DNA of 51,028 nt from Candidatus Rokuibacteriota bacterium (GTDB taxonomy: Bacteria; Methylomirabilota; Methylomirabilia; Rokubacteriales; CSP1-6). Below are positions 1 to 51,028 of the stretch, one piece after another; position 1 is the stretch's first letter; the number at the start of each line of letters is the position of its first letter. The position numbers were made by a program, and so were the translations under genes. The DNA lies in NCBI GenBank assembly GCA_016188005.1, contig JACPIQ010000098.1, forward strand, positions 1 to 51,028, in the 5' to 3' direction. Under the pieces are notes generated by a model. It saw only the letters and a program-made list of their open reading frames with translations. It was not told where the DNA came from and did no database searches.

Positions 1-73
1 CCTCGACGAGCCCCCCCATGGCGAGGAGGGTCTGCTTCAGCCCCTCCAGCTCCTCGTGAAAGTGCCGCTGCAT
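1..73 (-). CDS. phoU: Phosphate signalling protein PhoU (N-terminal 24 residues only)
   Basis: The reverse strand from an ATG at 73 reads MQRHFHEELEGLKQTLLAMG, the typical start of PhoU, an amphipathic helical bundle; the rest lies outside the window. PhoU binds the PstB/PstSCAB transporter and the PhoR kinase and keeps the Pho regulon off when phosphate is plentiful. It begins 14 bp after the pstB stop, as the last gene of the pst operon, its usual place. Identification rests on this short segment plus context. Confidence 0.85.
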   Translation of the reverse strand, partial: MQRHFHEELEGLKQTLLAMGGLVE

Positions 74-87
74 GGCGTCGCTCCGTC

Positions 88-906
88 CTATCCGAACCGG
101 CCGGTGATGTAGTCCTCGGTGTGCTTGTCGCGCGGGTTGGTTAAGAGCTCCCGCGTGACCCCCCACTCGATCAGCTCGCCCAGCAGCATGAAGCCGGTGT
201 AGTCGGACACGCGGGCCGCCTGCTGCATGTTGTGGGTCACGATCACGATCGTGTAGCTGTTCTTGAGCTCGAGCATCAGCTCCTCGATGCGCGCCGTGGC
301 GATGGGGTCCAGGGCGGAGCACGGCTCGTCCATGAGAAGGACGTCGGGCTCCACGGCGATGGCGCGGGCGATGCACAGCCGCTGCTGCTGGCCGCCGGAG
401 AGGCCGAGCGCGCTCTCCCCAAGCCGGTCCTGGACCTCGTCCCAGAGGGCGGCCGCGCGCAGGCTCCGCTCGACGATGCCCTCGAGATCGCTCCGGCTCT
501 TCACGCCCAGGATCCGCGGGCCGTAGGCCGCGTTGTCGAAGATGGACTTGGGGAAGGGGTTGGACTTCTGGAAGACCATCCCCACCCGCTTCCGCAGCTC
601 GGTCACGTCCACGCTCCGGTCGTAGATGTCGGTCCCCCCGACCCGGACGGTCCCGACGATGCGCACGCCGTCCACGAGGTCGTTCATCCGGTTGATGCAG
701 CGAAGCAGCGTGGTCTTCCCGCAGCCGGAGGGCCCGATGTAGGCGGTGACCCGGTGCTTGGGAATGGACATGGAGACGTCCTTGAGGGCGAGCTTGGTCC
801 CGTAGTAGAGCGAGAGCCGGTCGATCTCGACCATGGGGCTCTCCAGGGTCGACGCGGCCTGCGCCCGGGGGTTCAGGTTCGCCGCGAGCTCCACAGTGCC
901 GGCCAT
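88..906 (-). CDS. pstB: Phosphate ABC transporter ATP-binding protein PstB
   Basis: This is the cytoplasmic ATPase of the Pst high-affinity phosphate importer, 272 residues, near the usual 250-270. Visible motifs are Walker [10 protein letters not shown] (about residue 50), the ABC signature LSGGQQQR and Walker B VLLMDEP. The frame stays open upstream into pstA, but AGGAGG lies 5 nt before the ATG at 906, which decides the start; the first ~30 residues before [12 protein letters not shown] are a poorly conserved extension. It lies 28 bp after pstA and 14 bp before phoU, so it is co-transcribed with both. Family assignment is certain. Confidence 0.96.
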
Positions 907-934
907 GAGCGCCTCCTGGGGCATGCTGGCCCCG

Positions 935-2548
935 CTACACCGCCACGGTCGCGTACGTGCGGCGGAGGCGGTTGCGCATGTTGATGGCGAAGAGATTGAG
1001 CAGCACCACGAGGCCGAGGAGCAGGAGCGTCGTGGCGAACACCATCGGGCGCGCCGCATCCACGTTGGGCGACTGGAAGCCCACGTCGTAGATGTGGAAG
1101 CCCAGGTGCATGAACTTCCGGTCCAGGTGCAGGAATGGCCAGAGGTCGTCGATGGGGAGCGCGGGCGCCAGCTTCACCACCCCGGTGATCATCAGCGGCG
1201 CCACCTCCCCCGCCGCTCGTGCCATGGCCAGGATGAGCCCGGTCAGGATGGAGGGCATCACCGCGGGCAGCACCACCCGCAGCGTCGTCTCGAGCTTGGT
1301 CGCCGACAGCGCGAGGGAGGCCTCCCGCACCCCCCGCGGGACGGCGGCGAGCCCCTCCTCGGTGGCGACGATCACGACCGGCACCGTGAGCAGCGCCAGG
1401 GTCAGCGACGCCCAGAGAATGCCGCCGGTGCCGTAGGTCGGCGTGGGCAGGGCATCGGGATAGAAGAGCCGGTCGAGGGAGCCCCCCACGATGTAGATGA
1501 AGAAGCCCACGCCGAAGATCCCGAAGACGATGGAGGGCACCCCGGCCAGGTTGTTCACCGCGATGCGCACGGCGCTCACGAAGGGCCCCTGCTTGGCGTA
1601 CTCGCGCAGGTAGAAGGCGGCGAGCACACCGAGCGGCGTGACGAGCACGCTCATGATCATCACCATCATGACCGTCCCGAAGATGGCCGGGAACACGCCG
1701 CCCTCGGTATTGGACTCGCGCGGCTCGTCGGAGACGAATTCCCAGACCCTGGCCCCGTAGTGCCGGAGCTTGGCGGACCCGCTCATGCGGTTCGGGAAGT
1801 AGACGTCGAACACCTGCGCCAGCGGCAAGGCCTTCTCCTGGCCCTGGTCGGCCGCCACCACGACGCTCGCCCCCTGCCGCTCGCGGAGCTCGCCGAGGCG
1901 CCTCGCCTGCTCCGTGTAGCGGAGCTGGAGCGCCGCCATCTCCTGCTGCAGGGCCTCCACGTCGGGCCCGCTCGTGATCCCCTTCCGGTCGAGGGTCTTC
2001 AGTCGGAGGCGGGTCCTCTCCTGGGCGACGTTGATGGCGCCGATGTCGCGGGTCTCGATGCGGCGGACCTCGGCGCGCACCCGCGCCGCCTCCGGCAGCC
2101 GCGTCTGCACCTCCCGCCAGCTCCCTTCGGGCTCTGTCGCCACGACGGCGTCGCCCTCCCGGACCTCCCTGATGGTGCCGACCAGCAGCCCCCATTCCGT
2201 CCGCTCGATCACGGCGACATCCGGGGGGAACTCCCGCCGGACGATCGCCGCCTCGTCCACCCAGTTGAAGTCCGCCCCGTAGAGATCCCGGTTGGCCACC
2301 TTGAGCTTGATCCGGGACTGGCCGGGCCGGCCCGGGATGGCCTCGCGGCCCGCCACCTGGCCCGTCATGATCTTACCGTCGGCGAGCGTGAGGCGGATCA
2401 CGCCGCTGGGCCAGAAGAAGCCGAGCCCGTTCCCGAGGATGAGACCGACGAGGCCGGCGACCAGGAGGAGGGCGAAGGCGAGCGCCCCCCCTGTGAGCCA
2501 GATGAACGGCTCGCCGCTCCGCCATGTCTTGCCGAGGTCCGCTCTCAC
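935..2548 (-). CDS. pstA: Phosphate ABC transporter permease PstA, long form
   Basis: Inner-membrane permease of the Pst importer. At 537 residues it is nearly twice the E. coli protein. One membrane helix (about residues 15-40) is followed by a large extracytoplasmic region (about 45-240, with a coiled-coil-like ELRERQG segment), then the conserved permease core from about residue 245, including the EAA-type loop [20 protein letters not shown]. The GTG start at 2548 overlaps the pstC stop (GTGA), implying translational coupling; there is no other good start before [11 protein letters not shown]. Long PstA/PstC pairs occur in pseudomonads and other Gram-negatives, so the extension is a recognised variant rather than a misread start. 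Confidence 0.93.
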
Positions 2549-4839
2549 AGGTAGCGGTACCTCTCCCGGAGCCTCAAGCGGACCAGCTCGGCGACGGTGT
2601 TGATGGCGAAGGTGAGACAGAAGAGGAGGAAGGCGGCGAGAAAGAGGACCCGGAAGAGCGTCCCGCCCTCCGGCGCCTCGGGCAGCTCCACCGCGATGTT
2701 GGCCGACAGCGCCCGGAACCCGTTGAAGATGCTCCAGTCCATCACCGGGGTGTTGCCGGTGGCCATGAGCACGATCATGGTCTCGCCCACCGCGCGCCCG
2801 AACCCGATCATGATCGCCGAGAAGATCCCCGGGCTGGCCGTGGGCAGGACGATGCGCAGCGCGGTCTGCCAGCGCGTGGCGCCCAGCGCGAGCGAGCCCG
2901 CCCGCAGATGCTGGGGCACATTGGCCAGCGAGTCCTCGGCGATGGTGAAGATGATCGGGACCACGGCGAAGCCCATGGCCACGCCGACGACGAGCGAGTT
3001 GCGCTGATCGTAGGTGAGCCCGAGCGCGGAGAGCAGCCACCCGCGGTAGTTGCCGCCGAGCAGGGTCGCCTCGATGGCGCCCCCGAGCGCGAATGCCGCC
3101 CACGCCCCGACCACCACCACGGGCAGGAGGAGGAACACCTCCGTCCCCGTCTTGAAGCGGCCGCGCACCGCCGCGGGCAGGCCGCCCCAGGCCACGAAGG
3201 CGGCGAGGATGCACACGGGCAGGACGAGCGGCAGCAGGAACAGGCCCGGCACGATGCGCTCGATCATCGGGGCCAGCCAGAGTCCGGCGAGGAAGCCGAG
3301 GACGACGCTCGGCAGGGCCGCCATGATCTCGACGACCGGCTTGACGTACCCCTTGACGGTCGGGTGCATGAACTCGCTCACGTAGGTCGCGGCGAGCAGC
3401 GCCAGCGGGACCGCGAAGAGCAGCGCGTAGATGGTGCCCTTCAGCGTCCCGAAGATCAGCGGTGTCAGGCTGAACTTCGCCTCGAAGTCGTCGGTACCGC
3501 CCGTGGACTGCCAGACGTGCTCCGGCGCCGAGTAGCCCTCGTACCAGACTTTCCCGAACACCGTCTTGAGCGTGATCTCCGGGTGGGGGTTGTCCACCTC
3601 CCAGTGCGACCACCGGCCCGTGCCGTCCACCCCCAGGATGCCGTCGGTCTTGGGGGAGAAGACCACGGTCCGGAGGTCGCCGGCCGGCGCGCGCGGGGAG
3701 AGCAGGGTCTTGCCGGAGGTTCCGTAGTTGATGTGAAGCTGACCGGAGGCGTCCGCCGTGACGAACCCCTTGTCCCGTTTCGAGGCGCTGATGGCCACGA
3801 CGGGACCTCGGTGCGGGGTGAACTCGTGGATGCGCGTGAGCCTCCGCTCGCCCCCCTGCGCAGGCGGGACCACCTGCCAGGTGGACACCCGTCCTTTCGC
3901 ATCGCCGACCACGAGCGTGCGGTGGCCGATCAGGAACGCGAGCGCGGTGACCGGCGTGTCCTGAGCCTCGCCCACGGGGATGGCCTCTCTGACCGTCGGG
4001 CTCTCCCGGTCGCGCATGTCGTAGCGGAGGACCCAGCCGCGGGAGGTGCCGATGAACAGGTCCTCGCCCCGGCCGTCGAGCCTCAAGGCCGTGGTCTCCC
4101 CGTCCACGGAGACGGCAAGCGTCGTGAGGGATTCCTCGCGCCGGCTTCCGCCGATCAGCGCCTTCTTCTCCACGACCGAATGCAGCACCAGCTCCGTGGG
4201 GCCCACCTGGGCCACCGTCAACGTTCCCGTCCCCGTCTCCGCGAAGGCCAGCCGGCGCACTGGCCGGTTGCGCTCCGGATCGAGCGCCACGGGCTCGCCG
4301 AAGATCGGCTGCGGCGTCACCGTTCGCAGCCCGTCCTTGAAGGCGACGTCCAACTTCATCTCGAGCGGGATGGCCCGGCCGTCGGCTGAGCCGATGAGGT
4401 GCCGCCCGTTCCCGGCCGCAGCCACGGTCGTGACGGCCGAGCCGCCGAGTCCCGGGACGGGCACCGGAGGCAGAGCCCCCTTGCCCTTCAGGGAGACGAG
4501 CTGGAGCGTGCCCGCGGAGGTCACGGCATAGGCGATCTCGCGATACTCGTCCACCCCCGCCCCCTCACCCGGAGCGGGTACCAACGACGCCCCCTCCATG
4601 GCCCGGTACGTGCCGAGGAGCGAGGCGGTCGGCGCCTTGAAGAGCGGGTACACCTCCCCGACGATGACGAGGAGGATGGCGAGAATGGAGGCGATGATGA
4701 TGATGCCGCCGGAGACGACGAGGCGCGAGGCCCAGCGGTCGAGCGCGATGCGCCGGCTCGTGCGGGCCCGCGAGACGACCAGCGGGCGAGCCGGCGATGC
4801 CGGCCCGCCTGTCCCCACCGCTTCGGCATGGCTCGCCAC
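2545..4839 (-). CDS. pstC: Phosphate ABC transporter permease PstC with periplasmic WD40-like region
   Basis: Second permease of the Pst importer, 764 residues against about 320 for the short form. A cytoplasmic N terminus precedes one helix (about residues 35-62). A periplasmic region of about 350 residues follows, with repeated blade-like segments (LFIGTSRGWVLRYD, LVVGDAKGRVSTWQV, FVTADASGQLHINYG) resembling WD40/PQQ-type propeller blades. The permease core occupies about residues 455-764, with the EAA loop AGSLALGATRWQTALRIVLP. The GTG start at 4839 directly follows the pstS stop; the stop overlaps the pstA start. The propeller reading is my inference from repeat spacing; the permease call is certain. 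Confidence 0.93.
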   Translation of the reverse strand: MASHAEAVGTGGPASPARPLVVSRARTSRRIALDRWASRLVVSGGIIIIASILAILLVIVGEVYPLFKAPTASLLGTYRAMEGASLVPAPGEGAGVDEYREIAYAVTSAGTLQLVSLKGKGALPPVPVPGLGGSAVTTVAAAGNGRHLIGSADGRAIPLEMKLDVAFKDGLRTVTPQPIFGEPVALDPERNRPVRRLAFAETGTGTLTVAQVGPTELVLHSVVEKKALIGGSRREESLTTLAVSVDGETTALRLDGRGEDLFIGTSRGWVLRYDMRDRESPTVREAIPVGEAQDTPVTALAFLIGHRTLVVGDAKGRVSTWQVVPPAQGGERRLTRIHEFTPHRGPVVAISASKRDKGFVTADASGQLHINYGTSGKTLLSPRAPAGDLRTVVFSPKTDGILGVDGTGRWSHWEVDNPHPEITLKTVFGKVWYEGYSAPEHVWQSTGGTDDFEAKFSLTPLIFGTLKGTIYALLFAVPLALLAATYVSEFMHPTVKGYVKPVVEIMAALPSVVLGFLAGLWLAPMIERIVPGLFLLPLVLPVCILAAFVAWGGLPAAVRGRFKTGTEVFLLLPVVVVGAWAAFALGGAIEATLLGGNYRGWLLSALGLTYDQRNSLVVGVAMGFAVVPIIFTIAEDSLANVPQHLRAGSLALGATRWQTALRIVLPTASPGIFSAIMIGFGRAVGETMIVLMATGNTPVMDWSIFNGFRALSANIAVELPEAPEGGTLFRVLFLAAFLLFCLTFAINTVAELVRLRLRERYRYL

Positions 4840-5817
4840 CTACTGGACCTTGTTCAGCTCTTCCCTGGCGATCCCGGCCGGGATCGGGAAGTAACCGTCC
4901 TTGATGACGACCGCCTGGCCCTCCCGTGACAGGATGAGCTTGACGAACTCCCGCGTCACCGGCTCCAGCGCCTTGCCCGGCGCCTTGTTGACGTAGACGA
5001 AGAGGAATCGCGACAGCGGGTAGGTGCCGGCGTAGGCGTTATCCGGGTCCGCGTCGTAGCACCTGGCGCCTTCCTTGGCCGCCAGCGGGACGGCGCGGAC
5101 CCCGGCGGTGGCGTACCCGATCCCGCTGTAGCCCATGGCGAAGCGGTCCACGGTCACGCCCTGGACCACCGAGGCCGAGCCGGGCTGCTCCTTCACCTGG
5201 TCCTTGTAGTCGCCGTTCTCGAGGGTGTGTTCCTTGAAGAAGCCGTAGGTCCCGGAGGCCGAGTTGCGGCCGTAGAGGCTGATCGGCTTCGACGCCCACT
5301 CGCCCGTGAGGCCGAGCTGACCCCAGGTCCTGATGTCTTCCTTGTGGCCGTGCCGGCGCGACTTGGAGAACACCGCGTCCAGCTGGGGGATCGTCATGCA
5401 CTTGATGGGGTTGTCCTTGTTCACGAAGACGCCGAGAGCGTCCACCGACGTGCGAATCGGCGTCGGCTTGTAGCCGTACTTCTTCTCGAAGCCGTCCACC
5501 TCGGTGCCCTTCATCTCGCGCGACATGGGGCCGAGCTGGGCCGTGCCCGAGATGAGCGCGGGCGGGGCCGTGGATGACCCCTTCCCCTCGATCTGGATCC
5601 TGGCGCTGGGGTAGAACTTCTTGAAGCTCTCGGCCCACAGCGTCATCAGGTTGTTGAGCGTGTCCGAGCCGATGCTGGAGAGGTTGCCGCTGACCCCGCT
5701 CACCGCCTTGTAGGCCGGCAGCGCGGGGTCGAGCTTGGGCGGGCCGCTGGCCCCCGCATACCCTGCCGCGAGGGTGACGGCCGCCACGGCTGCCGTGAAG
5801 ATTGCGCGCTTTCTCAT
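4840..5817 (-). CDS. pstS: Periplasmic phosphate-binding protein PstS
   Basis: Solute-binding subunit that captures phosphate in the periplasm for PstCAB. The product has 325 residues with a signal peptide (MRKRAIFTAAVAAVTLAAGY, cleaved near AGA). Phosphate-binding landmarks are GSDTLNNLMTLWAESF, a GKGSSTAPPAL loop, GPMSREM, and GRNSASGTYGFF. I place the start at 5817 because AAGGAG sits 6 nt upstream; two longer in-frame starts lack an SD and would bury the signal peptide. It is the first gene of pstSCAB-phoU and follows a Pho-box array at 5938-5975, so PhoB activation is expected. Confidence 0.95.
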   Translation of the reverse strand: MRKRAIFTAAVAAVTLAAGYAGASGPPKLDPALPAYKAVSGVSGNLSSIGSDTLNNLMTLWAESFKKFYPSARIQIEGKGSSTAPPALISGTAQLGPMSREMKGTEVDGFEKKYGYKPTPIRTSVDALGVFVNKDNPIKCMTIPQLDAVFSKSRRHGHKEDIRTWGQLGLTGEWASKPISLYGRNSASGTYGFFKEHTLENGDYKDQVKEQPGSASVVQGVTVDRFAMGYSGIGYATAGVRAVPLAAKEGARCYDADPDNAYAGTYPLSRFLFVYVNKAPGKALEPVTREFVKLILSREGQAVVIKDGYFPIPAGIAREELNKVQ

Positions 5818-5880
5818 TCCTGTCTCCTTGTTCATGATCTTCAGTGTGCCCTGCCTGTGTTTCGAACACATGACCGCCAC

Positions 5881-5896
5881 GTTACATTCGTGTTAA
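5881..5896 (-). promoter_or_regulatory. Possible extra 11-bp-spaced repeat near the pstS promoter
   Basis: Reading the minus strand, TTAAC and GTAAC stand exactly 11 bp apart (5896-5892 and 5885-5881). This is the same period as the stronger Pho-box array upstream, but 46 bp away from it and out of phase. It could be an additional PhoB half-box or part of the core promoter; the evidence is spacing alone. Confidence 0.25.
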
Positions 5897-5937
5897 CGGC
5901 CGTTCCGAGCCATCGCGGCCGAGTCTCTGCCGCCCGG

Positions 5938-5975
5938 GTGACGCCTTGATGACGGCGGGGTAAATTCTGCGTAAA
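5938..5975 (-). promoter_or_regulatory. Pho-box array (four 11-bp units) upstream of pstS
   Basis: On the minus strand the pentamers TTTAC, TTTAC, GTCAT and GTCAC begin at 5975, 5964, 5953 and 5942, each exactly 11 bp from the next. PhoB boxes are tandem 11-bp direct repeats of the TGTCA type, and adjacent boxes continue in 22-bp steps, which is the geometry seen here. The array lies about 120 bp before the pstS start and just downstream of phoR, where PhoB activation of pstSCAB would be expected. The periodicity is visible; PhoB binding is inferred. Confidence 0.65.
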
Positions 5976-6021
5976 CGCTGGGCCGCGCGGCGGAGGCGGC
6001 CGCGGGTATGGGGACCTTCAA

Positions 6022-7920
6022 CTACGTGGGCGACTTCTCCGGGGGGCCGCCATGGCCTCCTTCGGCCGCATCGATCTCCTGACCGATGTCGTCCTGAGGG
6101 ATTGACGCACCTTCCGGGCTGGTCGGCAGCGTGAAGACGACCACCGTCCCCTCGCCGGGCCGACTGTCGATGCGAAGCTCGCCGCCGTGGGCCTGCACCA
6201 GGTGCTTCACGATGGCAAGCCCGAGCCCCGTCCCGCCCAGCTCGCGCGAACGCGCCCTGTCCACCCGGTAGAAGCGCTCCGTGATGCGGGGGAGATCAGC
6301 CGGCGGGATGCCGATGCCGGTGTCCGAGACCGTCACGGCGACCATCCCTTCCACGGTCGCCGCCGCCTCCACCGTCACGCGCCCGTCCGCGGCGCTGTAC
6401 TTCACCGCATTGTCCACGAGGTTGAGCAGAACCTGGGCGAGCCGATCCCGATCCGCCCGAACCAGCGGCAGGTCGGCCGGCAGCCGGACGCCCAACGGGA
6501 CACGCCCGGCCCGAGCCTTCGGGCCGATGATGCCGAACACCGACTCGACGACGTCTCCCAGCGCCACCGGCGCCAGGTGAAGCGAGACCCTCCCCAGCTC
6601 GATGTTCGACAGGTCCGTGAGATCCGCGAGCAGCCGGCCGAGCCTCTCGGTGTGCCGATGGGCGATCTTCAGGAATTCGCGCGCATGCTCGGTGTCGTCC
6701 AGCCCACCATCGAGGAGCGTCTCGAGGTAGCCGTGGATCGCGGTCAGGGGCGTCCGCATCTCGTGGGACACGTTGGCGATGAACTCCGTGCGGACCTGCT
6801 CGAGCCGGCGCAGCTCGGTGACATCGTGGAAGACCATCACCACAGCCGGCGCCCCGGCCCCGAGCCGCAGCGGCACCGCGGTGACCTGGAGGCTGCGGGC
6901 CGGGAGCCGGCTGAGGCGCAGCTCGCGGTGGAGCCCCACGCCCTCGGCCGCCGCGCGGGCCTCCCGGGCGATCTCGTGGAGATCCGCGTTGCGGACCGCC
7001 TCCAGGAGCGGCCTGCCCTCGACCGGCCCGGCCCCGACACCGGCCAGGACACGCGCCCGCTCGTTCATCCAGAGGATGCATCCCTGGCCGTCCACCGCCA
7101 TGACGCCCTCGACCATCCCCTCGAGGATGGCCGTGACCTTCGCCCGCTCCGCCTCGAGCGCCTCGAGCCTCTCGGTGAGCCCCGCCATCATGCGGTTCAG
7201 CGCCCGGCCGAGCGCGCCGATCTCATCCGGCGAGCGCGCCGGAGCGCGCAGCGCCGAGTCGCCCTCGGCCATCCGCCGGGCGATGGACTGCATCTCGATG
7301 AGCGGGCGGGTGACCCGTCCGGCGACGAAGAGGCCGATGCCGGCGGCCACGGCCAGCGTGACGAGCGCCCCGGCGGCCATGATCCGGTACAGCGCGGCGA
7401 AGGAGGCCGTCACCTCGGGCAGCGGCAGCGCGAGGCGGAGGACGGCGCTCACGCGGCCGGGCTCACCGACCGGGATGGCGACATAGAGCAGCGGGGCTCC
7501 GAGGGTGGCGCTCGTGCGCAGGTCGCGGCCGGGGCGACCGCGCAGGGCCTCGCGGACCTCTGGCCGGCTCCCGTGGTTCTCGAGCCGCGCCAGGTCGCCG
7601 GGCTCGACCTCGGAGTCCGCGAGGACGGTTCCGTCCGGGGCGACGAGCGTCACCCGCGCTGCGGTGGGGCGCGCCGCCCGCAGCGCGAAGGCGCGCATGG
7701 CGGGCGCCGCGCGGCCGGCGGCGACGGCCCGGGCCTCGTCGTGCAGGAGGCGCGCGGCCAGCTCCAGCCGGGTCTCCAGCGACTCCACCGCGAAGGCCTG
7801 GAGGGCCCGGCTCAGATAGAGATCGGCGGCGAAGACGGTGACGGCGACGAAGCCCACCAGGGTCAGGGTGAGCTTCACTGCGATGCGGCCGCGGACGAGG
7901 CGGACGAGCCAGCGGACCAT
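6022..7920 (-). CDS. phoR: Phosphate-regulon sensor histidine kinase PhoR
   Basis: Membrane histidine kinase of 632 residues that phosphorylates PhoB. Order of domains: helix 1 (about 15-37), periplasmic region, helix 2 (about 165-185), HAMP linker (RPLIEMQSIARRMAEGDSAL), PAS domain (from about 240), HisKA with the phospho-acceptor His in FIANVSHEMRTPLTAIHGYL, then the ATPase with N-box NLVDNAVKYS and G-boxes DTGIGIP and GGTGLGLAIV. The start at 7920 has GAGG 6 nt upstream. It follows phoB by 8 bp. PhoR proteins with a true extracytoplasmic sensor region are common outside enterics; its neighbours make the Pho role secure. Confidence 0.93.
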   Translation of the reverse strand: MVRWLVRLVRGRIAVKLTLTLVGFVAVTVFAADLYLSRALQAFAVESLETRLELAARLLHDEARAVAAGRAAPAMRAFALRAARPTAARVTLVAPDGTVLADSEVEPGDLARLENHGSRPEVREALRGRPGRDLRTSATLGAPLLYVAIPVGEPGRVSAVLRLALPLPEVTASFAALYRIMAAGALVTLAVAAGIGLFVAGRVTRPLIEMQSIARRMAEGDSALRAPARSPDEIGALGRALNRMMAGLTERLEALEAERAKVTAILEGMVEGVMAVDGQGCILWMNERARVLAGVGAGPVEGRPLLEAVRNADLHEIAREARAAAEGVGLHRELRLSRLPARSLQVTAVPLRLGAGAPAVVMVFHDVTELRRLEQVRTEFIANVSHEMRTPLTAIHGYLETLLDGGLDDTEHAREFLKIAHRHTERLGRLLADLTDLSNIELGRVSLHLAPVALGDVVESVFGIIGPKARAGRVPLGVRLPADLPLVRADRDRLAQVLLNLVDNAVKYSAADGRVTVEAAATVEGMVAVTVSDTGIGIPPADLPRITERFYRVDRARSRELGGTGLGLAIVKHLVQAHGGELRIDSRPGEGTVVVFTLPTSPEGASIPQDDIGQEIDAAEGGHGGPPEKSPT

Positions 7921-7928
7921 TCTGCGCC

Positions 7929-8615
7929 TCAGTCGGGGTCGAGCCGGTAGCCGATGCCCTTGACGGTGACGATGCGTCGGCCCTCGCCGCCGAGCTTGGC
8001 CCGGAGCCGTCTCACGTGGACGTCCACGGTGCGGGACTCGATCTCGTCGGCCCGCGCATAGCCCCAGACCCCGTTCAGCAGATGCTCGCGCGAGAGCACC
8101 CGCCCCGCCGACCCGAGAAGGGCCTGGAGCAGGTCGAACTCCTTCGGGGTCAGCTCCACCGGCTGTCCATCGACCTCCACCCCGTGGCGCCCCGCGTCCA
8201 GCCGCACCCTGCCGGCCATCAGCACCCGCCCGGTCTCCTGGGGCTCCGCCCGCCGCAGCACCGCGCGGACCCGGGCCACCAGCTCCTTCGGCGAGAAGGG
8301 CTTCGCGACGTAGTCGTCGGCCCCCAGCTCGAGCCCGACCACCCGGTCGATCTCGTCCGCGCGCGCCGTCAGCATGACAATCGGGATGCGCTCGGTCGCC
8401 GGGTCGGCGCGGAGGCGGCGGCACACCTCGAGGCCGTCGAGCTCAGGGAGCATGAGGTCGAGGACGACCAGATGGGGCGGCCGGCCCCTGGCCGCGCTCA
8501 GGGCCTCGGGACCGGTGGCGGCCGTCCGGCACCGGAACCCGCTTCGCTCCAGGTGCAGCACGATCAGCTTTCGGATGTCCGGCTCGTCCTCCACGACGAG
8601 GATCTCCTGAGGCAT
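7929..8615 (-). CDS. phoB: Phosphate-regulon response regulator PhoB
   Basis: OmpR/PhoB-family regulator. The receiver domain (residues 1-120) carries the acidic pocket VVEDEPD, phospho-acceptor Asp in VVLDLMLPELDG, and the switch residues Thr (MLTAR) and Lys (KPFSPKEL). The C-terminal winged helix ends with the recognition segment ESRTVDVHVRRLRAKLG. I take the start at 8615 (MPQEILVVEDE) with GGCGGG upstream; in-frame ATGs at 8621 and 8636 would add 2 or 7 residues. phoB leads the phoB-phoR pair, with pstS about 200 bp beyond phoR. Confidence 0.93.
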   Translation of the reverse strand: MPQEILVVEDEPDIRKLIVLHLERSGFRCRTAATGPEALSAARGRPPHLVVLDLMLPELDGLEVCRRLRADPATERIPIVMLTARADEIDRVVGLELGADDYVAKPFSPKELVARVRAVLRRAEPQETGRVLMAGRVRLDAGRHGVEVDGQPVELTPKEFDLLQALLGSAGRVLSREHLLNGVWGYARADEIESRTVDVHVRRLRAKLGGEGRRIVTVKGIGYRLDPD

Positions 8616-8636
8616 GGTCATCCCGCCGCCGAGCAT

Positions 8637-8846
8637 ACCCCAGGATCGACCGCGGAGAACGGCGGCGAGGCGGGTGCGCGACGACGGCTCCGGCCATCTT
8701 TGGCATCATTTGCGCAATCCAGAGGCATGAATGCCCTCGTCGGCATCCTATTTCGCAATCTTCTGTCGCCGGCAGTGCGCTAACGTGGCGACATGGGGCG
8801 CTCGTCCGTCGCCCCCCGCCCGGGCCCACCCTCTGGGAGGTGCTGC
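8637..8846. other. Intergenic region between divergent phoB and iorA-like genes
   Basis: No gene is visible. It holds the direct repeats at 8702-8760 and a short palindrome GGCAT-GA-ATGCC at 8724-8735 between them. No convincing -35/-10 pair was found on either strand. Confidence 0.5.
8702..8760 (+). repeat. Two imperfect 18-19 bp direct repeats flanking a palindrome before the iorA-like gene
   Basis: GGCATCATTTGCGCAATC (8702-8719) recurs as GGCATCCTATTTCGCAATC (8742-8760), with starts 40 bp apart, close to four helical turns. The palindrome GGCATGAATGCC (8724-8735) lies between. Such phased copies suggest a regulator-binding region for the divergent phoB or iorA-like promoters. The repeat is visible; the function is inferred. 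Confidence 0.45.
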
Positions 8847-10499
8847 ATGGACACCGGATGGAGTCAGGCCGAGGTCGTCGCGCTCGGTGTCGAGGCCGTC
8901 GCCTATGCGGCCTTCGACGCCGGCATCAAGGCCGTGTTCGGCTATCCGGGCACGCCGTCCACCGAGGGCTTCGAGCGCGCGGAGCTCTTGATCCGCGCCG
9001 AGAATGCCGGGCGCAGGGCGCACTGGGCCGCCAACGAGAAGGTCGCCTACGAGCTCGGCCTCGGGGTGAGCTACGCCGGCTACCGCACGCTCGTGACCAT
9101 GAAGCACGTGGGGCTCAACGTGGCCATGGACGCCTTCGTGAACTCGGCGCTCACCGGGGTGCAGGGCGGCTTCGTGCTGCTGGTGGCCGACGACCCCGGC
9201 ATGCATAGCAGCCAGAACGAGCAGGACAGCCGCTACCTGGCCGACTTCGCCCATGTCCCGTGTCTCGAGCCCGCGACAGGGCAGGAGGCCTACGACTACA
9301 CCCGGGAGGCCTATGGCCTCTCCGAGCGCCTGAAGCTGCCGGTGATGCTGCGGCTGGTCACGCGACTGGCGCATTGTCGCGGGAGCGTGGCGCGTCGCGC
9401 CCCGGATCCTGTGTCGAGCGTCGGCTTGCCCCATCCATCGGAGGTCCCCGGCTGGATCCTGGCGCCCGCCAATGCCCGCGCCCAGTACCAGAGGCTCAAG
9501 CAGAAGCTCGGGCCGCTCCTGGCCGAGATCTCCCCCTACAACCGGCTCGTCCCGGGGGCCGCGCGTCGCGGGCTGGCCCTCGCGGGGCTCGGCCGGGCGC
9601 TCTTCTTCGAGCTGGCCCGCGAGGCCCCCCGGCTCCTCGACTGGCCGCGGCTCGAGGTGAGCGGCCTGCCCCTCGGCGCCGATCTCATCGACCGCTTCCT
9701 CGGGCAAGCCGACGAGATCTTCGTCTTCGAGGAGGACTACCCGTACGTCGAGGACCTGCTGCGCAACCACGCGGCCGGCGTGGCCGTGCACGGCCGGCGG
9801 GACCGGACCCTCTCGCCGACGGGGGAACTGAGCGCCTCGCAGGTGCGCGATGTGCTCGGGATCGAGCACCCGGCGGGCAAGGCCCCCGTGACGCTGTCCG
9901 TGCCGCCGCGCCCTCCACGCTTCTGCGAGGGTTGCGGCCACGTGGACGCTGTCGTGGCCCTCAAGGAGGCTCTCGGGCGCGTGGGGGCCGCCGGGACGCG
10001 TATCTTCGGCGACATCGGCTGCTACGCCCTGGCCGCCGGGGCCCCCTACGACGCCATGCACGCCTGCGTCGAGATGGGCGCCTCCGTGGGCATGGCGCTG
10101 GGAGCCGCCTTCGCCGGTCTCCAGCCGGGGGTGGCGGTGATCGGCGACTCCACCTTCGTCCACTCCGGGCTCCCCGGCTTCACCTCCTTCGCCCGGGCCA
10201 GGGCCAACCTGACGCTCCTCATCATGGACAACCGCGCCACCGGCATGACCGGCCAGCAGCCGGTCGAGACCGTGGACAGCCTCGAGCGGATCGTCACGGG
10301 ACTCGGCATGGACCCGGCCCACGTGCACACGATCGTGCCGCTGGCGAGGCGCCATGCCGACAACGCCGCCGTGATCGAGGCGGCCCTGCGCCACGAGGGG
10401 CCCAGCGTGGTCATCTGCCGCCGGGAATGCGTCCAGGCCTCCCGCAAGGGCGTCAACCGCGAGCATGATCTGTCCGTGCGGGAAGCCGCCCGTGGCTGA
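8847..10499 (+). CDS. Indolepyruvate:ferredoxin oxidoreductase alpha-like subunit lacking the C-terminal ferredoxin domain
   Basis: Thiamine diphosphate enzyme of the IorA type, 550 residues. The N-terminal pyrimidine-binding half includes FGYPGTPSTE and KVAYELGLGVSYAG. The C-terminal half carries FCEGCGHVDAV (CxGC(P/G)H motif), GDIGCYALAAGAP, and the diphosphate-binding pair GDSTFVHSGLPGF and DNRATGMTGQQP. IorA normally ends in a two-[4Fe-4S] ferredoxin domain; here the protein stops right after the TPP domain, so electrons must leave by another route. GGGAGG lies 6 nt before the ATG at 8847. The stop overlaps the iorB-like start. Substrate (aryl or other 2-oxoacids) cannot be read from sequence. 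Confidence 0.85.
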   Translation: MDTGWSQAEVVALGVEAVAYAAFDAGIKAVFGYPGTPSTEGFERAELLIRAENAGRRAHWAANEKVAYELGLGVSYAGYRTLVTMKHVGLNVAMDAFVNSALTGVQGGFVLLVADDPGMHSSQNEQDSRYLADFAHVPCLEPATGQEAYDYTREAYGLSERLKLPVMLRLVTRLAHCRGSVARRAPDPVSSVGLPHPSEVPGWILAPANARAQYQRLKQKLGPLLAEISPYNRLVPGAARRGLALAGLGRALFFELAREAPRLLDWPRLEVSGLPLGADLIDRFLGQADEIFVFEEDYPYVEDLLRNHAAGVAVHGRRDRTLSPTGELSASQVRDVLGIEHPAGKAPVTLSVPPRPPRFCEGCGHVDAVVALKEALGRVGAAGTRIFGDIGCYALAAGAPYDAMHACVEMGASVGMALGAAFAGLQPGVAVIGDSTFVHSGLPGFTSFARARANLTLLIMDNRATGMTGQQPVETVDSLERIVTGLGMDPAHVHTIVPLARRHADNAAVIEAALRHEGPSVVICRRECVQASRKGVNREHDLSVREAARG

Positions 10500-11070
10500 C
10501 CTGGCCCACGATCCCTGTCGCCTGATCCTGGTCGGGGTCGGCGGCCAGGGAACGCTGACGCTGGCGCAGATGATCATGGAGGTGGCCCGGCGCTCGGGCT
10601 ACCAGGCGCTGCAGTCCGAGATCCACGGGATGAGCCAGCGCGGCGGGACGGTCTACGCCTATCTGAGCCTCTCGCGGGACGCGATCCTCACGCCGGCCGC
10701 CATGGAAGCCTCGAGCCACCTCCTGATCGCGCTGGAGCCGCTGGAGGCGCTCCGCTATCTCCCCTTCCTCCGGAGCGACGCGCTCCTCTTCGTGTCGCGG
10801 GAGCCGGTCCGGACATTGCCCGACTACCCCGACGAGGGCAAGCTCCTCGCCGCCCTCGAGGCCGTCCCGGGAGTGAGGCTGGTGGACACCGTGGCCCTGG
10901 CAGAGCGCCTGCGCTTCAAGCAGGCCGGCGGCATGGCGCTGCTGGGCCTGGCCGCCCGCTGCCTGCCCTTCGGCGACGAGGTGTGGCGCCGCGTCATCGC
11001 CGAGCGCTTCGGCCCCGGAACGCCCGTCACGGAGAAGAACCTCCAGGCCTTCGCCCACGGGCTCGGGTGA
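10492..11070 (+). CDS. Indolepyruvate:ferredoxin oxidoreductase beta-like subunit
   Basis: Gamma/beta domain of 2-oxoacid:acceptor oxidoreductases, the partner of the preceding subunit. LILVGVGGQGTLTLAQMI is the conserved glycine-rich start and SEIHGMSQRGGTVYAYLSLS the signature MSQRGG segment. The GTG at 10492 overlaps the upstream TGA by 8 nt and gives 192 residues, the normal size. An ATG at 10465 would add MICPCGKPP, which contains two extra cysteines; I prefer the GTG but the choice is open. Both subunits are translationally coupled. Confidence 0.83.
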   Translation: MADLAHDPCRLILVGVGGQGTLTLAQMIMEVARRSGYQALQSEIHGMSQRGGTVYAYLSLSRDAILTPAAMEASSHLLIALEPLEALRYLPFLRSDALLFVSREPVRTLPDYPDEGKLLAALEAVPGVRLVDTVALAERLRFKQAGGMALLGLAARCLPFGDEVWRRVIAERFGPGTPVTEKNLQAFAHGLG

Positions 11071-11449
11071 GACGACCACAGGCTCGACGCGGAAACACCG
11101 CCGGGAGGGACGGGCGAGAGGCGCTCGCGGGCCCCGGGGAACCCGCTCGGGCCCCGCAGGAGGCGGCCGGGCCCGCCCCCCGACCCTGGGCGCAGCGGCG
11201 CCTGCCGGTCGGAGCGCTGAGGGCTGGCCCCTGCCCCCGCAAGTAGACGAGGCGGCGGGGCGAGAGATTGCGGTAGTATGCAAGTAGCCCCTGGATCCAC
11301 CGGGGCCCGACGTGTCGCCCTCGCCGGTGCGGCTCGACTCACCGCCCCAGCCCAGCCGGCGGGGTGAGTCAAGCCCCCTCGACTTCCACCGACTGCGAGG
11401 GACGACGGACGTCGCATGACGTCACCATGAGCCTGACGAGGATCCCTTC
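11071..11449 (+). other. Gene-free leader region before the rho-like gene
   Basis: 379 bp with no supported gene. A TAGTAT hexamer at 11274-11279 could be a -10 element but has no clear -35. A strong inverted repeat sits at 11336-11370. Frames upstream of the rho-like GTG meet a stop at 11417-11419, and no translation here resembles the missing Rho N-terminal RNA-binding domain. Confidence 0.5.
11336..11370 (+). promoter_or_regulatory. Stem-loop in the rho-like leader
   Basis: GACTCACC (11336-11343) pairs perfectly with GGTGAGTC (11363-11370); inner GCC/GGC pairs can extend the stem. No T-tract follows on either strand, so it is not a plain intrinsic terminator. Rho genes are often autoregulated by leader attenuation, so a regulatory role is possible. 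Confidence 0.4.
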
Positions 11450-12448
11450 GTGAGCCGACGATTCCGCCGGGGGCGACCGCCCTCGGGGCCCGGGACGCAG
11501 GGCCGGCGCCCGCCCGAGGGGGCGCACCCCAGGCCTGTCCCGCGCCCGCCTGCCGCCTCCGTGGCGACCACCGCCGCCTTCGAGAAACTCACCGCCATCC
11601 AGCCCAACGAGCGCCTGCGGCTGGAGACCGCGCCCACCGAGCTGTCCATGCGCGTGATGGACATGTTCACGCCCATCGGCAAGGGGCAGCGGGGGCTCAT
11701 CGTGGCCCCGCCGCGTACCGGCAAGACCATGCTCCTCCAGCAGATCGCCCGGGCCGTCCTGGCCAATCATCCGGACGTGGCCGTCATCGTCCTGCTGGTG
11801 GACGAGCGGCCCGAGGAGGTCACCGACTTCCGGATGATGCTCGGCAAGACGGGGGCGGAGGTCGTCGCCTCGAGCAACGACAATCCCTGGGCGCGCCACA
11901 TCGCGATCACCGAGGAGGTCCTCGATCGAGCCAAGCGGATGGTCGTGGAGCACAAGCGCGACGTCCTCATCCTCTTCGACTCCCTCACACGGATGACGCG
12001 CGCCTACAACAACCAGCTCACCTCCCGCGGGCGCACCATGTCGGGCGGCATCGACAGCCGTGCCTTCTTGATGCCGCGCACCTTCTTCGGCGCGGCCCGG
12101 AAGGCCGAGGAGGGCGGTTCGCTCACCATCGTGGGCACGGCGCTCGTGGACACCGGCTCCCGCATGGACCAGATCATCTTCGAGGAGTTCAAGGGCACCG
12201 GGAACATGGAGCTGCACCTGAGCCGCGAGCTGGCCGACCGGCGCGTCTTTCCCTCCTTCGATCTCCTCCGCTCCGGCACGCGCCACGAGGAGCTGCTCTT
12301 CGCCGAGGAGGAGCTGCGACGCATCCAGCTGCTGCGCCGCGCCCTCTCCGGCCGCAAGCCCGTCGAGGCCATGGAGATCCTGCTCGATCGCCTCCGCCTC
12401 ACCGCCACGAACGCGGAGTTCCTGAAGGGGCTCGGCGAGCGCGCCTAG
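11450..12448 (+). CDS. Rho-like ATPase core without the N-terminal RNA-binding domains
   Basis: The 332-residue product matches Rho from about E. coli residue 140 to the end: [16 protein letters not shown], Walker [22 protein letters not shown], Walker [11 protein letters not shown], the Q-loop region [20 protein letters not shown], and R-loop [12 protein letters not shown]. The N-terminal helical bundle and cold-shock-like primary RNA-binding domain are absent, replaced by about 45 Arg/Pro-rich residues. The GTG start is the only plausible one, since an in-frame stop lies at 11417. Catalytic residues look intact, so it may be a functional paralogue or a truncated gene whose ATPase still works. 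Normal Rho is about 415-420 residues. Confidence 0.88.
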
Positions 12449-12591
12449 CCGATGCCGCGCAGGCGCGGGTCGAGCGCGTCGCGGAGCCCGTCGCCGAAGA
12501 GATTGAAGCCCAGGACCGCCACCGTGATGGCCGTCCCCGGCGCCACCGCGAGCCACGGGTCCAGCTCCGTCCCGGCCTCCGCCCTTGTCAA
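12445..12591 (-). pseudogene. C-terminal remnant of a DppC/OppC-type ABC permease
   Basis: The reverse strand reads about 48 codons to a TAG at 12447-12445, containing [20 protein letters not shown] and [19 protein letters not shown]. This is the unmistakable last stretch of dipeptide/oligopeptide permease C subunits. There is no start codon with a ribosome site and the preceding 230 or so residues are missing; sequence turns unrelated near 12591, just before the end of arcC. It overlaps the rho-like stop by 4 nt on the opposite strand. A deletion or insertion removed the rest of a transporter locus here. Confidence 0.8.
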
Positions 12592-12604
12592 TGCGCCCCG
12601 CCGC

Positions 12605-13513
12605 TCAGGGACGGATGGTCGTCCCGGCAGCGCCCCGGAGGGACGCCTCCATCGAGCCGATGGTGGTGATGATGGCCTCGCGCCGGGAGCTCTCCACGAA
12701 GTCCGCGGCGCTCTCCACCTTCGGCGCCATGGAGCCGGGGGCGAAGACGCCGGCGGCGAGGCGCGCTCGGGCCTCCGCCACGCTCATGACATGGATCTCC
12801 GCCTGGCCGGCGCGGCCGAAGCGGTCGAAGGCATGCGAGACGTCCGTGACGAAGAGCAGCCGCTCGGCGCCCAGCGCCGCCGCCAGGAGCCCCGCCACCC
12901 AGTCCTTGTCGATCACGGCCGGGCGCGGCCGGCGCGAAGCGCCGGCACAGGTCAGCGCCACGCCACCCCCACCGCCCGCCACGACGTGATGACTCCGGAG
13001 GAGGGTGGCGATGGCGGCCTCCTCGACCACGGCCACCGGTCGCGGTGAGGCCACCACCCGCCGCCAGCCGCGGCCGTCTGGCGTCCTCACCGCCGGAAGC
13101 CCGGCGGGCGGCTCCGCGAGCACCGCTCCCACCGGCTTGCTGGGAGCGGCGAACGCGGGGTCCTCCTCGTCCACCAGGACGCGGGTGACGAGCGCGGCGC
13201 AGACGTCGCCGCCGAGCCGGCAGTCCAGCGCCTCGGCCAGGAGATAGCCCAACTCGCCCTGGGTCTGGGCCACGTGCACATCCAGGCTCTCGGGGTCGCC
13301 GAGGCCGGGAGCGCCGAGGAGCCGTCCCACCTGGGGCCCGTTGCCGTGGACGACGAGCAGCCGCGCGCCGCCCCGGGCCAGGGCGGCCAGCTCGGCAACC
13401 GCGTCGTGGACGAGGGCGCGCTCGGTGGCCAGCGCGAGATCGCCACGCGGCGGGCAGATGGCGTTGCCGCCGAGCGCCACCACGTGGAGCGGCGCGGCGC
13501 CAGGCGGGCTCAC
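12605..13513 (-). CDS. arcC: Carbamate kinase
   Basis: Amino-acid-kinase-family enzyme that makes or uses carbamoyl phosphate with ATP/ADP. The 302 residues show the family start [10 protein letters not shown], substrate loop [33 protein letters not shown] and the nucleotide-site segment [11 protein letters not shown], ending in [10 protein letters not shown]-type sequence. The GTG start at 13513 overlaps the stop of the cyclic-DPG synthetase-like gene (GTGA). No arginine deiminase or ornithine carbamoyltransferase is adjacent, so classical arginine fermentation is unlikely here; coupling to its neighbour suggests a joint role. Confidence 0.92.
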
Positions 13514-14889
13514 GGACGGGCCCCGGGCGCGCCGCCCCCGGCGAGGAAGCGGTCCACGAGGGCGCCCAGGGTCGGCTCGCCGGCATCGGCATACTCGTAG
13601 CGCGCCCGCACCACCGGCTTGTCGATCCGGATCAGCGCGGCGAGGTCGATGGGCGTGGCGGCGACGACCACCTCGGCCGCCGAGCCGTTGATGGTCTCGC
13701 GGAGCGCCTCGAGCTGGGCCGCACCGTACCCGACGGCCGGCAGGACGCGGCCGATGTGCGGATACCGGGCGAAGACGACGACGATGTCGGGATGGGCGCT
13801 CTCCCGCGGATCGATCACGGCCGCCGCGCCGCCGCGGGTGGCGGCCACGAAGCCGGCGCCCCAGGCCATGCCCCCGTGGGTGATGGTGGGACCGTCCTCG
13901 ACCACCAGGACGCGCCGGCCCTGCACGCGCCCGGGGTCGTCGAGGCGCACCGGCGAGGCCGCGCGCACCACGGGCGCCTGCGGATTGACCGCGCGCACCT
14001 CGTCCACCACACGCTCCACGTCGGCCGCGGCGGCGACGTCCACCTTGTTCACCACCACCACGTCCGCCATGCGGAGGACGGCCTCGCCGGGGTGGTAGGC
14101 GGCCGCCTGACCGGGGCGCAGCGCATCGGCCATCACGATGTGGAGATCGGGCCTGATGAAGGGGAAGTCGTTGTTGCCGCCGTCCCAGACGATGAGGTCG
14201 GCCTCGCGCTGGGCCAGGGCCACGATGGCGGCGTAGTCCACGCCGGCGAAGACCACGTTGCCTGCAGCCAGATGCGGCTCGTACTCCTCGCGCTCCTCCA
14301 CGGTGCAGCCGGCCGCGTCGAGGTCGGCGCCCGAGGCGAAGCGCTGGACGCGCTGGCGCTCGAGATCGCCATAGGCCATCGGGTGGCGGAGCACGGCCAC
14401 GCGCAGGCCCCGCGCCCGGAGCCGGCGTCCGAGCCAGCGGGCGGTCTGGGACTTCCCGCAGCCGGTGCGAATCGCCGAGATGGCGATGACGGGGACGGGC
14501 GCGCGGAGCATCGTGCGATCGGGCCCCGGGAGCACGACGTCGGCGCCCGCCGCCAGCGCCCGCGAGGCGAGGTGCATCACCTCCGCGTGCGAGACATCGC
14601 TGTAGGCGAAGACCACCTGGGTGATCCGCTCGCGCCGGCACAGGGCCTCCAGGCTCGCCTCGTCCTCGATGGGGATACCCTCGGGGTAGCGCGGGCCGGC
14701 AAGGGCGGCGGGGTAGCGGCGGCCGCCGATGCCGGGGATCTGCGCGGCGGTGAAGGCCACCACCGTCGCCCCGGGGTCGTCCCGATACAGCACGTTGAAG
14801 TTGTGGAAGTCCCGCCCGCCGGCGCCGAGGATGAGGATCCGCGCCGGCGTGGAGAGCCTCTCGATACCGAGCCGCGCGGAGCGGGTCAC
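13510..14889 (-). CDS. Cyclic 2,3-diphosphoglycerate synthetase-like P-loop protein
   Basis: A 459-residue protein resembling archaeal cyclic 2,3-diphosphoglycerate synthetase, which closes 2,3-bisphosphoglycerate into its cyclic form with ATP. An N-terminal Rossmann-like region begins ARILILGAGGRDFHNFNVLY. A P-loop follows near residue 140 (SAIRTGCGKSQTARWLG), then VWDGGNNDFPF and a GTPase-like NKVD (VVVVNKVD). The start is GTG at 14889, without a strong SD. It overlaps arcC by 4 nt. Bacterial members of this family are poorly characterised; a GTPase or other phosphoryl-transfer role is possible. I am fairly sure of the family, not of the reaction. Confidence 0.75.
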   Translation of the reverse strand: MTRSARLGIERLSTPARILILGAGGRDFHNFNVLYRDDPGATVVAFTAAQIPGIGGRRYPAALAGPRYPEGIPIEDEASLEALCRRERITQVVFAYSDVSHAEVMHLASRALAAGADVVLPGPDRTMLRAPVPVIAISAIRTGCGKSQTARWLGRRLRARGLRVAVLRHPMAYGDLERQRVQRFASGADLDAAGCTVEEREEYEPHLAAGNVVFAGVDYAAIVALAQREADLIVWDGGNNDFPFIRPDLHIVMADALRPGQAAAYHPGEAVLRMADVVVVNKVDVAAAADVERVVDEVRAVNPQAPVVRAASPVRLDDPGRVQGRRVLVVEDGPTITHGGMAWGAGFVAATRGGAAAVIDPRESAHPDIVVVFARYPHIGRVLPAVGYGAAQLEALRETINGSAAEVVVAATPIDLAALIRIDKPVVRARYEYADAGEPTLGALVDRFLAGGGAPGARP

Positions 14890-14930
14890 AGTGCCGTAAG
14901 CTAGCGCCTTTCGTTTCGCCGCGCAACGTC

Positions 14931-14960
14931 GCCCCGCCCCCCGCTCCGCGAGGGCGGGGC
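14931..14960 (-). terminator. GC-rich stem-loop downstream of the MMPL gene
   Basis: GCCCCGCCC (14931-14939) pairs with GGGCGGGGC (14952-14960) around a 12-nt loop, just past the MMPL stop at 14984 and before the cyclic-DPG synthetase-like start. No T-tract follows, so termination, if real, is not classical. Confidence 0.35.
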
Positions 14961-14983
14961 CGGTGGGCCCGGCCGTGCGGGCG

Positions 14984-17233
14984 TCAGTCGGGCTCGCCGA
15001 GGCCGACGCGCCGATGCAGGCGGGCCAGCGGACCGGGCGCCCACCAGTTCCAGTTGCCGAGGAGCCGCATCGTCGCGGGCACGAGGAGCGCGCGCACGAT
15101 GGTCGCGTCCACCACGACCGCGATCCCCATGCCGATGCCGATCGCCTGGATGGGGACCATGTCGGCGGCGCCGAAGGCGAAGAACACCACAGCCATGATC
15201 GCCGCTGCGCCGGTGATCAGCCGGCCGCTGACCTCGAGGCTCCGGGCCACCGCCTGGACGTTGTCGCCCGTCCGCTCGTACTCCTCGCGAACCCGGCTCA
15301 GGAGGAACACCTCGTAGTCCATCGACAGGCCGAACATGACGCAGAACATGAGGATCGGCGTCAGGGTCTCGATGGGCCCCGGCGTGAACCCGAGCCAGGC
15401 GGCGAGGTGGCCGTCCTGGAAGATCCACACCAGCGCGCCGTACGAGGCGCTGATGGACAGCAGGTTCATCACGACGGCCTTCAGCGGCAGGAGGAGGGAG
15501 CCCAGGAGGAGCACGAGCACCACGTAGGTGGCGCCCATGATCACGCCCACCGCCAGCGGCACCCGGCGCACCAAGGCCGTCGCGGTGTCGAGGTCGAGCG
15601 CGGTCTGGCCGGTCACGAGGAGCTCGCCCTCGACGGGCGGATGCGCGCGGCGAATCGTCCGCACCAGCTCCTGCGCCGCCTCGGAACCGGCGCGGAGCCC
15701 GCTGGAGGCGACCAGGACGAGGAGGCGGTCGCTGGCCGTCCGCTCGCGCGCCGCGCGGAGCTCGGGCGGCAAGAGCGCGGGGGGCGCGGCCGCGAGCTGG
15801 CGGTACTGCTCGAGGGTCATTCGCGGGTCGAGATCCACGAGGCTCTCCACGCGGCTCACCCCGGGAAGCCCGGCGAGCCAGCGGCTCACCGCGTGAGCCC
15901 GCCCGATCCGCTCGGCCCCGAGCGCCCTGCCATCGGGATGGTGGAGCACCACGACGACCTGCGTGGCCCCGCCCGCAGCGAACTCGCGGCGCAACAGCTC
16001 CTCGCCTCTCCGGGACTCCACGGTGGGCGGAAGCGCCGTCGCGTCGCTCGCGCCGACGCGCAAGCGCAAGAAGGGCGAGCCGACGAGGAGCAGGCCCAGC
16101 GCCACCGGGACCAGCACGCGCCACGGGTGCGCCATCACGGCGGCGGCGAGACCGCCCCAGGCGCGCCGGCTCCACTCCGACTGCTCGGGACGCAGGAAGG
16201 GGAGCCGGAGCGCGTCCACGCGCGGCCCGAGGATGGCGAGGAGCGCGGGAAGGAATGTCAGGGCGAAGAGCACGGCCAGGGTCACGACGGCGGTGCCGGC
16301 GAGACCCATGGAGCCGAGGCTCGGCACGTCCAGGACAAGCATGCCGAGCAGCCCGATCGCGACCGTCACGCCCGAGAAGAACACGGCGCGTCCCGCGGTC
16401 GCCAGCGTGCGCGCGAGGGCTTCGGGGGGCCGGTGGCGGCCGAGCTCGTCCCGGAACCGGCTGACCACGAAGAGCGAGTAATCGACCGCCACGCTGAAGC
16501 CGATCATCGAGACGACGTTGACGGCGTAGATCGAGACGGGAGTCACGTGGGAGAGGGCGAGGGTCGCCGCCATGCCGCCCGCCACCCCGAGGATCCCCAC
16601 GCCGAGCGGGAGCACGGCAGCGATCACCGAGCCGAAGACGAGCACGAGGAGCGGAGGCACCACCGGCCAGATCACCCGCTCGGCACGTCCGATCGCGCGG
16701 CGTGCCGTCTCCGTGAAGTCGTGGTCGAGCGCCAGACCACCCACGGGCAGCACCACGAGCGCGTCGGAATGGACGCGCGCGCGCAGGTCCGCGTACTCGC
16801 CGCTTTCCCCCGCCCCGACCGCCACCGACGCCCCCGGCCCGCCCCGGAGCTCCACGGTGACGAGGACACGCCGCCCGTCGCGGGAGACCGACCGGGCGGC
16901 CGGGATCTCGCCCTCCCACGGGGTCCGGAGGCGGACGACACGCGGGTCGCTCCGGAGCGGCGCAATGGCGCGCTCGACGGCCTCGCGGAAGGCCGGCGCG
17001 CCCGCGGCGAGGGAGCCGCTGCTCAGGATGAGGCCGAACGACGCGGGCCGGCGCGGCAGCTCGAGCGTGATGAGGTCGAGCGCGCGGCGGGACTCGGTCC
17101 CCCGCGGCAGCGGGTTGTTGTCGAAGCGACCCGCGCGCGTGGCGAGCCACGCCGACGGGAGCAGCGAGAGCGCGGCGAGGACGAGGATCGGCCAGCGGTA
17201 GCGGTGGACGAGAAGACCCCACGCGGCGAACAC
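14984..17233 (-). CDS. MMPL-family RND transporter
   Basis: A 749-residue inner-membrane protein with the two-repeat MMPL layout. Helix 1 (about 12-32) is followed by a periplasmic loop and five helices (about 175-350), including the conserved GFSVAVDYSLFVVSRFRDEL. A second copy follows, with MMPL signature FGLSMDYEVFLLSRVREEY near residue 640. Acidic residues in the helix-4/10-like segments fit proton-driven export. GTG start at 17233. MmpL proteins export lipids or siderophore-like molecules; no adaptor or substrate gene is adjacent, so the cargo is unknown. Confidence 0.9.
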   Translation of the reverse strand: MFAAWGLLVHRYRWPILVLAALSLLPSAWLATRAGRFDNNPLPRGTESRRALDLITLELPRRPASFGLILSSGSLAAGAPAFREAVERAIAPLRSDPRVVRLRTPWEGEIPAARSVSRDGRRVLVTVELRGGPGASVAVGAGESGEYADLRARVHSDALVVLPVGGLALDHDFTETARRAIGRAERVIWPVVPPLLVLVFGSVIAAVLPLGVGILGVAGGMAATLALSHVTPVSIYAVNVVSMIGFSVAVDYSLFVVSRFRDELGRHRPPEALARTLATAGRAVFFSGVTVAIGLLGMLVLDVPSLGSMGLAGTAVVTLAVLFALTFLPALLAILGPRVDALRLPFLRPEQSEWSRRAWGGLAAAVMAHPWRVLVPVALGLLLVGSPFLRLRVGASDATALPPTVESRRGEELLRREFAAGGATQVVVVLHHPDGRALGAERIGRAHAVSRWLAGLPGVSRVESLVDLDPRMTLEQYRQLAAAPPALLPPELRAARERTASDRLLVLVASSGLRAGSEAAQELVRTIRRAHPPVEGELLVTGQTALDLDTATALVRRVPLAVGVIMGATYVVLVLLLGSLLLPLKAVVMNLLSISASYGALVWIFQDGHLAAWLGFTPGPIETLTPILMFCVMFGLSMDYEVFLLSRVREEYERTGDNVQAVARSLEVSGRLITGAAAIMAVVFFAFGAADMVPIQAIGIGMGIAVVVDATIVRALLVPATMRLLGNWNWWAPGPLARLHRRVGLGEPD

Positions 17234-17305
17234 GACGGCTACCCCGCCCCGTGGCGACGGCCGCCCGGCTCGTGACCCGCTCGCACCGTGGATCGGGCTC
17301 CGTGC

Positions 17306-18386
17306 CTACGCGTCGGCGTTCACGGCGGTCACGACCCGCGCCGGGGCGTAGAACGAGGACTCGGGCATGCCGGCGAGGCACTCGCGCGTGAACTGTATGA
17401 GGTGGTGGCTCACGAGCGCGCTGTGGACGAACTGCTCGACGCGGCCCGCAGCGAGCATCCGGACGGCCATCCGCCAGAAGGGCCGCCGGTAGTCGCCGCG
17501 GACGCCGAGGTGCCAGAAGAGGCGCCCGAGAACGCCGAGGCCGCGCCCAATGCTGCGGGGGCTCAGCCGGCGCAGGTCCACCGGGTATCGCTTGCGGCGG
17601 CGGAACGTGTGCGCCTGGGTATGGGCGTACCGCGCGTAGAGGAACTCGGCCTCGTACGCCGTCTGGATGCAGCGCCGCCACATGTCCAGCACGGTGTCAT
17701 ACGGCAGGAGGAAGTCCACGTTGGATTCGCGGCCTGCCTCCTCGCGCAGCCGGCCCGCGCGCGCGAGCCGCGCCCACAGTGGCGTCTTCGGCAGGGCATA
17801 GAGGATGTTGATAGGGACAGCCGCTCGAGAACTGGATGCTGCCCAGGAAGTACTCCGGAATCGAGACCAGGTGGTAGGCGGGCATCGGGAAGGCGGCCAG
17901 CGGCAGGCGCTCCCGCGTCGTCAGCACGATCGGCTCGGCCGGGCGCCCGCCGCCGACGTCGACCAGCTCGATCAGCCGGTCCGTCGCGTCCCCGAGCTCT
18001 CCCACGTGCAGGACATCCGCATCGGGGTACATCTCCGGGCAGGCCGACACCGAGGGCCCGCCCAACGCCACGAGCCGCCCGACGGAGTGCGCGCGCCGGA
18101 TGATGCCCTCGATGTGGGGGCGCTGCACGTGCATCCCGGAGACGAACACTGCGTCCGCCCAGCGGAAGTCGTCCTCGGCGGCCGGGCGCGCGTTCTCGTC
18201 CACGAAGCGCACGCCCCAGGCCTCGGGAAGGTACGCGGCCACGACGAGGAGGCCCTGGGGCGGCATGAACGCGCGGACGCTGCGCAGCAGCGGGTAAGCG
18301 TGGTGGAACGTGCCGAACGAGGGCGTGTAGCGGGCGAAGATGCAGAGGATATTCCGGACGTTCCGGGGCTGGTACGGGGTTCGCAT
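17306..18386 (-). pseudogene. B12-binding radical SAM protein, internally deleted and frameshifted
   Basis: The first part (18386 to about 17815) encodes a cobalamin-binding-type domain (VRNILCIFARYTPSFGTFHH ... GRLVALGGPSVSACPEMYPD) and reaches SSGCPY, the first Cys of the radical SAM CxxxCxxC cluster. It then shifts frame and runs to a stop at 17697. The other frame resumes with INILYALPKTPLW and RESNVDFLLPYDTVLDMWRR and continues to a stop at 17306, matching the C-terminal part of the same family (DUF4070-like). The two remaining cluster cysteines and about 200 residues of the barrel are missing. The gene therefore cannot make an active enzyme unless the assembly collapsed here. Confidence 0.8.
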
Positions 18387-18473
18387 CGACGCGGCACCCG
18401 ATCGTCAGTGTACCACGGGGCGCAACAGCCGTGGCGGCCGCGCCCCGGGAGACCGGGCTGCGCCCAGGTCGGC

Positions 18474-19622
18474 TCAGAGCTGGAGCAGCTTGGCCGCGAC
18501 CTCCTTCATCACCTCGTCGGCCCCGCCGCCGATGGTGCCGAGGCGCGAGTCCACGAAGGCGCGCGCGGCCGGGTTCTCCCAGATGTAGCCGGAGCCGCCG
18601 AAGAGCTGCACGCAGGTCGTGGCCACGTACTGCTTCGTGTTGGCGCAGAAGACCTTCGCCATGGACACGTCGAGCGTCACGTCCTCGCCGCGCACCATCT
18701 TGCGGATGCAGCGGTGGGCCATCTCCTGGGCCGCCGTGATCTGGATCATCATCTCGACGAACTTGAAGCGGTTCACCTGCATCTTGGCGAGCGGCTTGCC
18801 GAAGGCCACCCGCTGCTGGGCATGGGCCAGCGTGAGCTCCCAGAGGCGGCGGGCGGACACCGGAGAGGTCACGACCGGCACCATGCGCTCGTCCTGGAAC
18901 TGCGCCATCTGCTGCTGGAAGCCGCGGTTCGGGTGGCCGATGGTGTTCGTCACGGGGACGCGCACGTCGTCGAAGAAGAGGAGCCCGGTGTCTGATCCCC
19001 GGTTGCCGATCTTGTCGAGCAGCCGGAAGGAGAAGCCCGGCGTGTCGGTGGGCACGATGATCTGGGTGTAGCCCCCGTAGCCCGCGCCGGGGTCGGTCAC
19101 GGCCAGGAGACAGAGCCAGTCGGCGTTGGCGGTGTTGGTGATGAACATCTTCGAGCCGTTGATCACCCAGTCCGCGCCGTCCCGCACGGCCCGCGTCTTG
19201 ATGCCGGCCACGTCGGAGCCGGCCCCGGGCTCGGTGACGGCGATGGCCGCCACCTGCTCGCCCGCGATCGCCGGCACCAGGTACCGCTGCTTCAGCTCCT
19301 CGCTGCCGAAGTGGTGGAGGGCCGGCGTGGCCATGTCCGTCTGGACGCTGATGCCCATGGCGACGCCCGAGTTGTCGCAGAGGGCGAGCTCCTCGAGGAA
19401 CACCGCCTGGTAGGAGTAGTCGAGCCCCTGCCCCCCGTACTTCGGGTCGTAGCGGATCCCGAGCAGCCCCAGCTCGCCGAGCCGCCGGAAGATCGCCTTG
19501 TCGGGCCGCCCCATCTCGTCGAACTCGCGCGCGCGGGGGGCGAGCTCCGCCTGGACGAACTTCCGCACCACCGCGCGGAACTGCTGGTGCTCCGGACTGC
19601 CATAGATGTCCTCGCCTGCCAT
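18474..19622 (-). CDS. Acyl-CoA dehydrogenase
   Basis: FAD enzyme of 382 residues oxidising acyl-CoA thioesters to enoyl-CoA in fatty or branched/amino-acid catabolism, passing electrons to ETF. Signatures are AIAVTEPGAGSDVAGIKT, WVINGSKMFITNTANAD and the C-terminal QLFGGSGYIWENPAARAFVD. AGGAGG lies 4 nt before the ATG. It is divergent from an Lrp/AsnC regulator 105 bp away, a common arrangement for local control; the intergenic has a TATCAT hexamer (19669-19664) as a possible -10. Chain-length specificity cannot be read. Confidence 0.9.
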   Translation of the reverse strand: MAGEDIYGSPEHQQFRAVVRKFVQAELAPRAREFDEMGRPDKAIFRRLGELGLLGIRYDPKYGGQGLDYSYQAVFLEELALCDNSGVAMGISVQTDMATPALHHFGSEELKQRYLVPAIAGEQVAAIAVTEPGAGSDVAGIKTRAVRDGADWVINGSKMFITNTANADWLCLLAVTDPGAGYGGYTQIIVPTDTPGFSFRLLDKIGNRGSDTGLLFFDDVRVPVTNTIGHPNRGFQQQMAQFQDERMVPVVTSPVSARRLWELTLAHAQQRVAFGKPLAKMQVNRFKFVEMMIQITAAQEMAHRCIRKMVRGEDVTLDVSMAKVFCANTKQYVATTCVQLFGGSGYIWENPAARAFVDSRLGTIGGGADEVMKEVAAKLLQL

Positions 19623-19727
19623 AGGGCCTCCTGTCCCGTCTCGCCGCCGGCGGCTCCCGTGTCATGATAGCCCAGCGTGTCGGCCGAGGACATGGGATCG
19701 CGCACCTCACCTCACAGGAGGCATGAC

Positions 19728-20213
19728 ATGGCGCTCAAGGGGCTGGATGACATCGACTCCCGGATCCTCACGGAGCTGCAGAAGAACGGCCGCGTCCCGA
19801 ACATCGAGCTGGCCGACACGGTGGGGCTCTCGCCCTCGCAGTGCCTGCGGCGGCTGCGGCGCATCGAGGGGCTGGGGATCGTCCGGGGCTATACCACGCT
19901 CCTGTCCACGGAGGCCCTGGGGCTCGGCGTCACCGCCTTCACCCGGGTCTCGGTGGAGAAGCACGGGCGGGCGCCGAGCCAGGCCTTCGAGCGCGGCGTG
20001 CAGCGGATCCCGGAGGTGCTGGAGTGCTACTCGCTCACGGGCGAGGCCGACTACCTGCTGCGCGTGGTCGCGCCCGACCTCACCGGCTACTCCGGCGTCC
20101 TGACAGGCAAGATCATGCCGCTGCCAGGCATCACCAGCGTCAACAGCGCGCTGGTGCTGCGGGAGATCAAGCACGTCACGGCGCTGCCGCTGCAGTACGC
20201 GCGGCGCGGCTGA
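19728..20213 (+). CDS. Lrp/AsnC-family transcriptional regulator
   Basis: A 161-residue feast/famine regulator: N-terminal helix-turn-helix (LDDIDSRILTELQKNGRVPN ... SPSQCLRRLRRIEGLGIV) and a C-terminal RAM ligand domain (VLECYSLTGEADYLLRVVAP). AGGAGG is 6 nt before the ATG at 19728; an upstream in-frame ATG at 19677 lacks an SD and adds unlike residues. It probably senses an amino acid and controls itself and the divergent acyl-CoA dehydrogenase gene. Confidence 0.92.
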   Translation: MALKGLDDIDSRILTELQKNGRVPNIELADTVGLSPSQCLRRLRRIEGLGIVRGYTTLLSTEALGLGVTAFTRVSVEKHGRAPSQAFERGVQRIPEVLECYSLTGEADYLLRVVAPDLTGYSGVLTGKIMPLPGITSVNSALVLREIKHVTALPLQYARRG

Positions 20214-20220
20214 GGACCCG

Positions 20221-20242
20221 GGGCGGCGGCCCGGGGCCGCCC
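20221..20242. terminator. Hairpin between convergent lrp and radical SAM genes
   Basis: GGGCGGC (20221-20227) pairs with GCCGCCC (20236-20242) around an 8-nt loop, 8 bp past the lrp stop and 19 bp before the radical SAM stop. There is no T-run; it could serve both strands. In such GC-rich DNA short hairpins also arise by chance. Confidence 0.35.
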
Positions 20243-20261
20243 GCCCCCGCGCCGGCCCGGA

Positions 20262-21203
20262 CTACGACGTGGCCGGGCGCAGGAGCCGGCGCGCGCGATC
20301 CTCCGGTGCGGGGTGGCCGTCACCGACGCCGAGCTTCGCCGCGAGACTGAAGACCACCCAGGCGCCGCAGCGGCCACAGTCCACGTCGTTGCCGTAGCAG
20401 CAGAAGGGCGTGACGAAGTGGTCACCCTCCATCCAGAGCGGGAGCACGTTGGCCTGAGAGGGACAGGCGGCCGTGACCCGGTCGCAATGGGGCGGCAGCA
20501 TGAGCTCGAGGCTCCGGGTCGCGTTGCGGATGAAGCCGCCATATCGCGCCTTGAGACGCATCACCTCGCGCACCGCCCAGGCGCGCTCCTCGTTGGTGGC
20601 CCAGGCGTCCTCGCCGGCGTCGGCCGCGCGCGGGACGTAGAAGGAGAAGGTCATCCAGCCGACGCGTGTACCCTGAAGCGCCAGGACGAGCTCCTCCAGG
20701 CGCTGCTGGTTGCGCCCGGTCACGACGCATTGGACCTGGACCGGCGTCGAGAAGCCGGCCGGGAGCTGGGCGAGGTTGCGGAGGACACGGCGGTAGGTGC
20801 CCCGGCCCCGGATCGCGTCGTTGAGCTCCTCGGGGCCGTCGAGGCTCACCACGTAGAGCACGTCGGGGCCGAAGTCCACCAGCGGCGCCGTGCCGTTGGT
20901 GGTGACGGTGCTGCGCGCGAAGAGGCGCACCCCCTCGGCGAGGAGGCGGGGGCGCAGGAGCGGCTCGCCGCCCATCCAGAGCATGGACACGATCCCATGG
21001 CGGTCGCGCAGCCCGGCCAGGGTCTCGAGAATGGCCCCATCCGGCATCTCCTCCCGGACCGAGGCGGGCTCCTCGTTGGGGTTGCCGTCGCGGAAGACGA
21101 AGCAGTGCTGGCAGGAGAGGTTGCAACGGTTGGTGATGTTCACCATCGCGGCGGGGTAGCGGGCGTCCTCGCGGTAATGCCCCCTGAGCGTGGCCCTGAT
21201 CAT
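20262..21203 (-). CDS. Radical SAM protein paired with an FmdE-domain protein
   Basis: A 313-residue radical SAM enzyme with the cluster motif NRCNLSCQHC (Cx3Cx2C), followed by MLWMGGEPLLRP (the GGEP SAM-binding motif) and DVLYVVSLDGPEE. Near the C terminus a cysteine group (TPFCCYGNDVDCGRCGAW) suggests a SPASM/twitch-like auxiliary Fe-S site. The ATG at 21203 overlaps the stop of the FmdE-like gene (ATGA), so both are made together. SPASM enzymes often modify peptides or proteins, but no precursor peptide is visible nearby; the reaction is unknown. Confidence 0.82.
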   Translation of the reverse strand: MIRATLRGHYREDARYPAAMVNITNRCNLSCQHCFVFRDGNPNEEPASVREEMPDGAILETLAGLRDRHGIVSMLWMGGEPLLRPRLLAEGVRLFARSTVTTNGTAPLVDFGPDVLYVVSLDGPEELNDAIRGRGTYRRVLRNLAQLPAGFSTPVQVQCVVTGRNQQRLEELVLALQGTRVGWMTFSFYVPRAADAGEDAWATNEERAWAVREVMRLKARYGGFIRNATRSLELMLPPHCDRVTAACPSQANVLPLWMEGDHFVTPFCCYGNDVDCGRCGAWVVFSLAAKLGVGDGHPAPEDRARRLLRPATS

Positions 21204-21799
21204 GGCTCGGACGTCCTGGCCAGCTGGACGACGCGGGCCGGATCGCCGGTGAGGATGTCGCGCACCCGCGCCTGCCACAGCGCTCCGAAGCGCCGCTGCT
21301 CCTCCGCCGTCGCGCGGCCGCCGAGGGCGGCGACCATGAGCGGCGACATCTCCGGGGCGGGCGGCACGGAGGCGGGGCTGTAGGTCACCTCCACCGCAGC
21401 CCCCGTGTCCACGCGCCGGAACCTCACCTGTCCCCGGAGGGCGGGGTCGAATGTCAGCAGGTCCTTCCGCCGGAACTTCCCCATGAGCCCGCCAAACCCC
21501 GTCTGCGGCGCGGCGCCGGTCAGGAGCGCGATCACCTGCGCCATGGGGCCGGTCCCGCCGTCGTCCGGCGGCCCGCCCATCGTGACCTCGAGATCGCCGC
21601 GCACCCCGACCCCGTCGGGGTAGAGGCCCCGGAGGGCGACGGCGGTCATCAGGTAGGCGCCGGCCACGGTGGGACACGAGTGCCCCGCCAGCTTCACCGC
21701 GTCCTCGTACGTGTAGCGGAATGTCCCGCCCGGCTCGAGCGCCCCGAGCAGCTCCGCCAGCGGATCCCGCATCGTCACGACCGGCCCGATCTCAGCCAC
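21200..21799 (-). CDS. FmdE-domain protein
   Basis: A 199-residue protein with the FmdE-type motif [20 protein letters not shown], known from a protein of molybdenum formylmethanofuran dehydrogenase operons. The family has a Cys/His metal site of uncertain function. I place the GTG start at 21799 because GGAGG lies 6 nt upstream; the frame is open farther back without an SD. Its stop overlaps the radical SAM start. No formylmethanofuran dehydrogenase genes are present here, so the name only describes the domain. Confidence 0.75.
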
Positions 21800-21905
21800 G
21801 GTCCCCCTCCGCCGCGTGCCGCTTCCGGACTCTGTTCCACCACGTGCCCCCAAGCCTAGCACGAGGCTGCGGCTGACCGCGTCGCCTCCTGGCGGCATCG
21901 TCGGG

Positions 21906-22150
21906 GGCCACCGCGATGACCTGGCGGGTCATGATCTCCGTGGCGGCCCCGTCGAGGGGCGCGCCCCGGGGGCAGTGACGCCCCTCACATCGCACTCGCT
22001 CACGACGCCGGCGAGGGCGCCCTGGGGGCCGACGACGGCCGCGATGGACCTGTGGGCCTCCACGAGCCTCGTCGCCGCCTGGCGGAATGTGCAGGTCACG
22101 TCGACGGTCGGGACAGCTTCCATGAGGCCGGCGGCGGTGCGGCCGCCGCC
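21906..22150 (-). pseudogene. CBS-domain relic, related to the GDH-CBS C terminus
   Basis: The reverse strand encodes [20 protein letters not shown] and [20 protein letters not shown], then shifts frame and resumes as [14 protein letters not shown]. The same order occurs in the CBS tail of the glutamate dehydrogenase at 32372-34258 (GRTAADLMEPIPTVAVTCTF ... [14 protein letters not shown]), and nucleotide identity is obvious by eye. One frameshift and the loss of the second CBS half make it a broken copy or a relic of a related gene. It explains most of the gap between the FmdE-like and hicB genes. Confidence 0.75.
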
Positions 22151-22244
22151 TCCGCGCCGCCTGCATCGCGGAACCCAGGGGCGCATGTGTTCGCCGGGCG
22201 AGCGACGGAGCCCGGCATGCGGGGAATGAGCCCGCTGGTGGTGC

Positions 22245-22250
22245 TATACT
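22245..22250 (+). promoter_or_regulatory. -10 element of hicBA, predicting a leaderless mRNA
   Basis: TATACT ends at 22250, so the expected +1 is 22257, which is the G of the hicB GTG. No -35 match is clear. No SD precedes the GTG, which fits translation of a leaderless transcript. Confidence 0.5.
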
Positions 22251-22256
22251 GGCGCC

Positions 22257-22481
22257 GTGGCTCAGGACAAGAGCTTGAATGTCTACAAGATCGTCCTGTA
22301 TCGCCAGGACGACGGCTCCTGGGTCGCTGAGGTGCCGGCCATCGCCGGATGTTACGCGCTCATGCCGACCCGCGAAGAGGCCTTGGCGGAGCTCAGCCAC
22401 GTCTTCGACATGATCGCGGAGGAGTTCCTCGAGCGAGGAACCCCGCTCCCCGAGGACACCACCGAAATCGTGAATGCCTAG
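22257..22481 (+). CDS. hicB: HicB-like antitoxin
   Basis: A 74-residue HicB-type antitoxin with the partial RNase H-like fold: [20 protein letters not shown] followed by [20 protein letters not shown]. It lacks the C-terminal DNA-binding domain found in longer HicB, so autoregulation would need another route. It neutralises the HicA RNase encoded next, whose start overlaps its end by 8 nt. The GTG start coincides with the predicted transcription start. This antitoxin-first order is common. Confidence 0.85.
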
Positions 22482-22689
22482 CGCCACAGCGCTGGATTTC
22501 CAGCGTGTGGCGCGCCGGCTTGGTTTCGTCCAGCGGCGTCAGACAGGCAGCCACGAGCGCTGGAATCATCCCGACGGGCGAGCCGTGACCATCCCGCTGC
22601 ACGGCGGCCGTGACATCGGGCCCCCACTCTTCTACAAGATCCTGCGCCAACTCGTCATCTCGGTGGAAGAGTTCGAGCGCCTGCGCTGA
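22474..22689 (+). CDS. hicA: HicA-like mRNA interferase toxin
   Basis: A 71-residue HicA with the dsRBD-like fold. It includes [20 protein letters not shown], in which the His of GSHxxW is the catalytic residue, and the C-terminal helix [20 protein letters not shown]. It cleaves mRNA when free of HicB. It appears intact, with catalytic His and a normal length, although it sits in a region full of broken mobile genes. Such modules often stabilise islands. Confidence 0.88.
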
Positions 22690-22864
22690 GCCAGTGGCCA
22701 GGGGCAAGTCTCCCGGCCCGACACCGGCGCATCTGCGACCGGGACGCGCGCCTCGACCGAGCGTTCACCTTTGGGTGTGTGCGCCGACGCTCAGCCGTCG
22801 TACCCAGGAGCATGGCGCTTGCCCACCCCACGGTTAGGAGTTGTCATAGAACAAGTGGACCCAA
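22690..22864. other. Gap between hicA and the transposase remnant
   Basis: No coding sequence, repeat or promoter that I can support. The left end of the former insertion sequence probably lies in this stretch, but I cannot identify terminal repeats. Confidence 0.4.
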
Positions 22865-23236
22865 TTACGTTCGCGAGCGCACCGGGTGGATGGTGTAGTT
22901 CCAGTCTCTGCGGAAGCGATGGGGCGTCAGCGTGAGGTGAGCCATCTGCGCGTCCGAGATCGCTTGGCCCTTCGGGTACGTCCCGCGATCCAGTTCACAG
23001 CGCACGCGCAGGCCGGCGGTGGTGCGGGTGGAGCCGATGAGATTCACGATCACGGCCAGGCTGATCAGCGGCTGCCCGCGCCAGTTGGTGCTGATGTACG
23101 AGAAGAGACGATGCTCGATCTTGGTCCATTTGCTGGTCCCGGGGGGAAAGTGACACACGGTGATCGTGAGCCCCGTGCGGTTGGCCAACTGTTGGAGTTC
23201 CCACTTCCACAGCCGGACCCGCGTCCCGTTGCTACC
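22865..23236 (-). mobile_element. Remnant of an ISAzo13-family transposase (C-terminal part)
   Basis: The reverse strand reads from GSNGTRVRLWKWELQQLANR through GLTITVCHFPPGTSKWTKIE, HRLFSYISTNWRGQPL and the end RDWNYTIHPVRSRT. These are the DDE-domain C-terminal signatures of ISAzo13-type transposases, including the catalytic Glu in KxEHRLFS. The frame is intact to its stop at 22865 but its upstream two thirds are gone: it abuts the recombinase relic at 23236. It is therefore a dead fragment, not a mobile unit. Confidence 0.85.
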
Positions 23237-23354
23237 CCAGGACCCGGGGCTGGATCATGGTTGTGCCCATGTCCCGGTGTCCGAAGAGCTCCTGGGCGGT
23301 GCGGATGTTGTGGGCGTCTTCCCGCATATGGGTTGCGAAGAGGGCCGGAGGGTG
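23232..23354 (-). pseudogene. C-terminal relic of a tyrosine recombinase/integrase
   Basis: The reverse strand encodes LFATHMREDAHNIRTAQELF and GHRDMGTTMIQPRVLG before a stop. This matches the integron/XerC-type C terminus (RHSFATH, GHxx, MIYTHVL). The second His/Arg box is decayed and the nucleophilic Tyr position reads Gln in MIQPRVL, so it cannot be catalytic. Upstream sequence is unreadable. It joins the ISAzo13 fragment directly and lies about 360 bp from a tRNA 3' half, pointing to an eroded island. Confidence 0.7.
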
Positions 23355-23713
23355 TAGGGGCTGCCGCGCTTGGCGCGGGCGAGGCGGCAGGGACGGGGCG
23401 CCTCGGGAGAGAGCCGGACTCGTGGGCCACGGTTGCTCATGCTCGCCAGCCTCCGGCCGGGCGCGCGAACGGCGCGGGCAATCCTCGCAGCGTCATGGCG
23501 TGATCTCCCTCTCGGTCGGGACGCGCCGACTATAGGGCATGGGTCCGAACTGGGCAATCGCGCGCCCGCCGGTGCCGAAATAGTGCCACTCGCACTGTCA
23601 CTCGGGCTCGCCAGCAATCACGCTGCCAACTCTCGGAACGCTGGGTAACCCTCCGGCGCCTCTCGCTGTTTCTCGCTCGCGCTCACTCCCGGTGGTTCAC
23701 GGTGGAATGCCCC
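23355..23713. other. Gap between integrase relic and tRNA fragment
   Basis: No gene is supported. It holds a minus-strand promoter-like pair at 23529-23557 and a GAGGGAG-preceded ATG (23496) that opens only a 19-codon frame. The remainder looks like decayed integrase-gene sequence without a readable frame. Confidence 0.4.
23529..23557 (-). promoter_or_regulatory. Putative promoter facing the integrase relic
   Basis: On the minus strand TTGCCC (23557-23552) and TATAGT (23534-23529) are separated by exactly 17 bp. The predicted start is near 23522. It points into the decayed recombinase and may be its former promoter. Confidence 0.4.
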
Positions 23714-23766
23714 TGGACGGCCTTCCAAGCCGCGGGGCGTGGGTTCGAATCCCTCCGGGCCCGCCA
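23714..23766 (+). other. tRNA 3' half (attachment-site-like fragment)
   Basis: An anticodon stem-loop CGGC-CTTCCAA-GCCG (anticodon UCC), a T-arm with loop TTCGAAT, and an acceptor 3' strand CGGGCCC followed by GCCA are clear. The matching 5' acceptor strand GGGCCCG is absent. The preceding D-arm-like sequence has about seven extra bases before the anticodon stem, and the T-stem carries a T-T mismatch. It is therefore not a normal tRNA gene; such 3' halves are typical of island integration sites. The anticodon reads Gly, though the body also resembles tRNA-Arg. Confidence 0.6.
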
Positions 23767-23830
23767 CACCCCTTCGGTCCCGACTCCCCATCCGAGCCCG
23801 CCGGCCCGCCGCCCCGCACGAGCGGCGCCA

Positions 23831-24688
23831 TCACGCGCCGAAGCGGCCGAGCCCGGGGCGGAAGCGCGGGTCGAAGAGGTCCCGCAGGAGGTCGCCGACG
23901 GCGTTCAGCGCGAAGAGCGTGAGGGCCAGCACGCCGCCCGGGAGCAGCGTGATCCAGGGCGCGGTGCGGAGGAAGGGCAGTCCCTCCTCCACGAGCTGGC
24001 CGAGGCTCACCGCGGGCGGGGGGACGCCGAGGCCGAGGAACGAGAGCGTCGCCTCCGCGCGCACCACGTAGACGAACGTGAGCGTCGTCTGGATGAGCAT
24101 GGGTCCCAGCGCGTTCGGCAGCACATGGTGGAGGAGGATGGCGCGGACGGGGCTCCCGAGCGCCCGCGCCGCCTCCACGTACTCGCGCTCCCGGATGGCG
24201 AGGACCGCCCCGCGGACGACGCGGGCGAAGGGCGGCGCGTAGACGATGGCGAGCGCGAGGGAGAGGCTGCCGATGCCGCTGCCAGCGACGGTGACGAACG
24301 CCAGCGCGAGCAGGATCCCGGGGAACGAGAGCACGAGGTCGACCACGCGCATGAGCACCAAATCGACCCAGCGCCCGAGGTAGCCGGAGACGAGCCCGAG
24401 AGCGGTGCCGCTCACGAGGCTCGCCGCCGACACGATACCGCCGATGAGGAGCGACAGGCGCAGGCCGTGGAGGACGCGGCTCAGGATGTCCCGCCCGTAG
24501 CGGTCGGTGCCGAGGAGGTGCCCGCCGCCGGGGGCCCGGAGCCGCTCCCGCACATCCTGCGTGAGCGGATCGGCGGGAGCGAGAAGGTCCGCCCCGAGGC
24601 TCCCGATCGCCACCACCGCCAGGAGGAGGATGGCGAGGGCGGTGGGGGGCGAGCACGCCGCCGCCCGGAGCGTGGCCGCCCTAGCCAT
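23831..24688 (-). CDS. Peptide/nickel-type ABC transporter permease (DppC-like)
   Basis: A 285-residue inner-membrane permease: N-terminal helix, then HLLGTDRYGRDILSRVLHGL (the family's GTDxxGRD motif), and the EAA loop YVEAARALGSPVRAILLHHV, ending NAVGDLLRDLFDPRFRP. The ATG lies within the end of the dppB-like gene (8-nt overlap). It is the last gene of the operon. The two ATPase genes that normally follow are missing; the mobile-DNA remnants begin instead. Confidence 0.92.
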   Translation of the reverse strand: MARAATLRAAACSPPTALAILLLAVVAIGSLGADLLAPADPLTQDVRERLRAPGGGHLLGTDRYGRDILSRVLHGLRLSLLIGGIVSAASLVSGTALGLVSGYLGRWVDLVLMRVVDLVLSFPGILLALAFVTVAGSGIGSLSLALAIVYAPPFARVVRGAVLAIREREYVEAARALGSPVRAILLHHVLPNALGPMLIQTTLTFVYVVRAEATLSFLGLGVPPPAVSLGQLVEEGLPFLRTAPWITLLPGGVLALTLFALNAVGDLLRDLFDPRFRPGLGRFGA

Positions 24689-25625
24689 GCCCGATGCGCG
24701 GGTCGAGCGCCGCGTACGCGATGTCGACGAGCAGGTTGAGGAACAGGAAGAGCGTCACCACCAGCAGCACGATCCCCTGCACGAGCGGGTAGTCGCGCTG
24801 GAAGATCGCGCGCACCAGCTCCGACCCCACGCCGGGGATGCCGAAGATCGTCTCCACGACCACCGCGCTGGCGAGCAGAACGCCGACGTTGAGGCCCACC
24901 ACCGTCACCACCGGGAGCACCGCGTTCTTCAAGGCGTGCTTGGCCACGACGCTCCACTCCGAGAGCCCCTTGCTGCGGGCCGTCACCACGTAGTCCTGGC
25001 CGAGGACGTCCAGCATCCCGCCCCGCGCCATCCGCGCCACCACCGCGCCCTGGATCACGCCGTAGGTGAGCGCGGGGAGGATCATGTGCCGCGCCCAGCG
25101 CGCGAGGTCCTCGGTGGGCTCGACGTAGCCGCGGACGGGGAGCCAGTCGATCCAGACGGCGAAGACGAAGATGAAGAGGATGGCGACGAGAAAGCTCGGC
25201 AAGGCGAGGCCCGTCGTCGTGAGGGCCATCAGGGCGGTGTCCCCCCAGCCGCGCGGGCGGAGCGCGGCCAGGGTGCCGACGACGATACCGAGGAGCGTGG
25301 CGACGAAGGTGGCCGTCAGCGCGAGCTGGAGGGTGGGGCCGAGGCGCTCGAGGAGCGTGGCCAGGACCGGGGCCCGGCTCTGGTAGGAAACGCCGAGGTC
25401 TCCCTGCAAGACGCGCCCGTACCAGCCGAGGATCTGGACGGCGAGCGGGCGGTCGAGGCCGAGGTCGCTCCGGAGCCGCCGGACCTCCTCGCCACTGGCG
25501 CCGGAGCCGGCGAGGATCTGGGCGGGGTCCCCCGGGGCCAGCCGCATGAGGAGGAAGACGGCCAGCGCGCAAACGAGCCACAACGGGATCAGCGTCGCGA
25601 GCCGCTGGCCGACGAACCTCCCCAC
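24681..25625 (-). CDS. Peptide/nickel-type ABC transporter permease (DppB-like)
   Basis: A 314-residue permease with the typical start FVGQRLATLIPLWLVCALAV, the RLAPGDPA segment after helix 1, and the EAA loop YVVTARSKGLSEWSVVAKHA, ending NLLVDIAYAALDPRIGHG. The start is GTG at 25625. It forms the membrane channel with the DppC-like protein and receives substrate from the family-5 binding protein encoded 41 bp upstream. Substrate may be a peptide or, given the neighbours, an organic acid. Confidence 0.92.
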   Translation of the reverse strand: MGRFVGQRLATLIPLWLVCALAVFLLMRLAPGDPAQILAGSGASGEEVRRLRSDLGLDRPLAVQILGWYGRVLQGDLGVSYQSRAPVLATLLERLGPTLQLALTATFVATLLGIVVGTLAALRPRGWGDTALMALTTTGLALPSFLVAILFIFVFAVWIDWLPVRGYVEPTEDLARWARHMILPALTYGVIQGAVVARMARGGMLDVLGQDYVVTARSKGLSEWSVVAKHALKNAVLPVVTVVGLNVGVLLASAVVVETIFGIPGVGSELVRAIFQRDYPLVQGIVLLVVTLFLFLNLLVDIAYAALDPRIGHG

Positions 25626-25666
25626 CGGGCACCGCCCCGAGGGCTAGCCGCGAGCGCCCATGGACA

Positions 25667-27244
25667 CTAGCGCGCGATCCAGACGTTCCAGAACATGTCG
25701 TAGAAGGGGTCGAGCACCCGCACGCCCCGGAGGTGGTTCCGGTAGGCGTCGATGTGGTCGTAGTGGTTGAGGACGATGAGCGGCACCTCGTCCATCACGA
25801 TCTTCTGCGCCTCGTCGTAGAGCTTGATCCGCTGCGGCATGTCGAGGGCTTTTGCGGCCTCCTCGATGAGCGCGTCGAGCCGCGCGTTCTGGTACCAGCC
25901 GGGATGCTCCTTACTGTGGACGCGGATCCCGTAGTGGAAGTGGGGATCGGGCCGGAAGGCGCTCCCCACGAGCGTGCTGATGTGCCACTTGGGGACCGTG
26001 CCGCGCTTCGAGCGCTGGTACATGCTGTCGAGGTGGGCGCCCAGCTCCTGCTGCTTGAGGTCGACGTTGAGCCCCACCCCGCGGAGCTGGGCGAACAGGG
26101 TGTCGCCCGTCTCGCGCGCCAGCGTCTGGTTGATCGACTCGAGGATGCTCGGGGAGCCGTCGTAGCCGGCCTTCTTGAGCAGCTCCTTCGCGCGCGCGGA
26201 GGTGAACTCGTGGGTCCGGGCGTGCGTGGGCGTCCGCCACCGGCGCTGGACGTCGGGGATCAGGGAGTTCGCGACGCGGCCGTAGCCGGCGAAGACCTGG
26301 ACGATCAGCTCCTGGTAGTTGATGGCCGCCGCCACCGCGCGGCGGGCGTCCAGCTTGTCGAAGGGCGGGATCTTCGTGTTGAAGTACAGCGCGCTCCACC
26401 ACGTGCCCGGCGCCACCGCCACCGTCACGTCCTTCACCGACCGGAGGCGCTTCACGTCCTCGTACGGGATGACCTCGGCGTAGTCGATCTCCCCTTTCTC
26501 GAGCGAGAGCGTGCGCACGGCGTTGTCGGGGATGGGGATCCAGAGGATCTGGTCGACGTACGCCGTCTTCCGCCCGGCGTAGCCCGACGGTCTGTCCGTG
26601 CGCGCCGCATAGTCCTTGAACCGCTCCAGCTTGATGTGCTGGCCGCGCTTCCACTCCACGAACCGGAACGGGCCCGTCCCCACCGGCTGGACGATCTGCT
26701 TGTGCTGGGCGAGCTGGGCCTCGCTCGCCTCCTTGTTGAGGATGAGAGGGAAGTACTGGCTGAGGGCCGGGATGAAGGTCGGGGTGGCCTCCTTCAGCGA
26801 GATCTCCACGGTGTAGCGGTCGACCGCCTTCACCCCGCTCACGTGACGGAGATCGCCCCGCCGCGCGGACAGCTTCATGAAGCGGTCGAGGCTCCACTTG
26901 ACGTCCTCGGCGGTCAGCTCCTGGCCGTTGTGGAACTTGACGCCCTTGCGGAGGGCGAAGGTGAAGAGCTTGCCGTCTGGGCTGGCCTTCCAGCCCTCGG
27001 CGAGCATGGGGACGGGGTTCGTGTGCTCGTCCCACGTCACGAGCCCCTCGAAGAGGTGGTTGCGCACGCGGAGCCCCGGCGGGTCGTGGGCCACGTGCGG
27101 ATCCATGCTCGTCGGCTCGTAGTACTGGCCGACCCGGAGGACGCCCCCCTGCCGCGGCGTCTCCTGCGCGCCCGCGGGCGCCACCACCCACGCCGCGAGA
27201 GCGAGCGCGACCCCGACCAGCGCCATGCGCCTCAAGCCAATCAT
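25667..27244 (-). CDS. Family-5 extracellular solute-binding protein (DppA/OppA-like)
   Basis: A 525-residue exported binding protein with signal peptide MIGLRRMALVGVALALAAWV, cleaved near AGAQE, and SBP_bac_5 landmarks: YEPTSMDPHV, HLFEGLVTWDEHTNPVPMLA, TFALRKGVKFHNGQELTAED and PVGTGPFRFVEWKRG. GGAGG lies 6 nt before the ATG at 27244, which overlaps the stop of the LeuD-like gene (ATGA). Translational coupling to a hydratase subunit suggests the captured compound feeds the operon's enzymes rather than general peptide uptake. Confidence 0.92.
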   Translation of the reverse strand: MIGLRRMALVGVALALAAWVVAPAGAQETPRQGGVLRVGQYYEPTSMDPHVAHDPPGLRVRNHLFEGLVTWDEHTNPVPMLAEGWKASPDGKLFTFALRKGVKFHNGQELTAEDVKWSLDRFMKLSARRGDLRHVSGVKAVDRYTVEISLKEATPTFIPALSQYFPLILNKEASEAQLAQHKQIVQPVGTGPFRFVEWKRGQHIKLERFKDYAARTDRPSGYAGRKTAYVDQILWIPIPDNAVRTLSLEKGEIDYAEVIPYEDVKRLRSVKDVTVAVAPGTWWSALYFNTKIPPFDKLDARRAVAAAINYQELIVQVFAGYGRVANSLIPDVQRRWRTPTHARTHEFTSARAKELLKKAGYDGSPSILESINQTLARETGDTLFAQLRGVGLNVDLKQQELGAHLDSMYQRSKRGTVPKWHISTLVGSAFRPDPHFHYGIRVHSKEHPGWYQNARLDALIEEAAKALDMPQRIKLYDEAQKIVMDEVPLIVLNHYDHIDAYRNHLRGVRVLDPFYDMFWNVWIAR

Positions 27245-27756
27245 CCCTCGCCTCCCTTCCCGGCGGGCTCGACGAGCCCCTCCGCTTCGAGCAGCGGTAG
27301 GATGCCACCTTTCTCGAGGATGCGGTAGAGGGGCTCCGCCCAGGGCCGGCCCGTGAGCGACGCCCCCGTCCGCGCGTTGCGCACGGTGGCGACGGTGAAG
27401 TCGATCTCGGCCTGGTCCCCCTCCTCGAAGGCGTCGTGGACGCCGGGGACCTCGAGGCCCGGGAACCCGTAGTTCACGCAGTTGCGGAAGAAGAGCCCGT
27501 TGATCGACTCCGCGAGCAGGCACGCGATGCCCAGGTCCTTCAAGACCCGCGCCGCGGGGCGCCCGGAGCCCGTCCCGAAGTTCCGGCCCGCGACCAGGAT
27601 GTCGCCCGGCCGGACCTCGGCGGCCCAGCCCGGCCGGTTGGCCGAGAACACGTGGCGGGCCTGCTCCTGCACCGGCATGAAGATCACCGGCACGGGCTGG
27701 ATCAGGTCCGTGTTGATATCGTGACCGAAGCGCCACACCTTGCCGCGGAAGCGCAT
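27241..27756 (-). CDS. Aconitase-family small (swivel) subunit, LeuD-like
   Basis: A 171-residue swivel domain of LeuCD-type hydratases: INTDLIQPV, then DILVAGRNFGTGSGRPAARV with the conserved GRNFGxGSxR substrate loop, and FFRNCVNYGFPGLEV. It completes the active site of the LeuC-like protein encoded 18 bp upstream. Two LeuC-like proteins but only this one intact small subunit are encoded, so it may serve both. A housekeeping leucine role is unlikely given the lyase and transporter context, but cannot be excluded. Confidence 0.88.
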   Translation of the reverse strand: MRFRGKVWRFGHDINTDLIQPVPVIFMPVQEQARHVFSANRPGWAAEVRPGDILVAGRNFGTGSGRPAARVLKDLGIACLLAESINGLFFRNCVNYGFPGLEVPGVHDAFEEGDQAEIDFTVATVRNARTGASLTGRPWAEPLYRILEKGGILPLLEAEGLVEPAGKGGEG

Positions 27757-27774
27757 GTCTCCCTCCCGTCCGGA

Positions 27775-29025
27775 TCAGAGGAACTCCCGGGGATCGGCGA
27801 TCGAGCCCCGGATGGCCGAGGCCGCCACCGTGGCCGGCGACCCCATGAAGATCTCCGCGTCGTCCGCGCCCATGCGGCCCTTGAAGTTGCGCGTGCTCGC
27901 CGTGATGCAGCGTTCCTTGGGCCCGAGGGCGCCGTTCTGGAGCCCTGCGCAGGCGCCGCACGACGACGTCGTCACGAGGGCGCCCGCCTCCACCAGCGTG
28001 GCCACGAGGCCCTGCTTTAGCGCCTCCCGATAGATCGCCTGGGACCCAGGCGTCACGATGAAGCGGACGGTGGACGCCACCTTGCGCCCCTTCACCACGC
28101 GGGCGGCCACGGCGAGATCGTCGAGGGTGCCGTTGGCGCAGGAGCCGATGAAGGCCTGGTCGATGGCGACGCCCGCCGCCTCCTTCACCGGCCGCGCGTT
28201 GTGCACGACGGTGTCCGGGAAGGCCACGAGCGGCTCCAGGCGGCCCACGTCGATCGTCCGCACCGCCGCGAAGCGGGCATCGGGGTCGGACACCTGCGGC
28301 GCGAACGTCCGGGCGGTCCGCGCGCGGCAGTGCTCGACGACCTTCTGGTCGGCCTCGAACGTGGCGAACTCGGCGCTGATCTCCGCGCACATGGTGGCGA
28401 GCGTGCGCCGGGCGTCGAGCGTCATTGCCGTCACCGCGGGTCCCACGAACTCGACGTTCCGAGTGGCGTGGTCGCCGAACGTCCCCGCGATGTGGAGGAA
28501 GATGTCCTTGGCGGTCACGATGGGCGGCACCGTTCCCTCCAGCACGTAGCGGACGGTCTCGCCCACCTGGAACCAGGTGCGCCCCTTGGTCAGCACGTAG
28601 AGCAACTCGGGGCCGCCGATGCCGCGCGCCGCGCAGTTGAAGGCGCCACCGCTGCAGGTGTGGGAGTCGGCGCAGACGAGGACGGTCCCGGGCAGGGCGT
28701 AGGCGCGCTCGGCGATGAGCTGGTGGCAGATGCCCTGCTCCGGCCCCACGTCGTGGAACCGCGTGATCCCGAACCGCTTGACGAACTCGCGGCCGGTCTG
28801 GAGCGCTGTCGCCGTCTGGACATCCTTGGCGGGCACGATGTGGTCGAAGATGACCACCACCTTGTCGGGGTCCCAGACGTGGCGCACCGGGCGCCAGAGC
28901 GCGCTGATGAAGTTCATGTCGATGGGGACGCAGGTGTCGACGGCGACGTCCACGAGGTCGCCGGGCGCCACCGCCGGCCGGCCCGCGGCGCGGGCGAGGA
29001 TCTTCTCGATCATGGTCATGCCCAT
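27775..29025 (-). CDS. Aconitase-family large subunit, LeuC-like (copy 1)
   Basis: A 416-residue [4Fe-4S] hydratase subunit. Cluster Cys lie in FIGSCANGTLDDL and SSCGACAG; other landmarks are VCADSHTCSGGAFNCAARGI and the end region TASTRNFKGRMG followed by MGSPATVAASAI. I use the ATG at 29025 (MGMTMIEKILARAAG) by analogy with copy 2, which starts MGMTIAEKILARASG. It follows the lyase gene by 11 bp and precedes its small subunit. Substrates are likely C5-C6 2-hydroxy diacids. Confidence 0.9.
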   Translation of the reverse strand: MGMTMIEKILARAAGRPAVAPGDLVDVAVDTCVPIDMNFISALWRPVRHVWDPDKVVVIFDHIVPAKDVQTATALQTGREFVKRFGITRFHDVGPEQGICHQLIAERAYALPGTVLVCADSHTCSGGAFNCAARGIGGPELLYVLTKGRTWFQVGETVRYVLEGTVPPIVTAKDIFLHIAGTFGDHATRNVEFVGPAVTAMTLDARRTLATMCAEISAEFATFEADQKVVEHCRARTARTFAPQVSDPDARFAAVRTIDVGRLEPLVAFPDTVVHNARPVKEAAGVAIDQAFIGSCANGTLDDLAVAARVVKGRKVASTVRFIVTPGSQAIYREALKQGLVATLVEAGALVTTSSCGACAGLQNGALGPKERCITASTRNFKGRMGADDAEIFMGSPATVAASAIRGSIADPREFL

Positions 29026-29036
29026 CGCGCCGTCCC

Positions 29037-29945
29037 CTAGCGCCCGGCCGGGCCGCCCCCGGGCCGCACCACGTAGCGCGACTCGAGGCGCCGCCACTCG
29101 CTCATCCCGAACAGCTCGAAGAAGGCCGCCGGCGAGAACCCCATGGCGGCCACGTGGGCGTCGCTCCCCGTCTCGCGCGCCGTCTGCGCCGCCTGCCGCA
29201 TGGCGTGGATGGCCGGCCCCATGCCGAGCGTGGGTACAACAGCCAGCTTGTAGCCGAGGTCCTCGAGCTGGCGGGCGCTGAGGGCGGGGCTCTTGCCGCC
29301 AGTGGCGAGGTTGTAGAGGAGGGGCGCCTTCACCTCGCGGGCGATGGTCGTGACCTCGGCGACCGTGGTCGGCGCTTCCAGGAACACCACGTCGGCGCCG
29401 GCGGCCGCGCAGCGGTTGCCGCGGTCGATGGCGTCGGCGAGACCGGTGACAGCGATGGCGTCGGTGCGGGCGATGATGATGAAGTCGCGGTCCGTCCGGG
29501 CCTCGGCCGCGGCCCGGATCTTCTCCACGAACTCCTCGCTGGAGACGACCACCTTGCCCGCGACGTGGCCGCACTTCTTCGGGAACTCCTGATCCTCGAA
29601 GTGGACGCCGGCGATGCCGACGCGCTCGAACTCACGGACGGCGCGGATCACGTTGAGCGCGTTGCCGTACCCGGTGTCTCCGTCGACGACGAGCGGGATC
29701 TGGACGCAGGCGGCCACGCGGGCCCCGGCGTCCAGCATGTCGGCGAAGGAGAGGAAGCCGAGGTCGGGCAGACCGAGGCGACTGCCGGCGAGCCCGGCGC
29801 CGGAGAGCGACAGCGCCTCGAAGCCCGCCTCCTCCATGACGCGGGCCGAGATGCAGTCGTAGGCGGAGGGGAACAGCGTGAGCCCCGGCCGCTCGAGGAG
29901 CCGGCGGAGGCGGGTGGTCGGGCGGTCGGTCGACGGGGACGCCAT
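29037..29945 (-). CDS. Isocitrate lyase/PEP mutase-family lyase (2-methylisocitrate or dimethylmalate lyase-like)
   Basis: A 302-residue TIM-barrel enzyme: FPSAYDCISARVMEEAGFEA, Mg-binding DGDTGYGNALNVIRAVREFE, and the lyase loop HFEDQEFPKKCGHVAGK with the catalytic Cys of KKCGH, plus ARTDAIAVTG. The Cys identifies a C-C lyase rather than a phosphonomutase. Substrates in the family include methylisocitrate, oxaloacetate and 2,3-dimethylmalate. GGAGGAG within the upstream truncated small-subunit frame is its SD, and its ATG overlaps that frame's stop. Placed between two aconitase-type hydratases, it probably cleaves their product. Confidence 0.85.
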   Translation of the reverse strand: MASPSTDRPTTRLRRLLERPGLTLFPSAYDCISARVMEEAGFEALSLSGAGLAGSRLGLPDLGFLSFADMLDAGARVAACVQIPLVVDGDTGYGNALNVIRAVREFERVGIAGVHFEDQEFPKKCGHVAGKVVVSSEEFVEKIRAAAEARTDRDFIIIARTDAIAVTGLADAIDRGNRCAAAGADVVFLEAPTTVAEVTTIAREVKAPLLYNLATGGKSPALSARQLEDLGYKLAVVPTLGMGPAIHAMRQAAQTARETGSDAHVAAMGFSPAAFFELFGMSEWRRLESRYVVRPGGGPAGR

Positions 29946-30094
29946 CAGTGTGTCTCCTCCAGCAAGAGGTCCTTTGTGGTCCGGGCGGCGGGCCGGCCGG
30001 AACCGGTGCCGCCGTTGCGGCCCGCAACCAGGATGTCGCCGGGGCGGACCTGCACCGCCCAGCCGGGCCGGTTGGCCGCGAACTTCTCCTTCAC
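29945..30094 (-). pseudogene. Truncated second LeuD-like small subunit (49 codons)
   Basis: Only KFAANRPGWAVQVRPGDILV and AGRNGGTGSGRPAAR remain of a swivel domain; the first ~30 and last ~90 residues are gone, and the key Phe of GRNFG is Gly. Yet the frame is open, starts with a GTG overlapping the copy-2 LeuC stop, and ends with a TGA overlapping the lyase ATG. Its tail LLLEETH supplies the GGAGGAG ribosome site for the lyase. It may persist as a coupling leader rather than an enzyme. Confidence 0.75.
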
Positions 30095-31359
30095 GCGCGC
30101 GCTCCCCCGCCCACCGCTCGGGGGTCGGTGATGTAGCCGGTGAGGGCGGAGGCCGCCACCGTCGCCGGGGACCCCATCCAGATGCGCGCGTCGGGGTGCC
30201 CCATGCGGCCCTTGAAGTTGCGGGTGGAGGCGGTGAGGCAGACCTCGCCGGGACCGAGGGCGCCGAAGTCGAGCCCCGCGCACGCCCCGCAGGCCGACGT
30301 CGTGACGAGGGCGCCGGCCTGGATCAGGGTGTTGACGATTCCGAGCCGCGCCGCCTCGCGATAGATCCGCTGGGAGCCGGGCGTCACGATGAACCGGACT
30401 CCCGGCGCCACCTGCTTGCCCCGCACCACCGCCGCCACCGTGGCGAGGTCGTCGAGCGTCCCGTTGGCGCACGAGCCCACGAAGCACTGGTCGAGCCGCA
30501 CCTGCTCGGAGAGCTCGCCGATGGGCAGGGTGTTGTGGACGACGGTGTCGGGACGCGCCACGTAAGGCCCGAGCGCGTCGAGGTCCACGCGCCGCACCTC
30601 GACGTAGCGCGCGTCGGGGTCGGGCCACGTCGGGTGGAAGGGCAAGGTGGTCCGGGACTTGACGTGGCTCAGCAGCACGTCGTCGGGCGGCCACAGGGCG
30701 AACTCCGCGCTGACCTCCGCGCACATGGTGGAGAGCGTGCGCCGGGCGTCGAGGGAGAGGGAGCCGAGGGCGGGCCCCCCGAACTCGACGTTCAGAGTGG
30801 CGTGCGAGCCCCACCGGCCCGCGATGTGGAAGAAGACGTCCTTGGCGGTCACCCAGGGCGCGAGCGTGCCGTGGAGCTCGTACTTGACCGTCGGCCCCAC
30901 CTGGAACCACGTCTCGCCCTTGGCGAGGACGTAGGTCAGCTCGGGGGCGCCGATGCCGCGGGCGCAGCAGTTGAGGGCGCCGCCGCTGCAGGTGTGGGAG
31001 TCGATGCAGACCAGGACAGTGCCGGGGCGGGCGTAGGCCTCGTCGGCCGCCACCTGGTGGGCGATGCCCTGCGACGGCCCCACGTCGTGGAACCGCGCGA
31101 TGCCGTACTCCCTGACGAAGCGCCGCCCCGTCTGGAGGGCCTGCGCCGACTGGACGTCCTTGGGCGGCACCACGTGGTCGTGGATCACCACCACCTTCTC
31201 GGGATCCCACACCCGCGTCGGCCACCGCCACAGTCCCGGGTAGAAGCCCATGTCGATGACGACGGCGGTGTCCACCTTCACGACCACGATCTCGCCTGGG
31301 CTCACGCCCTCCCGCCCCGACGCCCGCGCCAGGATCTTCTCCGCGATGGTCATGCCCAT
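30091..31359 (-). CDS. Aconitase-family large subunit, LeuC-like (copy 2)
   Basis: A 422-residue paralogue of the copy at 27775-29025, with the same Fe-S cysteines (CFVGSCANGTLDDL, SACGACAG) and VCIDSHTCSGGALNCCARGI. It starts MGMTIAEKILARASG at 31359. Its own small subunit is reduced to 49 codons, so it must borrow the other one, act alone, or be losing function. It is the first enzyme gene after the GntR regulator, 93 bp away. Tandem duplication followed by loss is the simplest history. Confidence 0.9.
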   Translation of the reverse strand: MGMTIAEKILARASGREGVSPGEIVVVKVDTAVVIDMGFYPGLWRWPTRVWDPEKVVVIHDHVVPPKDVQSAQALQTGRRFVREYGIARFHDVGPSQGIAHQVAADEAYARPGTVLVCIDSHTCSGGALNCCARGIGAPELTYVLAKGETWFQVGPTVKYELHGTLAPWVTAKDVFFHIAGRWGSHATLNVEFGGPALGSLSLDARRTLSTMCAEVSAEFALWPPDDVLLSHVKSRTTLPFHPTWPDPDARYVEVRRVDLDALGPYVARPDTVVHNTLPIGELSEQVRLDQCFVGSCANGTLDDLATVAAVVRGKQVAPGVRFIVTPGSQRIYREAARLGIVNTLIQAGALVTTSACGACAGLDFGALGPGEVCLTASTRNFKGRMGHPDARIWMGSPATVAASALTGYITDPRAVGGGARA

Positions 31360-31452
31360 CAGCTCGTCCTCTCCTCTCCGCTCCGCTCCGGGTTCCGTCC
31401 TTCGCCCCCGGCTGGGACCCCCGCGACTCCTCCTCGATCTCCTCCGGGGGCC

Positions 31453-32178
31453 TCACCGCGACGCGGGCGCGACGGGTGCGATCGCGCGCACCACGGCCTG
31501 GCGGCTCCACTCCATGTGCCGCCGCATGGCGGCCTCCGCGCGCTCGGCGTCCCGGGCGGCGAGCGCGGCCAGGATCCGCGCGTGGTGCCGCTGGGAGGTC
31601 GCGATGTCGATGGCGTCGAGCGCCGACACGAACTGGTGGCCGATCATGGGCGTGTTGAGCCGCGTGAGGACCGCGCACAGCGTGCGGTTGCCCGCCATCT
31701 CGGCGAGCGTGTGGTGGAAGCGGTGGTTCAGCCGGACGAGCTGGACGCGATCGCGGCCTGGGGTCAGGCGCTCCGCCTCCGCGTAGACCCCGCGCAGCAC
31801 GGCGAGCAGTTCGCGGGGCCCGGTGGCAGCCAGGCGCGCGGCCACGGTCTCCAGCGCCTCCCGCACGACGTAGAGCTCGTCGACGTCCCGGTGAGTGAGC
31901 CGGCGCACGCGGGCGCCCCGATGCGAGGCCAGCTCCACCAGGTCGTCGGCGGAAAGCCGCCGGAGCGCCTCGCGCGCGGTGCCGCGGCTCACGCCGTGCG
32001 CGGCCGTCAGCTCCGCCTCCACCAGATGCATGCCGGGCAGGATCTCCCCGCCCACGATGCGGTCGCGGAGGGCCTGGTACACGCGCTCGACGGTGAGGGC
32101 CCGCGGCGGAGGTGCCACGGCGACAGCCGTCCGCCTCCGCGACCCTCCGCTGCCCCGCCGAGCGCCGTCTGACTTCAT
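31453..32178 (-). CDS. GntR-family regulator with FCD ligand domain
   Basis: A 241-residue regulator. The winged helix shows VYQALRDRIVGGEILPGMHL and VSRGTAREALRRLSADDLVE; the all-helical FCD domain carries metal-binding His candidates in LNHRFHHTLAEMAGN and SQRHHARILAAL. FCD regulators bind carboxylic acids and usually repress an adjacent catabolic operon. The ATG at 32178 lies inside a perfect palindrome (32177-32202), implying tight self-repression. It heads the operon of hydratases, lyase and transporter on the same strand. Confidence 0.92.
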   Translation of the reverse strand: MKSDGARRGSGGSRRRTAVAVAPPPRALTVERVYQALRDRIVGGEILPGMHLVEAELTAAHGVSRGTAREALRRLSADDLVELASHRGARVRRLTHRDVDELYVVREALETVAARLAATGPRELLAVLRGVYAEAERLTPGRDRVQLVRLNHRFHHTLAEMAGNRTLCAVLTRLNTPMIGHQFVSALDAIDIATSQRHHARILAALAARDAERAEAAMRRHMEWSRQAVVRAIAPVAPASR

Positions 32179-32202
32179 TGTCGGACGATATTATCCGACA
32201 AT
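32177..32202 (-). promoter_or_regulatory. Palindromic operator overlapping the gntR start codon
   Basis: ATTGTCGGA (32177-32185) and TCCGACAAT (32194-32202) form a perfect 9-bp inverted repeat with an 8-bp centre. On the minus strand the centre contains GATAAT (32195-32190), a good -10, and the last two bases of the palindrome are the first bases of the gntR ATG. A dimer here would block both promoter and ribosome entry. The site is visible; GntR as binder is inferred. Confidence 0.75.
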
Positions 32203-32298
32203 TCTCGCCTGCGCCAGCTGCCGTCCATGAGACGCCCGGCCCTCCCGGCCACTGCCAGCACTGAGGGCGCGCGAGCGGCACCTCGAGCGGTCCAGCGG

Positions 32299-32321
32299 CC
32301 GGAGCGTCGGCATCGCTCCGG
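32299..32321 (-). terminator. Stem-loop downstream of the GDH-CBS gene
   Basis: CCGGAGCG (32299-32306) pairs perfectly with CGCTCCGG (32314-32321) around 7 nt, about 50 bp past the GDH-CBS stop and upstream of gntR. No T-tract follows. The rest of this 169-bp spacer holds only the gntR operator. Confidence 0.4.
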
Positions 32322-32371
32322 GGGCCCTGCCTTCTCCCTGGCATCGACCCTGTCGAAGGGACGCGCGACGC

Positions 32372-34258
32372 TCACTCCGGCTGCGACTGCAGGAGACGGA
32401 AGAGCGAGCGGCGCGCCAGGAGGTCGGCGCTGACCATGCCCTGCACGACGTTCCCGGCCACGACGGGCATGGCCGAGATGTCGTGGTGCTCGAGCTTGCG
32501 CACCATGTCCAGGATGCCGTCTTCCGGGGCGACCGCGATGACCTGGCGGGTCATGATCTCCGTGACGGCCTCGCCGGGGGGCGCCCCCTGGGCCGTGGCG
32601 CGCGTGACGTCCCACTCCGTGACCACACCCACCAGGTCGCCCCGGGGACCGACGACCGCCGCGATGGGGCAGTTGGCGTCCAGCAGCGTGGCCGCCGCAT
32701 CGCGGAACGTGCAGGTCACGGCCACGGTGGGGATGGGCTCCATGAGGTCGGCGGCGGTGCGGCCGCTCTCCCGGGCCGCGATGCGCCGGACGCTGATGCG
32801 CTCGGCGGCCTCGCACGGCAGCATGTCGGCGTCCGACACCAGGAGATCCACCAGCTCGCGCATGTTGGCGCGGATGGCGTCTTCCCGGTGCGCTTCGCCG
32901 GCCGCTCGCCGCCGCTCGGCCAGCGCCTCGAAGTCGGCGGCGTGCTCCGCGAGCCAGCGCTCCACGGCGCGGCGGTCGCCGAGCATGGGTGCGGGGATCC
33001 GCAGGCTCTCGGGTGTCGGGATGAGCAGCTCCTGGGCGGCGAAGATCACGCCCCCCGAGTTCACGAGATAGTCGGTGGCGATGAGCACGCCGCGCTGGCG
33101 GTAGACGGCCCGCTCCATGCGGGCCCGCGCGGCCTTCCGCGCGGGATCCGGGGAGTAGGTGTTGGCCCCCTCCACGCACACCGCCCATCGTCCCATCCGG
33201 TCCACCGTCATGGACGGTTGCGAGGCGGGATCGGTGTCGAGGTAGTTGGCGACGGGGGCGGCCGGGATGAGACAGAAGGCGTTCTCGCGCAGCAGGTCGT
33301 CGGGGGAGCTCGAGTACTTGGTCCGGAGCGGGCGGCGGCTCCCGACCCCGCCCCGGGCCATCGTCATCTGCTCGAGGAACCACGAGTGCGTCACCACGCC
33401 CTCGGCCGGCCAGCGGCTGAACAGCGCGTCCACTGGCAGTCCGCCCTCGTCGTACAGGTAGCCAGCGGCGTCGCTGATGCCGACGACCCGCGCCCCCGGC
33501 AGCCGCTCTCCGAGCATGCGAGCGGCGTGGGCGCCGACAGCGCCGAAGCCCTGGACCAGCACAGTGAACGCCTCGAGGGGCGGCAGCCGGAGACCGGCGA
33601 ACTGGGGCAGTGCGCGGAGACGGGGCATCTCCTCGAGCAGCGCCTGGAGCGCGATGACGACACCGCCGGCGGCCGCGCCCAGCTGGTCGATCCGGTTGCC
33701 ACCCATGTCGGCCGGCTTGGAGAGCACGCTGTCGAGCCCGTTCTCGATGGCGACCGTCTTCATGTCGGCGTCGTTGGTGCCCACGTCCGGCCCGGGCAGG
33801 TAGAGGTCGCGATACCGCGCCAGCAGCCGCGCGAAGCCCCGCACCACCTCCGCGTGTGCCTCCGGGGGGAGATCGTCTCCGGGAACGATGCCCGACTTGC
33901 CCCCGCCGAAGGGCAGGTGCGCCGCGGCATTCTTGAGGGTCATGCCGCGCGCGAGGTTGTGGATGCGGTCGGGCGTGAGGTCGGGCAGCATCCGGATGCC
34001 GCCCATGGAGGGCCGGCCCATGGCCAGGTTGTCCACGACCAGGTAGCCGCCGATTTCCAGCGTCGCGGTCTCGTCCCACATGCAGACCACCAGCTGCGGG
34101 CCGAGCGGGTCCACCTCGACGCCGAGCCGGGCCAGACGGTCCACGTCCGTGGAGCCGAACTCCACGAAGCAGAGCCCCCCGTCCCGCACCAGGCGATTCT
34201 CCAGGGCCCGCTCGGGCAGCCGCTCGGCCAGAAAGGCCGCCATCGCCTTCGGGATCAT
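32372..34258 (-). CDS. Glu/Leu/Phe/Val dehydrogenase fused to a CBS-domain pair
   Basis: A 628-residue fusion. Residues about 1-490 form a glutamate dehydrogenase-type enzyme: MGGIRMLPDLTPDRIHNLAR, the Lys-bearing FGGGKSGIVPG, PGPDVGTNDADMKT, and a nucleotide-binding VQGFGAVGAHAARM. Residues about 495-628 are two CBS motifs (DLMEPIPTVAVTCTF ... [20 protein letters not shown]), which usually bind adenosyl nucleotides. GGAGG is 6 nt before the ATG at 34258. Oxidative deamination would thus be set by energy state; that is inference. The amino-acid substrate is not readable. Confidence 0.88.
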   Translation of the reverse strand: MIPKAMAAFLAERLPERALENRLVRDGGLCFVEFGSTDVDRLARLGVEVDPLGPQLVVCMWDETATLEIGGYLVVDNLAMGRPSMGGIRMLPDLTPDRIHNLARGMTLKNAAAHLPFGGGKSGIVPGDDLPPEAHAEVVRGFARLLARYRDLYLPGPDVGTNDADMKTVAIENGLDSVLSKPADMGGNRIDQLGAAAGGVVIALQALLEEMPRLRALPQFAGLRLPPLEAFTVLVQGFGAVGAHAARMLGERLPGARVVGISDAAGYLYDEGGLPVDALFSRWPAEGVVTHSWFLEQMTMARGGVGSRRPLRTKYSSSPDDLLRENAFCLIPAAPVANYLDTDPASQPSMTVDRMGRWAVCVEGANTYSPDPARKAARARMERAVYRQRGVLIATDYLVNSGGVIFAAQELLIPTPESLRIPAPMLGDRRAVERWLAEHAADFEALAERRRAAGEAHREDAIRANMRELVDLLVSDADMLPCEAAERISVRRIAARESGRTAADLMEPIPTVAVTCTFRDAAATLLDANCPIAAVVGPRGDLVGVVTEWDVTRATAQGAPPGEAVTEIMTRQVIAVAPEDGILDMVRKLEHHDISAMPVVAGNVVQGMVSADLLARRSLFRLLQSQPE

Positions 34259-34320
34259 CCTGGTCCTCCGTTGCTTCCGCTGGGCCCGCGGGGCCTCGTG
34301 GCCGAGAGTGCGCGGGACCG

Positions 34321-35469
34321 TCAGAACCAGCGCCTCAGCCACCGCTTCTCGAAGTAGATCTTCCCCCAGTGCCAGAGGCGGCTCGGCGAGCGCATCGTCA
34401 TCGCGGGCGCGGGATCGGCGTAGAAGTTGCCCTTCGCGTAGGCGGCCACACCGTGGCCCATCTCGATGATGCAGGAGCCGAAGCCGTCGAAGCGCCGCGC
34501 GCCGCTCCGCCCGGCGATCTCCGCGGCGATGTTCTCGGCCACCACCTCGCCCTGGCCGTCGGCGAAGACCCCCGCCTTGGGAAGCGGCAGACCCACGGGC
34601 AGTTTGATCAGCGTCGTGTCCCCGATGGCGAAGACGCGCTCGTGGCCCGTCTGGAGCGTCCCCTTGTCCGCCGGGACCCAGCCGGGCTCGGCGGTGAGCC
34701 CCGCCTCCTTGACGACCGGGGAGCACCGGTGGGGCGGGACGACGACGAGGAGGTCGTAGCCGGCGCGGACCCCGTTCTCGAACGCCAGTTCCCGCCGCTC
34801 CGGATCCACGGCCACCACCTTGTGCTGTGGGTGGAAGCCGACCCCGCGGCCCTCGACGAGGCCCTTCACGGCTTCCCCCATCGCGCGGCCCGCGACCGGC
34901 ATGGGCAGCGTCTCGGGCGTGTAGACGTCCACCTGCGTCCGCTCGCCCAGTCCGCGCCGGCTGAGCGAGGCCTCGATGAGCATGGCGGCCTCGTAGGGCG
35001 CCGCCGGGCACCTGAAGGGCAACCCGGCGATGAGCACCGCCACGCGCCCCTCGTGGAACTGCCGGAGGGCATCGCGCAGCCCCAGCGCGCCCTCGAGATC
35101 GTAGACGTTGTGGCCGGCGCCGTCGAGACCCGGGATGCCACCGAGCCATCCCTCGGCGCCGAGGGAGACGACGAGGTAGTCGGCGGAGAGCGTCTGGCGC
35201 TCGGTCTTCACCCGACGCGTCATGGGATCGATCTCCCGGATCTCGTCCTGGACCACCTCGATCCCCTTGCGCTCGAGGCTCGCGAGGTCGCGGGCGATCT
35301 CGTGAGGCTCACGCCAGCCGAGCATCATCCAGAGGAAGGAGGGGGTGAAAACGTGCTGGCGCTGGCGCTCGACCAGGACGATGCGGTGCTTCCGGTCGAG
35401 CCGGCGCCTCAGCATGTTGGCGGTGACGAGCCCCCCCACACCTCCTCCGAGAATCACCGTGGTCGCCAT
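34321..35469 (-). CDS. Sulfide:quinone oxidoreductase-like FAD protein
   Basis: A 382-residue membrane-associated flavoprotein: dinucleotide fold VILGGGVGGLVTANMLRR, PFRCPAAPYEAAML with the first reactive Cys, PPHRCSPVVKEAGL with a second, and the FAD-closing segment RVFAIGDTTLIKLPVGLPLP. A basic/aromatic tail (YFEKRWLRRWF) fits membrane anchoring. SQR oxidises sulfide and passes electrons to quinone, yielding polysulfide. It lies 13 bp after the methyltransferase and 62 bp before GDH-CBS. Other NDH-2-like roles are possible; the paired Cys favour SQR. Confidence 0.8.
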   Translation of the reverse strand: MATTVILGGGVGGLVTANMLRRRLDRKHRIVLVERQRQHVFTPSFLWMMLGWREPHEIARDLASLERKGIEVVQDEIREIDPMTRRVKTERQTLSADYLVVSLGAEGWLGGIPGLDGAGHNVYDLEGALGLRDALRQFHEGRVAVLIAGLPFRCPAAPYEAAMLIEASLSRRGLGERTQVDVYTPETLPMPVAGRAMGEAVKGLVEGRGVGFHPQHKVVAVDPERRELAFENGVRAGYDLLVVVPPHRCSPVVKEAGLTAEPGWVPADKGTLQTGHERVFAIGDTTLIKLPVGLPLPKAGVFADGQGEVVAENIAAEIAGRSGARRFDGFGSCIIEMGHGVAAYAKGNFYADPAPAMTMRSPSRLWHWGKIYFEKRWLRRWF

Positions 35470-35482
35470 CGCCCGTCCTCCT

Positions 35483-36208
35483 CTATGCGCGCCGCGCCGC
35501 CACCGCCACGAAGGTTGCCCGCCCAGGCATCCACCGAGCGCCTATGGCCTCCCACCGCTCGAGCCAGCCGCCACTCCTCGGCCAGAACAGCGGTAGGAAG
35601 TGTACCGCGCTCCGCCACCGGGGCTCCGTGAAACCGCGCGCACGCAGCAGATCCCGCAGCTCGTCAGGGCTGAGAAAGGTCGCACCCCTCCAGACGGAAG
35701 GACCCACGAGACGCTTGAGCCGGCGCCAGGCGGTCCAGAGCCCCGCGCGAGCGAGGATCGCAGCCACGAGCCGCCCGCCAGGCACCAGGACACGGTGGCA
35801 CTCCTCCAGGACGCGCCGAGGTTCACCCGCGAACTCGAGTCCGAGGATGACCGTCACGAGATCGACGGCACCGGCGCGCAAGGGTAATGCGTGCGCGTCG
35901 GCCCTGACCAAGTGGAGATCACAGCCGGCCTCGCGCGCCTTGGCGCGCGCGACGAGGAGCATGGGCTCGGAGACATCCACCCCCACGACCCTCAGGCCCC
36001 GCCGCGCCAGGGCCAGCGCGTAGCGCCCCGTCCCACACGACAGGTCGAGCGCCCGGACACCAGGCTTCTCGCCGACGAGGCCGAGCACCGCCTCCCTCTC
36101 GAGGCGGTCCACGAGCCGACCGAGCGGGGTCCCGTACCACGCATCGTATGTCGGCGCGAGCGTGTCGAACAGTCCGACCGCGGCCGCCTCCCGGCGCGAT
36201 GTCTCCAT
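35483..36208 (-). CDS. Class I SAM-dependent methyltransferase
   Basis: A 241-residue UbiE/Methyltransf_11-type enzyme. AdoMet motifs are ALDLSCGTGRYALALARRGL and VVGVDVSEPMLLVARAK, then RADAHALPLRAGAVDLV. It lies 2 bp after the barrel-protein stop and 13 bp before the SQR-like gene, so all are probably co-transcribed. A substrate such as a quinone, lipid or thiol cannot be decided; a volatile-sulfur or quinone role would suit the neighbour. Confidence 0.85.
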   Translation of the reverse strand: METSRREAAAVGLFDTLAPTYDAWYGTPLGRLVDRLEREAVLGLVGEKPGVRALDLSCGTGRYALALARRGLRVVGVDVSEPMLLVARAKAREAGCDLHLVRADAHALPLRAGAVDLVTVILGLEFAGEPRRVLEECHRVLVPGGRLVAAILARAGLWTAWRRLKRLVGPSVWRGATFLSPDELRDLLRARGFTEPRWRSAVHFLPLFWPRSGGWLERWEAIGARWMPGRATFVAVAARRA

Positions 36209-36210
36209 TG

Positions 36211-37482
36211 TCAGAACGCGTAGCGGACGACGGTGTAGAGATTCGAGTTGGCCTCGAACTGACCGTAGTCGCTCCGGCGCGGGCCGCCGAAGACGTTCAG
36301 GCCGAGCGCGGCCGACAGGGCATCCGTGATCTGGTACCGCGCCTCCGGCCCCAGGTACCAGTCGCCGTCGCTCGGGCTCGCCAGCGCGAAGAGGCCGAGT
36401 CGGAGCGTCTGGTGGAACAGGAGCTGGGTGAGCCGGGCCGTCAGGACATGCCGGGCGGCGCCCCGGTGCGGCATCCCCGGGCCCCGGTTCCGCACGTACT
36501 CGCCGTGGTCCTCCATCACGTGGACGTAGTACTGCCCGGAGAGCGTGAGGTCCGGCACGATCTCCCTCTGGTAGCCAGCCAGGAGCCTCACCGAGGAGTT
36601 CTCCACCGCCGGGTCGCGTCCGGACCGATCATCGCGGGAGTCGTAGTAGCCCGCCTCGATGCTCAGCACGCCGCCGAGCACCGCCCCCTGGGCGCTGGCG
36701 CCGTAGACGCTCAGCGGCGGGAAGAAGAACCGGAGCCGCGGCCCCGGTTCCACCTCGCCGGCCGGCGCGTGGAAGAAGCCGCGATAGGCGTAGAGCGACA
36801 GGTCCCAGCCGAGGACGTTGCGCGACAGGCGCGCGCCGGCCTCGGTGTGCCCGAGCGACGCCTCGGGGTCGTCCGTGTAGCGCCGCTCCACCGCCGCCGC
36901 GGGATCGTGGAAGGCGAGCCGGCCGCCGGCCTCGGGGAGCGTGTCGGCCTCGAAGCGGGGAATGAGCACGAGCTGGAGCGAGGTGCCGGCCCAGTGGCCC
37001 GTGGCGCTGACGGCGTCCGACCCCTTCTTCAGGTACTCGAGCGGGAGCCCCGCGATGAAGGCCACCCAGTCCTTGGGGAAAACGTCGTTGACGAAGACCA
37101 GGTCCCCCACGCCCCAGGTGATGACCTGGCGCCCGATGCGCAGGTCCACGCTCCGCAGTCTGAGGTCGAGGTAGCCCTCCCGCAGCTCCCCGTCCACCTC
37201 GGGCACGAGCGCGTCGAGGATCATCTCGCCCTTGGCGGTGAGCCCCCACCACTCTCCCCGCGGCGTCAGCTCGACCCGGGCCCGCCCCTCGCCCAGGACG
37301 AAGGGCTCCCGGCAGGCGAGCCGCTGGGTGCGGGGGCATCGGTCTGGCTGGATCAGACGATACGCCGTCCCCGACTGCACGAAGCCGTGGAGCGGGACGC
37401 CGTCCTCGTCGGCCTCCGCGCCGCCCCCGAGCGCCAGGGTCGCGGCGGCGGCGAGCCACGCCAGCGCCGCGCGGCCTCTCAC
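36211..37482 (-). CDS. DUF1302-like outer-membrane beta-barrel protein
   Basis: A 423-residue exported protein with signal peptide (VRGRAALAWLAAAATLALGG) and alternating hydrophobic strands ending in the terminal aromatic TVVRYAF typical of barrels. The segment VDLRIGRQVITWGVGD is characteristic of DUF1302/porin-like proteins associated with MMPL exporters. GTG start overlaps the stop of the lipoprotein-sorting gene (GTGA). It likely forms the outer-membrane part of the exporter encoded upstream. Confidence 0.8.
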   Translation of the reverse strand: MRGRAALAWLAAAATLALGGGAEADEDGVPLHGFVQSGTAYRLIQPDRCPRTQRLACREPFVLGEGRARVELTPRGEWWGLTAKGEMILDALVPEVDGELREGYLDLRLRSVDLRIGRQVITWGVGDLVFVNDVFPKDWVAFIAGLPLEYLKKGSDAVSATGHWAGTSLQLVLIPRFEADTLPEAGGRLAFHDPAAAVERRYTDDPEASLGHTEAGARLSRNVLGWDLSLYAYRGFFHAPAGEVEPGPRLRFFFPPLSVYGASAQGAVLGGVLSIEAGYYDSRDDRSGRDPAVENSSVRLLAGYQREIVPDLTLSGQYYVHVMEDHGEYVRNRGPGMPHRGAARHVLTARLTQLLFHQTLRLGLFALASPSDGDWYLGPEARYQITDALSAALGLNVFGGPRRSDYGQFEANSNLYTVVRYAF

Positions 37483-38300
37483 CGCACCAGCTCGGTCGGG
37501 GGGGCTCGGAGCGCGCGCTCGGTGAAGAGATCGGGGGCGAGCTTCTGGTTGTAGCGGACATCCGCGAACACGGCTTCCGTCCTGTGGCCCGTCTGGACAT
37601 TCTTCATGACGCGCTTCGTGACAGTCCAGAAGCCCTGCGCCTCCTTGAGCTCCTCACCGCTGAAGACCCGCGCCAGCTCGCCCCGCCGATCGTAGTACTC
37701 CTCCTTGAGGGGCAGTCCCGTGGCCACGTCGATCCACGAGACCTTCCGGGTGAAGTCGGCACTCCCGGGATCCCTGGGGACGCTCTCTACCACGTGGGCG
37801 ACCCGCTCACCGACCTTCTCCTCGCGGAGCCGCTTGTGGGCGTCCTCCTCGGGCTCGCGCCCCGAGACGTCCTCGTACGAGAAGTCGGAGCCGACGAAGC
37901 TCGTGTGCTTGTCGCTGGCCGCGATCCGCCGGACCAGCTTCAGCGCCGGGATGTAGAGCCAGCGGTCGTCGTCCCGCCCGGCGTACTTCCAGACCAGGAA
38001 GGCCAGGTCCCGGACGTCCGGGGGGCGGTGGAAGACGACGAAGTACCGCTGCTCCCCGCCTTCCTTGAGAGTGCGCCGGGTCAGGGTCAGCTCGCGGATG
38101 CGCTCGCCGCCGTCCTTCGAGACCAGCCGCATGGTCACGCGTGCCCGCATGTCCTCCCCGGCGTAGTACATGGCCAGATGTGCCCGCCGCATGAGCTCCT
38201 CGCCAGACGGGGCCTGGGCCGCCGCCGGCAAAGCGACCGCCCCGGCACCCAGCGCCGCCAGCAGCGCGCGGGCCGCCCAGCGTGGTCGAATCCGTCTCAT
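37479..38300 (-). CDS. Outer-membrane lipoprotein-sorting (LolA-like) protein
   Basis: A 273-residue periplasmic protein with a signal peptide (cut near AAAQA) and the LolA-like half-barrel found beside RND/MMPL exporters: MYYAGEDMRARVTMRLVSKD, YKFVV-like FVVFHRPPDVRDLAFLVWKY, WLYIPALKLVRRI, and GSDFSYEDVSGREPEE. GGAGG lies 7 nt before the ATG; this ATG overlaps the MMPL stop (ATGA). It probably carries a lipid or lipoprotein between the MMPL pump and the outer membrane. Confidence 0.83.
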   Translation of the reverse strand: MRRIRPRWAARALLAALGAGAVALPAAAQAPSGEELMRRAHLAMYYAGEDMRARVTMRLVSKDGGERIRELTLTRRTLKEGGEQRYFVVFHRPPDVRDLAFLVWKYAGRDDDRWLYIPALKLVRRIAASDKHTSFVGSDFSYEDVSGREPEEDAHKRLREEKVGERVAHVVESVPRDPGSADFTRKVSWIDVATGLPLKEEYYDRRGELARVFSGEELKEAQGFWTVTKRVMKNVQTGHRTEAVFADVRYNQKLAPDLFTERALRAPPTELVR

Positions 38301-40612
38301 CGAGATCCCTCCCGGAGCCCCCGGATCAGCCAGCGGGGGAAGAGCGCGACCACGGCCGTGAGGTACACCACCGTGGCCGCCGCGGAGAGCAGCATGATGG
38401 CGATCATGAATACCCCGACCGTGATGTACGGGGTGAGCGCCGCCGCGAGCATCACGGCAAAGCCCGAGGCGAAGAGCAGTGCGTTCTTCAGGATGCCGAG
38501 TCCCGGCCGCGCCGCCGTCCAGACCAGCGCTCCCTCGAGGTCGCCCGTTTCCCGGTAGCGCTGCTGGAAGCGGCTCACGAAGTGGATGGCGAAGTCGATG
38601 GCCAGGCCCAGCGACAGGGTGGAGAGCACCGAGATCGGCATGTCGAAGTCCTTGCCGAGGAAGCCCACCATCCCGTAGATCAGGACGACGGTGAAGAGCA
38701 GGGGCAGGAAGCTCACGACCCCCCAGCGCAGCGAGCGGTAGTTCAGGACGAGGAGCACGAGCACGAGCACGCAGGAGGCGATGAACCCCTCGAGCATCCC
38801 CACCAGGACCTCCTGGTTCCACACCATGTTGAAGTAGGCGATCCCCGCGGGCCTGAGCTCGGCCCCCGGGATCGGGTGAGACGCCAGGTGGTCTCGGGCC
38901 GCGGCGAGCACCCCCGCCGTGTGGGTCGCGTCCCAGCTCCGGAGCTGGACCATGACGTTGGCCTTCCGGGCGGGGTCGTCCACCACGTTGCTGAGCTCAC
39001 GCTGTCGGGCGGCCATGCTGAAGAGGAGCAGCGCCTGGGCCGCCGCCTCCTGCGAGTCGGGGATGATCTCCTGTGCCGGGTCGTTGTCTCTGAGCACCCG
39101 GTGAACCCGCTTGACGACATCGGCCACGGAGGTGGTCTTACCCACCACGGTCTCCCGCTCGATCCTCCGCTGCAGCCCCTCGAGGGCCCGCAGGAACTCC
39201 GGCCGCGTCACGGCGTCGGGCTGCTTGCCGTCGGCCACGAGGTAGAGAGTCGCCGTGCCGCCGAGCGCCCGGCTGAGCGCCCTGTCCGCGATACGGATGT
39301 CGCTGCCCGCCTTGAACCAGGCCACCATGTTGTTGTTCATGCGGATCTGCGTGAGCCCCACGGCCGAGGCCCCGAGGACGCCCGCCCCGACCAGGACCAC
39401 GGCGGTCTTCCAGGCGACGCACGCCCGGCCCACCCGCGCCAGCCACCGGGACGCGGGCTCCGCCTCCCCGGGTGCGCCGGCCACCCGCCTCTCGCGCGCG
39501 ATGGCCATGAGCGCGGGAACCAGGGTGAAGCTCATCACCAGGATGACGCCCGTGCCGAAGGCGACGAGCAGGCCGAAGACGCGCACGGGGATGATGGGCC
39601 CGATGGCGAGGGAGGCGAATCCGGCGATCGTCGTGAGGTCCGAGAAGAGCACCGGCGTCCCAACGGCGTTCATCGTCTGGAGGATCGCCTCCCGCCGGGT
39701 GCGCGCCTCCCGGCGCCGGAAGGCGAACTCGTTGAAGATGTGCACGGTGTCGGTGGAGATCGCCATGAGGAAGACCGGGCTCATGGAGGCCATGATGTGG
39801 ACCGGGATGCCGAGCCCGATGAAGAGCCCCATGGCCCAGATGATGGCCAGCATGGCCACGACCATGTTGGCCGCCACCAGCCACCAGCTCCTGAACATGA
39901 AGAAGAGCATCCCGCACATGAGCAGCCCCGCCAGCGGCGAGAAGAGCCCCATCTGGCGGAACATCTCGGCGCCGAAGGTGTCGCGCGCCACGGGATCGCC
40001 CGCGACGTAGTAGCGCTCGGGCCCGGTGTCCGTCGCGGTGAGGCGGCGGATCTCCTCGGCGATGAGCTTGCCGTTGGCGCTCTTCTCGATGGGAACGTAG
40101 AGGGCGGTGGTCTTGCCATCGGCGGAGACGAGCCGGTGGACCAGCAGCGCGTTGCCGAGCACCTGCTGCCGGAGCCGGTCCGCCTCGGCCGCGTCGCGCG
40201 GGACCCTGCCCAGGATGGGGCGTGCATCGAGGGCGCCGTCGGCCACCGTGACGTCGTTCACGGTGGGCAGCGCCACCACGTCCCGGGCGATCACCCCGGG
40301 CAGGCGCAGCACCGCCTCGGTGAGCCGGCTGAGGCGCCCCAGGGTTTCCGGCGTGAAGATGCCCTGGTCGCTCTGGATGGCGACCACGAGTACATCCGGG
40401 TGCAGGCCGAACCACCCCTCCACCTGGTCGTTGTACTGCCGGACGGGTGAGGTGATCGGCAGCATGTTCTTGGGATCGGTGTCGGTCCGGATCCGCGGAA
40501 GCTGGCTGCCGAAGGCGAGCGTCAGGAGGAGGACGAGGACGAGCACCGCCCGGGGATGGTCTACCGACCATTCCACGGTGCGTCGGCGGACGCGATCCCA
40601 CCGGGCTCCCAT
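38297..40612 (-). CDS. MMPL/RND-family exporter
   Basis: A 771-residue RND-superfamily pump, 12 predicted helices in two repeats: helix 1 AVLVLVLLLTLAFG (about 22-36), periplasmic loop, helices from about 205-380 with FLMAISTDTVHIFNEFAFRR, then the second repeat with LSLGLAIDFAIHFVSRFQQR near residue 690. Hydrophobic-lipid exporters of this type act with the LolA-like and barrel proteins encoded next in overlapping genes. It belongs to a different subgroup from the MMPL at 14984-17233. Cargo is unknown (hopanoid-like lipids are a known cargo of relatives). Confidence 0.88.
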   Translation of the reverse strand: MGARWDRVRRRTVEWSVDHPRAVLVLVLLLTLAFGSQLPRIRTDTDPKNMLPITSPVRQYNDQVEGWFGLHPDVLVVAIQSDQGIFTPETLGRLSRLTEAVLRLPGVIARDVVALPTVNDVTVADGALDARPILGRVPRDAAEADRLRQQVLGNALLVHRLVSADGKTTALYVPIEKSANGKLIAEEIRRLTATDTGPERYYVAGDPVARDTFGAEMFRQMGLFSPLAGLLMCGMLFFMFRSWWLVAANMVVAMLAIIWAMGLFIGLGIPVHIMASMSPVFLMAISTDTVHIFNEFAFRRREARTRREAILQTMNAVGTPVLFSDLTTIAGFASLAIGPIIPVRVFGLLVAFGTGVILVMSFTLVPALMAIARERRVAGAPGEAEPASRWLARVGRACVAWKTAVVLVGAGVLGASAVGLTQIRMNNNMVAWFKAGSDIRIADRALSRALGGTATLYLVADGKQPDAVTRPEFLRALEGLQRRIERETVVGKTTSVADVVKRVHRVLRDNDPAQEIIPDSQEAAAQALLLFSMAARQRELSNVVDDPARKANVMVQLRSWDATHTAGVLAAARDHLASHPIPGAELRPAGIAYFNMVWNQEVLVGMLEGFIASCVLVLVLLVLNYRSLRWGVVSFLPLLFTVVLIYGMVGFLGKDFDMPISVLSTLSLGLAIDFAIHFVSRFQQRYRETGDLEGALVWTAARPGLGILKNALLFASGFAVMLAAALTPYITVGVFMIAIMLLSAAATVVYLTAVVALFPRWLIRGLREGSR

Positions 40613-40634
40613 GAGAGATCCTAGAAGGCCCCGA

Positions 40635-40796
40635 TCACCCGGTCGTGATCGCCGGCCCGAGGGAGGCCTGGTCCACGAGCACCCGCACGCGCCCCTCGCC
40701 CATCCCGACGATCCCGCCGAGCGCCTCAGACAGCGAGAGCCACGCGCCGGGCAGCGCCGACCGTCCCGGCAGCGCCGTGTAGACGCTGTCTCCCAT
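40635..40796 (-). CDS. Possible small ORF between arsR and the MMPL gene
   Basis: A 53-codon frame (MGDSVYTALPGRSALPGAWL ... VRVLVDQASLGPAITTG) fills most of the 229-bp gap between arsR and the MMPL start. The frame remains open upstream without a better start (APPDLRPVGEPLMGDSV). I recognise no family; it may be a decayed C terminus of a lost gene. Codon use looks coding, which is the only support. Confidence 0.25.
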   Translation of the reverse strand: MGDSVYTALPGRSALPGAWLSLSEALGGIVGMGEGRVRVLVDQASLGPAITTG

Positions 40797-40841
40797 CAGG
40801 GGCTCGCCGACAGGACGAAGGTCAGGAGGCGCTGCATCCCG

Positions 40842-41201
40842 TCACCGTGCCGCCCGGCTCCGCCGGGTCCCCGCCGCGGCCGCCTGGACCAGCCGCCGCC
40901 CGTCGGCGAGCTGCTCGAACAGCACCTCGCGCATGATGTCGAAGGCGCGGAGGATCTTGGGGTTGGCGATCCGGTAGTGGATGGTGGCGCCCTCCCGCCG
41001 GGTGAGGACGACGCGGCGCTGGCGGAGGATGGCCAGGTGCTGGGAGAGGTTCGGCATGCTCGTGCCCACGCGCCGCGCCAGCTCGGCCACGGCGATCTCC
41101 TGGTCCCGGAGCGCGTTGAGGATCTTCAGCCGCGTGGGGTTGGCCAGGATCTGGCAGACGCTGGCGTGCAGCTCGTAGATCTGGTCGTCGGTGGATGTCA
41201 T
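40842..41201 (-). CDS. ArsR/SmtB-family winged-helix regulator
   Basis: A 119-residue ArsR-type repressor: VCQILANPTRLKILNAL, the recognition helix region TSMPNLSQHLAILRQRRVV and wing LTRREGATIHYRIA. A single Cys (about residue 16) and no CxC arsenic motif are present, so a simple metal sensor is unlikely; single- or two-Cys members sense sulfide or redox. An inverted repeat covers its -10 element. It heads the strand of MMPL, SQR and GDH-CBS genes and may control them. Confidence 0.9.
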   Translation of the reverse strand: MTSTDDQIYELHASVCQILANPTRLKILNALRDQEIAVAELARRVGTSMPNLSQHLAILRQRRVVLTRREGATIHYRIANPKILRAFDIMREVLFEQLADGRRLVQAAAAGTRRSRAAR

Positions 41202-41212
41202 GGGTTCCTCGA

Positions 41213-41246
41213 TTTAGAATTTAACAGGATTCGAAAGTGATAGGCA
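41213..41246 (-). promoter_or_regulatory. arsR promoter with overlapping inverted-repeat operator
   Basis: On the minus strand TTGCCT (41246-41241) and TTAAAT (41223-41218) are 17 bp apart, predicting a start near 41211, 10 nt before the ATG. TTaGAAT (41213-41219) and ATTCgAA (41228-41234) form an inverted repeat spanning the -10, fitting autorepression by ArsR. The AT-rich island stands out from its GC-rich surroundings. Confidence 0.6.
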
Positions 41247-41281
41247 AGCGAAAAGCTCGGGCGGTGAATGGGCGCGCGCGG

Positions 41282-41315
41282 CTGTCAGCCGGCCCTCGCG
41301 GGGACCGGCTGACAG
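41282..41315 (-). terminator. Second stem-loop after the Tim44-like gene
   Basis: CTGTCAGCCGG (41282-41292) pairs with CCGGCTGACAG (41305-41315), an 11-bp perfect stem with a 12-nt loop. It lacks a T-tract but is the longest perfect stem in this gap and lies after a first hairpin, suggesting a tandem transcription stop before arsR. Confidence 0.5.
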
Positions 41316-41334
41316 GATTCCGACGACGAGGGCA

Positions 41335-41357
41335 GGGCGGGCGGAGGCCGCCCGCCC
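41335..41357 (-). terminator. First stem-loop after the Tim44-like gene
   Basis: GGGCGGGCGG (41335-41344) and CCGCCCGCCC (41348-41357) form a 10-bp stem with a 3-nt loop, 7 bp past the Tim44-like stop at 41365. Very stable; no T-tract. Together with the next hairpin it probably insulates arsR. Confidence 0.5.
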
Positions 41358-41364
41358 GCGACCC

Positions 41365-42327
41365 TCAGGCTTGCTGGATGGCGCTGAGCCTCCAGGCGTT
41401 GGGCCCGACCGGGCGGGCGAAGGTCCAGTACTCCTCGAACTTGACGGGCTCCGTGCGGCTGCCTTCCACCACCTGGCCGGTCGCCTCGTCGACGGTGTAG
41501 TCGAGCAGGTTGGCCAGGAAGCGCATGGTCACGAAGTCCTGCCCCGCCTCCTGCCACGCCTCGGTGGCCTCTACCGAGCGAACCGCGATGTTCTCCAGGC
41601 GGTTCACGCGGCGTTGCTGCCTCAGCCTGTCGCAGTCCTTCTGGAGGGTCGCCTGCATCTCGGGGGTCACGACCTCCCGCACCAACCCCATGTCCCGCCC
41701 CATCCAGGCGGCCTGGAGCTTGAAGAAGATGTCCGAGGCCTGCTCCGCGAAGCCTCGAGGATCGAAGCCCGCGTCCATCTGGCGGATGTGAGCGAGGCCG
41801 AGGTCCAAGTCGCTCGGCCCTGCCGGGGCCTCGACCGCCGCCGTCGTGGCGGCCGCCGAGCCGGGCTGCCACGAGGACACCTCGCTCCGACCGGGAACTC
41901 CATGGCCCGCCGACGTGGCGGAAACCGGCTGCTGGCGCCGCCTGAGCCATGAGAAGGCGAAGTAGGCCAGCGCACCTACAATGATGATCTCCATCAGCCC
42001 GATGCCACCGCCGAGCCCGTGGCCCATGCCGCCCCCGAAGAGCATGCTTCCGAGGAGGCCGCCGAGGACGAGGCCGCCGATCCCGCCCATGAGGCCACCC
42101 ATCCATCCGGGGCGCTGAGGCGCCGGCTGCTGGAACGAGGAAGGCGGCGCCGCGGAACGGCTGGGCGACATGGGCGCCGGAGATGGCCGAGCCGGCGCCG
42201 AGTAGCTCCGCGACCCGCGGCTGCCGCTGAAGCCGCCGCCGCCGGCGCGGGCCCAGGCATCCGCCGCCCAGAGGGCTGGGAACAGGAGTGTCAGGGCGAG
42301 CGCGACCATCGTGAGTGAACGCTTCAT
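41365..42327 (-). CDS. Tim44-like domain protein
   Basis: A 320-residue protein with signal/anchor (MKRSLTMVALALTLLFPALW), a Ser/Pro/Arg-rich stretch, a Gly/Met-rich segment (GWMGGLMGGIGGLVLGGLLG), a second membrane helix (LMEIIIVGALAYFAFSWLRR) and a C-terminal Tim44-like alpha/beta domain (about 175-320; RQMDAGFDPRGFAEQASDIF, FEEYWTFARPVGPNAWRLSA). Bacterial Tim44-like proteins are membrane-bound with poorly known roles. AGGAGG lies about 10 nt before the ATG. It stands alone with hairpins behind it. Confidence 0.85.
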   Translation of the reverse strand: MKRSLTMVALALTLLFPALWAADAWARAGGGGFSGSRGSRSYSAPARPSPAPMSPSRSAAPPSSFQQPAPQRPGWMGGLMGGIGGLVLGGLLGSMLFGGGMGHGLGGGIGLMEIIIVGALAYFAFSWLRRRQQPVSATSAGHGVPGRSEVSSWQPGSAAATTAAVEAPAGPSDLDLGLAHIRQMDAGFDPRGFAEQASDIFFKLQAAWMGRDMGLVREVVTPEMQATLQKDCDRLRQQRRVNRLENIAVRSVEATEAWQEAGQDFVTMRFLANLLDYTVDEATGQVVEGSRTEPVKFEEYWTFARPVGPNAWRLSAIQQA

Positions 42328-42486
42328 AGGGGGGTGTCCTCCTGGGCGCATTATACGCGTCTTTGCCCGGTTGCCCGGCTTGACCTTCTCCCCCAACCCC
42401 GTCATAGGGTGCCCCCGGGGCCGTCGGGGCCCCGGCAATCCCCGGAAGCCAAGTGCTCCACCCCGAAGGTCGAGTCCGAGGAGACC

Positions 42487-43302
42487 ATGGACTACTCGAC
42501 CTACCGGACGATCCGAGTCGATCGCGAGGGCGGCGTGCTCACCGTCACACTGAACCGGCCCGAGAAACTCAACGCGATCGACGCGGCACTGCATGCCGAG
42601 CTGGCGGGGATCTTCGCCGACGTCGGGCGGGACCGGGAGGCTCGCGCCGTGGTGCTCACGGGAGCCGGGCGCGCCTTCTCGGCCGGCGGGGACACGGACT
42701 GGTTCAAGGCCGATGATCCCAGTGCCTGGCAGCTCGTCCAGTGGGAGGCGAAGCGGATCATCCACGACCTGCTCGACCTGGAGATCCCCGTCATCGCGGC
42801 GGTCAACGGTCCTGCTGCCGGGCTCGGCGCCACGCTGGCGCTCTTCTGCGAGACGATCTTCATGGCCGAGGGGGCGAGGATCGGCGATCCCCACGTCAAG
42901 ATGGGGATCGTCGCCGGAGACGGGGGCGCGATCATCTGGCCATGGCTGGTCGGACCCGCCCGCGCCAAGGAGTACCTGATGACGGGTGACCTCCTCAGCG
43001 CGCAGGAAGCCGAGCGAATCGGGCTCGTGAACCACGTCACGCCGGCCCAGGAATGCGTTCCCCGGGCGGAGGCGTTCGCCCGGCGGCTCGCGGAGGGTCC
43101 CGTCCTCGCGGTGAAGGGAACGAAGGTCTCGGTGAACAAGCTGCTGAGGGAAGCTGTCAACCTCGTGCTCGACACCTCCCTGGCGCTGGAGGCCCAGACT
43201 TTTACGAGCGAGGACCACCGGGAGGCCGTTCAGGCCTTCATGGGAGAAGCGACCAGCCCGATTCCTCGGCAGGTAGGGAAAGCCATCCTCATTCCCTGCT
43301 GA
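42487..43302 (+). CDS. Enoyl-CoA hydratase/isomerase-family protein
   Basis: A 271-residue crotonase: VTLNRPEKLNAIDAALHAEL, oxyanion-hole segments GRAFSAGGDTDWF and NGPAAGLGATLALFCETIFM, and KMGIVAGDGGAIIWPWLVG. It hydrates or otherwise processes enoyl-CoA in fatty or amino-acid breakdown. GAGGAG precedes the ATG at 42487 closely. Start chosen at MDYSTYRTIRVDREG, since upstream codons do not resemble the family. It is monocistronic. The catalytic Glu pair is not clearly canonical, so a non-hydratase crotonase reaction is possible. Confidence 0.9.
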   Translation: MDYSTYRTIRVDREGGVLTVTLNRPEKLNAIDAALHAELAGIFADVGRDREARAVVLTGAGRAFSAGGDTDWFKADDPSAWQLVQWEAKRIIHDLLDLEIPVIAAVNGPAAGLGATLALFCETIFMAEGARIGDPHVKMGIVAGDGGAIIWPWLVGPARAKEYLMTGDLLSAQEAERIGLVNHVTPAQECVPRAEAFARRLAEGPVLAVKGTKVSVNKLLREAVNLVLDTSLALEAQTFTSEDHREAVQAFMGEATSPIPRQVGKAILIPC

Positions 43303-43387
43303 TTTGTTTCCACGCCCTGTCGGTCCCTCCGGCGACGCGCAGTCCTGATCTCCAGAAAATCAGCTCCTTGCCGAGCCGGCATCTCTG

Positions 43388-43410
43388 GAATGCATCTTGC
43401 TACTGCATTC
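43388..43410 (+). promoter_or_regulatory. Inverted repeat upstream of the small zinc-ribbon gene
   Basis: GAATGCA (43388-43394) and TGCATTC (43404-43410) are a perfect 7-bp inverted repeat with 9 bp between, 62 bp before the ATG at 43472. It may be an operator or mRNA stem. No promoter hexamers are clear. Confidence 0.35.
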
Positions 43411-43471
43411 GGCAGGAGTAGGAAGTCGGACAAGAGGGCAGAGGTCGCCGGACCTGAAGGGAGGAATGGAC

Positions 43472-43789
43472 ATGGGCACTGCGACGGTCAGCACAGGACG
43501 CCCACGAGTCAGAGCAGGCGTGGGGGCCAAGCAGCGCGGAGCCAAGACCGTGCCGGGACGCCCCCTGCGCCCGGCAGCAAGCGGGGCGTCGCGCTCAGAG
43601 CTCCCTGCCATCGTGAGCGTGTTCTTCCACACGGACGGCACCATCTGTCACTCGTGGTGCGGGCGCCCTCTCGAGTTCCACGGCAGCCGCGGCGGACTCG
43701 AGCTGGATTTCTTTTGCACCCGGTGCATGGAGCACGTGACGCTGCCCCAATCCGTGCTCTCCCGCATCCCGGTGGGCCCGGGGATGTAG
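43472..43789 (+). CDS. Small zinc-ribbon-like protein of unknown function
   Basis: A 105-residue protein with a basic, low-complexity N terminus and a C-terminal Cys pattern CHSWCGRPLEF ... FFCTRC (Cx3C and CxxC), consistent with one zinc-bound ribbon. GGGAGG is 7 nt before the ATG at 43472; the ATG at 43466 is too close to it. I do not recognise a named family. It is probably a cytoplasmic nucleic-acid-binding or regulatory protein; the basic tail would suit that. Confidence 0.6.
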   Translation: MGTATVSTGRPRVRAGVGAKQRGAKTVPGRPLRPAASGASRSELPAIVSVFFHTDGTICHSWCGRPLEFHGSRGGLELDFFCTRCMEHVTLPQSVLSRIPVGPGM

Positions 43790-43804
43790 CAGACCCTGGA
43801 GGCC

Positions 43805-43996
43805 GCCGTGAACGCCTACGCCTCATGGCGAGCTTCATCGCGCGCCCATGCGGGTAGCCGAACTGCGGATCCCAGGCCATGACGCGGCTCATGGCGGGCG
43901 GCTACTCGAAGTCGTAGCGGAGCCAGGTCTAGGACAGCTCTGCTTCCGGGCCGGACCGGGATGCTCGGAGGCGTCTCTCAACCTGACGGTGGGCAT
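43805..43996 (-). pseudogene. Decayed gene fragment downstream of the MoaD-like gene
   Basis: GAGGAG precedes an ATG at 43996 that opens MPTVRLRDASEHPGPARKQ and stops after 35 codons; a second frame starting at 43892 overlaps this stop and reads MSRVMAWDPQFGYPHGRAMK before turning to Arg-rich noise. The two pieces look like one frameshifted protein start. I do not recognise the family with confidence. It lies 10 bp after the MoaD-like stop and would have been the third gene of that operon. Confidence 0.4.
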
Positions 43997-44006
43997 GGCG
44001 ATCTCC

Positions 44007-44246
44007 TCAACCTCCAGCGAGCGGCGGGAACATCGTCAACGCATCGCCTTCGACCAGGATTTGCCCGGGGTCCACGTCGCGGCCGTTCACCACGACAAGG
44101 CAGGGGAGGTCGAGAGGGATCTGCAGCGACTGCATGACCTGGCCGACCGTGGCGCCTTCGTCGAGCACGAGGGTCACGCCCTCGCCACCCGCTGCGTCGG
44201 GAAGATAGGCTGAGAGGGTTGCGAAGAGATGGACCCGGACCCTCAC
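44007..44246 (-). CDS. MoaD/ThiS-family ubiquitin-like sulfur carrier
   Basis: A 79-residue beta-grasp protein: VRVHLFATLSAYLPDAAGG, GATVGQVMQSLQIPLDLPCL, VVVNGRDVDPGQILVEGDAL, ending in the required Gly-Gly (FPPLAGG). MoaD-type carriers receive sulfur as a C-terminal thiocarboxylate for molybdopterin, thiamin, tungstopterin or tRNA thiolation. GTG start overlaps the stop of the lytic transglycosylase (GTGA). No MoaE or ThiF partner is visible; the coupling to a murein enzyme is unusual. Confidence 0.88.
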   Translation of the reverse strand: MRVRVHLFATLSAYLPDAAGGEGVTLVLDEGATVGQVMQSLQIPLDLPCLVVVNGRDVDPGQILVEGDALTMFPPLAGG

Positions 44247-45601
44247 CTGAAGCCGCCCTGACCCTCCTCCTTCCCGGCAGGCAGAACCAGCGCCACCCGG
44301 AGCCTATCGCCGGGGAAGATGCGGCCGGCGTCGGTGAGCCGGTTCCATGTCACGATCTCGGCCGGCGAGACCCCGTAGCGCTTGGCGATGCCGCCCACCG
44401 TCTCCTGGGCCTTGACGACGTGGATCTTTCGGGACGGGAGCCTTGCGTGAGACGCCTTCGCGGCCTGGTGAGGGCCACCACGCCTCGCCGACACCTCAAC
44501 AGTCGGTACGGCCTGCCTCCGGAAGGCGGCCCGCAGGATCGACGCGCCCCCGACGGGAACCTTGAGAGCATAGGGACTCCCGGGCGGCGTCTCGGCACGC
44601 CGGAGCTCCGAGTTGAGGCGCTTCAGGTCGCCACCGGCGATCTGGGACATCCCGGCCAAGCGGTTGAGCGGCATCAGGGGGGGAACGTGGATGACTTCGT
44701 AGCGGAGCGGATCCTCAGGTGTGACGGAGAACCCGTAGCGATCCGGCTCCCGGGCGATCAGCGCCGCGGCCTGGATGGCGGCGACGAAGCTCTTCGTCTC
44801 CTCAGCCAGGAGGGGTGTCCGGCTCAGCTGCCAGAAGTCGCTGGTGCGCAGCTTCTGGACGGCACGGGAAACCCGCATCTCTCCGGCGTTGTACGCCGCC
44901 TGGACGAGATGCCAGGAGCCGAATGAGGCGAAGAGGTCCTTGAGGTGGTCGGCCGCGGCCCGTGTTGACTTTTCGGGATCGAGTCGCTCGTCGACCCAGC
45001 GGTCCACGCGCAGCCCGTAGCGGCGGGCGGTGGGAGCCATGAACTGCCAGAGGCCCCTGGCGCCGGCCCGGGACACCGCCACGGGATCGAACCCGCTCTC
45101 GATCATGGCGGTGAAAGCGAGATCCTCGGGCAACCCCCGCTGGGTGAAGATCTCCCGGATCATCTCCAGGTACCGACCCGAGCGAGACAGCCAACGCTCC
45201 ACCACGGCCCGACGATGCCCGGTCTGGAACCGCTCCACGAAGTAGCGAACCTCGGGCCGGTCCTGGACGACGTAGGGAGGCAGACCCCCCAGGGTGACGG
45301 TGGCACTCCTCGGGACGGGGGGCTCGGGCTGCGCCTCCGAACCGTGCTTCGACGAAGTCCGGGAACTATCCTCTCCCCGCTGATGTTGCCCCGATGGGGG
45401 GGAGTCGCCGAGCTCGAGGCTGAACAAGCCGTAAGGCCTTGCAACCGAGGGCGTTTCCGGCTGAGTCTGAGCGAGAGCCGCCTCGGCGAGGCCACGGACG
45501 GACGCCGGGTAGGGCTCCGGCGCCGCTGCCCCCGGCTGAGCCAAGGCACCGGCATACAGGAGCGCTAAGCCGATCAGGAGACGCTTCGATGAGAGCAGCA
45601 T
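44243..45601 (-). CDS. MltD-like lytic transglycosylase with LysM domain
   Basis: A 452-residue periplasmic murein hydrolase: signal peptide (to about AAAPEP), a linker, the SLT domain with FTAMIESGFDPVAVSRAGAR (catalytic Glu) followed by GLWQFMAPTARRYGL and AAYNAGEMRVSRAV, and one LysM repeat near residues 395-440 (VVKAQETVGGIAKRYGVSPA). It cleaves glycan strands forming 1,6-anhydro ends. A promoter-like TTGACG lies upstream (45652-45647). Its stop overlaps the MoaD-like start. Confidence 0.92.
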   Translation of the reverse strand: MLLSSKRLLIGLALLYAGALAQPGAAAPEPYPASVRGLAEAALAQTQPETPSVARPYGLFSLELGDSPPSGQHQRGEDSSRTSSKHGSEAQPEPPVPRSATVTLGGLPPYVVQDRPEVRYFVERFQTGHRRAVVERWLSRSGRYLEMIREIFTQRGLPEDLAFTAMIESGFDPVAVSRAGARGLWQFMAPTARRYGLRVDRWVDERLDPEKSTRAAADHLKDLFASFGSWHLVQAAYNAGEMRVSRAVQKLRTSDFWQLSRTPLLAEETKSFVAAIQAAALIAREPDRYGFSVTPEDPLRYEVIHVPPLMPLNRLAGMSQIAGGDLKRLNSELRRAETPPGSPYALKVPVGGASILRAAFRRQAVPTVEVSARRGGPHQAAKASHARLPSRKIHVVKAQETVGGIAKRYGVSPAEIVTWNRLTDAGRIFPGDRLRVALVLPAGKEEGQGGFR

Positions 45602-45622
45602 GAGGACAGTGAAGGTCTGCAG

Positions 45623-45652
45623 TTTTTACCATGGCAGGCCCCTCGACGTCAA
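45623..45652 (-). promoter_or_regulatory. Putative promoter of the lytic transglycosylase operon
   Basis: On the minus strand TTGACG (45652-45647) is followed after 18 bp by TAAAAA (45628-45623), predicting a start about 15 nt before the ATG at 45601. The -35 matches 5 of 6 consensus bases; the -10 is weaker. Confidence 0.45.
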
Positions 45653-45682
45653 CTGCGGAGGGACCGGGGCAGGAGATTGTTC

Positions 45683-45712
45683 TTGACAGAGGAGCGTCAG
45701 ACTACGTAAGGT
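45683..45712 (+). promoter_or_regulatory. Perfect -35 before the Lys-rich secreted protein gene
   Basis: TTGACA at 45683-45688 is followed at 18 bp by TAAGGT (45707-45712), a weak -10. A TATATT at 45748-45753 is an alternative -10 without a matching -35. Which is used cannot be decided. Confidence 0.35.
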
Positions 45713-45776
45713 GGGGCGTTGCGAAGAAGCGTTTGTTGATGGGTACTTATATTCGATCGAAAGGAGGTGAGAACCT

Positions 45777-46109
45777 ATGAACAGAATGATGGCGCTGCTG
45801 GTAAGCATCGCCTTCTCCCTCACCGTCGTCGGGCTTGCCGCTGCGCAGACCAAGCCGGCCACCGAGACGGGCAAGGCCGCCGCCCCCGGCCAAGAGGTGA
45901 AGAAGGAGCAGGTGGAGAAGAAGGCCGAGAAGAAGGCCGAGAAGAAGGCCCAGAAGAAGGAGACCAAGGCCGACTGCCTGAAGGCGGCCAAGGACGACGC
46001 GGCCAAGGCCGACTGCGAGAAGAAGTTCGTCGCCAAGAAGGCGGAGAAGAAGGAAGCCAAGGTCCAGAAGAAGGCCGAGAAGGCGGAAGCCAAGCCCGAG
46101 AAGAAGTAG
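45777..46109 (+). CDS. Secreted Lys/Ala/Glu-rich repeat protein
   Basis: A 110-residue protein with a signal peptide (MNRMMALLVSIAFSLTVVGL, cut near AAAQ) and a highly charged mature part of KKAEKKAEKK-type repeats, likely helical, with two cysteines (ADCLKAAKDDAAKADCEKKF) that could form one disulfide. An AAAGGAGGTGA sequence 9 nt before the ATG pairs almost fully with the 16S rRNA 3' end, predicting strong translation. I recognise no family. Possibilities include a polyanion- or murein-binding periplasmic protein; low complexity prevents more. Confidence 0.7.
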   Translation: MNRMMALLVSIAFSLTVVGLAAAQTKPATETGKAAAPGQEVKKEQVEKKAEKKAEKKAQKKETKADCLKAAKDDAAKADCEKKFVAKKAEKKEAKVQKKAEKAEAKPEKK

Positions 46110-46149
46110 TCTCCGCTGCTGGCAGCCGAACCTTCGAGCGCTCGCCGGC

Positions 46150-46172
46150 GCACCACCCTCAGCGGGTGGTGC
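46150..46172. terminator. Hairpin between convergent genes at 46.15 kb
   Basis: GCACCACCC (46150-46158) and GGGTGGTGC (46164-46172) form a 9-bp stem with a 5-nt loop. It follows the Lys-rich gene and overlaps the last codons of the opposite gene ending at 46159. No T-tract; it may act on either strand. Confidence 0.45.
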
Positions 46173-46857
46173 CCTGGCGGCGCTTGCCGGCATCTCCGAG
46201 GGAGTCCGGGGGTCTCGACTCCTCCCGCACCCCGGTCATCCAGCCGTTCCGGTCGTTGAGGGTGACGGTGGCCACTTCGCTCGTCCGGATGTGAAGGCGC
46301 ATTCGCCAGTACGTGATGGCCGTGGAGCCAGTGCGCTCCAAGTTGCCTGTGAAGTGCCCCGCCTCCCGTTTCGGGAGTCTCCGACCTCGAACGGGGTGTT
46401 CCGCATTGTGCCAGGCCAGGAGCAGCCAGTCCCCGGCGGGCACCCCCGAGAACCGGAACCGCCCGTCGACGTCGCTCACCTCGCCTCGGACCAGCTCGCC
46501 GGCACCGGCAGCCAGCAGCGCGCGCTCGTACGCCTCGCGGGCCGCCACTACCCGCGCCGCTCCGTCGGTATAGCTCCGGAGGGACTCCCGGAGACCGGCC
46601 TTGATCCGATCCAGTTCCCGCTCGAGCGCGGCAGAGTCGGGGACGAGCATCACGGCCACCGACCCGTAAGGGACTGGAGGCCCCATCGGCGTCTGCGAGT
46701 CAGCGCGGGCTGTACCGACAACCTCCCCCAGCAAGCCCCGGGAAAGGCCCGCGAGATAGGGCGCCACGAGCGCTGAGAGGTCTTCGGCGGCGCCCGCCGG
46801 TCCCCAGGCGGTGGCGCACAGCAAGGCTGCGCCGAGGGCAGCCCGGCAGCCCCTCAC
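46159..46857 (-). CDS. Secreted protein with carboxypeptidase-regulatory-like beta domain
   Basis: A 232-residue exported protein: signal peptide VRGCRAALGAALLCATAWGP (cut near AGA), a helical middle (ALERELDRIKAGLRESLRSY), and a beta-sandwich segment VSDVDGRFRFSGVPAGDWLL characteristic of CarboxypepD_reg-type domains. GTG start overlaps the lpxL stop (GTGA). Its place after lpxL suggests an envelope role, but no function is known. Confidence 0.7.
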   Translation of the reverse strand: MRGCRAALGAALLCATAWGPAGAAEDLSALVAPYLAGLSRGLLGEVVGTARADSQTPMGPPVPYGSVAVMLVPDSAALERELDRIKAGLRESLRSYTDGAARVVAAREAYERALLAAGAGELVRGEVSDVDGRFRFSGVPAGDWLLLAWHNAEHPVRGRRLPKREAGHFTGNLERTGSTAITYWRMRLHIRTSEVATVTLNDRNGWMTGVREESRPPDSLGDAGKRRQGTTR

Positions 46858-47765
46858 GCCGGGTCCTCCTCGGGACGCGTCTTCCAGCGCCGATGCAGCC
46901 AGAACCACTGATCGGGAGCCCGGCGAATGGCCGTCTCTATGGCCCGGTTGAACGATGCCGTGTAAGACACCACGTCGCCGTCGCCCGGAGCGGGGAGCGC
47001 GGGCTCGATCTCGACGTGATGACGCCCGTCCGGCTGGCGCCGGATGAACACCGGGATCACGGGGGCGCCGGTCCGGAGCGAGATGACGGCGAGGCTTTTC
47101 GACGTCGACGCCGGGACGCCGAAGAACGGCGCGAACACGCCGGTGCCGCGCGAGGCGTTCTGGTCCAGCAGGATCCCGACCATCCGGCCTCGGCGAAGGG
47201 CGTCGATGATCTCCCTGAGGCCGCGACGCCTGGTGATCAGCTCGACTCCACTCCGCTCGCGAAAACGCTCCACCACCCGGTCGAGCAGAGGATGGTCCAG
47301 GGGTCGGACCACCACCGAGAGGGCGAAGCGAGTCAGCGCGTGGCTGGCGGCCAGCAGCTCCCAGTTCCCGTAGTGGGCGGTGAGGACCAGGATCCCGCGT
47401 CCCTGAGCCGCAGCTGCCTCGAGATGGTTCACCCCGCGCATCTCGACCCGGGAGAGCAGCACCGACGGGGACCGGAAGAAGAACACGCAGGCCTCGACGA
47501 GGTTCATCCCCAGGTGCTCGAAGGAGCCGCGGCCGACGCGGGTCAGCGCGGATCGGGCCCACTGCCCGCCGAAGGCGCGAGCGAGGTTCTCGACAACGAC
47601 GGCTCGTCGGCCTCTGAGGAGCACCCAGGCGAGATCGCCGATCCTCCGGCCGAGCCAGAGCCCGAGGCGCGCCGGGAGATACGCCAGCGCCAGGCCCGCG
47701 GGGGCCAGCAGCGCGGCGGCCGTCCATCCCAGGACGGAGCTCGAGGCTCCGCGCCTGGCCCTCAT
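46854..47765 (-). CDS. Lipid A acyltransferase, LpxL/HtrB family
   Basis: A 303-residue inner-membrane acyltransferase adding a secondary acyl chain to lipid A. It has one N-terminal helix, then LVLTAHYGNWELLAASHALT with the HX4E catalytic motif, LLDQNASRGTGVFAPFFGVP and PVIPVFIRRQPDGRHHVEI, ending WFWLHRRWKTRPEE, a family signature. The ATG overlaps the pit stop (ATGA). It shows the host makes lipid A and is diderm. Coupling of phosphate uptake with lipid A acylation is unusual. Confidence 0.93.
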   Translation of the reverse strand: MRARRGASSSVLGWTAAALLAPAGLALAYLPARLGLWLGRRIGDLAWVLLRGRRAVVVENLARAFGGQWARSALTRVGRGSFEHLGMNLVEACVFFFRSPSVLLSRVEMRGVNHLEAAAAQGRGILVLTAHYGNWELLAASHALTRFALSVVVRPLDHPLLDRVVERFRERSGVELITRRRGLREIIDALRRGRMVGILLDQNASRGTGVFAPFFGVPASTSKSLAVISLRTGAPVIPVFIRRQPDGRHHVEIEPALPAPGDGDVVSYTASFNRAIETAIRRAPDQWFWLHRRWKTRPEEDPA

Positions 47766-48757
47766 CCGTGGGGCAGGACCAACCAGGCCAGGGCCGCGAT
47801 GCCGCCCGACAGCGGGATCGTGAGGATCCACGCCCAGATGATACGACCCGCCAGCCCCCACCTCACGGCGGAGAGGCGCTGCGTCGCGCCGACGCCCACG
47901 ATGGAGCCGGTGATGGTATGGGTCGTGCTGACGGGGATCCCGCCCGCCGCGGTGCCGATGAGCATCACCGCACCGGCCGCCTCGGCGCAGAAGCCACCGA
48001 TCGGACGCAGCTTGGTGAGGCGCATTCCCATGGTCTTCACGATGCGCCAGCCGCCGGCGAGCGTGCCGAGGCCGATGGCCATGTGAGCCGCCATGATCAC
48101 CCAGAAGGGGACGTAGAACTCCGGGCCCAGGTAGCCTCCCGTGAAGAGGAGGATGGCGATGATGCCCATGGTCTTCTGGGCGTCGTTCGTCCCGTGGCCG
48201 AGACTGTAGAACGCGGCCGACACCAGCTGGAGGCGCCGGAACAGCCCGTCCACCCGGCTGGGCCGCAAGCGTCGGACCACCCACAACGTCGCCACCATGA
48301 ACACGAACCCCAGACAGAGCCCCATGACGGGCGCGAGCACGATGAAGAGCGTGATCTTGAGCAGTCCCGACGGGATCAGCGCGCCGAACCCGGCTTTCGC
48401 CACCGCAGCCCCCGCGAAGCCGCCGATGAGGGCATGCGAGGAGCTGGAGGGGATGCCGTAGTACCAGGTGATCAGGTTCCACGCGATGGCGCCCGTGAGC
48501 GCGCCCAGGATGACCCAGTGGTCGACGACCCCCGAGGCCACCACCCCTTTCCCGACCGTCTTCGCCACGTTGACCCCGAAACCAAAGGCCGCGGCGAAGT
48601 TGAAGAAGGCCGCCCACACCACGGCCTGGGTGGGAGTGAGCACGCGGGTGGAGACCACAGTGGCGATGGAGTTGGCCGCGTCGTGAAAGCCGTTGATGTA
48701 GTCGAAGGCGAGGGCAACCAGGATGATGGCGATGACCAGCAGCAGCGGGGCCGTCAT
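47762..48757 (-). CDS. pit: PiT-family inorganic phosphate transporter
   Basis: A 331-residue membrane permease with the duplicated PiT signature: FDYINGFHDAANSIATVVST near the N terminus and FYSLGHGTNDAQKTMGIIAI plus GIPVSTTHTITGSIVGVG later. PiT takes up metal-phosphate complexes using proton or sodium gradients at high phosphate. It lies 10 bp after the DUF47 gene and overlaps lpxL. It complements the Pst system at the left of the window. Confidence 0.95.
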   Translation of the reverse strand: MTAPLLLVIAIILVALAFDYINGFHDAANSIATVVSTRVLTPTQAVVWAAFFNFAAAFGFGVNVAKTVGKGVVASGVVDHWVILGALTGAIAWNLITWYYGIPSSSSHALIGGFAGAAVAKAGFGALIPSGLLKITLFIVLAPVMGLCLGFVFMVATLWVVRRLRPSRVDGLFRRLQLVSAAFYSLGHGTNDAQKTMGIIAILLFTGGYLGPEFYVPFWVIMAAHMAIGLGTLAGGWRIVKTMGMRLTKLRPIGGFCAEAAGAVMLIGTAAGGIPVSTTHTITGSIVGVGATQRLSAVRWGLAGRIIWAWILTIPLSGGIAALAWLVLPHG

Positions 48758-48767
48758 GGAGCGAGGC

Positions 48768-49385
48768 TCACGCCATCTTGAGGACGATGCCCTCGATGAC
48801 GTTCACCACGTCCTCGCAACGATCGGTCACCGACTCCATGGTCTCGTACAGCTCTTTCCACTTGATGACCTCGATGGCGTCGGTCTGTCCGTCGAACAGC
48901 GAGGCAAGCTCGTCCCGCAGCAGCCGGTCCGCCTCGTTCTCGAGCCGGTTCACCTCGACGCAGTGCTTGTGGTACAGCGGCGACAGCGTTCGCAGGCAGT
49001 GCACCGCACGGTCGGTCTCCTCGGCCGTCTTGACGATGATCCTCGCCATGCCCACGCAGCCCTGGGTGGGAGCCGTGATCTTGTAGAGGAGCAGGCGGTC
49101 TGCCACCGCGTCGATCAGATCGAGGACGTCGTCCAGCCGGCTCGACAGGGCGTAGATGTCCTCGCGGTCGATGGGGGTGATGAAGGTCGTGTTGAGCCGG
49201 CGCACCAGCTCGTGCGTGAGGGTGTCACCGGCATGCTCGAGGTCCTTGATCCGCTGAGCCTTCGCCTTGGCCTCCGGGTAGTCGAGCGTGAGCTCCTCGA
49301 GGACCCGCGCGGCGGCGACGATGTTCGACCCCTGCTGCTCGAAGAGGTCGAAGAACTTCTCCTCGCGGGGAAGGATCCGGAACAT
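48768..49385 (-). CDS. DUF47/PhoU-like phosphate transport regulator
   Basis: A 205-residue helical PhoU-like protein of the DUF47 family: ILPREEKFFDLFEQQGSNIV, LEHAGDTLTHELVRRLNTTF, TPIDREDIYALSSRLDDVLD. These are regulators encoded beside PiT transporters and thought to modulate them through metal-binding helical bundles. The ATG at 49385 is chosen because upstream residues are not conserved; AGGAG sits about 11 nt before it. A consensus promoter lies 64 nt upstream. Confidence 0.92.
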   Translation of the reverse strand: MFRILPREEKFFDLFEQQGSNIVAAARVLEELTLDYPEAKAKAQRIKDLEHAGDTLTHELVRRLNTTFITPIDREDIYALSSRLDDVLDLIDAVADRLLLYKITAPTQGCVGMARIIVKTAEETDRAVHCLRTLSPLYHKHCVEVNRLENEADRLLRDELASLFDGQTDAIEVIKWKELYETMESVTDRCEDVVNVIEGIVLKMA

Positions 49386-49455
49386 GGGGGTCAAGCTCCT
49401 GCGGCGGAACTGCATGCGATGCGCATCGGTCGCGGCGCCGGCGGCCGCTGACCCG

Positions 49456-49484
49456 ACTGTAGCGAAGGCCCCCCGCCGTGTCAA
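49456..49484 (-). promoter_or_regulatory. Sigma-70 promoter of the DUF47-pit-lpxL operon
   Basis: TTGACA (49484-49479) and TACAGT (49461-49456) are spaced by 17 bp on the minus strand, predicting a start near 49449 and a leader of about 64 nt. Confidence 0.75.
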
Positions 49485-49511
49485 TGGCCCGGCGGCCCCC
49501 CGGCGGCCATG

Positions 49512-49541
49512 TTGACAGGCCTCGCGCGCGGCCGATACGAT
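49512..49541 (+). promoter_or_regulatory. Sigma-70 promoter of yacG, predicting a leaderless mRNA
   Basis: TTGACA (49512-49517) and TACGAT (49536-49541) are 18 bp apart. Counting 7 nt from the -10 puts +1 at 49548, the A of the yacG ATG, so no leader or SD exists. The divergent DUF47 promoter has its -35 only 28 bp away. Confidence 0.75.
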
Positions 49542-49547
49542 GGCGTC

Positions 49548-49763
49548 ATGGCGCGTCGATCCACCGGCACTCGCCGCTCACTTCGCTGTCCGCGGTGCGG
49601 CGGCGTCGTCGCCTGGGAGGGTAACCCGAACCGGCCGTTCTGCTCGCTGTCCTGCCGGCTCATCGATCTCGGCGTGTGGCTGGACGAACGCTATCGGATC
49701 GCGGGCGAACCCGTCCCGAGCGACTCGCCGCCGGAGGATCGCATCCCCGCAGGCGGCGGATGA
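49548..49763 (+). CDS. yacG: DNA gyrase inhibitor YacG (zinc-binding)
   Basis: A 71-residue YacG: CPRCGGVVAWEGNPNRPFCS and LSCRLIDLGVWLDERYRI contain the Cx2C...Cx3C zinc site and the ID(L)GxW signature. YacG binds GyrB and blocks DNA binding. The ATG at 49548 is preferred over upstream triplets because it coincides with the predicted transcription start and gives the family's usual start. The stop overlaps the protease start (ATGA). Confidence 0.92.
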   Translation: MARRSTGTRRSLRCPRCGGVVAWEGNPNRPFCSLSCRLIDLGVWLDERYRIAGEPVPSDSPPEDRIPAGGG

Positions 49764-50410
49764 CCGACCTCTTCGGTGACCCCGCCGGCTTCCTACAGCG
49801 GCTCGTCCTCCAGGTTCCCGCCCTCCTCCTCGCCGTCACCGTCCACGAGCTCGCGCACGGACTGCTGGCCGACCGGCTCGGCGACCCCACGGCACGCCTC
49901 CAGGGGCGGCTCACGCTGAACCCGCTGCCGCACATCGATCCCCTCGGCGCGCTTGCCTTCGTGCTTGCGGGCTTCGGCTGGGCGAAGCCAGTCCCCGTCA
50001 ACGCCTACAACCTGAGGCATCCCGTACGAGACATGGCCTGGATCGCGGCCGCGGGGCCTCTGTCGAACTTTGTGACCGCCTTCCTCGGCCTCGTCGCTGT
50101 GGGGCTTGCGCGGCAGATCGCCGACATCCCGCTGATCGGCGCGCCCCTGGTCGGAATGCTCGTGTGGATCTACCAGTTCAACCTGGCGCTGGCGATCTTC
50201 AACCTGATCCCGCTGCCCCCGCTGGACGGGGGCCATTTCCTTCCGTATTTCCTCCCGCGTCGTTCCTGGGCGCGTCTGCACCAGCTGGAGCAGTACGGAC
50301 CGTTTCTCCTGTTGCTGCTCGTCATGACGGGGGCGACCCGCTACGTCCTGGGGCCTGCGTTCCATCTGGTGAGCAGCGCGTTCATCACCATCGCGCGGCT
50401 CCTTTTCTAG
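49760..50410 (+). CDS. Site-2 protease-family intramembrane metalloprotease (peptidase M50)
   Basis: A 216-residue membrane protein with HELAHGLLADRLGDPTARLQ (zinc motif HExxH) and NLIPLPPLDGGHFLPYF, whose NxxPxPxLDGG supplies the third ligand. About six helices. M50 proteases of this short class cleave membrane proteins in regulatory cascades; no PDZ domain is present. Translation is coupled to yacG by ATGA. An rRNA-operon terminator hairpin follows on the convergent side. Confidence 0.92.
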   Translation: MTDLFGDPAGFLQRLVLQVPALLLAVTVHELAHGLLADRLGDPTARLQGRLTLNPLPHIDPLGALAFVLAGFGWAKPVPVNAYNLRHPVRDMAWIAAAGPLSNFVTAFLGLVAVGLARQIADIPLIGAPLVGMLVWIYQFNLALAIFNLIPLPPLDGGHFLPYFLPRRSWARLHQLEQYGPFLLLLLVMTGATRYVLGPAFHLVSSAFITIARLLF

Positions 50411-50436
50411 CGAGGTGGCGGCGCAGAGGAAACGAA

Positions 50437-50466
50437 AGGCGCCCGGACCTTTCGATCCGGGCGCCT
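50437..50466 (-). terminator. rRNA operon intrinsic terminator
   Basis: AGGCGCCCGGA (50437-50447) and TCCGGGCGCCT (50456-50466) form an 11-bp perfect stem with an 8-nt loop. On the minus strand, the direction of the rRNA operon, it is followed by TTTCGTTT, giving a U-rich tail. It begins just past the 5S 3' end and may also stop the convergent protease transcript. Confidence 0.8.
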
Positions 50467-50472
50467 GAATTA

Positions 50473-50590
<118 letters not shown>

Positions 50591-50654
50591 GTCGGGTGGC
50601 AACCGAATACGATGATTCTCGAGTGCAGCCAAGCGATGTCATCGATGAGTGCAA

Positions 50655-51028
<374 letters not shown>

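Follow-up and report, generated by a model that had tools for sequence, protein, structure and literature searches.

Our analysis points to a substrate-induced catabolic operon that would take up a branched diacid, hydrate it and split it by retro-aldol cleavage, a reading that we consider probable on balance. The operon runs along the minus strand, from 32202 to 23831, of contig C98 from the 5.37-Mb genome bin of a Candidatus Rokuibacteriota bacterium described as a soil bacterium; the whole 51,028-nucleotide stretch that was analysed is called the window here. We favour this reading because lyase, LeuC and LeuD genes stand next to one another in the majority of 80 related loci, because the LeuC proteins form a separate clade and both hydratase subunits carry altered motifs, and because the lyase is neither a methylisocitrate lyase nor a CPEP mutase and has a C-terminal segment of the dimethylmalate lyase type. 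The reading also draws on PrpF before LeuC in one related locus (L107), on recurrent Dpp importers and on a palindrome at gntR that is unique in the genome.

The first gene of the operon encodes a GntR/FCD regulator of 241 amino acids (31453-32178; PF00392 and PF07729). It is followed by LeuC2, an aconitase-family large subunit (30091-31359, 422 amino acids) with DSHT, GSCANG and the cluster cysteines of CGAC intact, by a LeuD remnant of about 48 codons (29945-30092), and by a lyase of the ICL/PEP-mutase family (29037-29945, 302 amino acids; PF13714). Next come LeuC1, the other aconitase-family large subunit (27775-29025, 416 amino acids), an intact LeuD small subunit (27241-27756, 171 amino acids; TIGR02087 passed), a family-5 (peptide/nickel-type) solute-binding protein (25667-27244; PF00496, SBP_bac_5), and two permeases matching BPD_transp_1, one of DppB type (24681-25625, 314 amino acids) and one of DppC type (23831-24688, 285 amino acids). 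An earlier note on this DNA had named these genes in this order on the minus strand, and all of them were found with agreeing domain or profile matches. The KKCGH that it had seen in the lyase was located at 29579-29565, and its truncated LeuD was borne out by the remnant, which matched LeuD profile positions 34-66 only, the middle of the protein, and was identical to intact leuD at 93 of 117 bases (79%). Its range of 25667-32202 proved too short for the whole operon, since both permeases lie outside it (25625-24681 and 24688-23831). Nor are the genes mostly joined by ATGA/GTGA overlaps, as had been claimed: four junctions overlap (GTGA between LeuC2 and the remnant, TGATG between the remnant and the lyase, ATGA between LeuD and the binding protein, and 8 nt between the permeases), and the remaining ones leave about 11 to 93 nt between the genes.

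A single scan of GTDB species genomes yielded 80 related loci, which by genome name belong to Pseudomonadota, Actinomycetota, Rokuibacteriota, Binatota, Acidobacteriota, Nitrospinota and Myxococcota. A same-strand lyase gene of the ICL superfamily lay near the clade LeuC in 72 of the 80 loci, so the absence of this gene order elsewhere, which the earlier note had named as an outcome that would speak against its reading, did not occur. When a strict distance rule was applied, the lyase was adjacent in 67 loci and LeuD in 66, several of the exceptions being contig ends. In about 70 other species of several phyla the hydratase and lyase genes are neighbours, with the orders lyase-LeuC-LeuD, LeuC-LeuD-lyase and MmgE/PrpD-lyase-LeuC-LeuD, and with regulators, MmgE/PrpD, PrpF and Dpp- or Tct-type transporters as variable companions. 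Because this core recurs in dozens of further genomes, the operon is not a chance array.

Near home the module is patchy. In a search of the phylum, identity above 60% was found only for the window and for a second Candidatus Rokuibacteriota genome (G066), and two genomes of the same genus had none at the threshold used. G066 is also the closest relative in gene order. Its contig C56 (L041, 1-18923) holds TctA/TctC, several LeuC/LeuD genes, three ICL-family lyases, SBP5-DppB-DppC, MmgE/PrpD and a GntR/UTRA regulator, gene names that rest on similarity and on our reading of the sequences. The genome of the window has a second lyase-LeuC-LeuD cluster on C29 (4594-7502, L042), in which the lyase is 54% identical to that of the window and LeuC and LeuD are of the bacterial type, with a long LeuC; a similar bacterial-type LeuC lies beside a clade-type pair in L096. 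This genome also has 19 matches to PF01642 (methylmalonyl-CoA mutase family), a number that seems unusually high, and the majority of these matches are full length. In Ancylobacter pratisalsi, lyase-LeuC-LeuD (L134, 8074-10757) is carried on a mobilizable plasmid, beside IS21 and Tn-type transposition genes.

We next consider the lyase. Its top PDB match was the carnation petal death protein (1ZLP), yet this is a plant enzyme on a separate branch of the tree; methylisocitrate lyases and the Aspergillus niger 2,3-dimethylmalate lyase (3FA3) followed about equally. The title of Lu 2005 presents the petal death protein as a lyase that acts on 2-hydroxy and 2-keto acids. A phylogeny against methylisocitrate lyase (PrpB), one of the checks proposed in the earlier note, placed the window lyase apart: this grouping was rejected (AU p 0.0012), and the TIGR02317 score was 258.9 against a cut-off of 354.4. 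Grouping with CPEP mutase was rejected as well (AU p 0.0008). The lyase instead fell into a tree group with those of L119, L107, L109 and L096, the C29 lyase of the same genome, and the pair formed by dimethylmalate lyase and the oxaloacetate acetylhydrolase (3LYE) of A. niger. With support of 95/81, and of a sub-threshold 87/79 once one long branch was removed, the tree weakly suggests that these two fungal enzymes are the nearest characterised lyases. The window lyase shares the C-terminal substrate segment with them, and its VPTLGMGPAIHAMR can be aligned gap-free with FPFAALGPAVAAMR of dimethylmalate lyase. To our knowledge, both A. niger enzymes stand alone, without a hydratase partner. 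Mycobacterial lyases, the rows of which were trimmed in this tree, have KRCGH at the catalytic-cysteine motif.

The main rival reading is a methylcitrate-like route, because roughly one in four loci (about 19 of 80) have MmgE/PrpD beside the module, an enzyme that points more to a citrate-like substrate. In such a route MmgE/PrpD would dehydrate an alkylcitrate, LeuCD would turn the alkylaconitate into an alkylisocitrate by hydration, and from this the lyase would release succinate and a 2-oxoacid. It would fit the position of MmgE/PrpD upstream of lyase-LeuC-LeuD in most Mycobacterium-type loci and its presence in the G066 cluster, as well as the occurrence in a few loci of PrpF, a protein that has a part in the AcnD route as well. 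The methylcitrate cycle (PrpB/PrpC/PrpD, AcnD/PrpF) likewise dehydrates and hydrates before it cleaves. However, the window operon contains neither MmgE/PrpD nor PrpC, a sister relation between its lyase and methylisocitrate lyases is rejected, and the C-terminal segment has the dimethylmalate-lyase form; we therefore regard this route as rather unlikely for the operon. The cleavage logic of hydratase followed by lyase, as put forward in the earlier note, gains from the LeuC clade, from a lyase that is not PrpB and from the 72 loci with both genes, and it is qualified by the MmgE/PrpD of some operons, which keeps the methylcitrate-like route in play.

As for the hydratase, LeuC1 and LeuC2 alike passed NCBIfam NF001614, and both have the Fe-S cysteines (GSC, CGAC), DSHT and RNFKGR that mark the LeuCD-type Fe-S hydro-lyase superfamily. 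The two-subunit Fe-S fold family and these catalytic residues are shared with LeuCD isopropylmalate isomerase and homoaconitase (HACN), whereas the window proteins differ from both in their separate clade, their altered GSCTN, GSSREHA and RYL motifs and their catabolic setting. In a tree of 64 sequences, with leuC genes adjoining leuB or cimA, the M. jannaschii isopropylmalate/citramalate isomerase and HACN as references, both window copies fell inside a clade of 35 rows with support of 100/100. The leuB-adjacent leuC of Deinococcus and Monoglobus, the cimA-adjacent leuC of Monoglobus, the M. jannaschii enzyme and HACN all fell outside. LeuC1 pairs in the tree with the Rokubacteria relative from G066 and LeuC2 with L099 and L119; a sister relation, as for a local tandem duplication, was rejected (p 6.7e-6), so the two did not arise by recent copying in tandem. 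Of the clade members checked, nearly all have GSCAN, not GSCTN, and the clade mostly reads DSHTC--GAFNC as opposed to DSHTCTYGA, with FNC or FN replacing LGAF after DSHT in most. The cluster cysteines are retained in the clade.

The small subunit departs from the biosynthetic form in a similar manner. In the intact LeuD, GSGRPAA replaces GSSREHA, and the RYL loop is gone, with PVPVIF in the loop. The marks of biosynthetic proteins, GSSRE(H/S) and the RY(L/N) loop in LeuD and GSCTN in LeuC, are thus absent from the window genes. Among LeuD partners in the clade loci, nearly all have GS[SG]R[PA] where GSSREHA would stand, and the partners are without the RYL segment seen in solved small subunits of IPMI. 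In archaeal IPMI and HACN, the choice of substrate depends on this loop. The LeuD remnant, the start of which overlaps the LeuC2 stop, retains GTGSGRPAAR. Because the LeuD behind LeuC2 is a remnant, LeuC2 must either borrow the intact LeuD or be inactive.

These motifs also bear on degradation of citraconate or mesaconate, in which LeuCD would form citramalate and the lyase would cleave it to pyruvate and acetate. The closest solved large subunit is the M. jannaschii isopropylmalate/citramalate isomerase, and related lyases such as the petal death protein are known to accept several 2-hydroxy-diacids, but the LeuD specificity loop and the LeuC motifs are unlike those of the M. jannaschii isomerase, and we consider this substrate choice unlikely. 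It is very unlikely that hydratase and lyase act on different substrates within one regulon rather than consecutively. The lyase partners are diverse, and in the lyase tree several lineages partner the one LeuC clade, as separate substrates would allow; their adjacency nevertheless persists across phyla in either order, which argues for a common intermediate. Finally, the idea of spare leucine-biosynthesis isomerases that lie beside an unrelated lyase by chance agrees with automatic annotation, where the group's small subunit goes by the name 3-isopropylmalate dehydratase, but is highly improbable given the clade separation, the AU test (p 3.5e-59, with a cost of 550 log-likelihood units when the window copies are constrained with four biosynthetic references), the separate bacterial-type LeuC encoded in the same genome and the lyase beside LeuC in most relatives. 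A grouping of the LeuC copies with biosynthetic isopropylmalate isomerases was the other outcome that the earlier note had set against its own reading, and the tree and this test show the opposite.

In the uptake, hydration and cleavage reading that we prefer, the family-5 binding protein and the two permeases, probably with ATPases encoded elsewhere, would import a branched dicarboxylate or its precursor. LeuC1-LeuD would act as an Fe-S hydro-lyase and hydrate a maleate-type acid with an alkyl substituent, yielding an alkylmalate with a 2-hydroxyl, and LeuC2, if active at all, would share the LeuD of LeuC1. The ICL/PEPM-family lyase would then cut the C2-C3 bond in a retro-aldol (Claisen-type) reaction to give a 2-oxoacid and a short carboxylate, with pyruvate as candidate for the former and propionate or acetate for the latter. 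Likened by gene logic and not by sequences, this resembles the dimethylmaleate hydratase DmdAB and 2,3-dimethylmalate lyase Dml in the nicotinate fermentation of Eubacterium barkeri, where a LeuCD-type Fe-S hydratase is likewise followed by an ICL/PEPM-family lyase, and the make-up of the operon supports the view that it may work in the same way on a branched diacid. The likeness extends in some relatives to a PrpF-family isomerase, which lies directly upstream of LeuC in L107 and is also present in L109, L103 and L061; the L107 and L109 lyases are those of the same tree group as the window lyase. PrpF is the family of 3-methylitaconate isomerase, which makes dimethylmaleate in E. barkeri (PMC4720413). 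In the genome of the window, a genome search found PrpF only as fragments at other places. Unlike the E. barkeri system, the window operon adds a GntR regulator and a family-5 importer and has two large subunits with one small subunit. No other nicotinate-pathway genes were found among the operon genes and scanned neighbours, as the earlier note had already remarked.

Dpp importers recur in L047, L080, L089, L096 and L124, with ATPases alongside in L080 and L096, and this recurrence supports uptake as the role of the transporter that the earlier note had joined to the hydratase and lyase. In the window operon itself no transporter ATPase gene is adjacent, and a domain search found eight dipeptide-type ATPase domains encoded elsewhere in the genome. 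An ISAzo13-type transposase fragment (22865-23188, C-terminal third of the DDE domain) lies just 3' of the last permease and may mark where the ATPase genes were lost. One relative shares this gene order, and its binding protein scored only 89 bits against that of the window; since the two are not closely similar, the imported compound may differ there. At the other end of the operon, the palindrome ATTGTCGGA-N8-TCCGACAAT (26 bp with perfect 9-bp arms, 32177-32202) overlaps the gntR start codon. Its core, TTGTCGGA-N4..12-TCCGACAA, occurred once in the 5.37-Mb genome in a whole-genome pattern search, in which the reversed control gave zero occurrences. Judged from its sequence and position, this palindrome is a putative GntR operator, through which the GntR/FCD protein would repress its own promoter, with the operon induced by its substrate. 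The top NCBIfam match of the regulator was phnR_burk, with a score far under the cut-off.

A wider view, which we offer as speculative, is that of a widespread modular catabolic system: a dedicated LeuC/LeuD clade, present in about seven phyla, would be joined with one or another ICL-family lyase, importer and front-end enzyme, so that a range of alkylmaleates could be broken down, with alkylmaleimides as one starting material. Alkylmaleimides are suggested by Acrocarpospora, where the module follows ATP-dependent lactam/imide hydrolases and an amidase of isochorismatase type; the lyase and LeuC of this organism belong to the closest relatives of those in the window. In that locus (L119, 4582-11775) genes for isochorismatase, hydantoinase A and hydantoinase B lie directly before lyase, LeuC and LeuD; the best match of the hydantoinase B was caprolactamase, under the cut-off, and the operon suggests a lactam or imide precursor. 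Alkylmaleimides form when heme and chlorophyll break down. Among open-licence papers, our literature search found no description of the gene set as a pathway, in agreement with the 'undescribed' route of the earlier note, and no link to hematinic acid degradation. Clade genes, for example those on the Ancylobacter plasmid, bear annotations as enzymes of leucine biosynthesis or as generic members of the aconitase family, and such labels may conceal a catabolic pathway that mycobacteria and many other environmental bacteria have in common. If the reading is confirmed, the signatures GSCAN in LeuC and GSSRP in LeuD would allow automatic re-annotation, and the dimethylmaleate-type route would gain a role well beyond one nicotinate-fermenting anaerobe.
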